From Paenibacillus sp. W2I17 (lineage in GTDB: Bacteria > Bacillota > Bacilli > Paenibacillales > Paenibacillaceae), in assembly GCF_030815985.1 (NCBI RefSeq), contig NZ_JAUSXM010000001.1:4774001-4838000 (forward strand): DNA of 64,000 nucleotides, written 5' to 3'. The notes beneath the pieces are model-generated. The model did no database searches. It saw only the letters and a program-made list of their open reading frames with translations, and was not told where the DNA came from. Below, piece after piece: positions 1 through 64,000 of the stretch (its first letter is position 1; every line of letters begins with the position of its first letter). The position numbers were made by a program, and so were the translations under genes.

Positions 1-2
1 AT

Positions 3-542
3 CAGACCCATATCGTGGATTTGGGGAAAATCAATGATCGCCTGTTTGCCAACGTTGTGGCTGCGGGTTCTTTGGCAGAAGCTTTGTTCTCCGTATCCTC
101 GGAAGAAAAGTCGAAGTTGGGATCATTCGCATATCTGAAAGAAGGCTTGAAAGACCTGGTGAATACACCAGCCAATCATCTAACCATCGAGTATGATGGA
201 CAGATCTGGGAGGGGGAATCGCCACTTTTTCTGGCGGCGCTGACCAACTCGGTCGGAGGATTCGAGAAGTTGTCTCCGGATGCAGAGGTGGACGATGGTC
301 TGATACATTGCTTTGTTGTTCGTAATATCAGTGTGTTCAACAGCCTGACCCTGGGCACTTCCCTGTTATTTGGTAGTCTGAAAGACCATAAAGATGTAGA
401 CTATTTTACAGCCAGAGATGTCCATGTCCGTTCAGTGGAAGCCATCCGCACCAATGTAGATGGGGAGGAAGGTCCTGCCCTTCCGATTCATATCCGTGTC
501 CTGCCAAGGCACATTGAGGTTATCATACCGGAAGAAGTATAA
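3..542 (+). CDS. YegS/DagK-family lipid kinase, C-terminal part (5' end outside window)
   Basis: The frame is open from the first bases of the window, so this is the 3' part of a longer gene; the GTG at 15 is an internal codon. The visible residues (D-L-G-K-I-N-D-R-L-F-A-N at the start, a beta-rich second half with the pattern GGFEKLSPDAEVDDGL) match the second domain of the diacylglycerol kinase/YegS family, which phosphorylates diacylglycerol or related lipids at the membrane. The family is usually about 290-310 residues, so roughly 120 residues, including the GGDGT nucleotide-binding motif, lie upstream. It ends at TAA 540-542 and I see no clear terminator before the next gene. Family assignment is fairly sure; the exact lipid substrate cannot be told from this part. 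Confidence 0.8.
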   Translation, partial: QTHIVDLGKINDRLFANVVAAGSLAEALFSVSSEEKSKLGSFAYLKEGLKDLVNTPANHLTIEYDGQIWEGESPLFLAALTNSVGGFEKLSPDAEVDDGLIHCFVVRNISVFNSLTLGTSLLFGSLKDHKDVDYFTARDVHVRSVEAIRTNVDGEEGPALPIHIRVLPRHIEVIIPEEV

Positions 543-689
543 CTTATTCTTTTGGATCTATAGGCTGGAACGAAGAACCTATCATTTCTCCATATGAATG
601 TAGGATAAAGCTATTGAAACCGATTGCAGATATATGTCACAATCAAAGGTAAGATACACGATAATATTCGAATATGGAGGGAAAACATC

Positions 690-1607
690 TTGAGAACGAT
701 TAAATTGGGCAGCAGTGCACTAGAAGTACCTGTAGTCGCGGTGGGCTGCATGCGGATTAATTCACTAGACGGTAAGGAAGCCGAACATTTTGTTCGTTCT
801 GCAATGGAGGTTGGCGCGAATTTCTTTGACCATGCCGACATTTATGGTACAGGAACATGTGAGGAGATCTTCGCCGAAGCGGTACAGATGAATCCCCAAG
901 TTCGTGAAAATATGATTCTTCAATCCAAATGCGGTATCCGAAAAGGCATGTTTGATTTCTCCAAAGAGCACATCCTGAATTCAGTCGATGGCATCCTGCA
1001 ACGTTTGAAGACGGAATATCTTGACGTTCTACTTCTGCACCGTCCTGATGCATTGGTTGAGCCAGAGGAAGTGGCTGAAGCCTTTGATCAACTGGAGCGC
1101 GAAGGTAAAGTGCGTCACTTCGGGGTATCCAACCAGAATCCGAACCAGATCGAATTGTTGAAAAAATACGTGAAACAGCCACTGGTAGCCAATCAGTTGC
1201 AGATGAGTATTACCAATACGACGATGATTGACAGTGGAATCAATGTGAACATGGAGAACGATGCTGCGGTTAACCGTGACGGCAGTATCTTGGATTATTG
1301 TCGTCTGCATGATATCACCATTCAACCTTGGTCTCCGTTCCAGTACGGATTCTTCGAAGGTGTCTTCCTGGGTAGCGACAAGTTCCCGGAATTGAATGCA
1401 AAGATTGACGAGATTGCTGCGAAGTATGACGTGAGCAATACAACGATTGCAATTGCATGGTTGCTTCGTCACCCTGCACAGATGCAACCTGTGACAGGCA
1501 CGATGAATATTGAACGTCTGCAAGACTGTGTAAAAGCAGGAGATGTTCATCTCACTCGTCCAGAGTGGTATGAAATTTACCGTGCGGCAGGTAATATACT
1601 GCCTTAA
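690..1607 (+). CDS. Aldo/keto reductase
   Basis: A 305-residue NAD(P)H-dependent aldo/keto reductase of the YdhF/YcsN-like bacterial branch. The catalytic tetrad is visible: Asp47 and Tyr52 in FDHADIY, Lys80 in LQSKCG and His117 in LLLHRPD. The C-terminal WLLRHPAQMQPVTGT segment is the usual cofactor-phosphate loop. I chose TTG 690 because GGAGG (676-680) sits 9 bases upstream; the in-frame ATG at 624 has no ribosome site and would add 22 unlikely residues. The gene stands alone between its own upstream gap and a strong terminator at 1650. The substrate is unknown; the family reduces aldehydes and ketones in the cytoplasm. Confidence 0.88.
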   Translation: MRTIKLGSSALEVPVVAVGCMRINSLDGKEAEHFVRSAMEVGANFFDHADIYGTGTCEEIFAEAVQMNPQVRENMILQSKCGIRKGMFDFSKEHILNSVDGILQRLKTEYLDVLLLHRPDALVEPEEVAEAFDQLEREGKVRHFGVSNQNPNQIELLKKYVKQPLVANQLQMSITNTTMIDSGINVNMENDAAVNRDGSILDYCRLHDITIQPWSPFQYGFFEGVFLGSDKFPELNAKIDEIAAKYDVSNTTIAIAWLLRHPAQMQPVTGTMNIERLQDCVKAGDVHLTRPEWYEIYRAAGNILP

Positions 1608-1649
1608 ATCCAAGTTATAGTGAGTATACTGACTGCTGAGTCAGTTGAG

Positions 1650-1681
1650 AACACGAGCCCGTGGATGGCTCGTGTTTTTTG
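1650..1681 (+). terminator. Intrinsic terminator after aldo/keto reductase
   Basis: AACACGAGCC and GGCTCGTGTT form a 10-bp stem with a 7-base loop, followed by a run of T. Confidence 0.9.
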
Positions 1682-1753
1682 TCTATTTTCAGGTTTGATG
1701 CCAGACGTGTTTCCGATATAAAATAAGGATAGGATTGTCCGTTTTATAAAAGG

Positions 1754-1770
1754 ATTAAAATGGTTTTAAT
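1754..1770. promoter_or_regulatory. Palindrome ATTAAAA-TGG-TTTTAAT, candidate operator
   Basis: A perfect 7-bp inverted repeat with a 3-base centre lies 23 bases upstream of the -35 box of the quorum-sensing receptor gene. HTH receptors of the RRNPP group often bind palindromes near their own or neighbouring promoters, so it may be an autoregulatory site. This is inference from position and symmetry only; the tract is AT-rich, so chance is possible. Confidence 0.4.
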
Positions 1771-1793
1771 ACAAATTAGTTGAAATTATCATA

Positions 1794-1822
1794 TTGACCG
1801 ATACTTTCTAATTACATATAAT
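1794..1822 (+). promoter_or_regulatory. Sigma-A promoter of the receptor-peptide cassette
   Basis: TTGACC (1794-1799), a 17-base spacer and TATAAT (1817-1822). Transcription would start near 1829, about 50 bases before the TTG start at 1880. Confidence 0.75.
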
Positions 1823-1879
1823 TACTTTTGCATACCGATAATCCCGTTTATGTTTTTTATTTTGGAGGGTGGTGTTCGT

Positions 1880-3262
1880 TTGGAGTCGACAACCACGATA
1901 CGCGATCACTTGGAAAGTTATCTGAAGCGTGAACAGATGTCCATTAGTCATTTTTCGGAAACGTCAGGGATTAATTCGGGTACGCTCAGCAATATCTTGA
2001 ATAAAAATCGGCCTATTGCCATGCAGCAGTTGGATCGCATTACTTCCGCCATGAGACTGGAAGAAGGTTACTTCTATGAGTTATACATAGATGAGTGTTT
2101 TGTACACGCGACCCCGGACTGGCGAAGACTGGGACCCTTCCTTCATCGCTGTGCCGAGTTGGACAAGTTGGACTGTATTGAAGAGGTTATTCGTCTGATG
2201 ATGGATAATCTATCCTATATTCCTTTGTTATTTGATGTGGCTGAAGAATTCTACCAAGCAGGTAAATTCAAACCAGCCATTCTTCTATATGAAAACATTG
2301 CTGAAAGCGAGAAAATGCAACATTCCGAGCGGCTTGCACTCTGTCAGTACCGACTGTTCAGGCTGGGACTGACCAATGATCAGCACCGGAATCTGATTAT
2401 TGCATCTCGGTTCGAATATTATGTGGATCGGCTGGATGAACGCTACCAGTTGGATGCGCTTAACGAACTGATTAATGCTTTTGGAGCATTGCATAGATGG
2501 GACAAGGTTCAGGAGTTATCTGAAAAATTGAAAGTGAAAGCTTCCATCCATTATGAGATGAATGGCCGACGGAAACAAGAAGAGACCAAAAGACCAATTA
2601 TTTTCTATATTCTATACTCCGATCTAGCTGCAGGAAGTGCCTGTTATCATTTGAAGGACTACACTGGGGCACTTAAATATGTTTCTTTATATTCGGATAA
2701 TCGCTGGGTGAGGAACCCGGATAAAGATGAAATCGTAGTTATGAATCAGTTTCAAGAATGGGCTGAAGCTAATCGATATATATATCATTTAATGGGCGGT
2801 CATTTTGAGGTGTTACCTGATTATTTGGCGTATATCTCAACGAAGGAAAATGAGATATTCCCAGCGCTTTGTGATATTGTAACAGCGGCTAATCGCTATG
2901 ATAAGGATATAGATCATGTACTCAAACAGTATGAATCCTACTTCACTTATCAGGAACAGAGTAACCGAATTGGTAAAGTAAGCAGACAAGTTACAGATGA
3001 TCGATATTTACGACTTTTAGCAGACTTGGGCGCATATTATCTAAAGAAAGACGAGTATCATTTAGGTATAGAATTTGTGCTGGATAGTTTAAAATTTTCT
3101 ATTGAAATTAGCAGTGGACGAGGTATGCTTAGAGGTGTCGGACTGTTTGAGCAATACCGGGAATTTGCATCTGAGACGGCGAAACAGCAATACAAAATGA
3201 TAATTAGTGAGGTGCAGAAACTCAATGAAGAGAAAGTTGGCTTTGCTGATAGCTACCTGTAG
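1880..3262 (+). CDS. RRNPP-type HTH-TPR peptide receptor/transcriptional regulator (AloR-like)
   Basis: A 460-residue protein with an N-terminal Xre-type helix-turn-helix (about residues 5-65; SHFSETSGINSGTLSNILN is the recognition region) followed by an all-helical, TPR-like remainder with repeated A-x-x-Y and L-x-x-L-A-x-Y helices. TTG 1880 is chosen because GGAGGG (1864-1869) precedes it by 10 bases. The last 38 bases overlap, in another frame, a 46-codon gene for a secreted pro-peptide. This receptor-plus-overlapping-peptide layout is that of Rap-Phr, NprR-NprX and the AloR-AloP systems reported in Paenibacillus polymyxa. The expected role is a cytoplasmic regulator whose DNA binding is switched by the re-imported peptide. 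The targets are unknown; the Spo0E-like gene and the GntR-ABC operon just downstream are the closest candidates. Confidence 0.82.
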   Translation: MESTTTIRDHLESYLKREQMSISHFSETSGINSGTLSNILNKNRPIAMQQLDRITSAMRLEEGYFYELYIDECFVHATPDWRRLGPFLHRCAELDKLDCIEEVIRLMMDNLSYIPLLFDVAEEFYQAGKFKPAILLYENIAESEKMQHSERLALCQYRLFRLGLTNDQHRNLIIASRFEYYVDRLDERYQLDALNELINAFGALHRWDKVQELSEKLKVKASIHYEMNGRRKQEETKRPIIFYILYSDLAAGSACYHLKDYTGALKYVSLYSDNRWVRNPDKDEIVVMNQFQEWAEANRYIYHLMGGHFEVLPDYLAYISTKENEIFPALCDIVTAANRYDKDIDHVLKQYESYFTYQEQSNRIGKVSRQVTDDRYLRLLADLGAYYLKKDEYHLGIEFVLDSLKFSIEISSGRGMLRGVGLFEQYREFASETAKQQYKMIISEVQKLNEEKVGFADSYL

Positions 3263-3365
3263 TATCGTTGTATTCATCGTAGCCCCTGCTACGGAACCTG
3301 TCCCAGGCAAGGAAATCCCGAACCCCGAAATTATGAGACCCGCTGATCATGGATTTGGAACTTAA
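3225..3365 (+). CDS. Secreted signalling pro-peptide overlapping the receptor gene
   Basis: This 46-residue gene starts at ATG 3225, inside the 3' end of the receptor gene but in another frame, with GAGGTG (3208-3213) as ribosome site. It begins MKRKLALLIATCSIVVFIVA, a basic start and hydrophobic core typical of a Sec signal peptide. A proline-rich spacer follows, and the tail is MRPADHGFGT, ending at TAA 3363-3365. Phr, PapR, NprX and AloP precursors have this design: export, processing, then import of a C-terminal 5-10-mer through the oligopeptide permease. The mature signal is probably in the last ten residues (for example within ADHGFGT), but the exact cut is a guess. A terminator follows at 3374, closing a two-gene unit. 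Confidence 0.78.
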   Translation: MKRKLALLIATCSIVVFIVAPATEPVPGKEIPNPEIMRPADHGFGT

Positions 3366-3373
3366 TAAAGGTA

Positions 3374-3410
3374 AAGAACGCTTCTGATTTATTCAGAAGC
3401 GTTCTTTTTG
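3374..3410 (+). terminator. Intrinsic terminator of the quorum-sensing cassette
   Basis: AAGAACGCTTCTG pairs perfectly with CAGAAGCGTTCTT over 13 bp, then a T run. It lies 8 bases after the pro-peptide stop codon. Confidence 0.93.
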
Positions 3411-3500
3411 TGTATCAAAGTGGAAGAATAAGTATGTCGTATCTCACATGCGCTTATGATTGGCATAATACACTAAAATATGACAAAAAGGAGGGATACT

Positions 3501-3671
3501 ATGGATCGCCTGGATTTGATATCACGGATCGAAGATGCCAGACAATTGTTATATCGCATGCATATGGAATACGGCAGTCTGCTTCATCCGGAAGTGATCC
3601 AGCAATCCGTAGTCCTGGACGGGCTTATTAATCAATACAACAGAGCAAAGGTAGGAAAGGCGATGAATTAA
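3501..3671 (+). CDS. Spo0E-like aspartyl-phosphate phosphatase
   Basis: A 56-residue protein with the size and pattern of the Spo0E family: a short two-helix hairpin with LISRIEDARQLLYRM in helix 1 and V-x-x-x-S-x-x-LDGLINQY in helix 2, the place of the family's S-x-x-L-D signature. Spo0E proteins remove phosphate from Spo0A~P and so delay sporulation. ATG 3501 is preceded by AAAGGAGGG with good spacing. It sits between the peptide cassette's terminator and the GntR operon and seems separately transcribed. Its closeness to a peptide sensor recalls Rap-Phr control of the same phosphorelay, but a functional link here is only inferred. Confidence 0.8.
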   Translation: MDRLDLISRIEDARQLLYRMHMEYGSLLHPEVIQQSVVLDGLINQYNRAKVGKAMN

Positions 3672-3680
3672 GTTCGCCTA

Positions 3681-3709
3681 TTTACATTTGCGTCTTTGTA
3701 TACTATAGT
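3681..3709 (+). promoter_or_regulatory. Promoter of the GntR-ABC operon
   Basis: TTTACA (3681-3686), 17-base spacer, TATAGT (3704-3709). The start point would fall near 3716, inside the palindrome 3708-3729. Confidence 0.7.
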
Positions 3710-3729
3710 TAGTTACATGAGTAACTAAC
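3708..3729. promoter_or_regulatory. Operator palindrome GTTAGTTAC-ATGA-GTAACTAAC
   Basis: A perfect 9-bp inverted repeat with a 4-base centre overlaps the -10 box and start point of the GntR-ABC operon. YtrA-type GntR repressors autoregulate through such sites, and the GntR gene starts 15-42 bases downstream, so it is very probably this protein's own operator. Confidence 0.75.
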
Positions 3730-3743
3730 CGACTAACTGACTA

Positions 3744-4151
3744 ATGAATACGTATGAAAGTTGGAAGCACATGAAATCGACTTTGGATGAATCTCAGCCT
3801 ATTTTTCATCAGATTGCCACGATGATTATGGACGATATTGTGGAGGGCAGATTGAAGGTGGAAGAACAGGTTCCCTCAACCAATGAACTGTCACGCTTCT
3901 ACAATATCAATCCGGCTACAGCCCGCAAAGGACTGCAGGAGCTCGTGGACAAGGGGATTATATACAAACAGCGAGGTGTTGGAATGTTTGTTGCAAAGGG
4001 AGCAAGAGAAGCATTGCTCGTTGAACGGAAGCAAGATTTTTATGAAGAATACATCAAGCCTTTACTTGAAGAAGCCAGACGGATTCACATGAATGAAGAC
4101 ATGATTATTGATCTGATTCGCGGCAAGAAGGATAAGGAGAGTGAGTTATGA
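3744..4151 (+). CDS. GntR-family (YtrA-type) transcriptional regulator
   Basis: A 135-residue regulator with an N-terminal winged helix (PIFHQIATMIMDDIVEGRL, then VPSTNELSRFYNINPATARK and GIIYKQRGVGMFV) and only a short helical tail, which defines the YtrA subfamily. These proteins repress ABC transporter operons in response to cell-wall stress or antibiotics. The start is uncertain: ATG 3744 lacks a ribosome site but lies close to the predicted RNA start; ATG 3771 also fits the family N-terminus. Its stop overlaps the ATG of the ATPase gene (ATGA), so the three genes form one operon under the palindromic operator. Confidence 0.88.
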   Translation: MNTYESWKHMKSTLDESQPIFHQIATMIMDDIVEGRLKVEEQVPSTNELSRFYNINPATARKGLQELVDKGIIYKQRGVGMFVAKGAREALLVERKQDFYEEYIKPLLEEARRIHMNEDMIIDLIRGKKDKESEL

Positions 4152-5023
4152 TTCATATGGAACAGGTCAACTACAGCTACCAGAAGACGCCCGTTCTGAA
4201 CCAGGTTACGCTACATGAGAATGAGCCAATCATTAGTGCAATCTGGGGAAGAAATGGAGCGGGTAAAACAACACTGATGAGTTTACTTGCAGGGCATAAC
4301 CGCCCGGACAGTGGAACCGTTCAGATCATGGGTCAAGACCCCTATAATAATCTGGCTGCCCAAGAGCATCTGTGTTACATCCAGGAGAATCATCCCCTGG
4401 GGAAAAACTGGACGGTTAGTGACATGGTTCAAATGGGACAATATTTTCATCCGCAGTGGAATCAGGATTTGGCGGAACGTTTAATCGATGTGTTCGAACT
4501 ACCGGCGAAGAAAAAGATCATTAAATTTTCGAAAGGCATGAAGACTGCTGCCCAGATTATATTGGGTCTTGCCAGTAATGCAAAGATAACCATTCTGGAT
4601 GAACCTACTAATGGACTCGATGCTGAGAAGCGTAAATTCTTCTATAATGCGCTACTGGAAAGTTATGAAGATAACCCGCGTCTGATTCTGATATCCAGTC
4701 ATCATATTGAGGAGATTCAGCCTTTATGTGAGTCCCTTATCGTTTTGCAAGCTGGAGAGGTGTTGTTAAATCAATCGATGGAAGAGATGCGCGAAAAAGG
4801 AGTTCTTCTAACAGGGGGAATTAACGATATCAACCGAGTCACAGCAGGTGTTAAAGTTATAGAGTCTTCCCATATGGGATCGACTGTAAAAGTAATGATT
4901 GATGAGCCCTACTCGAAAATGTGGAAGGATATCGCTCATTCGCAGGGGCTTTCCATTGAGAAAGCGACATTACAAGATTATTTGGTTAACAGGACCCGTT
5001 ATCAAGAGGGGGTTAAACCATGA
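4148..5023 (+). CDS. ABC transporter ATP-binding protein (YtrB-like)
   Basis: A 291-residue ATPase with Walker A GRNGAGKTT, a diverged signature region (FSKGMKTAAQI in place of LSGGQ, normal for this subgroup), Walker B ITILDEPTNGLD and H-loop ISSHHIEE. A C-terminal extension of about 80 residues follows. Starts and stops overlap by ATGA on both sides with the regulator and the permease, which implies translational coupling. It would energise the 232-residue membrane protein encoded next, probably as an exporter or stress-sensing system rather than an importer, because no binding protein is present. Confidence 0.9.
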   Translation: MIHMEQVNYSYQKTPVLNQVTLHENEPIISAIWGRNGAGKTTLMSLLAGHNRPDSGTVQIMGQDPYNNLAAQEHLCYIQENHPLGKNWTVSDMVQMGQYFHPQWNQDLAERLIDVFELPAKKKIIKFSKGMKTAAQIILGLASNAKITILDEPTNGLDAEKRKFFYNALLESYEDNPRLILISSHHIEEIQPLCESLIVLQAGEVLLNQSMEEMREKGVLLTGGINDINRVTAGVKVIESSHMGSTVKVMIDEPYSKMWKDIAHSQGLSIEKATLQDYLVNRTRYQEGVKP

Positions 5024-5718
5024 ATGCAGTAAAAGGTACGAACCGACTGATTCGCGATGATATGCGTTTGTTTCTGAGCATATTTTCATCCATCGCTCTA
5101 ATGCTCACCGTTGTATATTTGGCCATTGGCTTCATATTTGATGTCTCGTATGCTACGCAACTGTTTGGTCCCATGTACGGAGGGATATGTGCGTTTGCAA
5201 TCGGGGGAATTATTACACTGTTTCCGGTTGCGATTGGTATGGGCAGTACACGAATTCAATTCATGAAATCCTTCTATATGAATTCGGTATGGATGGTTGC
5301 AGGCACCATGATCATTCTGCATGTGGCGTATTTCCTCTTACACCTGCTTCAGGAAAAAGGAATTGTTGACGTAACCCTTTATCAACCGGGCATGTTGTAT
5401 TCAAGCGAATATCATTTCTTATCCTACCTGTGGATCGATCTGATGTGCGGCTTTCTTGTACTGGGAATCTCTGTCTTCCCAACGGTTTGTTGGATGCGCT
5501 TGGGGATGCGTAACTTCTTCATTATGTTCTTTGGGGTAGGCCTAATTATCACTCTGATCGTTATCTTCGCAGATTTTGGGGAGTGGATGAAGTGGTTTTC
5601 GAGTGTGAATATGATGACATTGTTCACCGTTCTGGGATGTATTGGTGGTGCGCTACTTCTATCTACGTACCCGATGATGAAGAATGCGCCGCTTACTATG
5701 AAATCCAAAAAAGACTGA
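5020..5718 (+). CDS. ABC transporter membrane protein
   Basis: A 232-residue protein with about six hydrophobic segments (roughly residues 15-40, 50-72, 88-108, 132-155, 160-185, 195-218) and no enzymatic motif. It follows the ATPase gene with an ATGA overlap and is the membrane half of the GntR-controlled transporter. The substrate is unknown. Related YtrC/YtrD-type and bacitracin-type permeases act in the cell-envelope stress response, which is the most likely but unproven role. Confidence 0.82.
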   Translation: MNAVKGTNRLIRDDMRLFLSIFSSIALMLTVVYLAIGFIFDVSYATQLFGPMYGGICAFAIGGIITLFPVAIGMGSTRIQFMKSFYMNSVWMVAGTMIILHVAYFLLHLLQEKGIVDVTLYQPGMLYSSEYHFLSYLWIDLMCGFLVLGISVFPTVCWMRLGMRNFFIMFFGVGLIITLIVIFADFGEWMKWFSSVNMMTLFTVLGCIGGALLLSTYPMMKNAPLTMKSKKD

Positions 5719-5777
5719 CAGGAAACAGTTATAAAGGAACTGGGCAAGGAATCTAAGCGAAACTTCCTGTAAATCAG

Positions 5778-5812
5778 AAAACACGAGTGCGAACACGCCT
5801 CGTGTTTTTTTT
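5778..5812 (+). terminator. Intrinsic terminator of the GntR-ABC operon
   Basis: AAACACGAG and CTCGTGTTT stem, 12-base loop, then eight T. Confidence 0.9.
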
Positions 5813-5885
5813 GTATCATATTAAATCACTGAATATACCTATTCAACAATCTTTGTGCGGAATTCCAAACTGAAATGTGTATGAG

Positions 5886-6401
5886 TTAAGCCTGAGCCTG
5901 CGGTTTGAATCCTTCGTCTTTGAGATACTCGCCAGCTTCGCTACGCGTTTCAAAAGCCATATCCAGGTTATCACCGGAATACACATACCACATGTCATCT
6001 TCGTATTTTAAAGTCAGCGTATGTCCATCTTCATCGATCCACATTCCGCCACCCGTAGAGGTTGTAGACAATGCAGGAGCAGCTTTTACTTGTTCTGGTT
6101 CTTTAAATTCAACTGCGTTGGGATTGTGAGACATCGCTTGGATCGTTTGATCTAACAAGGTGCGCAGATCTGCTTCGGAGTAATCACGAATATTGACGAA
6201 TCCTTTAGCATCGGTCTCATAGTCAGGCAGTAGCCCTGCATAGATATAACCGTTACCGTTAGGGTGAATATGGAGAGCAACAATTTTTTTATCATACGCA
6301 CTTTCCTCGTAGTGGAAATTAACTCGACCGAGAGAAACATCTTTGCGTTGCAGTTGGGGATACGATTGTAGCACTTCTAGCTTTTGTTCCACGTTAAGCA
6401 T
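5886..6401 (-). CDS. Hypothetical protein, 171 residues
   Basis: An acidic, soluble protein without signal peptide. The N-terminal part (about 1-105) reads like a compact alpha/beta domain (HIHPNGNGYIYAGLLPDYE and DYSEADLRTLLDQTI). After a low-complexity linker (APALSTTSTGGG), the C-terminal part (about 120-165) has alternating strands (LTLKYEDDMWYVYSGDN) and a final EAGEYLKDEGFKP helix. I do not recognise the family. It is the last gene of a minus-strand row with ada and the isocitrate-lyase-like gene and may be co-transcribed (52-base gap), but no functional link is evident. Confidence 0.7.
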   Translation of the reverse strand: MLNVEQKLEVLQSYPQLQRKDVSLGRVNFHYEESAYDKKIVALHIHPNGNGYIYAGLLPDYETDAKGFVNIRDYSEADLRTLLDQTIQAMSHNPNAVEFKEPEQVKAAPALSTTSTGGGMWIDEDGHTLTLKYEDDMWYVYSGDNLDMAFETRSEAGEYLKDEGFKPQAQA

Positions 6402-6453
6402 AATTGCCTCCTGTAAATGTTCAATAGAGGTGATTATAACATGCCCTCCTCGG

Positions 6454-7228
6454 TTAATTTCCCGATAAAATGTTTCTCCCCAGTTCTTTCAGGTGTTCCA
6501 TAACTTGCACATAGGGATAAGGCCCATAGCTTACACGTGCTACACCCAGTGCGGCAAGCTGTTTTGGTGAAGGCTCAGGAGACGTAACCATAACGTTAAT
6601 TGGCAGCGGTGAACGCTCACACAATTCTTGAATCAGTTGGTGATCCTGCAAACCGGGTACAAACAGACCACTGGCTCCTGCATCTGCATAATGGCTCGAA
6701 CGTATAAGTGCTTCCTCTAGGAGGGAGTGGTTATGGTGTTCAGGTGCATGTTGCAGAAAAATATCTGTGCGGGCGTTAATGAACAACGGTATGCCTGCCT
6801 GCTCCGCAGCTTCCCTGGCGGCGGACAATCTTGGGCATTGCTCCTCCACAGTGTACAATCCCAAGCCAGCGGGAAGTTGATCTTCCATGTTGATTCCTAC
6901 AGCACCATGATCGATGACTTGCAGGATATTTTTCTTCACTTCTGACACAGACCCTCCCATACCCTCCCTCTATATCGATCGTTACAGGCAGATCCACGCT
7001 CGCTGTAATCCTTGCAAGATTGGCAAGCACCAGATGGAATGGCATGGCTTCACCATCGTGTTCACCGTGGGCAGCAGCAACGGACCAGCTTCCGGTAGCA
7101 ATGGCCGTTGCTCCAGCGGATTGAATGGCTTGCGCACTTCCGGCGTCCCACACATTGACCAGAACAAGTGGTTTTCCTTTCACATGGTATTGTTGGAACA
7201 ACGTTGCTTTTTCTTCTAAGGTACTCAT
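6454..7228 (-). pseudogene. Isocitrate lyase/phosphoenolpyruvate mutase-family gene, frameshifted
   Basis: Two overlapping frames together encode one protein. The first (from ATG 7228, behind AAAGGAGAG) carries LVLVNVWDAGSAQAIQ, TGSWSVAAAHGEHDGE and VTIDIEGGYG; the second continues VSEVKKNILQVIDHGAVGIN, INARTDIFL and GASGLFVPG. This is the family order of isocitrate lyase/PEP mutase-like proteins (2-methylisocitrate lyase, oxaloacetate decarboxylase type), which cleave or form C-C or C-P bonds at a Mg2+ site (D in DIEGGYG, E in NMED). One extra G in the GGG read at 6956-6958 breaks the frame; removing it restores ...EGGYGGSVSEV.... Everything else is intact, so it is either a recent mutation or a sequencing error. 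Confidence 0.82.
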
Positions 7229-7305
7229 ATTATGTTGACTCTCCTTTGTTATATCATGCATTTCTTTGGACATTTGATGCGTACTTCATTACTTCATTCT
7301 GTTTT

Positions 7306-8358
7306 TCAGCTACCCTGTTTTTGTTTCTCGTGAGTCAAAAGCCAGTTTTTGCGAGTTAATCCCCCGCCATATCCACCCAGTTCGCCACTGGCATTAATTA
7401 CACGGTGACATGGAATCACAATCGCAAGCTGATTGGCCCCATTTGCCTGTGCCACAGCTCGGCAAGCAGTCGGTTTTCCCAGTGCATTTGCAATCTCCTG
7501 ATATGACCTCGTTTCACCAGCCGGAATGGCCAGCAACTCGTCCCACACACGCTTTTGAAATGGTGTTCCTAAACAGAACAACGGTGTGTCGAATGCTGTC
7601 CGAATACCTTGAAAGTACTCGTTTAGTTCACGCTCAATGGACTGGATGGGAGCTGTAGTGCCGGGTACAATCGCTGATTTGGTTCGTTTGCGCAGACGCT
7701 CAACTTCGCGTTCCAGACCTCTGCGGTCCACAAATTCCAGTAAATATAGCGACTCCTCATCTGCAATGGCCATCATCGGGCCGAGGCGGGTGTCAATCCA
7801 GGACGCTTTTAGGATATGTCCTTCATCGACTTGTGTAGGGGCAGCACCCATGATCCGTGAAAAGGCATCGCGGAAGCCGCTGCTTGATTCATATCCAGTA
7901 GATAATTGGCTATCAATCACGGTGCGGCCGGAGCGAATATTTTTCAGGGCAAGTCCCATGCGGCGAGCGCGAGCATATTCGACAAAAGTCATGCCGAACC
8001 GCTTCTTGAACTGTCGGCGAGCAGTGGATTCGTCGATGGAGAGGGCCTTGAAATCCTGTCCTTTCCAGCGTTTCTCCGGATTTTTCTCCACAGCTTCCAC
8101 TAATATGCGAACGACATCGGATACTTGGTTGGGGTGAGAGAGCGGACGACAGCGCTGGCAAGGGCGATAAGAGGCCAGAAGTGCCTGCTGTGCCGTCTCA
8201 TAGAATTCGCAGTTTTCGAATTTTGGCTTTCGCGCAGGGCATGTGGGACGACAGAACACACCCGTGGTTCGGACTCCAACATAGAATAAACCCTCGTATT
8301 CCGAATCCTTGGCCACAAGCGCCTCGTAATATTGTTCCTTCAAATCAGCAGAAATCAT
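7306..8358 (-). CDS. ada: Ada: methylphosphotriester/O6-methylguanine-DNA methyltransferase and regulator
   Basis: A 350-residue full-length bifunctional Ada. The N-terminal zinc domain has its four cysteines at 36, 40, 67 and 70 (FCRPTCPAR and YRPCQRCRP); one accepts methyl groups from phosphotriesters and turns the protein into an activator. An AraC-type helix-turn-helix follows (about 85-180), then the C-terminal O6-alkylguanine transferase with active Cys317 in IPCHRVI. It repairs alkylated DNA and controls its own regulon. It lies 77 bases upstream of the isocitrate-lyase-like gene on the same strand, a possible operon, and is divergent from the LysM gene. Confidence 0.95.
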   Translation of the reverse strand: MISADLKEQYYEALVAKDSEYEGLFYVGVRTTGVFCRPTCPARKPKFENCEFYETAQQALLASYRPCQRCRPLSHPNQVSDVVRILVEAVEKNPEKRWKGQDFKALSIDESTARRQFKKRFGMTFVEYARARRMGLALKNIRSGRTVIDSQLSTGYESSSGFRDAFSRIMGAAPTQVDEGHILKASWIDTRLGPMMAIADEESLYLLEFVDRRGLEREVERLRKRTKSAIVPGTTAPIQSIERELNEYFQGIRTAFDTPLFCLGTPFQKRVWDELLAIPAGETRSYQEIANALGKPTACRAVAQANGANQLAIVIPCHRVINASGELGGYGGGLTRKNWLLTHEKQKQGS

Positions 8359-8661
8359 GGGGCACGTCCTTACTCATTAGAATCTTTATCTATACCTATT
8401 ATAGAAAAACGTTGCAGCAAGCATCGCCGAAAATCAGGCATGAATATTGGATAGATTAAATCGGATATAACATTGAAATTCGGTTGTTCAGAATTTGTTT
8501 AGAGTGAACTGATAGTATAGACCTATCAGGGTAGGGTAACTTAGGTAAAGATACCTATATAGCGAAAATGTGAGTTATTGATCATTCATTGTTATAGGAA
8601 AAATACATAGGTAAACATGAAATTAAAGATTAGCGGAATGAAAGTCTGGAGGTCGACTAGA
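8359..8661. promoter_or_regulatory. Divergent intergenic region between ada and LysM gene, with inverted repeats
   Basis: About 300 bases without a gene. Two small inverted repeats are visible: TGATAG-N7-CTATCA near 8510-8528 and TAGGTA-AAGA-TACCTA near 8540-8556. Further single copies of the ACCTAT/ATAGGT word occur near 8394 and 8606. They may be operators of one or both genes. TATAAT read on the minus strand (8398-8403) is a possible -10 box for ada. No SOS box of the GAAC-N4-GTTC type was found. Confidence 0.45.
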
Positions 8662-9039
8662 ATGAGATATTCTACGTACAAAAGTATTTATGAATCCGTT
8701 TATACCAAAACGTCCGAGTCTCGCACCATGTATGTTAAAGATCAATTCATGCAGCGTGTGAAGACGCCAACCTGGCTAATGAAGATCGTCACTATAACTC
8801 TAATTATAATCATAGGGTGTAGTGCTGTATTCACTGCATTTGCCGGGGATGAGCAATTGTTGTCGGGTGACCAGATCGTTGTATCTCAGGGAGATACACT
8901 GTGGGGCATTTCATTGGCACATAAACCTCAGCAGATGGACACTCGTGTGTATGTAGAAGCTATCAAGAAAGTGAACAAAATTGAGCATAACGCCATTCAG
9001 ATTGGACAAGTGTTGGTCTTGCCTGGGTTTGATCGATAA
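8662..9039 (+). CDS. Membrane-anchored LysM protein (YneA-like)
   Basis: A 125-residue protein with a basic 45-residue N-terminus, one transmembrane segment (about 48-68, IVTITLIIIIGCSAVFTAFA) and a single C-terminal LysM domain (QIVVSQGDTLWGISLAH ... IQIGQVLVLPG) that binds peptidoglycan outside the cell. ATG 8662 has GGAGG at 8648-8652; an earlier ATG at 8617 lacks one. Size and layout resemble YneA, the SOS-induced division inhibitor, and being divergent from the DNA-repair gene ada fits that idea. However, no LexA site is visible and lexA is not next to it, so the role is open. Confidence 0.75.
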   Translation: MRYSTYKSIYESVYTKTSESRTMYVKDQFMQRVKTPTWLMKIVTITLIIIIGCSAVFTAFAGDEQLLSGDQIVVSQGDTLWGISLAHKPQQMDTRVYVEAIKKVNKIEHNAIQIGQVLVLPGFDR

Positions 9040-9216
9040 AATAAACGGTGCATGACGTCATGAACAGAGTTCTTTTTTTACTCATCGAGGTGCAGTTACA
9101 TACTGAATTTATTAATCATTTACATATAATGGAGCTTCACGTGGGACGATATGGTGTAGTGATTAATAAGTGGTGTGCTGGATATGCGTGCTGAAGATAA
9201 ATGAAGGGAGAATTAG

Positions 9217-9795
9217 ATGATGAAAATAAATATAAAAAAATCTGCACTTTGCATGTCTGTGCTCTGTATTTCGCTATTCGTCAGTGCCTGTGGTGCCAAA
9301 AATAATAACGAATCGGTTCAGGAGCACGCCTATCCGCAATCGAAGCAACCTGTAGAGGAAGCTGGAGAAAACTCTGTTCCGAATGCGGATGCGAAGAATA
9401 ACAATGATCAAGGTAGTGCCAGTGGTGATGAGGGCAAGCCTACGGCTCAATCGGAATCCACTGAACCGTCTGAGCAGATTGATATTGTCATTGACCAGTC
9501 GGAGAAACCGAGCGAGGGTAACAGCTTTGATTTTGGAATTAAACAGGTTCCGAAGGGGTATACACTAACGGAGATGCGATGGACGTCTAACACGGTGACG
9601 ATTGTGAATTCACTACAGGAAGCCATTGAACATGGTGGAAATGGTAAAGAGGGGTTTTACTTTAGCGGCAATGGACAATTCTCCGGCTTTATCTATTCGG
9701 ATGAGATGAAGGGCGAGCGGGGCAAAGCGACATTTGTCTTCACAAATGATGATGGGAACGAAATCATGTCCGAGAAAGAAATTACGTTGAAGTAG
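9217..9795 (+). CDS. Putative lipoprotein, unknown function
   Basis: A 192-residue secreted lipoprotein: basic start, hydrophobic core and lipobox VSAC with lipidated Cys at about residue 25. A low-complexity Asn/Ser/Glu-rich linker (about 28-95) leads to a C-terminal globular domain (about 105-190) with beta-strand character (FGIKQVPKGYTLTEMRW, GFYFSGNGQFSGFIYSDE). The ribosome site GAAGGGAG serves ATG 9217 or the adjacent ATG 9220. I do not recognise the C-terminal domain. It is a single-gene unit ended by the terminator at 9841. Confidence 0.72.
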   Translation: MMKINIKKSALCMSVLCISLFVSACGAKNNNESVQEHAYPQSKQPVEEAGENSVPNADAKNNNDQGSASGDEGKPTAQSESTEPSEQIDIVIDQSEKPSEGNSFDFGIKQVPKGYTLTEMRWTSNTVTIVNSLQEAIEHGGNGKEGFYFSGNGQFSGFIYSDEMKGERGKATFVFTNDDGNEIMSEKEITLK

Positions 9796-9840
9796 CGCAG
9801 GCACATCATGAAGGCTCTGCCCAGAGCCTGTTGAACAGGA

Positions 9841-9867
9841 AAAGCAGCCACATGGGCTGCTTTTTTT
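9841..9867 (+). terminator. Intrinsic terminator after lipoprotein gene
   Basis: AGCAGCC/GGCTGCT stem, 5-base loop, flanked by A and T runs, so it may also work for the convergent cdsA-like gene. Confidence 0.88.
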
Positions 9868-9904
9868 GACATACATGACTACAAGATCGCCGATCTATCT
9901 GTTG

Positions 9905-10822
9905 CTACATAAAGTCAAAGAAATATCGGACCACGTGGAACATAACCGGAGAGGTATAGGTCAGACTATCGACCCGGCTCAGGTAGCTTTTTTTGAGCGA
10001 ATCGAACTTGTTGTCATCCCCGATTAACAGGTCGCGCTTCAGTACAGACACCGTCAGACTGCCGAAGAATCCGGCCAGACTGATCAACACTCCGATGAAC
10101 AGCGAGAATTTCCAATCAAATGGCGTCAGGTAGGGATGGATGAAATAAGACGTAGCTGTCGTTACAATAAACGCACACGCGAACCCTTCCCAGGTGACAA
10201 AAGGATTGGCGGTAGGCACCACTTTTCGTTTGCCCAGATAGAGAGAGACCAGATAGTGCACCACATCATTAAGCTGTGTTAACACGACCAAGAACAGCAC
10301 CAGCTTGGACCCGTACTCCGGTGTGGCAAATGGAAAATAGGCTAGGTGGCTCAGCCCAAACACCATCAGCATCAGTCCCCATTGTGTAGAGCTGACACTG
10401 CGCAGGAACCCGACCGTACCTTTGTTGATCAGGCGTGGCAAGGGCAGCACCAGGAACACATATAGGGGAATAAACACGATAAACATGCCATACCATCCAA
10501 TGTATATCCAGTAGAACTGAACCGGAATCGCCAGATACGCCCAGAGGAACAGCCTGCGGTCGGCTTTGCGTGTGCTGCGAATCATGGAGAAGTATTCTTT
10601 AAGTGAGAAGAATGCAAGCACCATAAGGGAGATGAGGGACACGATGGGGTTAAAAAGGGTGGCTAGGCAGAAGATCACAAACATACCCCACCAGGTTTTG
10701 ATTTTTTGGCCGATGCCTGAATAGTCTTTGCTTGGCTGAAGCTTTGCAATAATTTTGTACACGATATGTATCACAAGTAAAGCTGTGAAGATTAACGTTA
10801 GTGTAAAGAGTGAACTGCTCAC
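9905..10822 (-). CDS. Phosphatidate cytidylyltransferase (CdsA) family protein
   Basis: A 305-residue membrane protein with about eight hydrophobic segments. The C-terminal part, LKRDLLIGDDNKF, then SRVDSLTYTSPVMFHVVRYF, is a recognisable version of the CdsA signature (S-x-x-KR-x(4)-KD ... GG-x-x-DR-x-DS), including the Lys-Arg and DS residues. CdsA makes CDP-diacylglycerol from phosphatidate and CTP. The central GHGG stretch is weak here, as in YnbB-type paralogues, so this is probably an accessory enzyme rather than the essential CdsA. It starts at GTG 10822 behind AGGTGA and stands alone. Confidence 0.8.
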   Translation of the reverse strand: MSSSLFTLTLIFTALLVIHIVYKIIAKLQPSKDYSGIGQKIKTWWGMFVIFCLATLFNPIVSLISLMVLAFFSLKEYFSMIRSTRKADRRLFLWAYLAIPVQFYWIYIGWYGMFIVFIPLYVFLVLPLPRLINKGTVGFLRSVSSTQWGLMLMVFGLSHLAYFPFATPEYGSKLVLFLVVLTQLNDVVHYLVSLYLGKRKVVPTANPFVTWEGFACAFIVTTATSYFIHPYLTPFDWKFSLFIGVLISLAGFFGSLTVSVLKRDLLIGDDNKFDSLKKSYLSRVDSLTYTSPVMFHVVRYFFDFM

Positions 10823-10918
10823 GTACCGATCACCTGCTTATTCAAAGTAAGATTCCATTATAGGGTACCTATGTTATTATGAAGGAATAGTGCCAACTTG
10901 ATAAGGGGAAATTTTGCT

Positions 10919-11473
10919 ATGACAGATGAACGCTCCATATATATCCTGCTTACGAATACAGGAACGCTGTTTACCAAGGTTATTCAGAGTTATACCCGAG
11001 CGCCATATAATCACGCATCGATCTCGTTTGACCGGGAGTTAACCGAGTTGTACAGCTTCGGACGCAAGCATCCGAGCAATCCGCTGAATGGTGGGTTTGT
11101 GAAGGAAGATATTCAGACAGGTACATACAGCAAGTATCCCAATACCACATGTGTCATATACAAGCTTCAGGTGACGGATCGTGAAGTGGAAAAGATGAAA
11201 CGTGTGCTGCACATCTTCATCCGCAGCCGCCAGAAATATATGTACAATCTGCTCGGCGTGATTGGCATTACGCTCAAGGAACCGGTGGAGTTCAGTAACT
11301 CCTACTTCTGCTCCCAATTTGTAGCCGAGATTCTACAGCGTTCGGGAATCAAATTGTGGAATAAGCTGCCGGCGCTGGTGACACCGGATGATTTTCGCCA
11401 GAGTGAACGATTGCAACTGGTCTATGAAGGAAAGCTAAGCGAGTATACGCTGGGGAATGCAGAGCAAGAGTAG
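10919..11473 (+). CDS. Permuted papain-fold (NlpC/P60-like, YiiX-type) cysteine hydrolase
   Basis: A 184-residue soluble protein. The His of YNHASISFD comes first and the Cys of NSYFCSQFVAEIL near residue 134 comes later, the order seen in circularly permuted NlpC/P60 proteins of the YiiX/YaeF and LRAT-like group, which hydrolyse amide or ester bonds of peptides or lipids. There is no signal peptide, so it acts in the cytoplasm or at the inner membrane. ATG 10919 follows AAGGGGA by about 10 bases. It is divergent from the CdsA-like lipid enzyme, which makes a lipid-related role conceivable but unproven. Confidence 0.72.
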   Translation: MTDERSIYILLTNTGTLFTKVIQSYTRAPYNHASISFDRELTELYSFGRKHPSNPLNGGFVKEDIQTGTYSKYPNTTCVIYKLQVTDREVEKMKRVLHIFIRSRQKYMYNLLGVIGITLKEPVEFSNSYFCSQFVAEILQRSGIKLWNKLPALVTPDDFRQSERLQLVYEGKLSEYTLGNAEQE

Positions 11474-11516
11474 GGTAGGTGTGTGTGCTGGTGCTTGCCA
11501 AGCAAATCCAAACATG

Positions 11517-11557
11517 AAATAGCCTGCTGCCACGGATAACGAGGCAACAGGCTATTT
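11517..11557. terminator. Bidirectional terminator
   Basis: AAATAGCCTG and CAGGCTATTT form a stem with A run on one side and T run on the other. It serves the hydrolase gene and the VOC remnant that converge here. Confidence 0.82.
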
Positions 11558-11564
11558 GTGTACT

Positions 11565-11740
11565 TCATGTAGATGATGGTGAGGATGAGGATCGGTCGAA
11601 ATTAACCTCTTCAAGGAATTCGATCACTTCACCATTGGGGCTGTGGACGAGCGCATTTCTAACCCGAAGTGCAGGTTCGCCAAGCGATATCCAATCCGGT
11701 TCGACATAGGCCTTGGCTCCATGGGCGAGCGCTGGCAGCA
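11565..11740 (-). pseudogene. C-terminal remnant of a VOC/glyoxalase-family gene
   Basis: About 58 residues (AHGAKAYVEPDWISLGEP, then ALVHSPNGEVIEFLEEVNF) match the end of a vicinal-oxygen-chelate domain, where the P-x-G-x-x-I-E-F motif carries the metal-binding Glu. No start or N-terminal half exists: upstream of about 11740 the sequence abruptly belongs to an S-layer gene on the other strand. The gene was cut by a deletion or inversion and should be inactive. Confidence 0.7.
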
Positions 11741-11956
11741 GATGCGATTGCATACGTGCAAACCGCTGGCCTGATGGTAGGATATAATGATGGTACATTC
11801 AAACCGGACGGTAAGCTGACGCGTGCGGAAGCGGTGAAAGTGTTGAATGTATTGTTCAACCGCACACCCCTAACTGGCGCAGTTACGCCAACGTTCAGTG
11901 ATGTACCAGCAACACACTGGGCATATGCAGATATCGAAGCTGCAGCGCAAAAGTAA
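11735..11956 (+). pseudogene. C-terminal remnant of an S-layer homology (SLH) domain protein
   Basis: From about 11735 the plus strand reads ADAIAYVQTAGLMVGYNDG, TFKPDGKLTRAEAVKVLNVL and TFSDVPATHWAYADIEAAAQ. These are one and a half SLH modules (FxDVPxxHWAYxxIExAxxxGLxxGYxDGTFxPxxxxTRAE) that anchor proteins to the cell wall. There is no start codon with ribosome site, signal peptide or upstream module. The fragment abuts the VOC remnant head-on at about 11735-11740, and a terminator follows at 12062. Confidence 0.78.
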
Positions 11957-12061
11957 TATTTTTAAAAGAAAAAAAGGGGTCATTAACGCAGTAGCATATG
12001 GAAAAGAGAACCCCTAATGACGGATAGGATATGACAATACAATAGATAGAATAAAAAAAAA

Positions 12062-12106
12062 GAGCTGTTCCAAAAGCCATACATTGGCTAGGAACAGCTC
12101 CTTTTT
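12062..12106. terminator. Bidirectional terminator
   Basis: GAGCTGTTCC and GGAACAGCTC stem, flanked by a nine-A run upstream and a T run downstream. It serves the SLH remnant and the convergent GbsR gene. Confidence 0.88.
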
Positions 12107-12198
12107 GCGCTTTAGTGTGACTCAACAATGGTACGTCAGATCGTCTAGGTTCGTTAGCGCTTGGGTCACCCATTAGTTATTCTCTTTACGCAGTTGTA

Positions 12199-12771
12199 CT
12201 ACTCTTTATCGGGCGTGTGTGCAGCATTCTCGTAAAACTTACCGTCCCGCAACTGATCCACGAATCCTTGTAGCCAAATATAGTATTGCTCCGCATGTTG
12301 GAGTTTGTGCAGATCACGCAGTGCATCATCTCGATCTTTGGACGAGGTATGTTCCGAAAGGATCATTGTCGACAGGTCAGGAATGACCTCACGAATGCCT
12401 TCTAACATGACATCTACTTCCCGTTGGAGCTTGGCCCCGAAGAAATTCTGGAACGTACGATAGAAGTCGGTCTCAGCCAGATATTGATCCTGGCGCTCCT
12501 TCTTTTCCTCCAGTTTATAGATCATCTGTGACTCCGTAAGTGACCGAACCGCATAGCTCATGTTGCTCTTGCTCATATTCATTGAATTCTTCATCTCTTC
12601 AAGTGTCATCGGTCGATCCTCAAAATACATGATGCCGTACAATTTGCCAAACGTATGATTAACCCCATATAGATCCATCGTATTGGCGATGGCCTCAATG
12701 ACTCTCTCCCTCAGCGCATGCCGATCAGGTAACGAAGAATGATTCGGGTTCCCGGCTGTTTCTTTTCCCAC
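12199..12771 (-). CDS. GbsR/OpcR-like (MarR-type) transcriptional regulator
   Basis: A 190-residue winged-helix protein. TFGKLYGIMYFEDRPMTLEE, then MNMSKSNMSYAVRSLTE, is the typical start of the GbsR group, which senses choline and controls glycine-betaine genes in Bacillus. Here no betaine gene is adjacent; the divergent neighbour is the UgpAEB-like transporter operon, which it could control. It starts at GTG 12771 behind AGAGGTGA. The family is firm; the effector is unknown. Confidence 0.82.
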   Translation of the reverse strand: MGKETAGNPNHSSLPDRHALRERVIEAIANTMDLYGVNHTFGKLYGIMYFEDRPMTLEEMKNSMNMSKSNMSYAVRSLTESQMIYKLEEKKERQDQYLAETDFYRTFQNFFGAKLQREVDVMLEGIREVIPDLSTMILSEHTSSKDRDDALRDLHKLQHAEQYYIWLQGFVDQLRDGKFYENAAHTPDKE

Positions 12772-12969
12772 AATGTCACCTCTGGTTTATGATAGCGTTC
12801 CCACTAGCTGCCTCATATTTTACATGACTTGCTCCAATTTTAACATAAGCCTGAATTAGAATTTTCAATACGAGTGTACAATCAATTTTGTACAGAATAA
12901 ATATAAAGCTGATTATACTCAAAAATTCCCAATGATTAAAGAAAAATTGGACAGTAAGGAGTGGGGGAT

Positions 12970-13845
12970 TTGCGTTTAAAACTATGGAGGGAGTCTGAGG
13001 CGGTACTATTCACGCTGCCCGCTCTAATCCCATTGCTGATCTTCTGGCTGGGACCTCTGGGATATATCGTTTATCTCAGTTTCACCGATTGGGACTTTAT
13101 GAGCCCGGACAAGCTGTTTGTTGGTTTGGACAATTACAGTTATCTGCTGACAAACTCTGAATTCTATCGATCACTGAAAGTGACCTTGTTATTCGGACTT
13201 GGAAGTGTAATCCCAACTATTGTGGGCGGATTAGCACTTGCGATGCTTATGAATAGCAAAATCAAATCATCCGGCATCTTCCGGACATTACTCTTTTCAC
13301 CTTGGGTTACCCCGACAGTTGCGGTGTCCATTGCGTGGTCTTGGATCTTCGAGCCCGAAGTGGGACTCGCTAATCTGATGCTGGGCTGGGTGGGCGTATC
13401 TCCGATCGGATGGTTGCGTGACGCGGACTGGGCATTGGTTGCTGTTCTGATCGTCACGCTCTGGAAGTCGATTGGGTGGGCAATGGTATTTTATCTCGTT
13501 GCGCTACGAAATCTACCTTCCGATCTGCTCGAAGCAGCTTCAATCGATGGGGCAAACGGTTGGGATAAGTTCAGAAGTATCACATTGCCGCTGATCTCAC
13601 CAACGACGTTTTTTCTCTCGATTATTCTTACAATCCAGTCCTTGCAAGCCTATGACCAGATCAATGTCATGACGCAGGGTGGACCGGCGGGATCAACGAG
13701 AACATTGCTGTACATGTATTACCAGTCTGCATTTGAATCCTTTAATGTAGGTGAAGCTTCGTCCATCGCCGTTGTGATCATTCTGATCTGCGTGTTGCTG
13801 TCGGGAGTATCCTTCCTGCTTGGCAGACGTCTGGTGCACTACTAA
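12970..13845 (+). CDS. ABC transporter permease, MalF/UgpA type
   Basis: A 291-residue inner-membrane permease with six transmembrane segments and the EAA loop AASIDGANGWDKFRSITLPL near residue 190, which contacts the ATPase. TTG 12970 is preferred because TAAGGAG (12955-12961) ends 8 bases before it; GTG 12961 overlaps that ribosome site. It is the first gene of an operon with a second permease, a binding protein, a HAD phosphatase, an SMR protein and a metallophosphoesterase. Together these suggest import of a phosphorylated organic compound such as glycerol-3-phosphate or a glycerophosphodiester. No ATPase is encoded here; a shared MsmX/UgpC-type subunit must come from elsewhere. Confidence 0.9.
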   Translation: MRLKLWRESEAVLFTLPALIPLLIFWLGPLGYIVYLSFTDWDFMSPDKLFVGLDNYSYLLTNSEFYRSLKVTLLFGLGSVIPTIVGGLALAMLMNSKIKSSGIFRTLLFSPWVTPTVAVSIAWSWIFEPEVGLANLMLGWVGVSPIGWLRDADWALVAVLIVTLWKSIGWAMVFYLVALRNLPSDLLEAASIDGANGWDKFRSITLPLISPTTFFLSIILTIQSLQAYDQINVMTQGGPAGSTRTLLYMYYQSAFESFNVGEASSIAVVIILICVLLSGVSFLLGRRLVHY

Positions 13846-14750
13846 TGACAATGACATTGCCCAACAAAAAGTCTAAACGGATGAAGCGCAAGGAGTTGCA
13901 GAACGTGTCACAACCGAATTTTAAAATAAGTAAATTGATCCGCTACCTTCTGTTAGCCATTATCGCGCTGGGTACAGCCTTTCCCTTCTATTGGATGGTC
14001 ATCAGCGGATTCAAAACCAATGATGAGATCTGGCAGTTTCCGCCGACCTTCTGGCCGGAGACGTTCCTGTGGAGCAACTATGTGGATGCCTGGAACGCTG
14101 CACCATTTGCCCGTTACATCCTGAACAGTACCGGGGTGGCCCTAGCCATCTGTCTATTTCAGATCGTCAATTCCAGTATGATGGCGTACGCCCTGACACA
14201 TATGAAATTCCGTCTCAAAGGTGTACTGACATCCCTGATTCTGGTGGGTTATATGATACCGAGTACGGCCGTGTATCTGCCTAGTTACTTGGTGCTTAGT
14301 GAGCTTAATCTGCTGGATTCCTACACAGGCTTGATTGTATCCAACTGTGTCAGCGTGTTCTCGATCTTCCTGATCCGGCAGGCGTTCATGCAGGTATCTC
14401 ATGAATTGGTGGAAGCCGGACAGCTGGACGGTGCATCCCACTTCCGGATTCTCTGGACGATTATCACGCCGCTTGTTCGCTCAAGCTTCGCCGTGATGGT
14501 TCTGATTACGTTTATTGAACAATACAACAACTATTTCTGGCCTATGCTCATCACCAAAGACCCTGATTTACAGCTGGTATCGGCGGGTCTGCGCAGCTTC
14601 TTTGTAGAAGGCGGGGCATATGGACTTGCTTGGCCTCAGATTATGGCTGCGAGTGCCTTCACCATCGCACCCCTACTTATTCTCTTCCTGTTTACCCAGA
14701 AGACCATCATGCAGAGCGTGAACATTACGGCTGGTGTGAACAAGAACTGA
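13845..14750 (+). CDS. ABC transporter permease, MalG/UgpE type
   Basis: A 301-residue second permease with a basic N-terminus, six transmembrane segments and the EAA loop EAGQLDGASHFRILWTIITPL. It overlaps the stop of the first permease (TAATG at 13843-13847), so it is translationally coupled; ATG 13851 is an alternative start. It pairs with the preceding gene to form the membrane channel of the UgpB-like uptake system. Confidence 0.9.
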   Translation: MTMTLPNKKSKRMKRKELQNVSQPNFKISKLIRYLLLAIIALGTAFPFYWMVISGFKTNDEIWQFPPTFWPETFLWSNYVDAWNAAPFARYILNSTGVALAICLFQIVNSSMMAYALTHMKFRLKGVLTSLILVGYMIPSTAVYLPSYLVLSELNLLDSYTGLIVSNCVSVFSIFLIRQAFMQVSHELVEAGQLDGASHFRILWTIITPLVRSSFAVMVLITFIEQYNNYFWPMLITKDPDLQLVSAGLRSFFVEGGAYGLAWPQIMAASAFTIAPLLILFLFTQKTIMQSVNITAGVNKN

Positions 14751-14787
14751 TATGAATCACCATGCACCTAAAACGGGAGGAAAAACA

Positions 14788-16161
14788 ATGAATTGGAGTC
14801 AGGCAAGCATGACATGGAAAAAGAGATTGAGGTTGAACTGGAAGGGTGGCATGTCGCTGGTACTTGCGACCAGCTTTGCACTGCTGACCGCTTGTGGAAC
14901 ACAAGCACCCGCAGAATCAGGCACGACGGCTGCTGCCAGTGGAACCGAAGCTCAGGCGAAAGATCCGGTGGAGATTGAGTTCTGGTATGGTCTGGGTGGT
15001 AATCTGGGCGATAACATGAAAAAGACGATTGATGCGTTCAACGCCTCCCAGAACGAAGTCGTTGTAAAAGGAATTGTACAAGCAGATTACACGGAAACGG
15101 AACAGAAGCTGCAAGCAGCGATTGCTTCCAAGAAGGTTCCAGCCGCTGTACTCAGCTCCAATATAGACTGGGCACGTAAAGGATATTATGCACCCATGGA
15201 TGAGATGATTGCCGCTGATCCGAATTTTAAGAAAGACGATTTCATTCAGACATTCCTGAACCAGGGACAGGTGGATGGAAAGCAATACTTTTTGCCAATG
15301 TACGGTACAACTCAAATCATGTATTACCGCATGGATACGTTCAAGGAGAACGGAATTGACCCAGCGAGTCTGACGACATGGGAGAAGCTGTCTGAGGCAG
15401 CAGCCAAGATGAGCAAGCAAGAGAATGGCAAGACCACCTTCTACGGTTGGGAACCGATGTGGGGTAGCGGTAACATGATCGACGCCGTGCTGGGTAAGGG
15501 CGGACAGATTCTTAGCGACGATGGCAAAACCGTCATGATCGACTCCCCGGAATGGATCGAGACATGGGACTTGTTCCGTAAATGGATCAACGAAGACAAG
15601 ATTATGGGCATTCACTATGGAGGTCAGGGCTGGGAGTACTGGTACAAAACGATTGATGATGTGATGAAGAATAAAGCAGCGGGTTACACGGGATCTAGTG
15701 GTGACCAAGGTGACTTGGACTTTAGCGTAGTCGCTGCGATGCAACAACCAGGCTGGGAAGGCGTTGGTGAAGGAAAACCGGTAGCAAGTGCCATTTCGGC
15801 AGGTATTCCGTCAGCTGCAAGTCCTGAACAACAACAGGCAGCTTACCAATGGCTTACGTATTTCTCTGAGACTTCGAACACAGCTTCATGGTCCATGAAC
15901 ACCGGATATATTGCAGTTCGTCAATCGGCTCAACAAGATCCAGAGTTCATGAAATTCAGTGAGGAAAATCCACAGATCACCGTACCACTGCAACAAGCAG
16001 CTCACGCTTCGGCTCCATTCCAGGATCCAACGGGTGGCAAGATCAATGATGCATTGAAGGATGCAGCTGATCAGGTGCAGATCAATAATATGCCAGCTGA
16101 ACAAGCGCTGAAGGAAGCGAAAGAGAAAGCGCAGAAAGAACTGGATCGTGTAACGAAATAA
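14788..16161 (+). CDS. ABC transporter substrate-binding lipoprotein, UgpB-like
   Basis: A 457-residue lipoprotein: basic start, hydrophobic core and lipobox LTAC, then a type-I extracellular binding fold (VEIEFWYGLGGNLGDNMKKT, NVVVKGIVQADY-like strand, GKQYFLPMYGTTQIMYYRMD). Domain order and the FWYGLGG/YYRMDTFKENGIDP stretches resemble UgpB, the glycerol-3-phosphate and glycerophosphocholine binding protein. ATG 14788 follows GGGAGG; the ATG at 14752 has none. The downstream phosphatase and phosphoesterase genes support an organophosphate ligand, but a sugar cannot be excluded. Confidence 0.85.
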   Translation: MNWSQASMTWKKRLRLNWKGGMSLVLATSFALLTACGTQAPAESGTTAAASGTEAQAKDPVEIEFWYGLGGNLGDNMKKTIDAFNASQNEVVVKGIVQADYTETEQKLQAAIASKKVPAAVLSSNIDWARKGYYAPMDEMIAADPNFKKDDFIQTFLNQGQVDGKQYFLPMYGTTQIMYYRMDTFKENGIDPASLTTWEKLSEAAAKMSKQENGKTTFYGWEPMWGSGNMIDAVLGKGGQILSDDGKTVMIDSPEWIETWDLFRKWINEDKIMGIHYGGQGWEYWYKTIDDVMKNKAAGYTGSSGDQGDLDFSVVAAMQQPGWEGVGEGKPVASAISAGIPSAASPEQQQAAYQWLTYFSETSNTASWSMNTGYIAVRQSAQQDPEFMKFSEENPQITVPLQQAAHASAPFQDPTGGKINDALKDAADQVQINNMPAEQALKEAKEKAQKELDRVTK

Positions 16162-16190
16162 GAAACGTATACAGGCAATTGACTCACGCG

Positions 16191-16221
16191 AAAAGGGCGG
16201 TACATGCTGTACCGTCCTTTC
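16191..16221 (+). promoter_or_regulatory. Intra-operon hairpin after the binding-protein gene
   Basis: GCGGTACA-TGC-TGTACCGT stem between the binding-protein gene and the HAD gene with only a three-T tail. Such hairpins usually stabilise the abundant binding-protein mRNA and reduce read-through to later genes. Confidence 0.6.
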
Positions 16222-16256
16222 CGTTCATACAAGATCGCAGACAAGGAGTTTAACCA

Positions 16257-17027
16257 ATGCAAGATGAGACGTATGTGGACGGATTACGGAATCCGGTTGA
16301 AGCCGTTTTGTTCGACAAGGACGGGACATTGCTTGATTTTACAGGTATGTGGGGATTCTGGACCGATTGTGTGTTGAACGACTTCAGAGATCAGTTGGCA
16401 ATCCGAGGACTGCGTATCAAAACAGATGAACTTCCGCAGATCTGGGGTACATTCCACGATGAACAAGGCCGAATGAATGGGTATGACGTGAGAGGGCCGC
16501 TTGCGATGGGAACCATGGATGAAGTGTATGCCCTGCTGACGTGGCATGGATATCGTGCGGGTCTCAGCTGGGCGGAAGCCAAGATTATGGTTCGGGGATG
16601 CTTGGCGCGAGCGGAGGAAGAGATGGAGCAGCATCGTCCAGCATGTCCGTTACCGGGCGTTCGTGAATTCCTTGAACAGTGCCGTACCAAAGGCGTGGTT
16701 ATGGGTGTAGTGACGGCAGATGATACACCAAGTGCGGTAAAACATTTGCAGTGGATGGGACTGGATGCCTTTTTTGACGTGGTAATTGGTACGGATCTAG
16801 TGGAGCGGGGCAAACCTTTTCCCGATATGCTACTGCTTGCCTGTGAACGGTTGGGTGTATCTGTGCAGCATACGGTGGTCATTGGAGATACGGACGGAGA
16901 CATGGAGATGGCACGAACCGCTGGTGCGGGGTACAGGATTGGCATTGGAGAACCGGGAAAAATCCGCTTGGCGGATAGAACGATTCAATCCTTCCATGAA
17001 TTAATGAATGGTGGGCTGAATCGATGA
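16257..17027 (+). CDS. HAD-superfamily phosphatase
   Basis: A 256-residue phosphoglycolate-phosphatase-like enzyme with all HAD motifs: DKDGTLLD (nucleophile Asp20, acid Asp22), VVTADDT, Lys in ERGKPFPD and the metal-binding GDTDGDMEM. It would remove phosphate from a small imported organophosphate in the cytoplasm. ATG 16257 follows AAGGAG; its end overlaps the ATG of the SMR gene (17024-17027). Being in an uptake operon gives the best clue to substrate, probably the product or relative of what UgpB binds. Confidence 0.88.
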   Translation: MQDETYVDGLRNPVEAVLFDKDGTLLDFTGMWGFWTDCVLNDFRDQLAIRGLRIKTDELPQIWGTFHDEQGRMNGYDVRGPLAMGTMDEVYALLTWHGYRAGLSWAEAKIMVRGCLARAEEEMEQHRPACPLPGVREFLEQCRTKGVVMGVVTADDTPSAVKHLQWMGLDAFFDVVIGTDLVERGKPFPDMLLLACERLGVSVQHTVVIGDTDGDMEMARTAGAGYRIGIGEPGKIRLADRTIQSFHELMNGGLNR

Positions 17028-17362
17028 CGAACAGTCATGCTTACCTGGGCGGGGTCCTGTTGGCAATGGCCATCGGGCTGGAGCTTAGCGCTACCATTTT
17101 GCTGAAAGTATCGGATGGATTCTCGCGGTTATGGCCTTCGGTGTTGATGTTTGTCTGTTATGGCGCAAGCTTTACCTTTCTTAATTTTGCAGTGAAGTAT
17201 ATGCCGCTGGCTGTAGCCTATGCGATCTGGTCTGGCGTGGGCATTACGCTCATTGGTGTTGTAGGGCATTACTATTTCGGTGAACGTCTGCGGCTCACGT
17301 CGATGGTCTGGATCGGTTTTATTCTGACTGGCATTATTGGACTGAAATGGAGTGATTCTTGA
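17024..17362 (+). CDS. Small multidrug resistance (SMR) family transporter
   Basis: A 112-residue, four-helix SMR protein. The essential Glu lies in helix 1 (LAMAIGLELSATILLKVSDG), and AYAIWSGVGI in helix 3 and GERLRLTSMVWIG in helix 4 are family hallmarks. EmrE-type members exchange protons for cationic compounds, Gdx-type members for guanidinium. A single SMR gene inside an organophosphate operon is unusual; it may export a toxic amine released from the substrate (for example a choline-like head group). That is inference from location. It overlaps neighbours on both sides (ATGA, TGATG). Confidence 0.85.
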   Translation: MTNSHAYLGGVLLAMAIGLELSATILLKVSDGFSRLWPSVLMFVCYGASFTFLNFAVKYMPLAVAYAIWSGVGITLIGVVGHYYFGERLRLTSMVWIGFILTGIIGLKWSDS

Positions 17363-18456
17363 TGGGAAATGAACATACACCTGAGCAACCTATTGCCAGC
17401 TTCCAGGTTATTACGGACACACATGTGCGAGATGAGGCAGACCATATTCATAACCGGCATCTGGACCAAGCATTAGCCGACATAGCTACATTCAGTCAGG
17501 GGAGCAGCGGGATTATGCATGTGGGCGATGTGACGGATCGGGGGCTGCCGAGCGAATATCGTGAGTTGCAACGTATATGGAAGCAGCATGCCGAGAGTTT
17601 GCCAGACATCCGGTACACGGTAGGTAACCATGATATTGGAGCCGTGGTATGGCAAAATCCGCCGATCGTTTTACTTGAGATGAAAGAGGATGAAGTAGCC
17701 GAGTTGTTGGAGCAGGAAGCAGATATGGAACTGGTCACAAAACAAATCGCTGCTGAATCAGCTGCACTAATTGAGCAACTATCCGTCGGGAAATATACGT
17801 TGTCTGCTGTAACTTCTGAGCAGGAGGGCCAAGACGGGGGACCGATCTCTTCAGGAGTAGACCCCATTACAGTCGCAGGGTTATGGCAACGTCGATTAAG
17901 TGATTTTGAAGGGACAACCGGCATGAGAGGCTCTTACCACGATCATTGGATCGATGGGTATCATTATATTTTCCTGGGCACCGAGCAACCTCACCCGAAG
18001 GATTGTGATATGTCGGCTGAACAATTGGAGTGGCTGGATGCGAAATTGTCTGAGCGTGCAACACTAGATCATCCCATCTTCCTGTTCTTGCACCAGCCGC
18101 TTATGGATACGGTGGCAGGATCGATGAAGGAACAAGGCTGGTATGGTGTGAATCAGGATGCGGAACTCAAGGCCGTTCTAGCCAAATACCCGCAAGCGAT
18201 CCTTTTCTCGGGTCACACCCATTGGCAGCTGGAGGCACAGCATACGATGTACGATGGTGCAGGCCACATGCCAACGATGTTCAATGCGTCGTCAGTAGGT
18301 TATCTCTGGACGGATCAGGATGAACATCTGGAGGGCAGCGAAGGGCTTCATGTGGAGATTTATAAAGATCGAGTGGTTGTAAAGGGGCGGAACTTTGTAA
18401 CGAGCGAATGGATTGAGGGTGCCGAGTTTACGGTGCGTTATCCTGTAAAAGGGTAG
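17362..18456 (+). CDS. Calcineurin-like metallophosphoesterase
   Basis: A 364-residue cytoplasmic phosphoesterase with the complete metal-site series: D-T-H in VITDTHVRD, GDVTDRG, GNHDIG, LHQP and GHTHWQ. Such enzymes split phosphodiesters or phosphomonoesters using two metal ions. An unusual insert rich in acidic residues (about 105-165) sits between GNHD and the later motifs. ATG 17362 overlaps the SMR stop (TGATG) and GGAG lies 9 bases upstream. As last gene of the transporter operon it likely hydrolyses the imported diester before the HAD enzyme acts. Confidence 0.85.
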   Translation: MGNEHTPEQPIASFQVITDTHVRDEADHIHNRHLDQALADIATFSQGSSGIMHVGDVTDRGLPSEYRELQRIWKQHAESLPDIRYTVGNHDIGAVVWQNPPIVLLEMKEDEVAELLEQEADMELVTKQIAAESAALIEQLSVGKYTLSAVTSEQEGQDGGPISSGVDPITVAGLWQRRLSDFEGTTGMRGSYHDHWIDGYHYIFLGTEQPHPKDCDMSAEQLEWLDAKLSERATLDHPIFLFLHQPLMDTVAGSMKEQGWYGVNQDAELKAVLAKYPQAILFSGHTHWQLEAQHTMYDGAGHMPTMFNASSVGYLWTDQDEHLEGSEGLHVEIYKDRVVVKGRNFVTSEWIEGAEFTVRYPVKG

Positions 18457-18495
18457 TTATTTGGATAGTCAACGGGAAAGGGTCATGCTAAGGGT

Positions 18496-18547
18496 CAATG
18501 TCATTAAGACAAGTTAAACTTGATGACATTGCTCAAAGGGTGGCCTT
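18496..18547 (+). terminator. Probable terminator of the organophosphate operon
   Basis: CAATGTCAT and ATGACATTG form a 9-bp stem; outer AAAGGG and CCTTTTT bases can extend it before the T run at 18546. The long loop makes the call moderate. Confidence 0.5.
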
Positions 18548-18593
18548 TTTGGTGTCCATCTTAAAGGTATGTATTAAATCATCCACCCCATAA

Positions 18594-18609
18594 AGTTCCA
18601 CGTGAAACG
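18594..18609. other. parS-like ParB/Spo0J binding site
   Basis: AGTTCCACGTGAAACG matches the Bacillus parS consensus TGTTCCACGTGAAACA at 14 of 16 positions; only the two outermost bases differ. It lies in the gap before the esterase gene. In Firmicutes, parS sites load ParB and condensin and lie mostly in the origin-proximal part of the chromosome. Confidence 0.6.
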
Positions 18610-18637
18610 TAGCAGGGGAGGCTAGAGTTGGGTAAAG

Positions 18638-18667
18638 TTGTAAATGGGTATGACTACAAACTATACT
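18638..18667 (+). promoter_or_regulatory. Candidate promoter of the esterase gene
   Basis: TTGTAA (18638-18643), 18-base spacer, TATACT (18662-18667). Confidence 0.45.
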
Positions 18668-18736
18668 CAAATAAGTACACATGATATGCACATACTCGTT
18701 AATTTAACCTATTTACGGAGAGGAAGTAGAAGTGGC

Positions 18737-20194
18737 ATGAGAGAACTTCAGGTTCAAACGACATATGGTACCGTTCAAGGCGAACTTTTGCACGATGCAA
18801 GCGTATGGAAAGGCATTCCCTATGCGAAACCTCCGGTAGGTGAGCTGCGTTTCAAGGCTCCGGTACAGCCTGAGTCATGGGATGGAATCAGACAGGCCAC
18901 GCAATTTGGACCTGAGAATATACAACCACGAAATCATCAACCAGAAGGCCAGACAGAAATTCCGAATGAGTCAGAAGATAGTCTATATCTGAACATCTGG
19001 GCACCTAAGGAAAAAGGAGCAACACCACTGCCGGTCATGGTATGGATTCACGGCGGTTCCTTCGTGTCAGGTTCGGGTAGCCAGCCGATGTATGATGGCA
19101 CACAGTTAGCGGTACGGGGGGACGTCATCGTTGTGACGATCAACTACCGATTAGGACCTTTGGGTTTCCTGCATATGGCTCCATTGGGTGATTCATATGT
19201 ATCCAATGCAGGTCTGCTGGATCAGGTTGCGGCATTACAGTGGGTGAAGGATAATATTTCTGCTTTTGGTGGTAACCCGGATCAAATTACGGTGTTCGGC
19301 GAATCAGCGGGCAGTATGAGTATTGCGGCACTGATGGCGATGCCAGCGGCCAAAGGACTTTTCCAACGTGCCATTATGGAGAGCGGTGCATCTCAGTTCA
19401 TGCCGGCAGAGCAAGCTTCAGCGTTGCGGGAAGGAATGTTAAAGATTCTTGGGGTGGACCGGGACAACCTGCAGAAGTTAAATACACTTCCTGTAGAGCA
19501 GATTATTGCAGCGGGTGAAACGGTCAAACAGCAGAGCGGGGCAGGTATGGCATTATTGTTCCAACCTGTATTGGATGGGCAGACACTACCACAGATGCCA
19601 CTTCAGGCAGTGAGCGAAGGCTCAGCGCAGGATATTCCGGTGCTGATTGGTACGACATTACACGAGGGTGCACTGTTCATCCAGCCACATGTACCTTTTT
19701 CAAAAGAAATCGATATGGTTCAGGGCGTAGACTTTATGACGCCAGATCTGGAGAACCGGGTAGCCATCGCGGATAGTTATCCAAAAACGGCAGATGGACA
19801 AGCCCAAGTCATGACCGATATGTTCTTCTGGCGGTCAGCGCTGCGATATGCTGCGGCACAGCAGAAGTATGCCCCGGTGTGGATGTATCGATTTGATTGG
19901 GTGATGCCGGAACATCCCTTGTTAAAAAGAGCGATTCACAGCATCGAAATGTTCTTTGTGTTTAATACACTGCATGTCCTCAAATTCATGAATGCAGAGC
20001 CGGATGAGGCCGCGGCGGCACTTGCCCTCAAGGTACAGGATGCCTGGATTTCCTTTGCCAAGAATGGCCAACCTGAAGTTGCAGGTGTGAACTGGCCTGA
20101 ATATGAGCAGGATCGTGCGACACTAATCTTCAACCATGAGATCGAGGTCGTACATGATCCGGATGCATCCAAGCGAGAGCTGTTAGGGTTGTAA
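18737..20194 (+). CDS. pnbA: Type-B carboxylesterase (PnbA-like)
   Basis: A 485-residue alpha/beta-hydrolase of the carboxylesterase/p-nitrobenzyl-esterase group. The N-terminal GIPYAKPPVGELRFKAP, oxyanion-hole IHGGSF and nucleophile elbow FGESAGS (Ser190) are present, and length matches PnbA (489). It hydrolyses small esters, probably in the cytoplasm because no signal peptide is seen. ATG 18737 follows GGAGAGGA; upstream in-frame ATGs near 18644 lack a ribosome site. It is monocistronic with a terminator at 20249. Confidence 0.9.
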   Translation: MRELQVQTTYGTVQGELLHDASVWKGIPYAKPPVGELRFKAPVQPESWDGIRQATQFGPENIQPRNHQPEGQTEIPNESEDSLYLNIWAPKEKGATPLPVMVWIHGGSFVSGSGSQPMYDGTQLAVRGDVIVVTINYRLGPLGFLHMAPLGDSYVSNAGLLDQVAALQWVKDNISAFGGNPDQITVFGESAGSMSIAALMAMPAAKGLFQRAIMESGASQFMPAEQASALREGMLKILGVDRDNLQKLNTLPVEQIIAAGETVKQQSGAGMALLFQPVLDGQTLPQMPLQAVSEGSAQDIPVLIGTTLHEGALFIQPHVPFSKEIDMVQGVDFMTPDLENRVAIADSYPKTADGQAQVMTDMFFWRSALRYAAAQQKYAPVWMYRFDWVMPEHPLLKRAIHSIEMFFVFNTLHVLKFMNAEPDEAAAALALKVQDAWISFAKNGQPEVAGVNWPEYEQDRATLIFNHEIEVVHDPDASKRELLGL

Positions 20195-20248
20195 TCCAGG
20201 TGGGTTATTGTGTATGAATACTCTGAATAACTGCTATGCGCCCGATCA

Positions 20249-20289
20249 AAAGAGGACATTCATTCTCAGAATGAACGTCCTCTTTTTTG
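20249..20289. terminator. Bidirectional terminator
   Basis: AGAGGACATTCATTCT and AGAATGAACGTCCTCT pair over 16 bases with one mismatch, flanked by A and T runs; it separates the convergent esterase and VanZ genes. Confidence 0.92.
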
Positions 20290-20360
20290 TAATCTGGCAG
20301 AATAGTAAGCAGAACGTAAGCACTAATTAGAGGTACATTATACCTTGTTATCCTCCAATA

Positions 20361-21512
20361 TTATTTACGAGAGGCACGTGTGCGGGACACCTCATCGAAG
20401 TAGAAGGAACGTTTCCCACGGGAGAAGAGTACGATCAAGACATGAACAAAGAGTACGGCGTAGACTAACATATAGATGCCAAATGTTCCCAAGGAGATCC
20501 ACATTTGATAAGGCTGAAGCATAACATCCTGATGACCTGAAAAAGCATAATCGTTGACCAAGCGAATGATCGTAACGAGCAGCCATGGAACATAGAGTGC
20601 GGCAAATCTTTTGAATAACGATTCACTGGTAGGTGTGCCGGTCTGAAGATTCACATAGCGGAATCGCAAGATGGCCGAGCCTGGAGTTACCCCATTTCGC
20701 ACCCAAGGTATGAAGAACAGTACAATGACCATAGCAATGGATGTACTTAGCGCATCACTGATCACATCAGACGCTGTAAAGATGGAGATTAGATTCGAAA
20801 GGAAGACAACAACGACTCCATCAATAATTAACGCGAGCAATTGAGGCATAGTATACACTTGGTTTTGCTCCACGATCTGTTCACTCTTCGCCTGAATGCT
20901 TGCACGTGATGGGAATAAAGCAAGCAGGATGGGCGCTGTGAAGAATCCAATGATCGCTCCCGAAGTATTCAACAACAGGTCATCCACATCGAAAAGGCGG
21001 TAAGGACAACTATAATACCCGTAGAATCCGGTGATTTGAGTGATCTCGAAGAATAAGGAAAGCCCGAATCCACCAAGCAGGGCGTACTTCCAGAATGGTC
21101 TCTTTTGAAAAAAATAACGGATATATACACCCAGCGGCATGAGAAGCAGGACGTTAAACAACACTTGCAGAAAGGCTCTGCCCTGAATCATGTTGAGATA
21201 GCTGGAAGGCTGGGCCCATACAATGGGTGTTTCCTTCATGATGTCTTTGACAAAAGTGAATGGAACCAGATTGAAGTAGATCGTGTCAGCGGCTTGCTGC
21301 GCACAGGTATCTCGCGTAGTCGGAAACGGGAGAATAACGAGGCAATAGGCGGCCAGAATATAAAAGATAAACGAAAAGCTGATGCTAAACCGTGACCAGC
21401 TGAAGAAACCGTCTTTACGATACCCATAGATCAACCACGGCACCAGCAGGAACATGGCCGCAACAACAAAGATCAAAAAAGCCGTTTGCACAGGGAAAAC
21501 ATATGAGGACAT
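20361..21512 (-). CDS. VanZ-RDD domain membrane protein
   Basis: A 383-residue integral membrane protein combining two domains. The N-terminal VanZ-like half (to about residue 205) has four or five helices with NVLLLMPLGVYIRYFF, FEITQITGFYGYYSCPYRLFD and DVDDLLLNTSGAIIG. The C-terminal RDD half (about 220-370) has LLALIIDGVVVVFLSN and VTPGSAILRFRYVN. VanZ confers low-level teicoplanin resistance by an unknown route; RDD proteins are often ion or small-molecule carriers. ATG 21512 follows AAAGGAG. The fused layout occurs in other Firmicutes; the role is unknown. Confidence 0.85.
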   Translation of the reverse strand: MSSYVFPVQTAFLIFVVAAMFLLVPWLIYGYRKDGFFSWSRFSISFSFIFYILAAYCLVILPFPTTRDTCAQQAADTIYFNLVPFTFVKDIMKETPIVWAQPSSYLNMIQGRAFLQVLFNVLLLMPLGVYIRYFFQKRPFWKYALLGGFGLSLFFEITQITGFYGYYSCPYRLFDVDDLLLNTSGAIIGFFTAPILLALFPSRASIQAKSEQIVEQNQVYTMPQLLALIIDGVVVVFLSNLISIFTASDVISDALSTSIAMVIVLFFIPWVRNGVTPGSAILRFRYVNLQTGTPTSESLFKRFAALYVPWLLVTIIRLVNDYAFSGHQDVMLQPYQMWISLGTFGIYMLVYAVLFVHVLIVLFSRGKRSFYFDEVSRTRASRK

Positions 21513-21747
21513 GAGCAGGAACTCCTTTGGTTTTAAATATAATAACATTCATAGAGACATTAAAATTCATGTATGTGTAGTGCGTATCTATTAGTTACAT
21601 CATAAGTAGTTACCCTTAAAGTGAGGGAGGCATGAACCTTAAATTTGGTTTAAATCCATCCATGCAGTGACCAAGCGTATGGAATATACCGTCGAAATCC
21701 CGTATACTTGCGGGAATGCCAATCGTAGAATGGAGAGTTTAATACAT

Positions 21748-22089
21748 ATGTCTAATTTGCCTAACTGCCCCAAATGTAATTCAGAGTACACGTACGAGGA
21801 TGGTAACCTGTTGGTTTGCCCGGAGTGCGCCCATGAATGGTCTTTGGAAGCAGACAATGAGAATGCAGAGGATGCAAAAGTAATCCGCGATGCCAACGGA
21901 AATGTGCTAAGTGATGGCGATACCGTTACGGTCATTAAAGATCTGAAGGTAAAAGGCAGCTCACTCGTGGTCAAACAGGGTACGAAAGTGAAGAATATCC
22001 GCCTGATTGATGGGGATCATGATATTGATTGCAAGATTGACAGTTTGGGTGCGATGAAGCTGAAATCCGAGTTTGTGAAAAAGATATAA
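21748..22089 (+). CDS. phnA: PhnA/YjdM-family zinc-ribbon protein
   Basis: A 113-residue protein with an N-terminal zinc ribbon ([21 protein letters not shown] in two CxxC pairs, about 8-28) and a C-terminal SH3-like beta domain ([43 protein letters not shown]). This is the PhnA family; despite the name, a link to phosphonate use was not borne out for the E. coli protein. ATG 21748 follows GGAGAG by 10 bases. Single gene with its own terminator at 22097. Confidence 0.93.
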
Positions 22090-22096
22090 GATTGAG

Positions 22097-22137
22097 AAAC
22101 GTTCACTTCCGCAATCAATGGGAATTGAACGTTTTTT
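22097..22137 (+). terminator. Intrinsic terminator after phnA
   Basis: AAACGTTCA/TGAACGTTT stem followed by seven T. Confidence 0.85.
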
Positions 22138-22237
22138 TGTTTGACAGGAAATATTTAGTGAATATATACTGGTTGGAATTTAAAATTTTGAACATGGTTA
22201 GGTGGTCTACATATAAGAAAAGGCAGGTGTCAGAGCG

Positions 22238-23050
22238 ATGAAGAGAGATCACATTATTAAATATTATTCCGGGTTTGATGAGTGGGGCAGACTGGAGCGG
22301 GAACCGATTGAATTCATCATTAACATGCATTACATCAGGGAACATCTCCCCGATACTGGCTCTATTCTGGATAATGGGGCTGGCCCGGGGAAGTATGCCA
22401 TGGAGCTTGCGAAACTGGGGTACCAGGTCACTTTATCGGATCTGACACCTTCCTCCGTGGATACTGCGAGGCAAAAGGCTCAGGAGTTTGGTTTGGCACA
22501 GCAATTCGATGGGTTCCATGTTCTCGATGCCACTTCTCTCTCCGGTGTTGCTGACGAGACGTACGATGCGTCCCTCATGCTGGGGCCGTTATATCATCTG
22601 CAGACAGAAGGGGAGCGGATGGCTGCTGTTCAGGAGTTGTATCGTGTGACCAAGCGAGGTGGCGTGGTGTTTGTAGCCATGCAAAGCCGAATGCGCATGA
22701 GTATCAATTCGTTACAGTCTCCGCAGCACTGGAAACCGAATGATAACATGGCAGCAATCCATTCTTTTGTGGAAAAGGGTATATTCGATCATCAGGATCA
22801 AGGACGATTTACGGGAGCATACTATTTTAATATTCAGGACGTTACGCCCTTCATGGAGCAACGTGGATTTGAAACCGTGGATTTGATTGGTTCATCCAGC
22901 CTTAGAGCGATGCTCACGGACGAGCAGCAGCAATACTGGAAAGAGCGTGGCGAGTATGATGAACTCATGCAATATATGATTGAAGCCGCCAAAGACCCTT
23001 CCATATTGGGAATCTCGTCTCATTTGCTGTACATTGGGAGGAAGAAATAA
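22238..23050 (+). CDS. Class I SAM-dependent methyltransferase
   Basis: A 270-residue enzyme with the Rossmann SAM site ILDNGAGPGKYAMELAKLG (motif I), VTLSDLTPSSVD (motif II acidic residue), DASLMLGPLYHLQ (motif IV) and RGGVVFVAMQSR. The YYSGFDEWGRL start is shared by small-molecule methyltransferases of the Methyltransf_11 type. The acceptor cannot be predicted. It is a single gene behind AGGTG; nothing adjacent suggests a pathway. Confidence 0.85.
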   Translation: MKRDHIIKYYSGFDEWGRLEREPIEFIINMHYIREHLPDTGSILDNGAGPGKYAMELAKLGYQVTLSDLTPSSVDTARQKAQEFGLAQQFDGFHVLDATSLSGVADETYDASLMLGPLYHLQTEGERMAAVQELYRVTKRGGVVFVAMQSRMRMSINSLQSPQHWKPNDNMAAIHSFVEKGIFDHQDQGRFTGAYYFNIQDVTPFMEQRGFETVDLIGSSSLRAMLTDEQQQYWKERGEYDELMQYMIEAAKDPSILGISSHLLYIGRKK

Positions 23051-23160
23051 TAGATTTACAGGCAATGCTCTAAAAAATGTATATAATTTAGAATTTCAGC
23101 CCATGGAAAGCTGTTTGCACATGATATAATATTTCTATCAAATGGTCTGGAGGTGTCAAT

Positions 23161-23418
23161 ATGCAATGGAAGGAAGTTCAGGAGCGATTCCCAAATGAAT
23201 GGGTCGTTTTTGAGGCAACCAAGGCGCATTCAAGAGAAGGCCAGCGTTATATTGAAGAGATGGCTGTTATTGATTCATTTGATGATTCTACAAAGGCACT
23301 AAAACGTTATGGTGAATTGCATCAGGAAGATCCCAGACGGGAATACTGCTTTTTTCACACTTCACGTCCAGAAGTTGTGGCAAGAGAACGATATGTTGGC
23401 ATGAGAGGTCCTCGATGA
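23161..23418 (+). CDS. Hypothetical 85-residue protein paired with a retropepsin-like protease
   Basis: A small soluble protein (EVQERFPNEWVVFEATKAHS, then MAVIDSFDDSTKALKRYGEL and EYCFFHTSRP) with an alpha/beta pattern and no signal peptide. It has an ideal ribosome site (GGAGGTG) and its stop overlaps the ATG of the aspartic-protease gene (ATGA), so the two are made together. I do not recognise a characterised family. The tight pairing suggests a partner, substrate or regulator of the protease. Confidence 0.75.
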   Translation: MQWKEVQERFPNEWVVFEATKAHSREGQRYIEEMAVIDSFDDSTKALKRYGELHQEDPRREYCFFHTSRPEVVARERYVGMRGPR

Positions 23419-23801
23419 AAATTTCAGAGATTTATGGTTTACCATTTATAAGCATAAAACTTGAATTTAGAGGAAAAGTACTACTTTTAGAAAAAGTCCT
23501 TTTGGATACCGGATCAGCCAGTACATTGTTGAATGCAGATGTAGTTCGGGAAGTAGGAATGGTTCCTGAAGAGAATGATCTCGTTGAGATTATAAGAGGT
23601 GTAGGCGGTATAGAGTATGTTTATACCAAGTCACTCGATTCTATCACTGTAGAAGGAACAACGATTAATAATTTTCAGATTGAAATAGGAAATATGGATT
23701 ATGGTTTAGAGATTGACGGAATTTTGGGATTTAATTTTATGAGACAGACTGGTGTTGTAATTAATACCAACCTGATGGAACTAAGTATAGATAAGCCATA
23801 A
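23415..23801 (+). CDS. Retropepsin-like aspartic protease (clan AA)
   Basis: A 128-residue cytoplasmic protein with the single-domain retropepsin plan: catalytic LLDTGSASTLLN near residue 31, a middle flap strand (IIRGVGGIEYVYTK) and a hydrophobic DGILGFNFM near 108 that matches the family's I-L-G second motif. Such enzymes work as homodimers, one Asp per subunit. It is translationally coupled to the 85-residue gene. Its role in bacteria of this type is not established as far as I know; the substrate may be the partner protein. Confidence 0.82.
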   Translation: MKISEIYGLPFISIKLEFRGKVLLLEKVLLDTGSASTLLNADVVREVGMVPEENDLVEIIRGVGGIEYVYTKSLDSITVEGTTINNFQIEIGNMDYGLEIDGILGFNFMRQTGVVINTNLMELSIDKP

Positions 23802-23821
23802 TCGATAGAAAATAAACATAA

Positions 23822-23856
23822 AAGTGCCCTCTGGAAACAGAGGGTACTTGTGTTTT
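23822..23856 (+). terminator. Intrinsic terminator of the protease pair
   Basis: GTGCCCTCTG and CAGAGGGTAC pair with one G-T, 4-base loop GAAA, then T-rich tail. Confidence 0.83.
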
Positions 23857-23956
23857 TCATCAAAATAGTTCAATATTAAGATACATAACAAAAGGTGATC
23901 TACTTACAATAGGTTAGATGAACAACGGATCGCTTCATACCAGGGAGGAACAGACA

Positions 23957-25018
23957 ATGGAAATCGGAATTAGTACATTCGTGGAGACGAACCCGGATGT
24001 AAAAACAGGAGAACTTATCAGTCATGCGCAGCGTATTCGCGATGTTGTTGAAGAGATTGTTTTGGCAGATCAGGTAGGTCTGGATGTATATGGCGTGGGA
24101 GAACATCATCGTGCTGACTACGCTGCTTCATCACCAGCTGTCATTCTGGCGGCAGCAGCTTCACAGACCAAGAATATTCGCTTGACGAGTGCGGTAACCG
24201 TGCTGTCATCGCATGATCCGGTACGGGTTTATCAGGATTTTGCGACATTAGATGGCATTTCAAATGGGCGTGCAGAGATTATGGCAGGGCGGGGATCATT
24301 TATCGAATCGTTTCCACTGTTTGGCTATGATCTGAACGACTACGATGAGTTATTCGACGAGAAACTGGATTTGCTGCTCAAGCTGCGTGATTCGGAAAAA
24401 GTAACCTGGGAAGGCAAACACCGCCCTTCCTTTAACAATCTGGGCATCTACCCGCGCCCGGTACAGGAAAAACTTCCGGTATGGATTGGCAGTGGTGGTA
24501 ATCAGGAATCCGTAGTTCGTGCAGGGCTGCTCGGTTTGCCACTGGTGCTTGCCATTATCGGTGGCCGTCCGGTACAATTCGCACCACTGGTGGAACTGTA
24601 CAAGAAAGCAGCTGCACATGCGGGACATGATGCTTCCAAGCTGACCGTTGCTTCTCACTCTCACGGCTTCATTGCCGATACAACAGACGAAGCCGTGGAG
24701 AAATTCTTCCCGCCAGCGCAAGCGGTCATGAACATACTGGGCCGTGAACGTGGATGGGGACACTACAGCCGTGCAACATTTGATGCGGCGCGTAGCCTGG
24801 AAGGTGCATTGTATGTAGGTGATGTGGATACCGTAGCTCAGAAAATTATTTACCTGCGCAAAGAAGTCGGGATTACACGCTTCATGTTACACACCCCACT
24901 CGGCACAATGCCGCACAACGAGGTCATGAGAGCGATCGAACTGCTTGGTAAAGAAGTCGCTCCAATCGTGCGTAAAGAAATTGCACGTTGGGAAGCTGAG
25001 AACGAAGAGGCACGTTAA
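23957..25018 (+). CDS. Luciferase-like (LLM class) flavin-dependent monooxygenase
   Basis: A 353-residue TIM-barrel flavoenzyme: GISTFVETNPDVKTGEL, VYGVGEHHRADYAASSPAV, the family's LTSAVTVLSSHDPVRVYQDF and GRGSF. It uses reduced FMN supplied by a reductase to oxidise an unknown substrate. ATG 23957 follows GGGAGGA; the upstream ATG at 23918 has no ribosome site. Single gene, ended by a strong terminator. Confidence 0.9.
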   Translation: MEIGISTFVETNPDVKTGELISHAQRIRDVVEEIVLADQVGLDVYGVGEHHRADYAASSPAVILAAAASQTKNIRLTSAVTVLSSHDPVRVYQDFATLDGISNGRAEIMAGRGSFIESFPLFGYDLNDYDELFDEKLDLLLKLRDSEKVTWEGKHRPSFNNLGIYPRPVQEKLPVWIGSGGNQESVVRAGLLGLPLVLAIIGGRPVQFAPLVELYKKAAAHAGHDASKLTVASHSHGFIADTTDEAVEKFFPPAQAVMNILGRERGWGHYSRATFDAARSLEGALYVGDVDTVAQKIIYLRKEVGITRFMLHTPLGTMPHNEVMRAIELLGKEVAPIVRKEIARWEAENEEAR

Positions 25019-25060
25019 TCGACTGAAACCGTTACGGAACTAGATAAAGTCAACCAAATA

Positions 25061-25107
25061 AAGGAGCATGCCCTAGGCGTATTACGCCAATGGGGCTGCT
25101 CCTTTTT
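25061..25107. terminator. Terminator between LLM oxidoreductase and TetR genes
   Basis: Long stem: AAAGGAGCA with TGCTCCTTT and inner GGCG with CGCC, followed by T run. Confidence 0.87.
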
Positions 25108-25150
25108 CGTTTATCTTCTAAAAGTATCTAAAACAGCACAGGTTTAATGC

Positions 25151-25819
25151 TTATCCATTCGCAGATGTACTCACAAGGGAGTGTATAACCATTGACAACG
25201 TATGATCATAGAGGGTTTTGGCAGCTTCTTCGCTCTCAATATGGCCTCCCAAATACAGATGAATAACACCGTGTAAGGGAGCCCAGATCATCCGAACCGC
25301 AAGCATGGGATCTTGCACTTGAAGCATTCCCTGTTCAATGGCTATCTCCACCAAAGCAGACACTTGTTTCAGTGCAGTTGCTGTTCCCTGTAAGGTCTCT
25401 CCATCTGGTTTGAATTCGGAAAAAGATCCTCCAAACATCAGCTGATAGAAGCTGGATTGAGAAATGCCGAAGTCCCAGTAGACGTAGGCCAGATCACGGA
25501 AATATTGTTCGAACGATGCCTGCCGGGGTATAGTTTCAAAACGCTGGGCCATGAGGGAGCATCCCTCTAAATATAGATGTTTGGCTAACCCTTCTTTTTT
25601 GCCAAAAAGGTTATATATGATTTTGGTGGAGCACTCCATGCGTTCAGCTACACGGCGTACCGTGACGGCTTCTGGTCCATGCTCTTGCAGTAAAGCGGCA
25701 GCAGCATGCACAATATTTTGCCGCAGATTATCCGAGTGCTGGAGTCTGGCTTCCTGAAAGGTTGTTACCGTATGTGCAGATTCTGTGGAACCCGAATTAA
25801 GATCCTTCATTGATTTCAT
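25151..25819 (-). CDS. TetR/AcrR-family regulator
   Basis: A 222-residue repressor. The HTH region is EAVTVRRVAERMECSTKIIY, then NLFGKKEGLAKHLYLEG; the C-terminal part (about 110-215) is an all-helical ligand domain with the WAPLHGVIHLYLGG pattern of TetR_C_33-type members. It is divergent from an SDR gene. The same operator word GAAAC-N3-GTTTC lies before both genes, so it most likely represses itself and the SDR gene. The inducer is unknown. Confidence 0.9.
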   Translation of the reverse strand: MKSMKDLNSGSTESAHTVTTFQEARLQHSDNLRQNIVHAAAALLQEHGPEAVTVRRVAERMECSTKIIYNLFGKKEGLAKHLYLEGCSLMAQRFETIPRQASFEQYFRDLAYVYWDFGISQSSFYQLMFGGSFSEFKPDGETLQGTATALKQVSALVEIAIEQGMLQVQDPMLAVRMIWAPLHGVIHLYLGGHIESEEAAKTLYDHTLSMVIHSLVSTSANG

Positions 25820-25845
25820 CCTCGTAACCGTATTGTTGTTGAACA

Positions 25846-25858
25846 GAAACTACGTTTC
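25846..25858. promoter_or_regulatory. TetR operator copy 1 (GAAAC-TAC-GTTTC)
   Basis: Perfect inverted repeat 27 bases upstream of the tetR start. The extended form AGAAAC-N3-GTTTCCT is shared with the second copy at 26001. Confidence 0.72.
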
Positions 25859-25960
25859 CTTTTCTTATGGTCATTCTACTGTTTTACGCCGAATGACGTC
25901 AATTTAATCCGAATTTAATAAGTAAGCACCACGTTCTAGATTCAAATTTAACAAATGTAT

Positions 25961-25989
25961 TTGACAGCGTCATGGATTTTGGTTACGAT
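25961..25989 (+). promoter_or_regulatory. Promoter of the SDR gene
   Basis: TTGACA (25961-25966), 17-base spacer, TACGAT (25984-25989); start point near 25996, just before operator copy 2. Confidence 0.75.
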
Positions 25990-26000
25990 GATTCTATAAA

Positions 26001-26013
26001 GAAACAGTGTTTC
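26001..26013. promoter_or_regulatory. TetR operator copy 2 (GAAAC-AGT-GTTTC)
   Basis: Perfect inverted repeat at about +6 of the SDR promoter, where a bound repressor would block RNA polymerase. Confidence 0.72.
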
Positions 26014-26059
26014 CTATAGAAAACAAGTGTTCAAATTATGCATAGAGGATGGATGAGAG

Positions 26060-26875
26060 ATGATAAAGGAACAGCATCAATGGGTACTTATTACAGGTGC
26101 TTCTTCAGGTATTGGGGAAGTTTTTGCACTCGAAATGGCTTCCAAGGGTAAAAATATCGTGCTGGTGGCCAGAACAGAATCCAAACTGAATCAATTGGCC
26201 GAACGTATAGAACGTACATATCAAGTAAGGGCTGAGGTAATCGTATCGGATTTGTCTCAAGTCGATGCACCTCAGAGGGTATATGAGGAATGTCAGAATC
26301 GGGGAATACACATCGATATGCTGATTAACAATGCGGGATTTGCTACCCATGGATTATTTGAACAGGTGGATGGTTCCCGCCAGCAGGAGGAGATTATGTT
26401 GAACGTGCTCGCCTTGACGAACATGACACATCTTTTCTTGCCAGGCATGTTACAGAAGCGAAATGGTGCTGTCATTAATGTGTCGTCGACGGCTGCCTTT
26501 CAACCTGATCCGTATATGGCTGTGTATGGAGCAACGAAGGCATTTGTACTTTCTTTTACAGAGGCATTATACGAAGAAAACAGGAAGCGTGGCGTTCAAT
26601 TTTTGGCACTATGCCCAGGCTCCACCGAGACTTCGTTCTTTGATGTGGTGGGTGCTGATGAAGCCTCGGTGGGTAAACGTGATACCCCTGAGCATGTCGT
26701 GGCGGTGGCCATGAGAGCACTGGAGTCAGGCAAACCTTATGCTGTGCCGGGGGCCGGTAATTACTGGACAGCGCAGTTCACCCGCCTCGTGCCACGCAAG
26801 TTGATGTTGCGAATTGTAGGAAGTATGCTCCGTCCACGTTCCAAGGATGGTAAAGCAGAAAAAGTACAAGCCTGA
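26060..26875 (+). CDS. Short-chain dehydrogenase/reductase (DltE/YqjQ-like)
   Basis: A 271-residue classical SDR: TGASSGIGEVFA (NADP-binding glycine motif), DMLINNAG, catalytic Ser in NVSSTAA and YGATKAF (Tyr-x-x-x-Lys). The basic residue after the second strand (ARTESKL) suggests NADPH. The C-terminus RLVPRKLMLRIVGSMLRPRS resembles membrane-associated members of the group acting on lipid-like or ketone substrates. It is controlled with high probability by the divergent TetR protein through the shared operator. Confidence 0.9.
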   Translation: MIKEQHQWVLITGASSGIGEVFALEMASKGKNIVLVARTESKLNQLAERIERTYQVRAEVIVSDLSQVDAPQRVYEECQNRGIHIDMLINNAGFATHGLFEQVDGSRQQEEIMLNVLALTNMTHLFLPGMLQKRNGAVINVSSTAAFQPDPYMAVYGATKAFVLSFTEALYEENRKRGVQFLALCPGSTETSFFDVVGADEASVGKRDTPEHVVAVAMRALESGKPYAVPGAGNYWTAQFTRLVPRKLMLRIVGSMLRPRSKDGKAEKVQA

Positions 26876-26897
26876 TTAGTGGTATAGGGTAAAAGCT

Positions 26898-28205
26898 TTA
26901 GGCCAAAATGCCTTTGGCCCGAGCTTCCTTTATCCAACCTGGAAATTCAGTGAGGAGACGATCGTACAATTCTTCATCGCTGATCTTGGAGATGTCGTCG
27001 AGAGCAAAAAAGTCAGCATTATCGATGAAACGTCCAGTCATGTCATCGAGTTTCTCAAGGATACCGTAATTGGCTTGTCCTAGGCCAACGAATTGCCAGA
27101 ACAGGTTTTTGGTTGAGCTTTCGGTAATAAGCCGCATGATTTTCCCTTTTTGACTGACCCCGCCATCGCTAAAAAAGATAATATACGTTGGAATCTTCAC
27201 ATCGGGTTCCTCGATCGTATATTTGCGAATGACATCCTGCATCACAGGAGGTTCGTTATTGGTACCGCCTTTGCTTCCCAGCGTATATGTGCGTTCAATA
27301 TAATTCTCGAAATCCCTGGCGGTGACGCTAGGTGCACGCAAGAAGTCTTTGGCGAAGAACCAGACGTCCAACTCCCCGTTATCATCAAACGCTGCTGCAA
27401 TTGCCAGGATACGCTCAAAGGCTTCTTGCACGATGCCTTTGCGATACAGATGGTACATGGAGCCTGATGCATCAAATACGACAGCAACACGTGCCTGTAT
27501 AGGTTCGATCTTTTTCTTTTGCAGAGACAGGGTTACTTTACGCTTGAGGAGATCGATCTTGGTCAGGTTAAGCGGCGCATGATTCGTGTTTGGTGCAGCA
27601 TCAGGTACCAAGACTTCTGGAGAGGCGGCTGCCACTTCAGCTTGTGCCGTGAGAAGAACCTGTTCGGCTTCCGAGGTGTCGTTACTCTCAATTTCAACAC
27701 CAAATGACTCTGCCAGCGGCTGCAATCCACCAAAGAAACCTCGTCCAATCGCACGAACTTTGAACCCGTCACGATACTTATAGATTTCAATAAAAATAAG
27801 AGCTGTTTCCGCAGTGACCTGCGTGATCTCATAGGTGATCTGCTGGGAACCAGCTTGTACAATCGCCTGACATGCCTGAACATCGGCGAAAGTCCCTCCC
27901 GCATCCAGAGTAGCCGTAAACACACATTTTTCCACAGGGGCCTGCCGTAATTGATTTGTATCCAGTACAAAAGAGGATTTCAGTTCCTCTGCCTGTTGCA
28001 GAAGCACACTTTGATGGGGATCGGCCTTCTGATTATAAAATACAAAATAGTCGTCAGATGGGACCTTTCCCTCTTCGTTCACCATAAAGCAGCTAACATC
28101 CAAGGGAGAAGGAGATGATGTACATTGAATGGTTACCTGAAGTTGGGTGGATTCGTTGATACTGATATTCTGGCCTGTATTTAAATGGATGAACGAATCT
28201 GTCAT
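26898..28205 (-). CDS. TerD domain-VWA domain protein (TerF-like)
   Basis: A 435-residue cytoplasmic protein. The N-terminal TerD-like Ca2+-binding domain covers about 1-190 (SCFMVNEEGKVPSDDYFVFYN, AALIFIEIYKYRDGFKVRAIGRGF-like strands). A linker rich in Ala and Glu leads to a von Willebrand A domain (about 240-430) with MIDAS residues D-x-S-x-S in VVFDASGSMYHLY and a later SDGG. TerD and VWA proteins belong to the tellurium/stress-resistance (ter) network, thought to form metal-dependent complexes. Most ter clusters have several genes; here it stands with DUF4385 only. ATG 28205 is the first methionine with a purine-rich ribosome site. Confidence 0.85.
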   Translation of the reverse strand: MTDSFIHLNTGQNISINESTQLQVTIQCTSSPSPLDVSCFMVNEEGKVPSDDYFVFYNQKADPHQSVLLQQAEELKSSFVLDTNQLRQAPVEKCVFTATLDAGGTFADVQACQAIVQAGSQQITYEITQVTAETALIFIEIYKYRDGFKVRAIGRGFFGGLQPLAESFGVEIESNDTSEAEQVLLTAQAEVAAASPEVLVPDAAPNTNHAPLNLTKIDLLKRKVTLSLQKKKIEPIQARVAVVFDASGSMYHLYRKGIVQEAFERILAIAAAFDDNGELDVWFFAKDFLRAPSVTARDFENYIERTYTLGSKGGTNNEPPVMQDVIRKYTIEEPDVKIPTYIIFFSDGGVSQKGKIMRLITESSTKNLFWQFVGLGQANYGILEKLDDMTGRFIDNADFFALDDISKISDEELYDRLLTEFPGWIKEARAKGILA

Positions 28206-28309
28206 AATCGGATGCGCCTCTCTTCTCCAATATAATGGTTGAAAATGTACAGTAACAAGATCGATTCTGAGACAAATGTTTCCATAAGTCAATCTTTTCA
28301 CCGTTGTTC

Positions 28310-28774
28310 CTACGCCTCATCAGACTCGTACTTTTCCCGATGCTCCTTCTTCATCTTCACATAGTCTGGATCCGTCTTCGCAATCTCCCATTGTGCTTTG
28401 AATATTGCCGCGGCTTCTGCCTTCACCTTGTCATTCTGATAGGGCAATATTGAGCCATCCTCCTTCGAGTATTTGCGTCCTCCTTTGTGATTCGTATAAC
28501 GTCTGGCCCGTGTATAACCCATCTGGAGAAATTTTCGAGCCATATCCATACCGACGAAATCTCCCTTTTTCTTATACTCCAAAAATAGCTCATAGATTTT
28601 CTCCGATGACTCTGTCGCAATCTCGGGTGTTTTGAAGCGCCAGTGTGGCAGAATCTCGCCTTTGTACGGCTCTACCATCAGCACACCCTGCTCTCCCCGG
28701 CCTACGGTGTACAGCTCAGGATGTTTGCGCAGATCCAACTCATCATAATTGAGACTGTAATCAAATTTTTTCAT
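28310..28774 (-). CDS. DUF4385 family protein
   Basis: A 154-residue protein whose start (YDELDLRKHPELYTVGRGEQ and VLMVEPYKGEILPHWRFKTP) is the conserved core of DUF4385. The C-terminal half is basic and helical, with YTRARRYTNHKGGRKY. Function is unknown; some related proteins are seen near cytosine or DNA-modification genes of phages, but no such genes are here. ATG 28774 follows AAGGAGGGTG, a very strong site. The TerD-VWA gene follows 105 bases downstream on the same strand. Confidence 0.88.
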   Translation of the reverse strand: MKKFDYSLNYDELDLRKHPELYTVGRGEQGVLMVEPYKGEILPHWRFKTPEIATESSEKIYELFLEYKKKGDFVGMDMARKFLQMGYTRARRYTNHKGGRKYSKEDGSILPYQNDKVKAEAAAIFKAQWEIAKTDPDYVKMKKEHREKYESDEA

Positions 28775-28870
28775 GTATACACCCTCCTTGATAGGGATTA
28801 CCCCGATTCTGAACCAACAAGCACGGTTAATGGGGAACAATAGAAGGAATTACACAGGAGGGGTAGCGGT

Positions 28871-29338
28871 ATGGGAATGTCCGGCAGATATCTTGTGGTA
28901 ACTAAGGAGCTAGTTGAATCCATCAAGTCAGGTGAGGTTAGTGTGCATGATTGTGCAGTGGATCTAGATATCGATAAAACGTGGCAGATGCTGCAGTTCA
29001 CGCTGAACGGTAACTTGTTAGAAGGGGGGCCGCCCCTGGGATATGTTGTGCCTCTCGCAGGTGAGCAATACGTGGGAAACTATTCGGACATGGATCTATT
29101 TTTGCTTAGTAACGAGCAGGTGCTGGAAGCCTACATGGCATTGGAGCAACTCACACCGGAGGAATTGAAGCAACGGTATAGTCTGGACCAAATGATCGCT
29201 GAAGGCGTCTATCCTGTCATGGAAGATTGGGACGCGGAAGAGACATTTCAGGAGATCGTTCAGACTGTGGATGATGTCCAGGCCTTATTTCAGGCCACGG
29301 CTGCAAGTGGGAACGGGATCATCTTTTATGTTTTCTAA
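28871..29338 (+). CDS. YfbM/DUF1877 family protein
   Basis: A 155-residue cytoplasmic protein of the DUF1877 (YfbM) family, recognised by the MGMSGRYLVVTKELVESIKS start, LDIDKTWQMLQFTL near residue 35 and a final GNGIIFYVF strand. No catalytic function is known; members are common as orphan genes. GAGGGG upstream serves ATG 28871. The gene is divergent from DUF4385. Confidence 0.88.
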   Translation: MGMSGRYLVVTKELVESIKSGEVSVHDCAVDLDIDKTWQMLQFTLNGNLLEGGPPLGYVVPLAGEQYVGNYSDMDLFLLSNEQVLEAYMALEQLTPEELKQRYSLDQMIAEGVYPVMEDWDAEETFQEIVQTVDDVQALFQATAASGNGIIFYVF

Positions 29339-29474
29339 ATGAGCACTAAAATTATGATGGGGATTCTATGGCCGACACTGAAGTAGGTTTGAACTAAGCC
29401 TATTCGGGTTATTGATAGACACAAGGCTCAGGCCTTGATGACATGACAATCCGGTAGAAGAGAGGGAATGCGAT

Positions 29475-29603
29475 ATGACACAGGATCAGAACGAAGAGAA
29501 CAAAGCGATTCAAGAGGACGAGCCGGATCAATTCGAGACTCCCGCAACTGCGGAAGATGAAGAAACGGATGAGAAACTCGCAGAAGATCAGGAGCAAGAA
29601 TAA
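29475..29603 (+). CDS. Small acidic protein, 42 residues
   Basis: A short gene with AGAGGGA correctly spaced before ATG 29475, ending at TAA 29601. The product is almost entirely charged (MTQDQNEENKAIQEDEPDQF at the start, many Glu/Asp, no hydrophobic core), so it would be disordered. Good ribosome site and codon use favour a real gene, but I recognise no family. It could be a small histone-like or stress protein; that is only a guess. Confidence 0.5.
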   Translation: MTQDQNEENKAIQEDEPDQFETPATAEDEETDEKLAEDQEQE

Positions 29604-29672
29604 CTCCCAGCATTGCACAATGAAGCAGGATGTTTTATCGAAACATACGATATGCTGAAATATAGATAGACC

Positions 29673-29700
29673 AGAGGTCGGACATGCTCCGGCCTTTTGG
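29673..29700 (+). terminator. Intrinsic terminator
   Basis: AGGTCGGA and TCCGGCCT pair with one G-T, 5-base loop, then TTTT. Confidence 0.75.
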
Positions 29701-29720
29701 TTTATTTTTTTGCGTATCCG

Positions 29721-29749
29721 TTTACAAGAATTACCTATACCTTCATAAT
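29721..29749 (+). promoter_or_regulatory. Promoter of the stalk-domain lipoprotein gene
   Basis: TTTACA (29721-29726), 17-base spacer, CATAAT (29744-29749). Confidence 0.65.
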
Positions 29750-29784
29750 GGAAATGAACCATATTTTTCTAAGGAGGAGTTCAT

Positions 29785-31320
29785 ATTACGAATCGGAAGT
29801 TAGTCCAATGGATGGCAGTGCCACTAGTACTTTTAATGGTTGTTCTTACAGGATGTCAGGCTGTGGGTGGAGTAGACGTTGGCAAAGCAATGGCCAATGG
29901 CGCGAGTATCAAGTCCGGTGAATCCAGACAATCCATGAATATAAACATAGAACCGGCTAAGGAATTTGCTACAGAAAAAGACCTTGAAATGATCGAACTT
30001 ATTAACTCCATATCCCTGGATATTGATCAAGCCAAAATGAAAGATGCGAAGACAGCATCGATCAAAGGTACACTGAGCATGGAGGGAACGAAGTTACCTT
30101 TCCACCTGTCCATGAATGAGTCCCAATTGGTCATTGATCTGGACGGAGCCCAGAAACCGCTGTACATATCTCTGGATACGTTCCAGGATGCACAGGCTCT
30201 TCCAATGGTAGATACGAAGGCTCTGGAGAAACAACTCGAGGAACTTTCCCCGAAACTGTTCTCTTTTGTTCTGAAACATCTGTCTAATCCGAAGAACATT
30301 TCCGTAACACCGGTACAGGAATCCGTGAATGGCGAAGCGCTTAGCCTCTCCAAGCTGCATCTGGAAGTTAGTGGTGAAGAGATGCTGGCTATGGTTAAAC
30401 CGTTCCTGACGAGTATTTCGAAAGATGAGCAAGGACTGAAAGACCTGATTGGCGATCTGTATGATGTGTTCTACCCTGTACTTGAAGCTGTAAATGAGGT
30501 TGAAGGCGGGGGAGATGAAACGCTGAATTCGATCGTTCCTGAATCGAAAGATGAAGCCGTTGCGTCACTGTACGCCATCATCAAAGTAGGACTGGACAGT
30601 ATGCTGGTCAATTATGATCAGGAGCTGAACAACCTGTTGAATGAGACCCCTGAATTCAAAACGGTCTTTGGCACAGATACCAAACTGAAATTGGACTTTT
30701 ATCTCGACAGCAAGCTGGATGTTCGCAAGCAAAACTTTGAACTGAAAGTAGCACTGCCTGCTTCGGAAGATCTGCCGGTGAACTCCGTAACCGTAAGTGG
30801 AGACAGTGAACAGTGGAATATCGCTGGAACGGTTGCAGTTGATGAAGTGGATGTATCCGGCGGCGTTATGGATCTGATGAAGGATGATATTACGCCTGGA
30901 CAGATGCTGCGCAATTTTGATTCCAATTCACTGGCATATCAATTGCTGAAAGATGAAGCTGGAATCACGAGTAAAAGTGTAGTGCTCTTCCCGGATGATG
31001 AATACGCTGGGGCGATCACTGTTAAGAATACAACATTTGTTCCGCTTCGCTACGTGTCTGAAGAATTGGATGCTGAAGTGAAATGGACCAAAGGCTCGAA
31101 CCAAATCGTTGTCATTGACGACATCACTGGTGATGAGATTGTCCTGACCGTAGGTTCCAAGAAGGCAACCGTTGCTGGTAAAGAAGTAACCATGGTGGAA
31201 TCCGCCTATGTAGGCAAGGACGGCAAGACGTATGTGCCGCTGCGCTTTGTGGCTGAATCCCTTGGAGCTACTGTAGATAAGGAACAAGAAACAGGCTGGA
31301 TTTACATTGACCGTCCTTAA
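29785..31320 (+). CDS. Stalk-domain (copper amine oxidase N-like) lipoprotein, probable ATT start
   Basis: A 511-residue lipoprotein. The only good ribosome site, AAGGAGGAG at 29771, stands 7 bases before ATT 29785. From there the product starts TNRKLVQWMAVPLVLLMVVL-TGC, a complete signal peptide with its basic n-region and lipobox; the first ATG (29812) would lose the basic residues and has no ribosome site. The body (about 30-390) is a surface alpha/beta domain of unknown function. The C-terminus has two stalk modules (TTFVPLRYVSEELDAEVKW and KTYVPLRFVAESLGATVD) that are common in Paenibacillus surface proteins. Likely attached to the outer membrane face. Confidence 0.8.
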   Translation: MTNRKLVQWMAVPLVLLMVVLTGCQAVGGVDVGKAMANGASIKSGESRQSMNINIEPAKEFATEKDLEMIELINSISLDIDQAKMKDAKTASIKGTLSMEGTKLPFHLSMNESQLVIDLDGAQKPLYISLDTFQDAQALPMVDTKALEKQLEELSPKLFSFVLKHLSNPKNISVTPVQESVNGEALSLSKLHLEVSGEEMLAMVKPFLTSISKDEQGLKDLIGDLYDVFYPVLEAVNEVEGGGDETLNSIVPESKDEAVASLYAIIKVGLDSMLVNYDQELNNLLNETPEFKTVFGTDTKLKLDFYLDSKLDVRKQNFELKVALPASEDLPVNSVTVSGDSEQWNIAGTVAVDEVDVSGGVMDLMKDDITPGQMLRNFDSNSLAYQLLKDEAGITSKSVVLFPDDEYAGAITVKNTTFVPLRYVSEELDAEVKWTKGSNQIVVIDDITGDEIVLTVGSKKATVAGKEVTMVESAYVGKDGKTYVPLRFVAESLGATVDKEQETGWIYIDRP

Positions 31321-31335
31321 GTGAGACGTTATAAG
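31307..31335 (+). promoter_or_regulatory. Promoter inside the end of the stalk gene
   Basis: TTGACC (31307-31312), 17-base spacer, TATAAG (31330-31335); start point near 31342. Confidence 0.7.
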
Positions 31336-31340
31336 TAAGC

Positions 31341-31526
31341 CTTAGTATGAGAGGGGATTTCAGAGTATGCCAGATTTCTCGTAATGATCGTGAAAAGAAC
31401 ACCGCAAAAATTCCGTTAGACCATGAACGGGATACGTGTGTCCTTTTGACCCATTACGAGGAACTTCGGCGTTTCTGAAATGATGAAACGGATCGAGGAG
31501 TGCCTCTATTAGAGGTGCTCCTCTTT
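31341..31526 (+). ncRNA. Structured leader or small RNA with terminator, unknown class
   Basis: Between the promoter at 31307 and the terminator at 31495 the RNA can fold into one long rod: TTTCAGA (31358) with TCTGAAA (31474), CTCGTAATG (31378) with CATTACGAG (31452), AAAAGAACAC (31393) with GTGTCCTTTT (31438; one mismatch), and TTCCGTT (31411) with AACGGGA (31426) around an 8-base loop. The terminator ends 26 bases before the ribosome site of the acetyltransferase-fusion gene, the layout of a riboswitch or attenuator, or of a free 185-base RNA. I do not recognise a known class. A 43-codon frame (31347-31478) crosses it but lacks a ribosome site. Confidence 0.5.
31495..31526 (+). terminator. 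Intrinsic terminator before the acetyltransferase-fusion gene
   Basis: GAGGAGTGCCTCT and AGAGGTGCTCCTC form a 13-bp stem (two imperfect pairs) with a 3-base loop, then TTTG. Confidence 0.82.
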
Positions 31527-31564
31527 GTTGTGTCATCCTAAATAAATCCCCAGAGGTGTTGTAT

Positions 31565-33028
31565 ATGAAAAGCCAATTATTCATCCATTCAAACTCAATT
31601 ACGTTGCGTCCATTTACGCTTGAAGATCAGGCTGCCGTGTATGCATTAACCCAACAACCTGAAATCACAGATATCCTGCCAGATTGGAAGATGACCGAGG
31701 AGCAGTTGCGTGAATTTTTACAATTTGTTGTTGGCAGTTACGAACAGTTCAACCCGGAAGATGTACGTATCCTGCTTGCCGTTGTACACAATGAAGATCA
31801 GCGCATCATTGGTTGGTGTGGCGTATTTCCAAATGACCTGCTGGATCGTGCTGACCGTGAAGTGGCCTACGCCATCTCCCGGGATTACCGTAATAAAGGA
31901 TACATCTCAGAGGCGGTGCATGCCCTAACAGCATATTTATTTGAGCATACCTTGCTGGTTCGCATCGTGGGCATTGTGAAGCCGTTCAACCAGCCGTCAC
32001 GCAAAGTTCTGGAGCATGCGGGTTTTCGTTATATCTCTCGCAGAATGCTTATGGACCAGGAGTGCTACGATTATTTTGAACTACTCAAAGTAAAGTCCGA
32101 ACCAGTGCAACCGAAGCAGATACATTCTGAAATTCGCTTACGACGAGCGCAACAGGAAGATGCTGTTGTACTTACAGAGATTTGCACTCGTGCTTTTGAT
32201 CATGTCATAAAAGTCTGGGCGGATAATGAGAAGGATATCGATAGCAATCTATGCCCGCCTGATTATTCGTCAGTTCGCATGCATCGTTACGTGATCCGTG
32301 AATGGGATTATTATGTTGTAGAATCAGATGGATGCGCTATTGGCGGAGTGAGTGTTAACGTGCTTGGACGAAAACATGCCAGGATCGATAAGATCTATAT
32401 TGACCCCGTATGCCAGGGCCGTGGCGTGGGAACTCAAGTCATGAGGCTTATTGAAGCTGAATTTCCGCAGATTGAAATCTGGAAGCTGGAGACCTCAGGT
32501 CGGCAGGAGGATAATCATCATTTTTACGAAAAAATGGGATATGTTCGTATCTATGCATCTGAGGATGAGTTTGGATATGAGAAAAACATGTCAATTGATC
32601 CTTTGGATCCAACATGTGATGCGACATTATCCATGGACTCGGGTGAGTCAGTGATTGAATATGTTCAAGCTAATCTGGACTCAGTCCGTTACAGCACCAG
32701 TAATCTGACCAATAGTCGGATTACCGACTGCAACCTGAGTGGAAGCAAATTTACCAATCTAAATATGACCAATATATTGCTAGCTGATTTACGCCTAACC
32801 GACAGCAAGATTGAATTATGTGCTTTGGATGGCGTTCAATTCCAGGACACACACCTTGGATCTGACCGTGTACCTATGCAGTGGGCGCATTGTGATCTTG
32901 GGGGAAGTCGTTTTATCGATTGCGATCTATCTGGAGTGCAGTTGGAACAGTGTCAAGTGAACGGGATGAAGATCAACGGAGTAGAAGTAGAGGAATTACT
33001 TGCAGCCTATGAGGCTATGAAGTCCTGA
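31565..33028 (+). CDS. Tandem GNAT acetyltransferase fused to pentapeptide repeats
   Basis: A 487-residue three-part protein. Residues about 5-180 are a RimJ/RimL-type GNAT domain (ITLRPFTLEDQAAVYALT, YRNKGYISEAVHALT as CoA loop). Residues about 195-345 are a second GNAT domain (IRLRRAQQEDAVVLTEIC, CQGRGVGTQVM as CoA loop). Residues about 375-475 form a right-handed pentapeptide-like helix (STSNLTNSRITDCNLSGSKF, ANLxx-type spacing). Pentapeptide proteins of the Qnr type mimic DNA and protect gyrase; GNATs modify antibiotics or proteins. The fusion is unusual. ATG 31565 follows AGAGG. The terminator-bearing leader directly upstream suggests conditional expression. Confidence 0.8.
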   Translation: MKSQLFIHSNSITLRPFTLEDQAAVYALTQQPEITDILPDWKMTEEQLREFLQFVVGSYEQFNPEDVRILLAVVHNEDQRIIGWCGVFPNDLLDRADREVAYAISRDYRNKGYISEAVHALTAYLFEHTLLVRIVGIVKPFNQPSRKVLEHAGFRYISRRMLMDQECYDYFELLKVKSEPVQPKQIHSEIRLRRAQQEDAVVLTEICTRAFDHVIKVWADNEKDIDSNLCPPDYSSVRMHRYVIREWDYYVVESDGCAIGGVSVNVLGRKHARIDKIYIDPVCQGRGVGTQVMRLIEAEFPQIEIWKLETSGRQEDNHHFYEKMGYVRIYASEDEFGYEKNMSIDPLDPTCDATLSMDSGESVIEYVQANLDSVRYSTSNLTNSRITDCNLSGSKFTNLNMTNILLADLRLTDSKIELCALDGVQFQDTHLGSDRVPMQWAHCDLGGSRFIDCDLSGVQLEQCQVNGMKINGVEVEELLAAYEAMKS

Positions 33029-33049
33029 GGACGAATGACAGGGCAAAAC

Positions 33050-33304
33050 GCCGAGCACAGGATCAGCATTAATGCCGTGGCACCTGGAGCCATTCTGACA
33101 GATATGGTCATCGGTTCGTTCAAACAGATCAATCCGAATGACTGGGAGTCAGCATCCAAAGAGTTCGTTAAGGACAATCCGGCGAAGCGCTTGGGTGAAC
33201 CGAAGGAAGTAGGGCATCTCGTTGCCTTCCTGCTGTCCGGCGAAGCACCGTTTATCAATGGAGCCATTATTCCGATTGATGGTGCACAGTCAGCCAAATA
33301 TTGA
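33050..33304 (+). pseudogene. C-terminal remnant of a short-chain dehydrogenase gene
   Basis: About 80 residues match the last third of an SDR: ISINAVAPGAILTDM, NPAKRLGEPKEVGHLVAFLL and FINGAIIPIDGAQ. The cofactor and catalytic parts are absent, and the sequence begins just after the stop of the acetyltransferase-fusion gene. A deletion probably removed the 5' part. The apparent ATG at 33035 lacks a ribosome site. Confidence 0.78.
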
Positions 33305-33350
33305 TCCCATAATCATCAACAGCACATCAATGCGACATAGATATATACTG

Positions 33351-33405
33351 AAGAACGCCCTTTTTCGCCAATGTGCGGATTGGCGAAAAAGGGCGTTCTT
33401 TTTTT
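33351..33405 (+). terminator. Strong terminator after the SDR remnant
   Basis: A perfect 22-bp stem (AAGAACGCCCTTTTTCGCCA start) with a 6-base loop and seven T. Confidence 0.95.
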
Positions 33406-33444
33406 AGTTTGATATTCAAGGGGGCGTATCCCGTATCCGGCAGG

Positions 33445-33903
33445 TTAAGTGTGCTGTAGAATCTGCGGCTTTTTGCTAAACCCGGTACTCCCGGCTGTAA
33501 AGCCCATCTGGCGATAGAATTCATGTGCAGCTTCACGTTCCGGGCTATTGGCACTGTTCAGAGACAGGGAATCCACGTTATGCGTGGCTGCCCATTGTTC
33601 GGCTTCCAGAATGAGTTGACGGCCGATGCCTGAGCCTCTGAACTGGTCGTGTACAACCAATGCCAAGATACGGCAGTGTCTTCCGTTCTTTTCATACAGA
33701 TAAGACGTCTGTAATCCGATCAGTCCAACTACACGTCCGCGTGTTTCAGCAACCAGTGTGGTGAAGTTAGCGTCTGCAGCAATGTGGGTATAGCGCTCCT
33801 CCATCTCGGCGTAAGTGGTTGGATAACCGAGTTGATCCATCAGAATGACCATATCTTGCAGATCCGTAGTAGAACTATGTCTAATGGTTACATCCAGACT
33901 CAT
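33445..33903 (-). CDS. GNAT-family N-acetyltransferase
   Basis: A 152-residue acetyltransferase: IRHSSTTDLQDMVILMDQLG start, ILALVVHDQFRGSGIGRQLI (beta-4 and CoA-binding loop RGSGIG) and HEFYRQMGF near the end. The start codon overlaps the ddl stop (ATGA at 33900-33903) and its ribosome site GGAGGAGG lies in the ddl end, so it is the third gene of the ddlR-ddl operon. The acceptor is unknown; a role in envelope metabolism is possible from context. Confidence 0.88.
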   Translation of the reverse strand: MSLDVTIRHSSTTDLQDMVILMDQLGYPTTYAEMEERYTHIAADANFTTLVAETRGRVVGLIGLQTSYLYEKNGRHCRILALVVHDQFRGSGIGRQLILEAEQWAATHNVDSLSLNSANSPEREAAHEFYRQMGFTAGSTGFSKKPQILQHT

Positions 33904-34820
33904 AATCGTACCTCCTCCTTGGGTCTTTCTTTCAATGAAAGTTCAATAATGGTATCCAGCAGCTCTGCAAAAGAAATGCCTGCAGCGGCTGCACTTTTGG
34001 GCAGCAGACTGTTACGGGTAAGACCCGGCAGCGTGTTTACTTCAAGCACATAAGGCAAGCCTTCGCGAATCATCATATCCACGCGAGCGTAGACGCTGCA
34101 TTTGAGCACCTGATAGCAGGCAAGTGCCGCGGCTTCCACACGATGGTGAAGATCCACAGGCAATTGCACAACCTGCTCATCGGCTCCGTGGTCATCATAT
34201 TTGGAAGAATAATCGAAAAACTCGGCGTTCGAACGAATGGAGATCACCGGTAGCATTTTTCCATCCAGAATGGCACAGGTGATTTCCTCACCTTCAATAT
34301 ACTGTTCAATCATGACCGTATCATCCCAGGCGAGGGCAGCCTCTACAGCAGCAGGCAGGGCGGAAGCTTCCTTCACCACTTGGGTACCGATGCTGGAACC
34401 GCCTGAATTGGGTTTGACCACCACGGGGTACGTTAATTGTTGAACAGCAATAGAGGACAGTTCCTCCGTATGGTTCACCCGCAGCCATTCCCCGGTAAGT
34501 ACACCTGCATGCTGCATGAGTTGTTTGGACATGTCTTTATCCATGCATACACTGCTTGCTAGCACACCACAGCCTGTGTAGGGAATACCCAGAGATTCCA
34601 ATGTGCCCTGGACAGTACCGTCTTCGCCGTATTTGCCATGCAGGGCAAGCAGTGCCACATCGATCCCCGCTGACTTGTCGATTAGATCGCGCTTGGTATT
34701 CAGCTCAATGGGCACAACCTCGTATTTGTCTCTATTCAGATTTGCAATCATCTCCTGTCCGGTGAGCAGGGAAATATCCCGCTCTGAAGATGTACCGCCC
34801 ATAATCACGCCAACTTTCAT
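33900..34820 (-). CDS. ddl: D-alanine--D-alanine ligase
   Basis: A 306-residue ATP-grasp ligase of the short DdlB type. Visible hallmarks are GGTSSERDISLLTG, LALHGKYGEDGTVQG, MDKDMSKQLM, VVKPNSGGSSIGTQVV and the omega-loop Tyr in FFDYSSKY that favours D-Ala-D-Ala over D-Ala-D-Lac, plus EVNTLPGLT. It makes the dipeptide for peptidoglycan stems in the cytoplasm. ATG 34820 follows AAGGAGGATTT located in the end of ddlR, 12 bases downstream of that gene. Paenibacilli can carry more than one ddl, so it may not be the only copy. Confidence 0.95.
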   Translation of the reverse strand: MKVGVIMGGTSSERDISLLTGQEMIANLNRDKYEVVPIELNTKRDLIDKSAGIDVALLALHGKYGEDGTVQGTLESLGIPYTGCGVLASSVCMDKDMSKQLMQHAGVLTGEWLRVNHTEELSSIAVQQLTYPVVVKPNSGGSSIGTQVVKEASALPAAVEAALAWDDTVMIEQYIEGEEITCAILDGKMLPVISIRSNAEFFDYSSKYDDHGADEQVVQLPVDLHHRVEAAALACYQVLKCSVYARVDMMIREGLPYVLEVNTLPGLTRNSLLPKSAAAAGISFAELLDTIIELSLKERPKEEVRL

Positions 34821-34832
34821 GTGAAATCCTCC

Positions 34833-36285
34833 TTATCTCATTTGAGCTGCTGTCTCGCCAATGATGCGAATGCCTTTACGTATATTCTCATCGCTGACTC
34901 TGGAGAAACCCAGACGCATCGTGTTTACGCCCTGACCGGGTTCCAGATAAAAGGTATCTCCAGGTGTGAACGTTACACCTTTCACTTTACAAGCCGCGAG
35001 CAGTTCACGAGTCCTGTATTCGGACGGGAACTGCACGAACAGGTGCAGGCCGCCCTCACCGGAGATCCGGCACATCGGCAGATGCTGCTTCAGGCAGCGC
35101 ACAACCAGTTCATATTTGCGCTTATACTCCGTACGAGCCCGCTTCAGATATTTCTCGAAATTACCGTTGCTCAGATATTGATACAGTAGAGATTGATCCA
35201 GCGTTGATGTGTGGATGCTGCGTGCCCGTTTCATACTCTCCAGATAATCGATCAGCGCCGCATCCGCGATAACCCAACCAACTCGTAGTCCTGGGAACAG
35301 CACTTTGGAGAAGCTGCCCAGATACACCAGTCCGTTCCCTCTGCCCATGCTGGCGATCAGGGGAGATACGTGGGAACCGGAATAGCGCAATTCTTCATTG
35401 AACCCGTCCTCAATGATCGGTACCTGGTACTGGTTCATCAACCGGATAATCTCCCGCCCGTTTCGCAGGGGACGTCACAATCCCGGTTGGATTGTGATAG
35501 GAGGGCACAAGATAGGCCAGATCATAAGGACTTGCCTTAAGCTCATGTTCCAGTTGCTTCAAGTCTAGGCCATCCGACTCCATATTCACACCGGTCAGGT
35601 GGAACTGGTGCAGCTTTAGATTTTTGATCGCCGTGTGGTGCGTTGGATTCTCGCAGAGCGCTTTGCCGCTTTTTTTGCGCAACGCTCCAAGCACCAGATC
35701 GAATCCTTCCGTGAATCCGTTGGTGATTAGAATATCCTTGCCACGGAGGTCGACCCCTTTGTTTTCCATATAACGTAGTAAATAGTTCATCAGCGGTCTG
35801 TATCCCTGCGCATATCCGTAATTCAGCAGTACTTCGCCCTCAAGTGACATGCGATCCAGAAAAGCCCGTTTCACGTTGTGCAGATCAAACAGCTTTTCAT
35901 CCGGCGCTATGCTGGTAAACGATATCTCACCGCGCTCTGCTCCGGAGCCATGCTTCATCAGATCGTACTGCTCTGCCTGAATTGCATACTCGCTTACCTC
36001 TGTCGTCCAGTCCAGTTCCCAGCTTGCTGCTGCCTCAGGTGTTTCGATGGAGGCACTGACGTAATTGCCCTTGCCTTTGACTGCATAGATCAGACCTTCA
36101 TCTTCAAGCTCGGCATAAGCGAGCAGGACCGTACTGCGACTGACCTTCATGAGTGTACTGAGTTCACGGGTCGAGGGCAGCTTTTGTTTGGCTTGCAGGC
36201 CGCCTTTGAGCATCAATCGCTTCATATAATCTTTGACTTGTATATATACAGGGCGGTCCTCCGTCAGTTGCAGATCGGAATACAT
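34833..36285 (-). pseudogene. ddlR: DdlR: MocR/GabR-type regulator of ddl, frameshifted
   Basis: A MocR-type protein split over two frames. The first (ATG 36285 behind AGGGAG) has a GntR winged helix (RPVYIQVKDYMKRLMLKGGL, KLPSTRELSTLMKVSRSTV) and the start of an aminotransferase fold up to SYHNPTGIVTSPAKR. The second continues NQYQVPIIEDGFNEEL and has the PLP lysine in YLGSFSKVLFPGLRVGW. One extra G in the run at 35453-35455 causes the break; without it the join reads ...KRAEIIRLMNQYQ.... Position directly before ddl matches DdlR of Brevibacillus brevis, an activator of ddl that senses D-Ala through PLP. If the frameshift is real, ddl control is lost; sequencing error is plausible. Confidence 0.82.
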
Positions 36286-36389
36286 CCCATCACTCCCTCT
36301 ACTGGTATCTTGCCATATTATAAACCCCGCAGAAAGAACCACGATACCTCTGTTTCCCTGAGCGTGTGGTTGGTTGTTCGCACAAACGC

Positions 36390-36416
36390 AAAAAAGCCCT
36401 GGCAGTATGCCGGGGC
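36390..36416 (-). terminator. Minus-strand terminator/attenuator in the ddlR leader
   Basis: On the minus strand GCCCCGGCA-TAC-TGCCAGGGC (9 bp, one G-T) is followed by six T. It lies 105 bases upstream of the ddlR start, so transcripts begun further upstream would stop here unless anti-terminated. Confidence 0.65.
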
Positions 36417-36419
36417 CTG

Positions 36420-36958
36420 GTGGTGAAACTTGATCCATTTTCTATAGTACTGCTGCTATAATTTCTACAGTTGTATTGCATGACTAGTCTCTCTAGGATC
36501 GATAGCTATCTGACCTTCTACGTGTGTCTATTTACTTCAGTACGACTATAATTGCAGGCTTTCTAGGTGATACTTAAAATCTACAGTGAATCATGAATCT
36601 AGGTCTTTCTAGGTTTGCTTGCTGCAAGGGTCGATTAGATGATGAATCTACAATCTATAAGCTAGGGTTCTTGCTAACTGTACTCTTGTCGTGATCACTT
36701 AACAGAATGCAGCATGAAAAAGATATTCAATCATAGGGTACAATAGACGGAGGTAGATATAAAGACGTATGTCTCAGTGCCCAATTTCTTCCTCATACCC
36801 CTATAGTACCACTTTGAATCAGGGAAGTTAACCTTTTTTTTGAAATATTTGTCGTAATAGCGAAAATTGCGTGAATTGTACTTCATATAGAATGAAATGG
36901 TGTCCGTTTATAATATGTGATAGGATGTAAACCTATAGATAATGAGGAAGTGAGCCTA
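36420..36958. promoter_or_regulatory. Long non-coding region rich in TCTAGG and TCTACA repeats
   Basis: About 540 bases without a gene between ddlR and the GIY-YIG gene. TCTAGG occurs at 36492, 36562, 36598 and 36608 (twice inside CTTTCTAGGT), and TCTACA/TCTACG at 36464, 36517, 36580 and 36647. Eight TCTA(G/C) words within 190 bases is far above expectation, since CTAG is rare in bacterial DNA. MocR-type regulators bind direct repeats upstream of their genes, so this may be a multi-site DdlR region. The 36700-36950 part is AT-rich and holds the promoter of the GIY-YIG gene (TATAAT at 36910). No ORF or tRNA is seen. Confidence 0.5.
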
Positions 36959-37315
36959 TTGATTAATATTACCGTGCCAACACCGGATGTAACCATCACA
37001 AAGCAGGCTGATCCACAGCTTAGCCACATTTATGGATTTACTGATTTTCACCTGATTACCCGGGAACTAGGCGGGATTTTCATGTTTTACAATGCCGCTG
37101 GAGAATTGTTATTTGTCGGGAAAGCACGAAAGTTAAGACCCCGCATCAAAAAGCATTTTGAAGACACGGTATCACCAATTAAGAATCACCGCGAAGAAGT
37201 AACGAAGATTGAAGTATGCCTGGTTGAAGATCCGGTAGATCGTGAAATTTACGAGACGTATATCATCAACACGATGCGTGCGAAATACAATGTAGATAAA
37301 GTCTTGTACAAATAA
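36959..37315 (+). CDS. GIY-YIG nuclease-fold protein
   Basis: A 118-residue protein with one GIY-YIG-like domain: GGIFMFYNAAGELLFVGKAR (the G-x-Y ... V-G-K-x-x-x-L pattern of the UvrC N-terminal type), RIKKHFED and a catalytic-type Glu in REIYETYIINTMRAKYN. It may be a stand-alone repair endonuclease or a degenerate homologue. TTG 36959 follows GAGGAAG; the ATG at 36917 lacks a site. Single gene with no clear operon partner. Confidence 0.8.
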   Translation: MINITVPTPDVTITKQADPQLSHIYGFTDFHLITRELGGIFMFYNAAGELLFVGKARKLRPRIKKHFEDTVSPIKNHREEVTKIEVCLVEDPVDREIYETYIINTMRAKYNVDKVLYK

Positions 37316-37523
37316 GACGCTTAAAAAGCACATGAACATGCAATGTCTGGGACATATGTCCTAAGTGTTGCGCCAGTGGGTAAGGATGTAATCGAAGGAT
37401 TGCATCCGATTCCTTCTGGTGTCATCCCGATCTTTTCGAGGGAGTAGCTTGTAGAATTTGAAACGTAGTAAGCCCAAGCTTAGTATCACAGATATACCAA
37501 ATACATATGAAGAGGTGATTGTG

Positions 37524-38270
37524 TTGATCGGTCGTAGCGGTAACCCTACACTTAAAGACAGCACGTTTGAAAACAGAGGATATGGAGAAGATCGGTATCA
37601 GAATTACATGACGATCAACGGCACGGTGAACAAAGCGTTTATTACGCTTGTGATTCTGCTGGGCAGTGCGTTTGCAACATGGATGATGTTCTTTAACGGA
37701 CAACAAGTGATGCCGCTCGCTTATGGTGGATTAATCGTTGGTTTCATTCTGGCACTTGTGATTTCGTTCAAACCCGTAGCGGCACCTTATCTGGTACCGG
37801 TCTATGCCGTGGCAGAAGGCCTGTTCCTTGGAGCACTCTCTGCAACCTATGAGTCCCTGTATAACGGAATTACCTTGCAGGCGGCTCTGTTGACCATGGC
37901 TGTATTCATCGCTCTGCTGGTGGCATACAAAACCAGATTGATCAAAGCTACGGAGAACTTCAAGCTTGGGGTCGTGGCCGCAACCGGCGGTATCATGATC
38001 ATGTATCTGCTGAGCTTTGTACTGAGTTTCTTCGGAGTTTCGATTCCTTATCTGCATGATAACAGCTTGCTCGGCATCGGTATTTCGGTCGTTATCGTCA
38101 TTGTGGCTGCCCTCAATCTGGTCCTTGATTTCGACTTCATTGAGGGTGGTGCTGAACGTGGTGCGCCCAAGTACATGGAGTGGTACGGTGCATTTGGATT
38201 GATGGTTACACTGGTATGGCTGTACATTGAGATCATCCGTCTGCTTGGCAAATTGCGGAGCAGGGATTAG
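37524..38270 (+). CDS. Bax inhibitor-1/YccA (YetJ-like) family membrane protein
   Basis: A 248-residue protein with seven transmembrane segments after a 35-residue cytoplasmic N-terminus; APYLVPVYAVAEGLFLGALS and FIEGGAERGAPKYMEWYGAFG are the family signatures, including the di-aspartyl/acidic pH-sensor region LVLDFDFIE. The Bacillus homologue YetJ leaks Ca2+ in a pH-dependent manner. The start is GTG 37521 or TTG 37524 behind AGAGGTGA. Single gene with terminator at 38321. Confidence 0.9.
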   Translation: MIGRSGNPTLKDSTFENRGYGEDRYQNYMTINGTVNKAFITLVILLGSAFATWMMFFNGQQVMPLAYGGLIVGFILALVISFKPVAAPYLVPVYAVAEGLFLGALSATYESLYNGITLQAALLTMAVFIALLVAYKTRLIKATENFKLGVVAATGGIMIMYLLSFVLSFFGVSIPYLHDNSLLGIGISVVIVIVAALNLVLDFDFIEGGAERGAPKYMEWYGAFGLMVTLVWLYIEIIRLLGKLRSRD

Positions 38271-38320
38271 TCCTATCCAATACGTCAGATAGACGTAAAC
38301 GGAGTGTGGATTTAAAGCTA

Positions 38321-38361
38321 AAAAGCTAACGCGTGATACTCACGTCGTTAGCTTTTTTGAT
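38321..38361 (+). terminator. Intrinsic terminator after BI-1 gene
   Basis: AAAAGCTAACG and CGTTAGCTTTT, 11-bp perfect stem, then T run. Confidence 0.92.
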
Positions 38362-38439
38362 TAACATTAGCAGGATTTTCTTAATGGCGGCCTCTTACAA
38401 AACTCAACTGATTCCAACTCGTTGAGGCCCAGCACCACT

Positions 38440-39126
38440 CTATACTAACTCTGTATACAGATCCTCCAAGGTGATGATCTCGGGCTGGCTCGGCAGCTTT
38501 CCCCCAGCCGAACATGCCGCAAGCATATGTCCATCATCCAGTCGCTGACTGAGAAAGAGATATGTCCCGGCCTGTTTGCAATGCCAATCTCCCCGATCAT
38601 TGGGAAGGATGGCGAAGGAATCCAGTGGTATGGACAACCCCATACCCACTGCCTTAATATAACTTTCCTTCAGCGTCCATAGACGGTAGAAGGTCTCCAG
38701 CCGCCGATCGTCAGGCTCGGCGGCCAAGAACTGGCTCTCCTTAGGAGAGAAGAAACGCTCTGCAATCTGCATGTCAATTGGAGCTATTTTTTCTACATCC
38801 ACGCCCAGTTCATCTGTACTTCCAGAGATTAGAGCAATCCAATCACCAGAATGGGAGACGTTGAATGGTACATCCGAATAGTGACAGAGCGAAGGTTTGC
38901 CGTAGGAATTACGGGTAAAAGAAAGCTCAGCAGGTCTCAGTCCAGTTAACTTGCTCAAAGTTACACGAGTCAATATCTCGCCCAGCACGGAGCGATACGC
39001 GTCAGCCTGACGCACAAAACGCGAAGCCTGGGCACGTCGCTCCGCAGAAACTTGCGACAGCAATTGGTTCCAGTTCGGCTCGGGCAATACTTCTGGAACT
39101 TGGAGTACACGAATAGTTATCATCAT
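38440..39126 (-). CDS. 4'-phosphopantetheinyl transferase, Sfp type
   Basis: A 228-residue Sfp-type enzyme. Motifs are KPSLCHYSDVPFNVSHSGDW, the Mg-binding LGVDVEKI and the FYRLWTLKESYIKAVGMGL motif (W-x-x-KE-x-x-x-K). It transfers phosphopantetheine from CoA to carrier proteins, typically of nonribosomal peptide and polyketide synthetases, which Paenibacillus uses widely. No synthetase gene is in the window, so it works in trans. It starts at ATG 39126 or 39123. Confidence 0.93.
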   Translation of the reverse strand: MMITIRVLQVPEVLPEPNWNQLLSQVSAERRAQASRFVRQADAYRSVLGEILTRVTLSKLTGLRPAELSFTRNSYGKPSLCHYSDVPFNVSHSGDWIALISGSTDELGVDVEKIAPIDMQIAERFFSPKESQFLAAEPDDRRLETFYRLWTLKESYIKAVGMGLSIPLDSFAILPNDRGDWHCKQAGTYLFLSQRLDDGHMLAACSAGGKLPSQPEIITLEDLYTELV

Positions 39127-39285
39127 TAATCACCTGAGGACATATTCGGCGTGGATCAGTAACTTTCCTTTATATGGAACGTACCCCTCAACTTCCTCCC
39201 AAATCATCACTATACGGATGCCCCTAACAAGCAAGCCGATTGTCTCGTTTTTCATGTTAAGGCCTCAGGTTCTGTATCTTCCTCT

Positions 39286-40158
39286 TCATGCTTCCTGTAC
39301 TCGTTTCCATTCTGTATGTGCAGACTGCACTCGCTCCCACATATCTTGGCATTCCAGTTCGCTGTAATTCACCAATGGTTCATGAAATATTTCAGTTAAT
39401 ACGTTACGCCACTCGGTATAATTCCGGATCTCCGTTTTCTGGATTCCTTCGATATCATGTGTTCGGAGCATACATCCACGTAGTTCATGACTGCGTTTCT
39501 CATCCCGCTGACGAAGCAAAAATACGTTATGCCAAGGTGATTCGGCAGCCCGACTGTAGAATTCATGTTTGGGAATGAACTCCTCCAGATCGTGGACTAC
39601 CTCGGGAGCATAGTCGACTCCTTCACTTGGCCCATTTGGCTCGTACTCAAGCCTCCATCCCCCAGCCACAACAGATGATGGCATCAATTGGTACGTGAAC
39701 GGAGCTGAACCATAGGTTCCATAACGAAGTGACAGAGGTTCAAAGGGCATTCCGCCCAGACCTACATCTACAATCCAGCGCTCAACTGTCGGGTCAGCAT
39801 CCGGCAGAAGGACAGACAGACCGAGATGGAATGAGTTCACACGGGGTTGTTCCCCATGAGGCTGTACTCCACCGCGATGCCAATCAACCGTATAACCCAG
39901 CGAGCGGAGAAGAACACTAAATGCACCATTTAGATGAAAGCAGTAGCCGCTGCGTCCCTGTAATATAAGCTGAATTGAATCTTGAAGACTGATTCCCGCA
40001 GGACGACCCGCAAAAATATCGACCGTTTGCCAGGATAAATATTGGACATGTGCTCGCTGGAGTTCAAATAAGAATTCCAGTGTAGGTTCTTTTATATCAT
40101 CTATGCCGATCCGTTTCAGATAGGCCTGTATTTCAGCTGTATTCAATAGTTCAATCAT
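39286..40158 (-). CDS. Arylamine N-acetyltransferase
   Basis: A 290-residue NAT-family enzyme with the catalytic triad Cys73 (GRSGYCFHLNGAF), His111 (VNSFHLGL) and Asp131 (IVDVGLGGMP). It acetylates aromatic amines and hydrazines with acetyl-CoA; in some bacteria related enzymes close amide bonds in ansamycin or other products. ATG 40158 follows GAGGTGAT; the ATG at 40170 is less likely. It is next to the Sfp-type gene on the same strand (about 160 bases apart) but probably independent. Confidence 0.93.
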   Translation of the reverse strand: MIELLNTAEIQAYLKRIGIDDIKEPTLEFLFELQRAHVQYLSWQTVDIFAGRPAGISLQDSIQLILQGRSGYCFHLNGAFSVLLRSLGYTVDWHRGGVQPHGEQPRVNSFHLGLSVLLPDADPTVERWIVDVGLGGMPFEPLSLRYGTYGSAPFTYQLMPSSVVAGGWRLEYEPNGPSEGVDYAPEVVHDLEEFIPKHEFYSRAAESPWHNVFLLRQRDEKRSHELRGCMLRTHDIEGIQKTEIRNYTEWRNVLTEIFHEPLVNYSELECQDMWERVQSAHTEWKRVQEA

Positions 40159-40452
40159 TATCCAGATCACCTCACGTCATATAGTGGGATGCAGCCCAAA
40201 TTTTTATAAAACTTCTGCTGCCCTGAGTTCATTGTAAAAGTCAACGGGTGAAAACAACATCATCAATTGAGCCGATTGTAACGGTACAATTCATAGGATA
40301 GCTTTTTAAAATCATCTCAAGAGATGGACATGATTTTGATGTCATTGAAATACAATATATGGATGAGCTATTTCTTTTTCTGGGGTATGCTAACCTTTTG
40401 GAGTGGATATAGGTTAGAATATAGATAGATAGCAGGATTAGGAGATGGAAAA

Positions 40453-40929
40453 ATGGCTAATGATGAAGTGATTTTGACACAGGAAGGCTTGGAAAAGCTG
40501 GAGGACGAACTGAAGGATTTGAAGACGGTGAAGCGTAAGGAATTGGCAGCTCGTCTGAAACTCGCGATCAGTTACGGTGACCTGAAGGAAAATAGTGAGT
40601 ATCATTCAGCCAAAGATGATCAGGCCTTTATGGAGACCCGAATTTTGATCTTGGAGAAGATGCTGACAAAAGCAAGAGTCATTTCTTCAGACAATATAGA
40701 CTCCAACAAAGTGAGCATTGGATCGACGGTGTTGCTTAATGACATTGAGTTCGCCGAGAAGATTGAATATAAAGTGGTTGGCCCTGCCGAGGCCGATGTT
40801 GCGAATAATAAAATTTCGTACGAGAGCCCGCTGGGCAAGGAGATAATGGGCAAAGAAGTGGGCAGCGTCATTCATGTCAATGCTCCGATGGGCGTTATCA
40901 AGTACGAGTTACTTCAAATTAAAGTGTAA
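40453..40929 (+). CDS. greA: GreA/GreB-family transcript cleavage factor
   Basis: A 158-residue elongation factor. The N-terminal coiled coil carries EGLEKLEDELKDLKTVKRKE and the acidic tip SYGDLKENSEYHSAKDDQAF (D and E residues that position Mg2+ in the RNA polymerase secondary channel). The C-terminal FKBP-like domain ends with SPLGKEIMGKEVGS. It rescues backtracked polymerase. ATG 40453 follows TAGGAGATGG. Whether it is the main GreA or a second paralogue cannot be told here. Confidence 0.93.
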   Translation: MANDEVILTQEGLEKLEDELKDLKTVKRKELAARLKLAISYGDLKENSEYHSAKDDQAFMETRILILEKMLTKARVISSDNIDSNKVSIGSTVLLNDIEFAEKIEYKVVGPAEADVANNKISYESPLGKEIMGKEVGSVIHVNAPMGVIKYELLQIKV

Positions 40930-40934
40930 TTCAA

Positions 40935-40986
40935 AAAGAGAGGTGCTTCGCAGTCATCCAAATGGCTGAGGGGACACCTCTTTTTG
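40935..40986 (+). terminator. Intrinsic terminator after greA
   Basis: AGAGGTG and CACCTCT plus flanking A and T runs. Confidence 0.82.
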
Positions 40987-41211
40987 ATTCTACTGGGCTT
41001 TGAACGGTTGGGAATGCGGATTTGTTGAAACTCATACGGTTGGACTAACGGACTTTATCACATACTGTGTTTAAGGAACTTATGAGATGAAGATTTCCGT
41101 GTGTTTTATATGTAAAAAAATAACATTTCGACAAATTTCGAATTTCGAATGACCTGACAAGGTGAGTAGTATATAATTACGGGAAAACTTTAAAGTGATG
41201 GAGTAGATACG

Positions 41212-42568
41212 ATGAATTTTAGTAAGCCTAATCTAGATCAAGACAACGCTGGCAAAGGAGAACGTTTCTCCCAAGCTGGATTTATCCTGGCGGCCATTGG
41301 TAGTTCGGTTGGTCTGGGCAACATGTGGAAATTCCCGTACATTACGGGTGAGAACGGAGGGGCTGCGTTTTTCCTGCTCTTCATCGTTTGTTTGCTGCTC
41401 ATCGGTCTGCCAGTTCTTCTCGCTGAACTTGCGATTGGTCGCAGTGGCAGAGGTTAGTGCAGCTACGGCTTTTATCAAAGCAGGTGGACATAAAGGTTGG
41501 CTCGCAGCCGGTTTGCTGCAAGTATTGACGCCGTTTATCATCCTGTCCTTTTATGTCATTATTGCAGGCTGGACCCTGCAATATGCAATTACGTCATTCA
41601 GTGGAACATTGTTTAACAATCCGGATTATGCCGGACAATTCAATTCCTTCATAGGAGGTTATATGCCGATTGTGTGGCAACTGGTTTCAGTTCTGATCAC
41701 AGGCTGGATTGTTGCCAAAGGGGTATCTAACGGAATCGAGAAGTTTAACAAGGTACTGATTCCAGCGATGTTGGTACTGCTCATTATCCTGATGATTCGT
41801 GCAGTTACATTGCCGGGTGCAGGTGCTGGGGTATCCTTCTTCCTGAATCCGGACTTCTCGCAGCTTACGACGGAATCCGCACTGGTAGCGCTTGGACATG
41901 CCTTCTTCTCCCTGTCACTGGGGATGGGTATTCTTGTAACCTACGGTTCGTATGTGGATAAAAATCAATCTCTCGGTGCGGCAACCGTCGCCGTTGGTGC
42001 AGGTGACCTGATCTATGCATTCATTGCTGGTCTGATCATCTTCCCAACAACATTCTCGTTTGGTATTGCACCGGACCAAGGACCGTCACTGATTTTTGTG
42101 GCACTTCCGGCGGCCTTCTCGGCAATGCCACTTGGTTTCTTGTTTGGTGGACTGTTCTTCATCCTGCTGGCTATTGCGGCATTAACGTCAGCAGTATCCT
42201 TGCTGGAAGTTCCGGTGAAATATTTCATGGAACGTTTGTCCTGGAGCCGCAGTCGTGCGGTATGGGTGATATCACTCGCGGTCTTCATCGTGGGACTTCC
42301 TTCGGTGTTGTCGCTCGGCTTGCTGCCTGAATGGACGATTGGATCGAAGAGTGTGTTCGACTGGATGGACTTTGTAGCATCCAACATCCTGCTGCCTGTA
42401 GGTGGACTGCTTGTAACGATTTTTGCCGGATACTTCTGGAAAACGGCTGCGGAAGCTTCCGGCCTGCGTTCCGGATGGTTCCGGGTGTGGTTGTTCATGC
42501 TGCGTTACGTAGCTCCGATCCTGGTTCTGCTGGTTCTACTGCACACATCCGGTATCATTCACTTCTAA
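41212..42568 (+). pseudogene. Neurotransmitter:sodium symporter (NSS) family transporter, frameshifted
   Basis: The first frame holds [20 protein letters not shown] (transmembrane helix 1 with the unwound Na+/substrate site) and [19 protein letters not shown], ending ...AIGRSGRG at TAG 41456. The second frame, about 370 residues, continues SAATAFIKAGGHKGWLAAGL through helices 3 to 12. One extra T at 41454-41455 breaks the frame; removing it joins ...GRGSAATAF.... Together about 450 residues with 11-12 helices, a typical bacterial LeuT-like amino-acid/Na+ symporter. The remainder is intact, so this is a very recent lesion or an error. Confidence 0.85.
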
Positions 42569-42616
42569 TGGTGAAGACCCGATAGGGTGAAATATGGTCT
42601 GTTGTGCAGATTTACC

Positions 42617-42751
42617 ATGGATAAAACCTCTTGGAAGAAATGCAAAAGCCCTTGTTTTCCCTCGTCAATTTTGGGACAATACGGAGTAGAGGTTTTTTGG
42701 GTAGGACCGATAAGCCATATGCTTTTTTGCGAAAAGAGGATTATACAATGA
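42617..42751 (+). other. Possible 44-codon upstream ORF coupled to rlmN
   Basis: A frame starting ATG 42617 ends in TGA 42749-42751, overlapping the rlmN start (ATGA). It crosses an imperfect terminator-like structure: AAAACCTCT (42623) can pair with AGAGGTTTT (42688), followed by more T. No ribosome site precedes the ATG, and the product ([20 protein letters not shown] start) has no known match. It may be a regulatory leader or chance. Confidence 0.3.
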
Positions 42752-43842
42752 ACAAATCATCCATATATGGATTAACATTAGAGCAATTACGTTCCTGGCT
42801 GCCGGAGCATGGGCAGAAAAAATCCCGTGCATCCCGGATCTGGGAATGGTTATATCAAGAGCGTGTACACGATTTCCCCGCGATGTCCGATGTCCGTCAA
42901 GAATGTCTGGACGTTCTCTCTGAGCATTTCACAATGAACTCGCTGAGCGAACATGTGAAGCAGGAATCGGCAGATGGTACCGTGAAGTTTCTGCTTCGGA
43001 TGCAGGACGGCAACCTGATTGAGACGGTATTGATGCGGCAAAAATACGGACTTACCGTCTGTGTGACCACACAAGTGGGCTGTAACATTGGCTGTAGCTT
43101 CTGTGCGAGCGGTCTGATCAAGAAGAGCCGAGACCTGACCGCTGGAGAGATTGTGGAACAGATTATGCATGTGCAGCGACATCTGGATGCAGCGGGTCAA
43201 GACGAGCGGGTAACCAACGTAGTTGTGATGGGAATTGGCGAACCGTTTGACAACTTCCAGCACATGAGTGATTTCATCGAAGTCATCAAGGATCGCAAAG
43301 GACTGGCACTTGCCGCCAAACGGATTACTGTTTCCACGAGTGGCCTTCCGGACAAAATCAAGGAATTTGCAGACAGCAGTCTGCAGGTTAACCTGGCGAT
43401 CTCTCTGCATGCACCTAATAATGAACTGCGTACACACATCATGAAGATCAACCGGGCTTTCCCGATTGAGCAATTGATGGATGCGGTGGATTATTATCTG
43501 GCTAAAACCAACAAACGCATCATGTTTGAGTACATCCTGCTACGTGATGTTAACGATCAACGTGAGCATGCCGCGGAATTGGCTGAACTGTTGTCTAGTC
43601 GCAGAAGTATGGTCAGTGTAAACCTGATCCCATACAACCCGGTGGATGAGCACAGTCAGTATCAACGGAGTACAGAAGAATCGATTCTGGGCTTCTATGA
43701 TACGCTCAAAAAGAACAACATCAACTCCACTGTACGTATGGAACATGGTACGGATATCGATGCTGCCTGCGGACAGTTGCGCAGTAAACAAATGAAGAAC
43801 AACGCTGCCGAATCCGAGCCAGGCCGTCTGGCACTGGGATAA
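42748..43842 (+). CDS. rlmN: 23S rRNA (adenine-2503-C2)-methyltransferase RlmN
   Basis: A 364-residue radical-SAM methyltransferase. The 4Fe-4S motif is [43 protein letters not shown] and the second methyl-carrying Cys in [10 protein letters not shown] agree with RlmN of Bacillus; the substrate-loop pattern is RlmN rather than Cfr. It methylates A2503 of 23S rRNA and also tRNA A37, improving accuracy. ATG 42748 follows AGAGGA; the ATG at 42631 has no ribosome site. A second rlmN is often found in Paenibacillus, so this could be a paralogue. Confidence 0.9.
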
Positions 43843-43959
43843 AACACAATGCGGATCTGGCAAGTAAGTTAGGGATACTTGGTTGTTATAATCAGTGCCT
43901 GTACTTTTTACGTGTCATTTACCGTTGTTGAGTCACTAATGAATGTGTTGCCTGAATGC

Positions 43960-44006
43960 AAAACGCCTCTGTATATCACTGAGAAGTGATAACGGAGGCG
44001 TTTTTT
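43960..44006. terminator. Bidirectional terminator between rlmN and GNAT gene
   Basis: AAAACGCCTC/GAGGCGTTTT stem with inner ATCACT...AGTGAT pairing and T run. Confidence 0.92.
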
Positions 44007-44012
44007 GGAATG

Positions 44013-44456
44013 TCATGATTTCAGTTTTTTGGTCATCAGCAGATGGGGAATGCCGTCTTCCATAAATACTTCCGACGCGGGTGCATATCCGAGACGTTCG
44101 TAGAACCCGGAAGCTTGTACCTGTGCGTGCAGCTTGGCTTTCTCAAGACCATCAGCAACAGCCATCTGCTCCAGCTTGTCGATCAGCACACGGCCCAGGC
44201 CGTGTTTGCGGTAATCAAGCATGACACAGATCCGTTCCAATTTGGCGACCTGTTCCACAATGCGCAGTCTGGAGGAAGCAGCAGGTACACCGTCTACGTA
44301 GAGTAGAATGTGGCGCGCCTCCGCGTCTAATGTATCATAAGTATCGAATTCATCCGCTGCGGGTACGCCTTGTTCTTCGACAAAAATAGCAGTACGAATG
44401 GCGAAGCAGGCATCGAGCAATTCCTGATTAGTAACTTCAACAATCGTTGTATTCAT
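44013..44456 (-). CDS. GNAT-family N-acetyltransferase (ElaA/YjcF-like)
   Basis: A 147-residue acetyltransferase: CFAIRTAIFVEEQGVPAADE start typical of the YjcF/ElaA branch, LERICVMLDYRKHGLGRVLI (CoA loop R-K-H-G-L-G) and SGFYERLGYAPASEVFMEDG. The substrate is unknown. It is divergent from a MarR gene. Confidence 0.9.
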   Translation of the reverse strand: MNTTIVEVTNQELLDACFAIRTAIFVEEQGVPAADEFDTYDTLDAEARHILLYVDGVPAASSRLRIVEQVAKLERICVMLDYRKHGLGRVLIDKLEQMAVADGLEKAKLHAQVQASGFYERLGYAPASEVFMEDGIPHLLMTKKLKS

Positions 44457-44605
44457 GAATGTTTCTCCTTTGGGTGATCGTAATGTTATCCTGACGTGAT
44501 AAACTGGTACATAACAGGAATGTGGAACACATCTCGTTCTTTTACAAGCTTTAAGTTATCTAGCTAAAATTAAAACCAATTCAACAGTAGTTATACCATC
44601 AATTA

Positions 44606-44621
44606 TGTTGCGAATGCAACA
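44606..44621. promoter_or_regulatory. MarR-type operator TGTTGC-GAAT-GCAACA
   Basis: Perfect 6-bp inverted repeat with a 4-base centre, 20-35 bases before the marR start. MarR proteins bind palindromes of this length in their own promoter. Confidence 0.6.
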
Positions 44622-44640
44622 ATTTTATAGGGGCGTGAAT

Positions 44641-45120
44641 GTGTTGACTGAGAAAAAAGAAGTGCTGCGTGAAATTGGTATGATTGCCCGCTGTCTGGAT
44701 TCAATCAGTAATGTGGAGTTTCAGCATCTGAACCTGTCCCGTGGACAATATCTATATCTGTATCGAATCTGTGAGAATCCCGGGATTATTCCGAATCAGC
44801 TTGCTGAACTGATCAAAGTGGATCGCACAACGGCGGCCAGAGCTATTAGCAAACTCGAATCCGATGGATTCATTATTAAACAGCCAGCAATGGGTAATAA
44901 GAAGAATAAGGTGTTGTATCCCACCGAAGCTGGGCTTGAAGCATGGGAATTCATTCGTAAAGAGGGCGTACATTCGGATCAGGTGACTCTGGATGGTCTG
45001 ACTGAGGAAGAGATCGAGACCGCGGTCATGCTTCTCCGTCGAATGCGCCATAATATCGAGGTGGACTGGAAATTTGTCAAAAAGGGTGGACGGCGATCCT
45101 ACATGGATAACCTTGAATAG
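44641..45120 (+). CDS. MarR-family transcriptional regulator
   Basis: A 159-residue winged-helix regulator: REIGMIARCLDSISNVEFQH, HTH LAELIKVDRTTAARAISKLE and wing IIKQPAMGNKKNKVLYPTEAG. The start is GTG 44641 or TTG 44644 behind AGGGG. It lies 78 bases upstream of the exopolysaccharide locus on the same strand and may control it or the divergent acetyltransferase. The palindrome at 44606 is its probable operator. Confidence 0.88.
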   Translation: MLTEKKEVLREIGMIARCLDSISNVEFQHLNLSRGQYLYLYRICENPGIIPNQLAELIKVDRTTAARAISKLESDGFIIKQPAMGNKKNKVLYPTEAGLEAWEFIRKEGVHSDQVTLDGLTEEEIETAVMLLRRMRHNIEVDWKFVKKGGRRSYMDNLE

Positions 45121-45198
45121 ATGCGAACTTTAGATGTACCTCAGTCACTGACCAAAAAATTCAGGGGTTCACAGTCGTATACATGTGGGAGGAATGGC

Positions 45199-46311
45199 GT
45201 GAAGTTCATATTTCGAAAAAAACGAACGTGGCTGATTCTACTGCTGATCAGTATTACAGCAGCCAGCGTGTTGTTGATGAGGGAGCGGTTCCAGATGAAC
45301 GAAGTATCCCCAACGGTATCTTTTATCAAGGATGATATGACCAACCCGAACGGAACACTGGCCACCTACTTACAGGATGCAGCTTCGGAGGAGGCAGATA
45401 CTGTTGCGGGTAGAGAGGCGTTGTCGGAGTCACTCGGCCTGTGGATGCAGTATGCTTTAGCAAATGATGATCAGGCTTTGTTTGAGCAGAGCTACGAGCA
45501 ATTGAAGACCTATTTTCTCACGCCGCCAAGCCCTTATATAGCCTGGAAGCTGGATGCCAAGGGTGAATCCCATGTAACGACAAATGCACTTGGCGACGAT
45601 CTTCGTATTATAGGTGCCCTATTGGAAGCAGCAGATCAGTGGGAGCAAGGGAGAGAGGCGAAGTTAGCGACCGCAGCCGCTATTTCCCGTGGCTTAACAC
45701 AATCGGCTCAGCAACAAGGATATTTGGTAGATTTCCATGATTTTGCAGGTGGACATTCAACGGATACATTAAGCCTGGTCTATGTAGATCTGCCTGCACT
45801 GCAAGCGATGGAAAAACATCAAATGGTGGAACCCGGAACCTACGCGAAATACGAAGCTTTACTGAAGAAGATGCCTGAAGATGAATTGTTTTATCCGAAG
45901 ACCTTCGATGTGGTCCGTAAAAAATATACGTATGATGATACAGTGAATCTGATCGACCAGTTGATCGTGGCGAATCATCTAACCGTGACCGACCGCAAAC
46001 CGGACAAGCTCATTTCTTTTTTGAAAAAGGAGTTCAACACCCGGCATCAGCTGCCCGGACAGTATAAGCGAGAATCACGCACACCTGCCGTCTCTTATGA
46101 ATCCTCCTCAGTATATGGCCTCGCCATCTTGCTTGCTGTTCGTTCAGGTGATCCAAAATGGGCCAAACAGTTGTATAACCATATGACTACGTTGCGTGGT
46201 CAGGACTCTCGTTATCCGGGTGGATATGTATTTGACGGTAACACACATCTGTTTGACAATCTTTTTCCTTTATTGGGAGAAGTTAATTTACAGAAAAACA
46301 TTACAAAGTAA
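45199..46311 (+). CDS. ydaJ: Membrane-anchored GH8-like glycosyl hydrolase (YdaJ-like)
   Basis: A 370-residue protein with one N-terminal membrane anchor (RKKRTWLILLLISITAASVL) and an (alpha/alpha)6-type hydrolase domain related to family GH8 (SLGLWMQYALANDD, AYIAWKLDA-like W-K, NALGDDLRIIGALLEA, FHDFAGGHSTDTLSLVYVD, YPGGYVFDGNTHLFDNLFPL). It follows the order seen for YdaJ in the B. subtilis ydaJKLMN exopolysaccharide operon. It would trim or release the polymer outside the membrane. GTG 45199 follows GGGAGG; ATG 45121 has no site. Confidence 0.78.
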   Translation: MKFIFRKKRTWLILLLISITAASVLLMRERFQMNEVSPTVSFIKDDMTNPNGTLATYLQDAASEEADTVAGREALSESLGLWMQYALANDDQALFEQSYEQLKTYFLTPPSPYIAWKLDAKGESHVTTNALGDDLRIIGALLEAADQWEQGREAKLATAAAISRGLTQSAQQQGYLVDFHDFAGGHSTDTLSLVYVDLPALQAMEKHQMVEPGTYAKYEALLKKMPEDELFYPKTFDVVRKKYTYDDTVNLIDQLIVANHLTVTDRKPDKLISFLKKEFNTRHQLPGQYKRESRTPAVSYESSSVYGLAILLAVRSGDPKWAKQLYNHMTTLRGQDSRYPGGYVFDGNTHLFDNLFPLLGEVNLQKNITK

Positions 46312-46440
46312 GGATTTTGTCATTTCATGAATTGTTCAATGTGGTAGCATAGTTTTGTCTAATGATGTCATAAATTGTTGAAATATAAAAGACGTGAGTT
46401 TGAACAAGAGTTCTAAAACTTTCAACGGAGAGAAGGAACT

Positions 46441-47316
46441 ATGAGAAATAAAGCACCTACCCACCGTATTGCATGGGGATATGCCCTTTTAATTGGACTC
46501 GCCCTCATGCAGCAACTGATGATTTATCTTAAAGTGTACATGGATCAGAGCTACACTACAGGGGATATGATTTTTAGTATCGTGTCGCTGGGTGCATTGG
46601 TTTTTGGTCTTTTTCTGCCTGTTGGAGTATCCGTCGTGGCGGGGTTTGTATATCTGGTCTCTTATTTTGTGTGGCTTGTTACTTACGCTGATGCAAACGT
46701 GCTTGTGTTCTCCTGGTGGTTGCTCATCCCTGCCAACGTCGCTGTGGCTGCATTCATCAAGGCAAGTCTGCTGCGCAGTGCGCGTGTAGTGGAACGTCTC
46801 CAGGAGATGCAGGATCGTAACCCGGAAATCGATCTGGATACCTCGCTTGGTAATAAGGGAGCTCTGGCAGATACGTTAATCAAACACAGTAACCTTGCTC
46901 GTCGATACTCCGAAAAGTATGGATTCAGCATTGCCATGTTCAAGATCGAATTCTTGCCACTGATGATGGAATCCCTCGGTTCTGTCCGGTATGCACAATT
47001 CCTGCTTGAAATCTCGGGTACGATCCAGAAGCAGATTCGATATGAGGATTATAAATTTTTCGTGGATCGTGGGCGGTTTGTCATCATATGTCCGATGGTG
47101 AATGTGGAATATCTTCCACTTCTTACACAGCGGATCAAAAAAGCCATAATGGATCTTCATATTATTGATAAAAAGGGAAATGAGCTGCAAACGGTGATAC
47201 GCTCTGGTGCTCTGGTATTCCAAAAGGAGCAATTCAGCAAGTACGAGGACATTGACGCGGTTATTGCTGCCCTTGAACGAAACACAGAGACCGATCTCAT
47301 CGGTGAGTATATATAA
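46441..47316 (+). CDS. ydaK: Membrane c-di-GMP receptor with degenerate GGDEF domain (YdaK-like)
   Basis: A 291-residue protein: three or four transmembrane segments (about 10-30, 45-80, 85-108), a short coiled-coil link and a GGDEF-fold domain (about 135-290). The active-site motif is DRGRF (209-213) instead of GG(D/E)EF, so it cannot make c-di-GMP. The inhibitory I-site RxxD is intact as RYED (200-203), exactly five residues upstream, so it should bind c-di-GMP. This is the state of YdaK in B. subtilis and PssE in Listeria, which activate exopolysaccharide synthesis. It follows the GH8-like gene by 129 bases and precedes the synthase. Confidence 0.85.
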   Translation: MRNKAPTHRIAWGYALLIGLALMQQLMIYLKVYMDQSYTTGDMIFSIVSLGALVFGLFLPVGVSVVAGFVYLVSYFVWLVTYADANVLVFSWWLLIPANVAVAAFIKASLLRSARVVERLQEMQDRNPEIDLDTSLGNKGALADTLIKHSNLARRYSEKYGFSIAMFKIEFLPLMMESLGSVRYAQFLLEISGTIQKQIRYEDYKFFVDRGRFVIICPMVNVEYLPLLTQRIKKAIMDLHIIDKKGNELQTVIRSGALVFQKEQFSKYEDIDAVIAALERNTETDLIGEYI

Positions 47317-47551
47317 GTTATATAGTTCAACTAATCATTTACACGTTAACGGAGGGGACAGAAATAATCTGAAGAAGCGAAGCGTTCGCCTAAAAGCTTT
47401 CTGAAAGAAAGCTGCATCGGAAGCATACGCTTATCCCTGGATTTTCCCTTATGAAGAAGGGAATCAAAAAAATCTGGGGATAACAGCGATCGGAAGGTTG
47501 TTCTGTCCTCGGAGTGTCAGTGTAAATAATCTTTAGTTGAACTTATATAAC
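47317..47551. repeat. 235-bp structured element with ~50-bp terminal inverted repeats
   Basis: Starts directly after the ydaK stop. The left end (47317-47363, GTTATATAGTTCAACTAA...GGAGGGGACAGAA) and the reverse complement of the right end (47501-47551, GTTATATAAGTTCAACTAAA...GAGGACAGAA) match over most of ~50 bases. Inside are smaller hairpins: AGCTTTC/GAAAGCT (47395), TTCCCTT/AAGGGAA (47444) and ATCCCTGGATTTT paired with AAATCTGGGGAT. It looks like a MITE-type element or a structured RNA within the operon. No coding potential is seen. Confidence 0.75.
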
Positions 47552-47569
47552 GGGAAGGAGAGAGGCGCT

Positions 47570-47713
47570 GTGGACTATATGTCCTGGTTCATCCCGATCT
47601 GTATCGCCGTCAGTTCTTTATTTGCGGTATTCACGATTTGGTTAACAATTGCAACCCTTCGCTTTCGGTCGAAAGTTATTCGCAAGTATGATCGGAGGAA
47701 AGTAAGTGGCTGA
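47570..47713 (+). CDS. 47-residue membrane peptide before the polysaccharide synthase
   Basis: A short gene with GAGAGG/AAGGAG before GTG 47570 and an 8-base overlap with the synthase gene (its stop TGA 47711-47713 lies inside that gene). The peptide has one transmembrane segment (MDYMSWFIPICIAVSSLFAV, then FTIWLTIATLRF) and a basic tail RSKVIRKYDRRK. Translational coupling suggests it assembles with the synthase, as small subunits do in other c-di-GMP-controlled polymer machines. No family recognised. Confidence 0.7.
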   Translation: MDYMSWFIPICIAVSSLFAVFTIWLTIATLRFRSKVIRKYDRRKVSG

Positions 47714-49001
47714 TTTTATTTTAATATTATCCATATTTAGTATCTGGATTGCCGTATTCGAGTCGATTGTTATTATGGCAGGTGCGATTCGTTTTATTAA
47801 TAAACAGGACAAAAAAGGGATTCAGATCCCTGAAGATATGGATCATTATCCAACAGTCACGGTCATGGTACCTGCGCATAACGAGGGTCTGGTCATTGTT
47901 GCGACGGTAGAGCATATTCTGCGCCTGAATTACCCGGAGGATAAAGTTCAGGTCATCGTGATCGCGGATAACTGTACAGATGATACCGCAGAGAAGCTGA
48001 AATCGTTCCTAAGTCAGACCAGTTATATGCATCGCAATGTGACAGTAATGGAGCGTAAAGGAACAGGTGGCAAGTCCGGGGCATTAAATGACGGACTGGA
48101 CATAGCCACGGGCGATTGGATCTGTATCTTCGATGCAGATGCCGCACCTGAACGGAATTCATTAATGTTTTTGACCCAAAAATCGCTTGAGAATCCTGAA
48201 CAATATGGCGTGGTTTTTGGCAGAAACAAAGCACGCAACAGAGGACAGAATTTCCTCTCCAAATGCATCAACCTGGAGATCATTACTTCGCAACGTGTGT
48301 ATCACACAGGACTATGGGAATTGTTCCAGCTTGGTTCCATCCCGGGGACGAATTACATTATCAAAACCGAGTTGATCCGGGAGATTGGCGGCTGGGATGT
48401 GACAGCCATTACAGAAGATACGGCATTATCATTCGAGATTTTGAATCGCGGACAGTTTGTGGCGCTTGCGCCGCAAGCGGAAGCCTATCAGCAGGAGCCC
48501 GAACAGCTTAGTGTATACATGAAGCAGCGCGAACGCTGGGCCAAGGGGAACTACCAGGTGGTACTGGATAATATCCATAACCTGTTTAACCGTTCCAGTT
48601 GGCGTAATAAGTTGCTGGTCATCTATTATGCCGTCAGTTATTTCTGGTTTATGCTTGCGATCATTGTATCGGATATTATATTTCTCGTGAATCTGGTCTA
48701 TCGGGTCATTGCCATATTTAAACCAGAGGTAAGTTCACCGTTCCAGTTTGCCGGCGATGCATATGTGTTCCTGGTCATTGGTTGGGCACTCATGTACTTT
48801 ATTTATGTGTTACAGATCAATCTGGCACTTGCCGCAGATATTGGACAGAGCAATACTCGTAATTTCATCTATGCCTGCGTATCCTATTTCACATATGCAC
48901 AGCTGTTCATCCTGATCTCGATCAAGGCATTCTACTCCTTGATTATGGACAAGATTCGGAAACGCGAAAGCGAATGGTACAAAACAGAACGTTTTGGCTA
49001 A
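47706..49001 (+). CDS. ydaM: BcsA-like family-2 glycosyltransferase (YdaM-like polymer synthase)
   Basis: A 431-residue processive GT2 enzyme: N-terminal membrane helix, PAHNEGLVI, D of IADNCTDDT, DAD of CIFDADAAPE, ED of AITEDTALSFE and QRERWAKGN (the Q-x-x-RW motif), then three or four C-terminal helices. It would polymerise and export an exopolysaccharide. It lacks a PilZ domain, so c-di-GMP control must come from the YdaK-like receptor. GTG 47706 follows GGAGG. No YdaN/BcsB partner follows; a terminator does. Confidence 0.88.
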   Translation: MADFILILSIFSIWIAVFESIVIMAGAIRFINKQDKKGIQIPEDMDHYPTVTVMVPAHNEGLVIVATVEHILRLNYPEDKVQVIVIADNCTDDTAEKLKSFLSQTSYMHRNVTVMERKGTGGKSGALNDGLDIATGDWICIFDADAAPERNSLMFLTQKSLENPEQYGVVFGRNKARNRGQNFLSKCINLEIITSQRVYHTGLWELFQLGSIPGTNYIIKTELIREIGGWDVTAITEDTALSFEILNRGQFVALAPQAEAYQQEPEQLSVYMKQRERWAKGNYQVVLDNIHNLFNRSSWRNKLLVIYYAVSYFWFMLAIIVSDIIFLVNLVYRVIAIFKPEVSSPFQFAGDAYVFLVIGWALMYFIYVLQINLALAADIGQSNTRNFIYACVSYFTYAQLFILISIKAFYSLIMDKIRKRESEWYKTERFG

Positions 49002-49030
49002 GCGACGAAAATTGTAGAAGTGTAAGGCAG

Positions 49031-49071
49031 AAAGGCTTTTGCTGGACAACTCCAGACAACAGCCTTTTTTT
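49031..49071 (+). terminator. Terminator of the exopolysaccharide operon
   Basis: AAAGGCT with AGCCTTT, inner TGGA/TCCA pairing, then seven T. Confidence 0.88.
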
Positions 49072-49155
49072 GTTATAGCCAGGTACATCCATATTCTGTA
49101 TACTCTTACAGGCTGTAAATAGGAAGCATGCTTATCCGAAATGGAGGGTCACGGA

Positions 49156-49884
49156 ATGAAGGACAGAGGATCGGACTTTTACGATGATGAGGCGAACTTT
49201 GAGAAGTATATGGAACGTCGCAAGTGGCAGGAGAACGCCAATGATACATTGGAGAAGCCGGTGATGCTGGAGTTGATTGGAGATGTTGCCGGCAAGAACA
49301 TACTGGACCTTGGTTGTGGAGATGCAAGGTTCGCCGCAGAATTGCTGAGTAGGGAGCGCGAAGGTGCGACGTATACGGGGATTGAGGGTTCTGTGAATAT
49401 GATTCAGGCAGCTAACGAATCGGTAAAAGGATTAAATGCCCGGATTGAGCAAGCGTTCATGGAAGACTGGACCTATCCGGCCGGAGTGTACGATCTGGTT
49501 ATATCAAGACTGGCTGTTCACTACATTGAAGATGTGGAGAGCCTGTTCCGCAACATATACAATACTTTGAAAGAGAACGGGACATTTGTATTCTCGGTAG
49601 AACATCCTGTGATCACGTCCACACTGCAACCCTCCGGGACTCGAACGGATTGGGTGGTTGATCAGTATTTTGTAGAAGGATATCGGGAGCAGCAGTGGCT
49701 GGGCGGTTCTGTGAAAAAGATGCATCGGTCCATTGAATCATACTATATGGCGTTGCAGCGGGCAGGATTCCATGTAGAACATTTACGCGAGTCAGCACCA
49801 CAGCGTGCTTATTTTGTAAACGAGGAAACCTATCTACGAAGGCAGCGTATTCCATTGTTTCTGTTTTTAAGTGCCCGGAAGTAG
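49156..49884 (+). CDS. Class I SAM-dependent methyltransferase
   Basis: A 242-residue methyltransferase: FYDDEANFEKYMERRKWQEN, motif I ILDLGCGDARFAAELLS, YTGIEGSVNMIQAA, YDLVISRLAVHYIED and NGTFVFSVEHPVITS. This resembles YjhP-like small-molecule methyltransferases. ATG 49156 follows GGAGGG; the ATG at 49141 is part of that ribosome site. No substrate clue. Confidence 0.86.
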   Translation: MKDRGSDFYDDEANFEKYMERRKWQENANDTLEKPVMLELIGDVAGKNILDLGCGDARFAAELLSREREGATYTGIEGSVNMIQAANESVKGLNARIEQAFMEDWTYPAGVYDLVISRLAVHYIEDVESLFRNIYNTLKENGTFVFSVEHPVITSTLQPSGTRTDWVVDQYFVEGYREQQWLGGSVKKMHRSIESYYMALQRAGFHVEHLRESAPQRAYFVNEETYLRRQRIPLFLFLSARK

Positions 49885-49962
49885 ATAGTGATAAAGCGTA
49901 TAGATAAATAGAAGGACATAACCAAGTTATACTCATAAAATAGAAAGTTCTACACAGAAAAC

Positions 49963-50075
49963 GGTGGATAACACTAGATATAGGAGTAAAAAGCCCGAAA
50001 TCTATCCACATGTGGATAAGATCTTGGGCTTTTACTGTTATGTTTCTACACCTATGTTACGTTTGCTGTGTATAA
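49963..50075. other. Cluster of DnaA-box-like 9-mers
   Basis: TGTGGATAA (50011-50019) and TGTGTATAA (50067-50075) match the reverse complement of TTATNCACA exactly; GGTGGATAA (49963-49971) and CTATCCACA (50002-50010) differ at one base. Two of them form a 16-bp palindrome TATCCACATGTGGATA inside the terminator hairpin. Confidence 0.45.
49989..50033. terminator. Bidirectional terminator containing DnaA-box palindrome
   Basis: AAAAGCCC with GGGCTTTT and an inner TATCCACATGTGGATA palindrome; separates the convergent methyltransferase and ABC genes. Confidence 0.8.
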
Positions 50076-50084
50076 CCCCACAAT

Positions 50085-50867
50085 TCATGAATCCGCCGCA
50101 GCTCTGACATAGACACGTTCTCCATGCCGATCAACTTCCACAGGTGCCTCGAAGAAGTTGCTAAGCACTTCTGTGTTCATCAGATTGTTAGTTAATCCGC
50201 TATGGACTATTTCACCCCGGCGAAGCAGGAGGCTGTGACTAAACACAGGCAATATTTCCTCAGTGTGATGGGTGACATAGATGAGCGAAGGGGTATCTGG
50301 ACGCTGTGATAATTCACGGATGCTATCCAGCAGTCGCTCTCTTGAGAACAGATCCAGTCCATTGCAAGGCTCGTCCAGAATAAGTACGCGTGGATTGGCC
50401 ATAAGTGCTCGGGCAATAAGAAGTTTCTGTTTCTCCCCTTGAGAACAGGTACGATATTCGCGATCCCACAGGTGCTGACAGCCCAGCGTTTGCATCAATT
50501 CCTGTGCCTGATCCAGATCATCATCTGATAACTTGTCATACAGGCCAATGGTGGCGTGTTTACCGCTGATCACGACATACTGCGTGCGGTCTGTGCCATG
50601 CAATTTCTCTTGCAGAGACGAACTGACCCAGCCGATGGACTTGCGAAGCTGTCTTAAATCCACATCCCCATATTCATGGCCTAACACGGATATCTTGCCT
50701 TCGGTCGGCCAGAGATACCCGGTGATCATGTTCAGGAGTGTTGTTTTGCCGGAGCCATTCAGGCCAAGCAACGCCCAGTGTTCACCGTCATTCACCTGCC
50801 AGTTCACATCGTTCAGCAGGGTAAGTGGTCCCCTTTTCCAAGTAACATGCTGTACATCAATAATCAT
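50085..50867 (-). CDS. ABC transporter ATP-binding protein (YlmA-like)
   Basis: A 260-residue stand-alone ATPase: Walker A GLNGSGKTT, signature CSQGEKQKLLIARAL, Walker B VLILDEPCNGLD and H-loop VTHHTEEI. No permease is adjacent. It resembles YlmA/ModF-type ATPases of unknown partner. It lies 78 bases downstream of the MFS gene on the same strand. Confidence 0.88.
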   Translation of the reverse strand: MIIDVQHVTWKRGPLTLLNDVNWQVNDGEHWALLGLNGSGKTTLLNMITGYLWPTEGKISVLGHEYGDVDLRQLRKSIGWVSSSLQEKLHGTDRTQYVVISGKHATIGLYDKLSDDDLDQAQELMQTLGCQHLWDREYRTCSQGEKQKLLIARALMANPRVLILDEPCNGLDLFSRERLLDSIRELSQRPDTPSLIYVTHHTEEILPVFSHSLLLRRGEIVHSGLTNNLMNTEVLSNFFEAPVEVDRHGERVYVRAAADS

Positions 50868-50945
50868 GCGTTATTCCTTCCTTCTGATATCCTCGAGTGT
50901 CTTAGGTGTATTGTAGTCACAAAATCAGTGAGGTTTCAACGGTTA

Positions 50946-52169
50946 TCACGCTGTTCTTGGTTGGTCCTTGCGCAGAAATACAGCACACACACCAAGCAGT
51001 GGCAAAAACGAACATAACTTGATAACAAACGAAATACTGGTCACGTCAATTAAGGAACCTAACACAACCGAGCCAAGTCCAGCCATGCCGAACGACAGGC
51101 CAAAAAACAATCCGGATACTGTTCCAATATGACGAGGAAGCAATTCCTGTGCGTAGACAATGATAACGCTGAAACCGGACATCAGGATTAGTCCAATCAT
51201 TCCGCACAAGACCATGGATAAGACGGGTCCTGCATAAGGTAGCAGCAGGGAAAACGGTGCAGTGCCTGCAATGGAGAACCAGATCATCGGTTTGCGTCCG
51301 TAGCGGTCAGCGAGTGGTCCACCAAGCAAGGTTCCGACCATGCCTGCAAATTGCAAAATAAACAGACAGATCTGTGCCTGGGAGAGAGGCAAGCCATATG
51401 CATCGGCATAATAGAAGGCGTAGTACCCGGTCATGCCTGCAATATATACGAATTTGGAGAACAGCAGCAGGATGAGAATTCCCATTGTAAAAGCGATGAA
51501 TCCCCTGCTCACAGGCCGAGCTGCTGGCTCTGCGCCGCTTGATTTTAGAGGGCGTTGCTGACGAATGCGAGTCTCGGCAAGCTTGTCTCTGTACCAATGA
51601 CTGACAAAAGACTGAATAAAGATGCCGATCAGGGCAAAGCCCATCAGCCATAGAAAACTTCGCTGTCCATGTGGCAGCAGGATGAAGGCGACCAGTAATG
51701 GAGCAATAGCCTGTCCTGTGTTGCCTCCCACCTGGAAGATCGACTGCGCCATTCCGCGTCCTCGTCCGGCTGCCATATGAGCCACGCGTGAGGACTCGGG
51801 GTGGAGGATGGATGAGCCTATGCCAATCAATGCTGCCGATACAAGCAACATCCATAACTCGGAAGACAAGGCTAAGCCAAGAACACCGATCAGGGAGAAC
51901 AACATGCCTCCAGGAAGCAGAATCGGCATGGGTTTGCGATCCGACATATAACCGACCAGTGGCTGAAGGACGGATGCGGTAATATTCAGGGTGAAGGCAA
52001 TCCAGCCCATCTGGGCGAAACTGAGCTGCATGGTCTGCTGGAATAGTGGGAAAGCAGACGGAACCACCGTCTGCATCGCATCATTCAGCAGATGGGCGAA
52101 GCTGACTCCGGCAAGTGCCCAATTGGCGGAGGAGTTGATTTGCATTTTACTTAAAGTGGCCTGAGCCAT
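50946..52169 (-). CDS. MFS transporter, fosmidomycin-resistance (Fsr) type
   Basis: A 407-residue, 12-helix major-facilitator exporter. LAGVSFAHLLNDAMQTVVPS at the start is the Fsr hallmark; GYMSDRKPMPILL and GPLADRYGRKPMIW are the two inter-helix motifs A. Fsr-type proteins export fosmidomycin and similar compounds. It is divergent from an AraC regulator, its probable controller. Confidence 0.9.
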   Translation of the reverse strand: MAQATLSKMQINSSANWALAGVSFAHLLNDAMQTVVPSAFPLFQQTMQLSFAQMGWIAFTLNITASVLQPLVGYMSDRKPMPILLPGGMLFSLIGVLGLALSSELWMLLVSAALIGIGSSILHPESSRVAHMAAGRGRGMAQSIFQVGGNTGQAIAPLLVAFILLPHGQRSFLWLMGFALIGIFIQSFVSHWYRDKLAETRIRQQRPLKSSGAEPAARPVSRGFIAFTMGILILLLFSKFVYIAGMTGYYAFYYADAYGLPLSQAQICLFILQFAGMVGTLLGGPLADRYGRKPMIWFSIAGTAPFSLLLPYAGPVLSMVLCGMIGLILMSGFSVIIVYAQELLPRHIGTVSGLFFGLSFGMAGLGSVVLGSLIDVTSISFVIKLCSFLPLLGVCAVFLRKDQPRTA

Positions 52170-52239
52170 GGGAGATCACCTCGAATTATTTTTTTCTATG
52201 ATAAAAGATGGGGGAAGATCATGTCTTTGTGAAAAGTGC

Positions 52240-52267
52240 TTGGAAAGTGAGCACGATTTGCTATAAT
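52240..52267 (+). promoter_or_regulatory. Promoter of the AraC regulator gene
   Basis: TTGGAA (52240-52245), 16-base spacer, TATAAT (52262-52267); the RNA would start close to ATG 52287. Confidence 0.55.
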
Positions 52268-52286
52268 GTCAGCAGGTGAGCAAACG

Positions 52287-53090
52287 ATGGAATTAAACAT
52301 GACGCTAAATGGGTTGGAATTATGGAAAGCTACCGGAGGGTTTGCGAATGAGCCGCATGTACATGACGACTGGTATCAGCTAACGCTGCCGGTCAGAGGT
52401 CAATGTCATCTGGTACAGGAACGGCAGGCATACCCGCTAAAAGCAGGCATAGGGATTATTGCTCATCCCCAGACTGAGCATTATTTTGAGATAGGGTCGG
52501 ATTCGGCTGTCATTGTGATCAAGTTCCGTAAACCACCATTAGGCAGTATCGAAGGTGCGGAGTTAAGTGGGGGACGAGCTGAGTTTCGACCTACCCAGAC
52601 TTTTGATCCTGCTGAGATCAGCAGTCTGTTTCGAGGCTGGAATTCCATTTTGTTAGATGATGTGCCCGAAATGCTGCAAGTGCAGGAAACAGAACTGGCG
52701 ATCGAGACTTATCTAAGACGCATGTTGACGGGGCAGGAAAATGGAAAAAGGACTGTAAATCCCAGTACATTCATTGATCCTCATCTCCAACGAGTGCTGG
52801 ACTACATTCACAGTGCCTACACAGGTCCAATGGATATTGATTCGATGGCGATGGTCGCGCATCAGAGCCGGTATCATTTTATGCGTTCTTTCAAGGCTCT
52901 TACAGGAACAACACCGTATCAATATCTGCTGAATTTGCGCGTAGAAGAAGCGTCCAGGAGGCTCCGCCATACAACGGATTCAGTGACCACAATCAGTTAT
53001 GAACTGGGATTTTCCAGCGTCAGTCAGTTTTACAGAGCCTTTCAGCGAGTGTATGTTATGACACCGATGGAATATCGGAATCACATTTAG
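52287..53090 (+). CDS. AraC-family transcriptional regulator
   Basis: A 267-residue regulator with an N-terminal cupin sensor (about 1-110: NEPHVHDDWYQLTLPVRGQ, IIAHPQTEHYFEI) and a C-terminal double helix-turn-helix (about 165-265: MDIDSMAMVAHQSRYHFMRS, YLLNLRVEEASRRLRHT, YELGFSSVSQFYRAFQRVYV). ATG 52287 follows AGGTGAG. It is divergent from the Fsr-like exporter and likely activates it in response to a small molecule. Confidence 0.9.
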   Translation: MELNMTLNGLELWKATGGFANEPHVHDDWYQLTLPVRGQCHLVQERQAYPLKAGIGIIAHPQTEHYFEIGSDSAVIVIKFRKPPLGSIEGAELSGGRAEFRPTQTFDPAEISSLFRGWNSILLDDVPEMLQVQETELAIETYLRRMLTGQENGKRTVNPSTFIDPHLQRVLDYIHSAYTGPMDIDSMAMVAHQSRYHFMRSFKALTGTTPYQYLLNLRVEEASRRLRHTTDSVTTISYELGFSSVSQFYRAFQRVYVMTPMEYRNHI

Positions 53091-53101
53091 ATTTTAACGG
53101 G

Positions 53102-53123
53102 CAGTCTCGCATATGCGAGACTG
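53102..53123 (+). terminator. Hairpin after the AraC gene
   Basis: CAGTCTCGCATATGCGAGACTG is a perfect palindrome just after the stop codon; the T tail is weak, so termination may be partial. Confidence 0.55.
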
Positions 53124-53160
53124 TATTTAGTACGTTATAACATGACACTGATTTTTGTTG

Positions 53161-53189
53161 TTGCCAAATATTGAAGACTTTGCTAAGAT
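53161..53189 (+). promoter_or_regulatory. Promoter of the pectin-oligosaccharide operon
   Basis: TTGCCA (53161-53166), 17-base spacer, TAAGAT (53184-53189); start point near 53196, followed by the cre and operator sites. Confidence 0.5.
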
Positions 53190-53202
53190 GGGAAAAAGTT
53201 TA

Positions 53203-53216
53203 TGTAAGCGTATACA
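53203..53216. promoter_or_regulatory. CcpA cre site
   Basis: TGTAAGCGTATACA matches the cre consensus TGWAARCGYTWWCA with one mismatch. Placed just after the predicted start point, it would give carbon catabolite repression. Confidence 0.65.
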
Positions 53217-53226
53217 TTTAGATTAA

Positions 53227-53244
53227 AATTACAACGTTGTAATT
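53227..53244. promoter_or_regulatory. LacI-type operator copy 1
   Basis: AATTACAACGTTGTAATT is a perfect 18-bp palindrome with the central CG typical of LacI-family sites. The LacI gene is in the same operon (56978). Confidence 0.75.
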
Positions 53245-53401
53245 ATGGTTATGGCAAGTATTGAAAAGAAAGAAATACGGTGTGAGGAGGACTATTTCAA
53301 GTAATTATCTCGTTATTACGCAGAATAATATAGGTTGTTACAAAATGTGAATGAGATGAATAACAAATACGTCAGAGAAATGACAGTTCTTTTTATTCAA
53401 A

Positions 53402-53419
53402 AATTCAAACGTTGTAATT
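53402..53419. promoter_or_regulatory. LacI-type operator copy 2
   Basis: AATTCAAACGTTGTAATT differs from copy 1 at two of 18 bases and lies just before the ribosome site of the first permease gene; the 175-base spacing (about 17 helical turns) would allow looping. Confidence 0.7.
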
Positions 53420-53444
53420 ATGTAGCGAAGGGGAGTGTTTCACG

Positions 53445-54362
53445 TTGAATAAACGCATGTCCACGCTGTTCAGCCTGATCAGACGGGATAAATATTTGCT
53501 ACTGATGTTTTCGCCTATCTTTCTGTATTACCTCATCTTTATGTACCTTCCGATGCCTGGCGTGCTGTTGGCATTTCGCAATTTCTTGCCGGGGCAGGGC
53601 ATGCTCAGCGGGGAGTGGGTGGGACTGCGCTGGTTCGAACAGTTCGTGAATTCCATTTACTTCTGGCGACTGCTGCGTAACACATTTTTGCTCGCCTTCC
53701 TGCCACTCCTGTTTGGTTTCTCCATTCCGATTTTATTCGCTGTCTGCATCGTGGAGATCAAGAACCGGACATTCAAGCGATTTGCCCAGACGGTTACGTA
53801 CCTTCCTCACTTCATCTCCACTGTTGTTGTAGCCGGCATGATTATTAACTTCCTGTCACCAACAGACGGTATTGTGAACACCCTCATCGCGAGTCTTGGC
53901 ATGGAAAAAGTGAACTTCATGATGGATGCGAGCTGGTTCCGTACCATCTTCACGAGTTCCGACATCTGGCAAAGTTTTGGCTTCAGCTCCATCATCTACA
54001 TTGCAGCCATTATGGGGATCGACCCCGAGATGTATGATTCCGGCAAAATCGACGGTGTCAACAAATTCCAGGAGCTATGGCACCTGACCCTTCCCAGTAT
54101 CAAACCAACCATTGTCATTCTTCTGCTTCTGTCGCTTGGCGGCATTATGAGTGTAGGTTTCGAGAAGGTATATCTGCTCTACAACGGAGCCACCTACGAA
54201 ACGGCTGATGTCTTGTCCACCTATGTATACCGGATGGGGATTGAGGGCCAGAATTACGGCTTCGCCACAGCGGTCGGCCTGTTCAACTCCATTATCACCT
54301 TTATCCTTGTTTTTGCTGCCAATTCCATGACACGCCGCCTGACCAAGATGTCACTCTGGTAA
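53445..54362 (+). CDS. ABC transporter permease, LplB/YtcP type
   Basis: A 305-residue permease with six helices (LLMFSPIFLYYLIFMYLPMP start) and EAA loop YDSGKIDGVNKFQELWHLTLPS. It belongs to the carbohydrate-uptake subgroup that imports pectin or xylan oligosaccharides in Bacillus (LplABC, YtcQP-YteP). TTG 53445 follows GGGAG. First gene of the operon; the ATPase (MsmX type) must be supplied in trans. Confidence 0.9.
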   Translation: MNKRMSTLFSLIRRDKYLLLMFSPIFLYYLIFMYLPMPGVLLAFRNFLPGQGMLSGEWVGLRWFEQFVNSIYFWRLLRNTFLLAFLPLLFGFSIPILFAVCIVEIKNRTFKRFAQTVTYLPHFISTVVVAGMIINFLSPTDGIVNTLIASLGMEKVNFMMDASWFRTIFTSSDIWQSFGFSSIIYIAAIMGIDPEMYDSGKIDGVNKFQELWHLTLPSIKPTIVILLLLSLGGIMSVGFEKVYLLYNGATYETADVLSTYVYRMGIEGQNYGFATAVGLFNSIITFILVFAANSMTRRLTKMSLW

Positions 54363-54391
54363 GACTATAACCCGGACCAAAGGAGACCTGT

Positions 54392-55273
54392 ATGCAAAAA
54401 TCGAGAAGTGACCGTTTGTTCTACGGATGTGTCTACCTGCTGACCATACTGGCGGTTGTTGTCACGTTGTATCCCTTTCTGTACGTCATTAGTATTTCAT
54501 TCAGCTCGGTGGATGCCATCGACAAACAAAAAGTTGTATTGTGGCCCGTTGGATTTACCCTGTCAGGTTACCAAATGGTACTGCAATACAAGGAGTTGTG
54601 GGTTTCGTTCTACAACACCCTCTGGTACACCGTGGTAGGCACACTGTTGAACATCGTGGCAACATGTCTTGCCGCGTTTCCATTATCCAGACAGCAGTTT
54701 TTCTTACGTCGCAAGCTGAATTTCTTCATCGCCTTCACCATGTATTTCTCGGGTGGACTCATTCCGGTCTACATGCTGATTACCTCGCTTGGGCTGTACA
54801 ACACCCGCTGGGTTATGGTGCTGCCTGTGCTGTTGATTACGTTTAATGTCATGATCTGCCGCTCGGCCTTCGAAGGCATTCCGAATGAAATTTTCGAAAG
54901 TGCCAGTATAGACGGGGCCAACGAGATGACGATGCTGTATCGTCTGGCGGTTCCGATCATCAAGCCAACACTGGCTGTGCTCACGCTGTACTATGCGGTA
55001 TTCCACTGGAACAACTTTTTCACGGCCCTATTATATCTGGGCAAACAGGATATGCAGCCCTTACAGATGTTCCTGCGAAGAGTGCTGATCATGGCTTCGC
55101 CGGAAGTGATGCAGAAGATGGGCGGTACGATGACATCTGGTGCGCTGGCGGTCTCCTCCCTTCAGGTTCGTTATGTATCCATTGTGGTCAGCATTCTGCC
55201 TATTGTTACGATCTACCCGTTTATCCAACGGTACTTCGTTAAGGGGATTACCCTCGGAGCCGTGAAAGGATAG
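54392..55273 (+). CDS. ABC transporter permease, LplC/YtcP type
   Basis: A 293-residue second permease, six helices, FESASIDGANEMTMLYRLAVP as EAA loop, and the conserved YPFIQRYFVKGITLGAVKG tail of the subgroup. It starts 29 bases after the first permease behind AAAGGAGACC. Pairs with the preceding gene. Confidence 0.92.
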   Translation: MQKSRSDRLFYGCVYLLTILAVVVTLYPFLYVISISFSSVDAIDKQKVVLWPVGFTLSGYQMVLQYKELWVSFYNTLWYTVVGTLLNIVATCLAAFPLSRQQFFLRRKLNFFIAFTMYFSGGLIPVYMLITSLGLYNTRWVMVLPVLLITFNVMICRSAFEGIPNEIFESASIDGANEMTMLYRLAVPIIKPTLAVLTLYYAVFHWNNFFTALLYLGKQDMQPLQMFLRRVLIMASPEVMQKMGGTMTSGALAVSSLQVRYVSIVVSILPIVTIYPFIQRYFVKGITLGAVKG

Positions 55274-55341
55274 CTTTACTTACTTAAGTGTCATGTCATT
55301 CAAGGGAGTTCAAAATGGTTCATACCAAGGAGGAATGATGG

Positions 55342-56937
55342 ATGAGATTTAAAGGGGCAGGAAGAAAAAGTGTAATCGCAGCGATACTGGCAATCAGCCT
55401 GGCGGGATGTAGCGGCGGAACAGGGGCGGGAACCGATGCGGGGAGCACCCCGTCCAGTTCGGAGCCAGCCTTCAATTATACCGGGGCAGGGCCAGTAACG
55501 GATCAACCGGATGCCAAGCTGTCCATTCTCGGCACCAACGCTTGGACGACCAATGTGGACTTGTCCACCGCAGCTATCGTTAAGAAAATTGAGAGCAACG
55601 CCGGTGTAACGGTGGATTGGGATCTGATTCCGCCGCAGAACTATGCGGATGCCGTAAATCCGAGGCTGGCTGCCGGTACCGGCTTGCCCGATATCGTGTA
55701 CCTGCCGGATCAGGATCAACTGATGAAGTACATTAACAGCGGTCTGTTCATTCCGATTAATGAACTGGTAGAGAAGTACGGCGTGAATCTTAAAAAAATA
55801 TATGAAAAGTCGCCTTCGGTCAAAGCCAGTTTAACAACGCCAGATGGTAAAATGTATTATATCCCGCAGCAGACGTTAACCCGCAACTACATGCCGGTAT
55901 TTATGGTTAATGTGCGCTGGCTTGATAAGTTGGGATTAAGCGAGCCGACCACGCTGGATGAATTTACGGCGATGCTGCGCAAGTTCAAGACAGAGGACCC
56001 GAACGGCAACGGAAAAGCCGATGAGATTCCGCTGTCCATGGAAGCCAAATTTGTGTCCATGGCCTTTGGCCCGGCATTTGGTCTCGACCTGTCCAACCAG
56101 TTCTACGCAGATGATCAGGGCAAAGTACATTTCAGCTATTATGAGCCTACCTACAAGGAGTACTTGACCTATCTGAATGGACTGTACAAGGAAGGTCTGC
56201 TTGGGGTGGATTATGCGAGTACCACGAGTGATCAGGTCACGTCGCGCATCTCTCAGGATGTGACGGGAGCAACGTTTAATTTTAGCTGGTATATGTCAAT
56301 GGTCTACAGTCCGTTGTTCAAGGATTACAATCCAGAAGAGCCAATCATCAAAGGCATTTTACCACTGAAAGGACCGCATGGGGATCAGTTCTATGTAGGA
56401 CGTACACCAGTGAGTGGCATCTTTGGCATTACACGCGATAGTAAAAATCCTGAACTTGCTTTCCGTTTCCTGGACTATGCCGTAAGTGAGGAAGCACAGA
56501 CGTATTATACGTGGGGCATCAAGGATGACACGTATACGGAAGAGAATGGCGTGAAGACATTTACGGACAAAGGCAAGGACAATGAATACATTCAGAAGCT
56601 CGGCATTGGTCCGGTGAATCTGCCGAACATCCAATCCACCGATTCTGCTGATTCCGTCGTAGCCCCTTGGCATGCGAAGATGGATAAAGAACTGGAGCCG
56701 TATGTGCGCGAACCGTTCCCGTTTGTCTATGCCCTGCCGGATGAAGCGAGTGTGGAGAGCATGGCGATGCCTGACATCACCACATATGTGGAAGAGATGA
56801 ACTTTAAGTTTATTAGCGGTGACGCCGGTCTGGATCAGTTTGACAGTTATATTGAGACGTTGAAGAAGATGAATATAGAGCAGGTTATTGCGGGCAGACA
56901 GGCACAATATGATCGTTATAAGTCTGCACAGAAATAG
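55342..56937 (+). CDS. Oligosaccharide-binding lipoprotein, LplA/YtcQ type
   Basis: A 531-residue lipoprotein: basic signal peptide with lipobox LAGC, low-complexity linker, then a type-I binding fold (KLSILGTNAWTTNVDLSTAA, NPRLAAGTGLPDIVYLPDQD, PQQTLTRNYMPVFMVNVRWL, DPNGNGKADEIPLS calcium-loop-like segment). Length and motifs fit the large LplA-type proteins. Ligand probably unsaturated or methylated galacturonan or rhamnogalacturonan oligomers, judged from the enzymes downstream. ATG 55342 follows AAGGAGGAATG. Confidence 0.9.
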   Translation: MRFKGAGRKSVIAAILAISLAGCSGGTGAGTDAGSTPSSSEPAFNYTGAGPVTDQPDAKLSILGTNAWTTNVDLSTAAIVKKIESNAGVTVDWDLIPPQNYADAVNPRLAAGTGLPDIVYLPDQDQLMKYINSGLFIPINELVEKYGVNLKKIYEKSPSVKASLTTPDGKMYYIPQQTLTRNYMPVFMVNVRWLDKLGLSEPTTLDEFTAMLRKFKTEDPNGNGKADEIPLSMEAKFVSMAFGPAFGLDLSNQFYADDQGKVHFSYYEPTYKEYLTYLNGLYKEGLLGVDYASTTSDQVTSRISQDVTGATFNFSWYMSMVYSPLFKDYNPEEPIIKGILPLKGPHGDQFYVGRTPVSGIFGITRDSKNPELAFRFLDYAVSEEAQTYYTWGIKDDTYTEENGVKTFTDKGKDNEYIQKLGIGPVNLPNIQSTDSADSVVAPWHAKMDKELEPYVREPFPFVYALPDEASVESMAMPDITTYVEEMNFKFISGDAGLDQFDSYIETLKKMNIEQVIAGRQAQYDRYKSAQK

Positions 56938-56977
56938 AAAATTAGGGTTTCAGGCGTATGAGAGGTGTTGATTGATT

Positions 56978-57955
56978 TTGATAACCATTAAAGATATTGC
57001 CAAACTGGCGGGGGTGAGCTATAGCACGGTATCGAAGGCGCTGAATGATGATCCCGCGATCAAACCGGCAACAAAGCAGAAGGTGCTTGCGGTCGCGGAG
57101 AAACATCAATATCGGAAAAATATGTTGGCCCGGCAGCTCTCCACCGGCAGAAGCAACATCATTGGTTTTGTGCTGGATGAGCTGAGCAATCCGTTATTCT
57201 CGAACATCTCCGGCCGTCTGCACACCGAGCTGAAGAAGCGGGGATATCAGATGATCCTGGTTGTGGCGGATGATGGCGTGGATGTCTTCAGCCAGCTGCG
57301 CGTGGACGGATGTATTCTGTGGGACTATGCACTGGACAATCGGGAGATGTTCTGGAAAAAGTTTGCAACACTCAACATGCCATGTTTTGTGCTGGGTACA
57401 GATGAAGCGCCGAACTCTCCTTACATCAAGATTGATCGCAAAGAAGGGCTGTTCAAAGCAGTGGAGCATCTGAAATCGCTGGGCCACAGCCGAATCGGAT
57501 TCATCGGCAACTCCCAGCACATCAAGCTGGAGGGTTACCGGGAAGCGTTGCAGCGTACGGGTCTGGATTTTAACGAAGACCATGTGCTGCCAGCGCATTC
57601 CTCCTGGGAAGACGGGTATTTTGCCATACGTAATCATGCGTTTGGGGCGGATTCGCCGACAGCTTTTATTGGACTGAACAACCTGGTCACCCGAGGTGCA
57701 CTCCGGGCTTTACTTGAGGCAGGTTACAGTGTTCCACGCGATATCTCGTTAATCGGGTATGATGATCTGCCGGATATGCAATATGCGGAAGTGGCCTTGA
57801 CTACAATTGGCCCGCCTCTGGATGAACTGGCCGTGCAGGCAGCAGAGCTGATTGTATCGTTAATCCGTGATGAACAGGTCGATGTTCCGGTAGTTATTCA
57901 GCCCAAGCTGAACCTTCGCAATTCAACAGCAGTTAGTCATACATGTATTAGGTGA
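56978..57955 (+). CDS. LacI-family repressor of the pectin operon
   Basis: A 325-residue LacI-type regulator: ITIKDIAKLAGVSYSTVSKA headpiece with hinge, then a periplasmic-binding-like effector domain (NIIGFVLDELSNPLFSNISG, HLKSLGHSRIGFIGN, LIGYDDLPDMQYAEVALTTI). TTG 56978 is preferred (AGAGGTG 10 bases upstream); TTG 56972 is possible. It most likely binds the two AATTxxAACGTTGTAATT operators at the head of the operon and is released by a pectin-derived sugar. Confidence 0.92.
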   Translation: MITIKDIAKLAGVSYSTVSKALNDDPAIKPATKQKVLAVAEKHQYRKNMLARQLSTGRSNIIGFVLDELSNPLFSNISGRLHTELKKRGYQMILVVADDGVDVFSQLRVDGCILWDYALDNREMFWKKFATLNMPCFVLGTDEAPNSPYIKIDRKEGLFKAVEHLKSLGHSRIGFIGNSQHIKLEGYREALQRTGLDFNEDHVLPAHSSWEDGYFAIRNHAFGADSPTAFIGLNNLVTRGALRALLEAGYSVPRDISLIGYDDLPDMQYAEVALTTIGPPLDELAVQAAELIVSLIRDEQVDVPVVIQPKLNLRNSTAVSHTCIR

Positions 57956-57981
57956 GTACAAAATTCAAGGAGGAATTGCTT

Positions 57982-59094
57982 ATGCAGGTACAGACACAGT
58001 TATCCTGGTCTGAGCGAATTGCAGCAACGATCATCCAGCAATGTGACGGGGACGGTTATCATGCGTTCCCTTCGGGGCGATGGGCATACGTGGAAGGCAT
58101 GACCTTGATGGCGATGGCACGAACCGGGCAGTATTATGGCAAACAAGAGTATGTTGATTTTATGAAAAAACATATGGACCTGTATATCCAGCCGGACGGC
58201 TCTATTGGCACCTATACTTTGGAAGAATATAATCTGGATCAGATTAATCAAGGGAAAAACCTGTTTGCAATACTGGATGGTGCTGAAGATCAGCGTTACG
58301 CAGAAGCAGCTCATCTCCTGGCAGCACAGCTCGCAGGGCAACCCCGCACGTCGGAGGGCGGTTTCTGGCACAAAAAAATCTATCCATTCCAGATGTGGCT
58401 GGACGGCCTGTATATGTCCTCTCCCTTTTTGTCCGAGTATGCGAAGACATTTCATCGTCCCGAGTTATGGGATGAAGTTGCACATCAGATTCTGCTGATC
58501 GAACGCCAGACCCGTGATCCACGGACCGGGCTGCTCTATCATGGCTGGGATGAATCGAAGGAGCAGGTCTGGGCAGATTCATCGACAGGGTGCTCGCCAC
58601 ACTTCTGGAGCCGGGCGATGGGCTGGTATTCCATGGCGATTGTAGACAGCGTGGAGCATTTCCCCGTGAACCATCCAAAGCGCGGAACCATCATTGGTAT
58701 CTTCGAACGGATATGTCATGCTTTGGTACGCGTGCAGGAGCAGGAGAGCGGGTTATGGTTCCAGGTGCTGGATCAGGGCTTCCGCAAAGGCAACTATCTG
58801 GAAGCATCCGGGTCAAGCATGTTTGTATATGCACTTGCGAAGGGTGTGCGGTTGCTTTATCTGGAGCCACATTTCAGAGCTGCGGCAGAGAAGGGATGGC
58901 AGGGACTGTCCTCCAGATTGGTGGAAGAGACGGCTGAAGGCGTTCGGTTACACGGGATCTGTCATGGCGCAGGACTAAGTCTGGACCGGGATGGCTCGTA
59001 CAACTATTATGTAAGCGAAGCGGTTGTAAGCGATTCCTTTATGGGGGTGGCCCCGCTTCTGCTGGCAGCGCTGGAAATGGAGCGATTGCCATGA
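57982..59094 (+). CDS. Unsaturated rhamnogalacturonyl hydrolase, GH105 (YteR/YesR-like)
   Basis: A 370-residue (alpha/alpha)6 enzyme of GH88/GH105: WAYVEGMTLMAMARTGQYYG, FQMWLDGLYMSSPFLSEYAK with catalytic-type Asp141, HFWSRAMGWYSMAIVDSVEH and ASGSSMFVYALAKGVRL. It hydrates and removes the 4,5-unsaturated uronic acid left at the end of oligomers by pectate or rhamnogalacturonan lyases. No signal peptide, so cytoplasmic, acting on imported oligomers. ATG 57982 follows AAGGAGGAATT; its frame overlaps the lacI end. Confidence 0.93.
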   Translation: MQVQTQLSWSERIAATIIQQCDGDGYHAFPSGRWAYVEGMTLMAMARTGQYYGKQEYVDFMKKHMDLYIQPDGSIGTYTLEEYNLDQINQGKNLFAILDGAEDQRYAEAAHLLAAQLAGQPRTSEGGFWHKKIYPFQMWLDGLYMSSPFLSEYAKTFHRPELWDEVAHQILLIERQTRDPRTGLLYHGWDESKEQVWADSSTGCSPHFWSRAMGWYSMAIVDSVEHFPVNHPKRGTIIGIFERICHALVRVQEQESGLWFQVLDQGFRKGNYLEASGSSMFVYALAKGVRLLYLEPHFRAAAEKGWQGLSSRLVEETAEGVRLHGICHGAGLSLDRDGSYNYYVSEAVVSDSFMGVAPLLLAALEMERLP

Positions 59095-60146
59095 CGCAGC
59101 AGAGATTGCCAAATACAGCATTGGAATCATCGGCTCCCTGTCTGACTGTTGCTTCAGACGGGACAGGGGATTATGTGACGATTCAGGCTGCAGTTGATGC
59201 GCTGCCGGAGAATGGCATCGGAACCGTTCCAATTCGAGTGAAGGCTGGTGTCTATCATGAGAAGCTGCATATGGAGAAGCCGGGCATCCACCTGATTGGT
59301 GAGGGGGCTGAGCAGACGATCATTACGTATGATGATCATGCACTCAAGAAATTCGCGGACGGGTCGCCATATCATACGTTTCACTCCTATACGGCTTTCA
59401 TTGGTGCTGATGATTTCACGGCAGAGGAGATTTCCTTCGTAAATGCTGCCGGGCCGGGCAAGCAGGTTGGCCAGGCGCTGGCCGTTTATGTGGATGGAGA
59501 CCGGGCGGCCTTTCGCCGCTGTCGTTTGATCGGTCACCAGGATACGATCTTCACCGGCCCGCTGCCGGAGCAGCCCATGGATCGCAGTTATTTTGGCGGG
59601 CCACGCGATGGTGCTGAGCGGCGTAAACTGCGGCAGTATTTCGAGGACTGTTACATCGAAGGTGATATCGATTTTATTTTTGGTTCGGCTACGGTGGTGT
59701 TTAAGGGCTGCGAGATCTTTACGAAGAATCGCCTGACTGAAGTGGAGGCTGCGGATGGACAAGTGAATGGTTGGATTACCGCAGCCTCTACGCCGGAGGA
59801 TGTGCGTTACGGCTATGTGTTTCTGGACTGTGATCTGACCAGCAATGCTCCGCCGCAGTCGGTGTATCTGGGCAGACCGTGGCGCCATCATGCCAAAGTC
59901 TGTTTTCTGAACTGCTGGATCGGCGCTCATGTGAAGCGGGAGGGATGGCACAACTGGAACAAGACAGATGCAGAGCAGACCGTTCAGTATGTGGAATATA
60001 ACAGCGCCGGGCCTGGTGCCGGATGTGCTGCTGAACGTGTGCCTTGGGCCAAAATACTGACCGAACAGGAAGCGGCCGAGTACGCTGTACCTCTGATTCT
60101 GTCCGGCGTGGATGGATGGCAGCCTTTTGAAAGGAGAGGGGAGTAG
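59091..60146 (+). CDS. Cytoplasmic pectin methylesterase (CE8)
   Basis: A 351-residue right-handed beta-helix pectinesterase: VASDGTGDYVTIQAAVDALP, GHQDTIF with the first catalytic Asp, GDIDFIFGSATVVF with the second, and VYLGRPWRHHAKVCFLN with the substrate Arg/Trp. It removes methyl groups from galacturonides. Unlike most pectinesterases it has no signal peptide, so it should demethylate imported oligomers inside the cell before or after GH105 action. The start overlaps the GH105 stop (ATGA); last gene of the operon. Confidence 0.93.
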   Translation: MTQQRLPNTALESSAPCLTVASDGTGDYVTIQAAVDALPENGIGTVPIRVKAGVYHEKLHMEKPGIHLIGEGAEQTIITYDDHALKKFADGSPYHTFHSYTAFIGADDFTAEEISFVNAAGPGKQVGQALAVYVDGDRAAFRRCRLIGHQDTIFTGPLPEQPMDRSYFGGPRDGAERRKLRQYFEDCYIEGDIDFIFGSATVVFKGCEIFTKNRLTEVEAADGQVNGWITAASTPEDVRYGYVFLDCDLTSNAPPQSVYLGRPWRHHAKVCFLNCWIGAHVKREGWHNWNKTDAEQTVQYVEYNSAGPGAGCAAERVPWAKILTEQEAAEYAVPLILSGVDGWQPFERRGE

Positions 60147-60186
60147 CGGCGGTAAGATACGCCCTCTTCTCTGCGCAATATCTAAC

Positions 60187-60235
60187 AAAGGTTTTCTTTC
60201 AAGTCTCCTAAGGAGTTGAAAGAAAACCTTTTTTG
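60187..60235 (+). terminator. Terminator of the pectin operon
   Basis: AAAGGTTTTCTTTCAA and TTGAAAGAAAACCTTT, a perfect 16-bp stem with T run. Confidence 0.95.
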
Positions 60236-60530
60236 TGCGCTATATTACATTTTTCGCCCCCAATAGAACTATTTTATCCCTTATCTCTTTTGCATTTTAC
60301 TGATTAAATACAGGGTGAGGATCTGTAAATTCCCTGTAAAATTTGGATGGTGCCTGCAAAAAAAGAACACGAGAGGGAAGGTCCATTTTGGTAAGGGAAG
60401 GGAGTGAAGTGACACGCAACATCAGATGGCTGAATGAGGCTGGCACTAATCGATCACAGATCAGATGCAGGTGGACAATTGAAGTTTTGTTTGCAAGGTG
60501 AACGTATCCTTAGTACAGGAGGGATTTTGC
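60236..60530 (+). promoter_or_regulatory. Control region upstream of chiD
   Basis: About 295 bases without a gene. TACAGGG (60309-60315) and CCCTGTA (60332-60338) form a 7-bp inverted repeat with a 16-base spacer and could be an operator for the chitinase genes. No consensus -35/-10 pair with correct spacing stands out. AGGAGGG at 60517 is the chiD ribosome site. Confidence 0.45.
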
Positions 60531-62102
60531 TTGAATCAAGCTGTTCGATTCCGCCCGGTCATTACATTTGCTTTGGCATTTCTTCTACTTATTTCGTGGT
60601 TTGCACCGAGAGCCGATGCCGCCGCCCAGTGGCAGGCAGGCACCGCATACAAGAAAGGAGACCTCGTAACATATCAAAATAAAGATTATGAGTGTATTCA
60701 GGCACACACAGCGTTGACCGGATGGGAGCCCTCTATTGTGCCCGCGTTGTGGAAATACGTCGGGGAAGGTTCGGACGGGGAAACGCCAACGCCAGATACG
60801 GCACCACCTTCTGTTCCTGCGGGTCTGACTTCATCCTCCATCACGAACACCTCCGTGAGTCTTTCCTGGAATGCATCCACGGATAATGTGGGCGTAGCGG
60901 GGTATGAGGTGTACCGGAACGGCGTTCTTGTGACAAGTACTTCAACTACAACAGCTGTAGTCACTGGACTGACAGCTAGCACGACTTATGCTTTTACGGT
61001 AAAAGCCAAAGATGCCGCAGGCAATATATCCGCTGCGAGCACCTCCCTCAGTGTGACAACTTCCAATGGATCTTCCAATCCTGGGCCAACCGGCGGCAAA
61101 TGGCTGATCGGCTACTGGCACAACTTCGATAATGGTTCAACAAATATCAGACTTCGTAACGTATCAACAGCCTATGACGTCATTAATGTTTCCTTTGCCG
61201 AACCGATTTCACATGGCAGCGGAACGCTTGCTTTTACTCCATATAATGCAACGGTAGCCGAATTCAAATCCGATATTGCCTACCTTCAAAGTCAAGGGAA
61301 AAAAGTACTGCTTTCCATGGGGGGAGCCAACGGTACCATTGAGATTACCGACGCGACCAAGAGACAGCAATTCGAAGATTCGTTAAAATCAATCATTTCC
61401 ACGTATGGTTTCAATGGTCTGGATATCGATCTGGAAGGAAGTTCCCTGTCTCTGAATGCAGGGGATACCGATTTCCGTAGTCCAACTACACCGAAAATTG
61501 TTAACCTCATCCAAGGCGTGAAAGCGGTTAAGTCACACTTCGGCGCGAATTTCATCCTGACGGCTGCGCCGGAGACGGCCTATGTACAGGGTGGATATCT
61601 GAGCTACGGCGGCCCTTGGGGAGCTTACCTGCCAGTCATCCATGCCTTGCGTAATGACCTGACTCTGCTTCATGTACAGCACTATAACACGGGCTCCATG
61701 GTGGGGCTGGATGGACGCTCTTACGCCCAAGGAACAGCTGATTTCCATGTGGCCATGGCGGAGATGCTGCTTCAAGGCTTTCATGTAGGCGGTAGCACAG
61801 GCCCTTTCTTTAGCCCCTTGCGACCGGACCAGATTGCCATCGGCGTACCGGCTTCCCAGCAGGCTGCTGGAGGTGGTTATACAACGCCAGCCGATCTGCA
61901 GAAGGCACTGAATTATTTGATCAAAGGTGTGTCGTACGGCGGTTCCTATACTTTGCTCCAGCCTGCGGGCTATGCGGGGATAAAAGGGATTATGACCTGG
62001 TCAATCAACTGGGATGCATATACGAATAACCAGTTTTCGAGCGCACATCGTCCGTTCCTGAACGGGCTGAGTACGCAAACGACAAAGGAGGTTGTGTATT
62101 AG
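60531..62102 (+). CDS. chiD: Chitinase D, CBM5/12-FnIII-GH18
   Basis: A 523-residue secreted chitinase. Signal peptide to about residue 30 (WFAPRADA-AAQW), a chitin-binding CBM5/12 module (about 33-78, AQWQAGTAYKKGDLVTYQNK), one fibronectin-III module (about 92-178) and a GH18 barrel (about 188-515). The active motif reads NGLDIDLE (295-302); catalytic Glu302 is present, while the usual first Asp is Asn. TTG 60531 follows AGGAGGG. The order chiD-chiA1 is that reported for Bacillus circulans WL-12. It is followed immediately by chiA1, whose ATG abuts its stop, so the two are co-transcribed. Confidence 0.92.
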   Translation: MNQAVRFRPVITFALAFLLLISWFAPRADAAAQWQAGTAYKKGDLVTYQNKDYECIQAHTALTGWEPSIVPALWKYVGEGSDGETPTPDTAPPSVPAGLTSSSITNTSVSLSWNASTDNVGVAGYEVYRNGVLVTSTSTTTAVVTGLTASTTYAFTVKAKDAAGNISAASTSLSVTTSNGSSNPGPTGGKWLIGYWHNFDNGSTNIRLRNVSTAYDVINVSFAEPISHGSGTLAFTPYNATVAEFKSDIAYLQSQGKKVLLSMGGANGTIEITDATKRQQFEDSLKSIISTYGFNGLDIDLEGSSLSLNAGDTDFRSPTTPKIVNLIQGVKAVKSHFGANFILTAAPETAYVQGGYLSYGGPWGAYLPVIHALRNDLTLLHVQHYNTGSMVGLDGRSYAQGTADFHVAMAEMLLQGFHVGGSTGPFFSPLRPDQIAIGVPASQQAAGGGYTTPADLQKALNYLIKGVSYGGSYTLLQPAGYAGIKGIMTWSINWDAYTNNQFSSAHRPFLNGLSTQTTKEVVY

Positions 62103-64000
62103 ATGATACATTTAAATAAACACACTGCTGTCAAGAAAACCGCGAAGTTTCTCCTGGGTCTATCCCTGCTCTTATCCGTCATTATTCCTTCTTTTGTGCT
62201 CCAACCCGCTACGGCAGCAGCTGCAGATTCTTATAAAATTGTTGGTTACTACCCGTCCTGGGCTGCGTATGGGAGAAACTATAATGTAACGGACATCGAC
62301 CCAACCAAAGTCACGCATATCAACTATGCGTTTGCCGATATTTGCTGGAACGGTATTCATGGAAATCCGGACCCTTCGGGCCCTAACCCGGTGACCTGGA
62401 CGTGTCAGAATGAGAAGAGTCAGACAATCAATGTACCGAATGGAACGATTGTACTTGGCGATCCATGGATTGATACCGGCAAGACATTTGCAGGGGATAC
62501 GTGGGATCAGCCCATTGCAGGCAATATCAATCAGCTTAACAAGCTGAAACAGATCAATCCTAGTCTGAAGACAATCATCTCCGTGGGAGGATGGACATGG
62601 TCCAATCGCTTCTCCGATGTAGCTGCGACTGCTGCAACGCGAGAGGTATTTGCAAACTCTGCCGTCGACTTCCTGCGGAAATACAATTTTGACGGGGTAG
62701 ATCTGGACTGGGAGTATCCGGTATCAGGCGGACTTGATGGTAACAGCAAACGTCCTGAGGATAAGCAGAATTACACACTGCTTCTGAGCAAAATCCGTGA
62801 GAAACTGGATGCTGCCGGAGCTGTGGACGGCAAGAAGTATCTGCTTACGATTGCAAGCGGTGCATCGACGACCTATGCTGCGAATACTGAGCTTGCCAAT
62901 ATAGCTGCCATCGTCGACTGGATTAATATTATGACATACGATTTTAACGGGGCCTGGCAAAAAGTCAGCGCGCATAACGCGCCGTTGAACTATGACCCAG
63001 CGGCTTCGGCTGCTGGGGTGCCGGATGCCAATACATTTAATGTGGCTGCCGGAGCACAAGGGCATTTGAATGCTGGCGTACCGGCCGCCAAACTTGTGCT
63101 TGGTGTTCCATTCTATGGCCGCGGCTGGGATGGATGCGCACAGGCGAGTAATGGTCAGTATCAGACCTGCACGGGGGGTTCTTCCGTTGGAACATGGGAA
63201 GCAGGCTCCTTTGATTTTTATGATCTGGAGACCAATTACATTAACAAAAACGGGTACACGCGTTACTGGAATGACACGGCCAAGGTGCCATATCTCTATA
63301 ATGCGACCAACAAGCGTTTTATTAGCTATGATGATGCGGAGTCTGTAGGATATAAAACCGCTTATATCAAGAGCAAAGGACTTGGCGGAGCGATGTTCTG
63401 GGAGCTTAGCGGTGACCGGAACAAAACACTTCAAAATAAACTGAAAGCCGATCTGCCTACCGGAGGTACAGTGCCTCCAGCAGATACGACGGCGCCAAGC
63501 GTACCCGGTAATGCCCGCTCGACAGGTGTGACGGCCAACTCGGTGACGCTGGCCTGGAATGCTTCAACGGATAATGTAGGGGTTACCGGTTATAACGTCT
63601 ATAATGGCAATAATCTTGCAACATCCGTCACCGGAACAACAGCAACGATCAGTGGACTTACTGCTGGTACTTCTTATACTTTCACGATCAAAGCAAAAGA
63701 TGCAGCAGGCAATCTGTCTGCAGCCAGTAATGCTGTAACCATAAGCACTACCACTCAGCCGGGAGGTGATACGCAAGCGCCAACTGCACCAACGAACCTG
63801 GCATCAACCGCGCAAACAACATCCAGCATAACGCTGAGCTGGGCGGCATCCACGGATAACGTGGGTGTAACGGGTTATGATGTGTATAATGGAGCGGCTC
63901 TGGCGACATCCGTGACCGGAACGACAGCAACCATCAGCGGGCTTGCAGCGGATACCTCGTATACATTTACTGTAAAAGCAAAGGATGCAGCGGGGAATGG
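62103..64000 (+). CDS. chiA1: Chitinase A1, GH18-FnIII repeats (3' end outside window)
   Basis: Open to the window end; 632 residues visible. Signal peptide to about residue 41 ([10 protein letters not shown]), GH18 catalytic domain (about 44-455) with [29 protein letters not shown] and [10 protein letters not shown], catalytic Glu204 matching ChiA1 of B. circulans, CID insertion domain, and two FnIII modules (about 465-555 and 560 to the end). In ChiA1 a C-terminal CBM12 follows; it would lie beyond 64000. ATG 62103 follows AAGGAGG in the chiD end. It is the main processive chitinase for crystalline chitin in that system. Confidence 0.95.
63489..64000 (+). repeat. Repeated fibronectin-III modules in chiA1 (and one in chiD)
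   Basis: Two consecutive modules in chiA1 share long protein identity ([18 protein letters not shown], TATISGLxAxTSYTFT) and similar DNA; the chiD module (60803-61065) is a more distant copy. Such repeats arise by duplication and can recombine. Confidence 0.85.

Follow-up and report, generated by a model that had tools for sequence, protein, structure and literature searches.

Does the 46-codon reading frame that overlaps the 3′ end of an HTH-TPR receptor gene encode that receptor's signal, and how do receptor and signal evolve together? The question is posed by a locus in a window of 64 kb (the whole stretch of DNA analysed) from a 7.0-Mb, single-contig Paenibacillus genome, which an initial annotation had read as a complete receptor-signal pair with the layout of Rap-Phr, NprR-NprX and Paenibacillus AloR-AloP. 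Comparative evidence indicates that it is a real pair of the known Paenibacillus signaling family (AloR-AloP, RRNPPA), and the genes are named here as aloR and aloP (Table 1). With AloR13-AloP13-spo0E of P. polymyxa ATCC 842 it shares an HTH-TPR receptor, a short precursor behind it (secreted in Alo13) and a Spo0E-like gene next (PMC7425212). AloP precursors are described there as 32-50 aa long, hydrophobic at the N-terminus and directly downstream of the receptor, with secretion and trimming seen by mass spectrometry. The family, its Spo0E neighbors and aloP reading frames partly overlapping aloR are thus already published (further papers bearing on novelty are PMC10075063, PMC9765709, PMC12700828 and PMC8605241). 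The likeness to Rap-Phr holds for the TPR receptor, the adjacent signal gene, signal-receptor coevolution and the many alleles (Even-Tov et al. 2016, PMC5199041), and fails in that Rap is described without a DNA-binding HTH whereas the window receptor has an HTH region.

Table 1. Features of the aloR-aloP-spo0E locus, in window coordinates
Feature	Position	Strand	Basis
Conserved upstream block AAAAGGATT...TTAATACAAATTAGTTGAA, includes dyad 1754-1770	1748..1784	+	alignment, 48 orthologs
Promoter TTGACC-N17-TATAAT	1794..1822	+	site scan and ortholog alignment
aloR receptor, 460 aa, TTG start, N-terminal HTH and TPR-like superhelix	1880..3262	+	ORF, domains, model
aloR codons 201-282, segment following signal type (fixed residues 202, 203, 245, 247, 256, 259, 260, 262)	2480..2725	+	trees, fixed sites
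aloR codons 421-460, 3′ end, largely following signal type (residue 435)	3140..3259	+	segment tree with two type changes; fixed site
aloP ribosome site GAGGTG	3209..3214	+	48/48 orthologs
aloP signal precursor, 46 residues, hydrophobic N-terminus, Pro-rich spacer	3225..3365	+	ORF, conservation, dN/dS, protein database clusters
Predicted mature signal DHGFGT, residues 41-46	3345..3362	+	tail conservation; AloP13 analogy; cleavage inferred
Intrinsic terminator 3′ of aloP	3373..3407	+	scan; 45/48 orthologs with simple finder
Conserved block before spo0E (TATGTC.TA ... GATTGGCATAAT...CTAAAATATGACAAAA), candidate spo0E promoter/operator	3433..3488	+	consensus, 43 spo0E-bearing orthologs
Spo0E-like gene, likely regulated output	3501..3671	+	PF09388 E 2.8e-11; 43/48 orthologs

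The HTH-TPR assignment of the receptor made initially agrees with several lines of evidence. Residues 10-59 match HTH_26 (E 0.0011, below the Pfam cut-off), and a profile search matched residues 17-76 to HTH controllers together with a few unrelated helical proteins. The predicted structure (pLDDT 89.9) contains an HTH region and a TPR-like superhelical domain, the latter being the criterion for the RRNPPA superfamily. Searching folds with this model returned generic TPR proteins as best matches, with NprR and Rap close behind; AimR was not among the 50 matches listed by either of two fold searches, and a single-sequence search found no relative in the PDB. A receptor 99% identical is present in Paenibacillus sp. 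PAMC 26794, named P. pabuli, P. xylanexedens and P. amylolyticus strains also carry close relatives, and a receptor encoded on a plasmid of P. polymyxa ATCC 842 is 42.6% identical. The HGxG tail and spo0E neighbor had suggested orthology with Alo13, a reading ruled out by the 32-35% identity to AloR13-like receptors preceding SHGRGG precursors (AloR13 being recognized via its published tail and Spo0E neighbor, not via an accession) and by a family tree of 58 receptors, in which the two fall into different well-supported, paralogous clades.

A survey of 75 genomes of the same genus, all with some receptor match, yielded an ortholog (77-100% identity) in 48, the source genome included. A reductase gene lies upstream and a GntR gene downstream in every one of them; in the window the Spo0E-like gene is followed by the GntR-type regulator and then an ABC transporter ATPase. 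The single promoter called initially is the top promoter-like site in the 6 kb scanned, with 11 of 12 matches, in a scan that gave 18 sites against 14.1 expected from shuffling. It is retained as TTGA..-N17-TATAAT in 47 of the 48 orthologs: the -35 element is TTGACC in 41 and TTGAAA in six, the spacer is 17 in 47, and the -10 element is ACATATAAT in all. The single terminator was likewise found, both in the window and behind aloP in most orthologs. The aloR ribosome site, GGAGG, occupies 1864-1868. The palindrome noted upstream of the promoter (ATTAAAA-TGG-TTTTAAT) is present, but as a conserved operator it was rejected, since its arms are exact in just 9 of 48 orthologs; the flanks of the surrounding block are near-invariant, TTGTAATTAATACAA occupies the dyad position in 18 orthologs, and four fall outside the search pattern.

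Evidence that aloP is a gene comes from its retention and its pattern of substitution. The 38-base overlap with aloR in a different frame (3225-3262), the GAGGTG site and the signal reading frame, all reported initially, persist in 48/48 orthologs, as do the ATG in the same register and the hydrophobic N-terminus, with frame lengths of 46-51 aa; the possibility that the small frame would not be conserved beside homologous receptors was thereby examined and set aside. Pooled pairwise dN/dS, computed from 38 distinct 46-codon sequences with the 5 of 48 longer frames left out, is 0.09 in the tail, 0.59 in the spacer and 0.34 over codons 14-46, against 1.16 and 1.49 in the other frames, and by this measure aloP is evolving as a protein outside the overlap. 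The expectation that the overlap would be conserved and the C-termini variable was therefore half right: outside the overlap no part of the frame is better conserved than the C-terminus, which exists in two alternative forms and varies between paralogs. Nor was the gene previously uncalled, as had been supposed, since 11 protein database clusters contain the frame, the window's own among them, two of them under the name 'hypothetical protein'. A small membrane or secreted peptide retained for some reason unconnected with the receptor is a very improbable alternative. The frame matches nothing in Pfam, NCBIfam or PHROG, and a hydrophobic N-terminus is by itself not diagnostic; against these points stand the constrained tail next to a variable spacer, the HGxG-tailed frames beside other AloR genes, and the way in which tail and receptor residues segregate as one, described below. 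Of 64 AloR loci inspected, a set with some duplicates, 33 have HGxG in the later part of the neighboring frame; among 20 loci of one P. polymyxa-like genome it occurs in two, and the remainder end in HGG or IGG or show nothing convincing under the filter used.

The ADHGFGT tail of the initial annotation, which had placed the mature signal within the last 5-10 residues, can be narrowed to the last six. Tails among the orthologs are ADHGFGT (21), NDHGLGT (19), ADHGFGS (4), NDHGFGT (2), TDHGFGT (1) and FDHGLGT (1), giving 28 HGFG and 20 HGLG members, and D-H-G-[FL]-G-[TS] is found in 38/38 distinct 46-codon sequences, with residue 40 variable. Because the tail is so conserved, the hexapeptide DHGFGT is the probable signal. 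Residue 40 is not strictly tied to type (N in 19 HGLG and also in two HGFG sequences), which together with AloP13, where HGxG likewise lies within the last six residues as SHGRGG (PMC7425212), points to a hexapeptide.

The two tails provide a natural marker for asking which parts of the locus travel with the signal. On a tree of the whole receptor protein a single type change suffices, which taken alone would suggest that type simply marks a clade; trees of receptor segments, of flanking genes and of gyrB, separated from aloR by about 175 kb in the source genome, contradict that reading. The fewest type changes are 13 for codons 1-100, 11 for 101-200, one for 201-282, three for 283-350, five for 351-420 and two for 421-460, compared with one for aloP, 12 for the reductase, 14 for GntR and 10 for gyrB (the reductase and GntR trees each have 46 of 48 rows, the omitted rows being too short). 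Well-supported branches alone force seven, six and eight changes on the reductase, GntR and gyrB trees, respectively. A single HGLG clade is rejected by gyrB (AU p 8.7e-55), the reductase (2.9e-7), GntR (4.6e-15) and codons 1-100 (4.0e-51), 101-200 (5.3e-21) and 351-420 (7.4e-4), and is not rejected by codons 283-350 (0.051) or 421-460 (0.29). Five changes are required both by the receptor protein tree without residues 195-290 and 428-448 and by the DNA tree of codons 1-194 plus 291-420, although the columns left out of these backbone trees were picked after the fixed sites had been seen, unlike gyrB and the flanking genes. Signal type is more clustered than random on the gyrB tree (1-2 of 500 shuffles as low) and is not clustered beyond random on the GntR tree (234-240 of 500). 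Since type forms a single clade for aloP and for codons 201-282 but changes 10-14 times on gyrB and the flanking genes and 11-13 times on codons 1-200, the signal and this receptor segment appear to move together, and related species seem to have swapped the two jointly on many occasions.

Site patterns within the receptor point the same way. Nine of the 184 variable sites in residues 1-448 are fixed between types, namely 202, 203, 245, 247, 256, 259, 260, 262 and 435, and none is fixed in the reductase (71 variable sites), GntR (37) or Spo0E (38, in 43 orthologs). Eight independent pairs can be drawn along well-supported branches of the gyrB tree, and in 8/8 of them every one of the nine sites agrees with type (sign test per site p 0.0078, uncorrected over 183 sites); the mean number of agreeing pairs per site is 0.57 for residues 1-200, 3.69 for 201-282, 2.28 for 283-420 and 4.25 for 421-448. 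Individual pairs are visibly mosaic. In 60-base windows of aloR, L036 (HGLG) and L013 (HGFG) are mostly 87-98% identical in DNA, with dips to 68-80% at codons 201-280, 78% at codons 421-440 and 69% in aloP, whereas L036 and L034, both HGLG, are 82-92% identical at codons 201-280 and 96% in aloP but 65-78% at codons 341-400. In the structural model, residues 202, 203, 245, 247 and 256 would sit in helices taken as the first of a TPR pair. Together with the trees, these patterns are strong indirect evidence that aloP and receptor codons 201-282 are partners, and the co-segregation is the best indirect evidence that the aloP frame encodes the AloR ligand.

What the two types mean functionally can be read in more than one way. 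HGFG and HGLG may be non-interchangeable pherotypes kept side by side, with the dialect switched by a cassette comprising aloR from about codon 201 onward plus aloP, and with the nine residues setting specificity; we regard the case for this as evenly balanced. ComQXPA of Bacillus relies on a membrane kinase and a modified peptide, whereas the system in the window has a cytosolic receptor and two types seen. Common to both would be the existence of distinct communication groups within a single signaling system (PMC4408185). A less probable but serious alternative is that the pair is real and the two tails are not dialects at all, being linked alleles that co-travel by recombination, with each receptor responding to either hexapeptide. 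F and L are alike in being bulky and hydrophobic, and aloP adjoins the receptor 3′ end, which tracks type with two changes as linkage predicts. Linkage alone, however, predicts a decay with distance, and the series running away from aloP is two, five, three and one changes for codons 421-460, 351-420, 283-350 and 201-282, such that the signal is linked more closely to a segment at a distance of 0.5 kb than to the intervening DNA. Residues 201-262, moreover, contain 28 of the 184 variable sites and eight of the nine fixed ones (post hoc hypergeometric 9e-7). The weaker association at codons 283-420 thus makes linkage to aloP insufficient, and we infer that a cassette of signal and specificity segment has recombined repeatedly, with selection keeping its parts matched. 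For aloR, intragenic exchange is the most economical account, unlike Rap, for which PMC5199041 reports no evidence of divergence via recombination between Rap homologs. Two exchangeable signal types also distinguish this locus from AloR13-AloP13, none having been noticed in the portions of PMC7425212 available, and no account of exchangeable types in Alo systems was found in the open-licence literature as judged by titles and abstract openings.

The initial annotation passed over the Spo0E-like gene, the likely output of the pair. In 43 of 48 orthologs this gene separates aloP from GntR, and it is preceded by a conserved block that is bounded by TGTC(G)TA and TATGACA (inverse TGTCATA), encloses a candidate promoter and may be an AloR or Spo0A site. 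The source genome encodes three full-length AloRs (460, 447 and 461 codons, with tails DHGFGT, NGHGMGS and THGEGRL), and a Spo0E-like gene, three of the genome's six, stands 242, 316 or 1056 bases beyond the stop of each; a fourth, partial AloR-like match (25%) has no signal frame that we could see. In another genome a Spo0E-like gene adjoins an AloR13-like receptor with an SHGRGG tail. It is nevertheless conceivable, if unlikely, that the pair works and spo0E is a bystander, with AloR acting elsewhere, for instance on its own promoter or on the adjacent GntR-ABC genes. A terminator separates aloP from spo0E, GntR is downstream in all 48 orthologs, and five have an intact aloR-aloP and no spo0E (L116 (4486-4725), L019, L021, L022 and L023; P. 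illinoisensis, P. sp. ACRRY and P. xylanilyticus account for three). In these five the receptor stop lies 289-342 bases from GntR, versus 509-696 elsewhere, and in P. illinoisensis no frame of at least 40 codons lies wholly inside this interval; such orthologs may have lost the spo0E output or have others. Weighing against a bystander are the gene's presence with its upstream block in the great majority of orthologs, its recurrence no more than about 1.1 kb past the stop of each of the three full-length AloRs, and the direct control of spo0E shown for AloR13 (PMC7425212).

Several further loci illustrate the variety of the family. The second aloR of the source genome (L002, G000:C1:5219763-5221106) encodes the shorter receptor whose aloP begins after the stop (+7), with tail NGHGMGS and Spo0E next. 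In Paenibacillus caui (L142:4300-4695) a 67% identical receptor is followed by a tandem aloP pair with tails GHGTGS and GHGMGS; the repeated unit takes in the receptor 3′ end and resembles the duplicated-signal intermediate described for Rap-Phr. Receptors of 50-58% identity at L059, L060 and L062-L065 have a Spo0E-like gene and no convincing aloP, and are possible orphan receptors. At L072, L078 and related P. polymyxa-like loci an HG[LM]GG core precedes about 10 more residues, so that the signal may be internal. AloR-like genes also occur on plasmids named Brevibacterium (two records) and Arthrobacter (one), outside the usual family range and possibly from misnamed hosts, and in Brevibacillus phage SecTim467 (KT151957.1:67468-68790; 26% identity, 95% of the query covered).

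Taken together, we consider it very likely that AloR-AloP is a quorum-sensing pair controlling spo0E in which aloP and the receptor specificity segment are exchanged by recombination. The promoter-like site precedes aloR and the overlapping aloP, and the precursor, if it behaves as in the family, would be secreted and trimmed to its C-terminal DHGFGT. Re-import would proceed via an oligopeptide permease (the genome has 14 PF00496 matches to oligopeptide-binding proteins, 13 above cut-off), after which the peptide would bind the TPR groove of AloR. AloR13 activates the spo0E promoter in B. subtilis until SHGRGG turns it off (Voichek et al. 2020, PMC7425212). By the same logic peptide-free AloR would activate the Spo0E-like gene and the signal would end that activation, a regulatory sign that is borrowed, given how distant the window receptor is from AloR13-like receptors. 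Less Spo0E would then lift the brake on Spo0A and ease sporulation at high density, and by this analogy the pair probably times sporulation. Homologous recombination would swap aloP along with the specificity segment, leaving the DNA-binding half and the target gene in place, and would thereby switch the dialect of a species.

As a system the locus extends a known family. If the dialect reading is true, an Alo locus conserved on the chromosomes of 48 species would be a two-dialect system. Finding the positions that change Rap specificity has been named a key future challenge (Even-Tov et al. 2016, PMC5199041). The present comparison adds nine receptor positions whose natural variation follows that of a single signal residue across at least eight supported independent contrasts, and with this list the question of how receptors change specificity becomes directly testable. 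For the P. xylanexedens/P. amylolyticus group, DHGFGT is a concrete candidate signal for the timing of sporulation.
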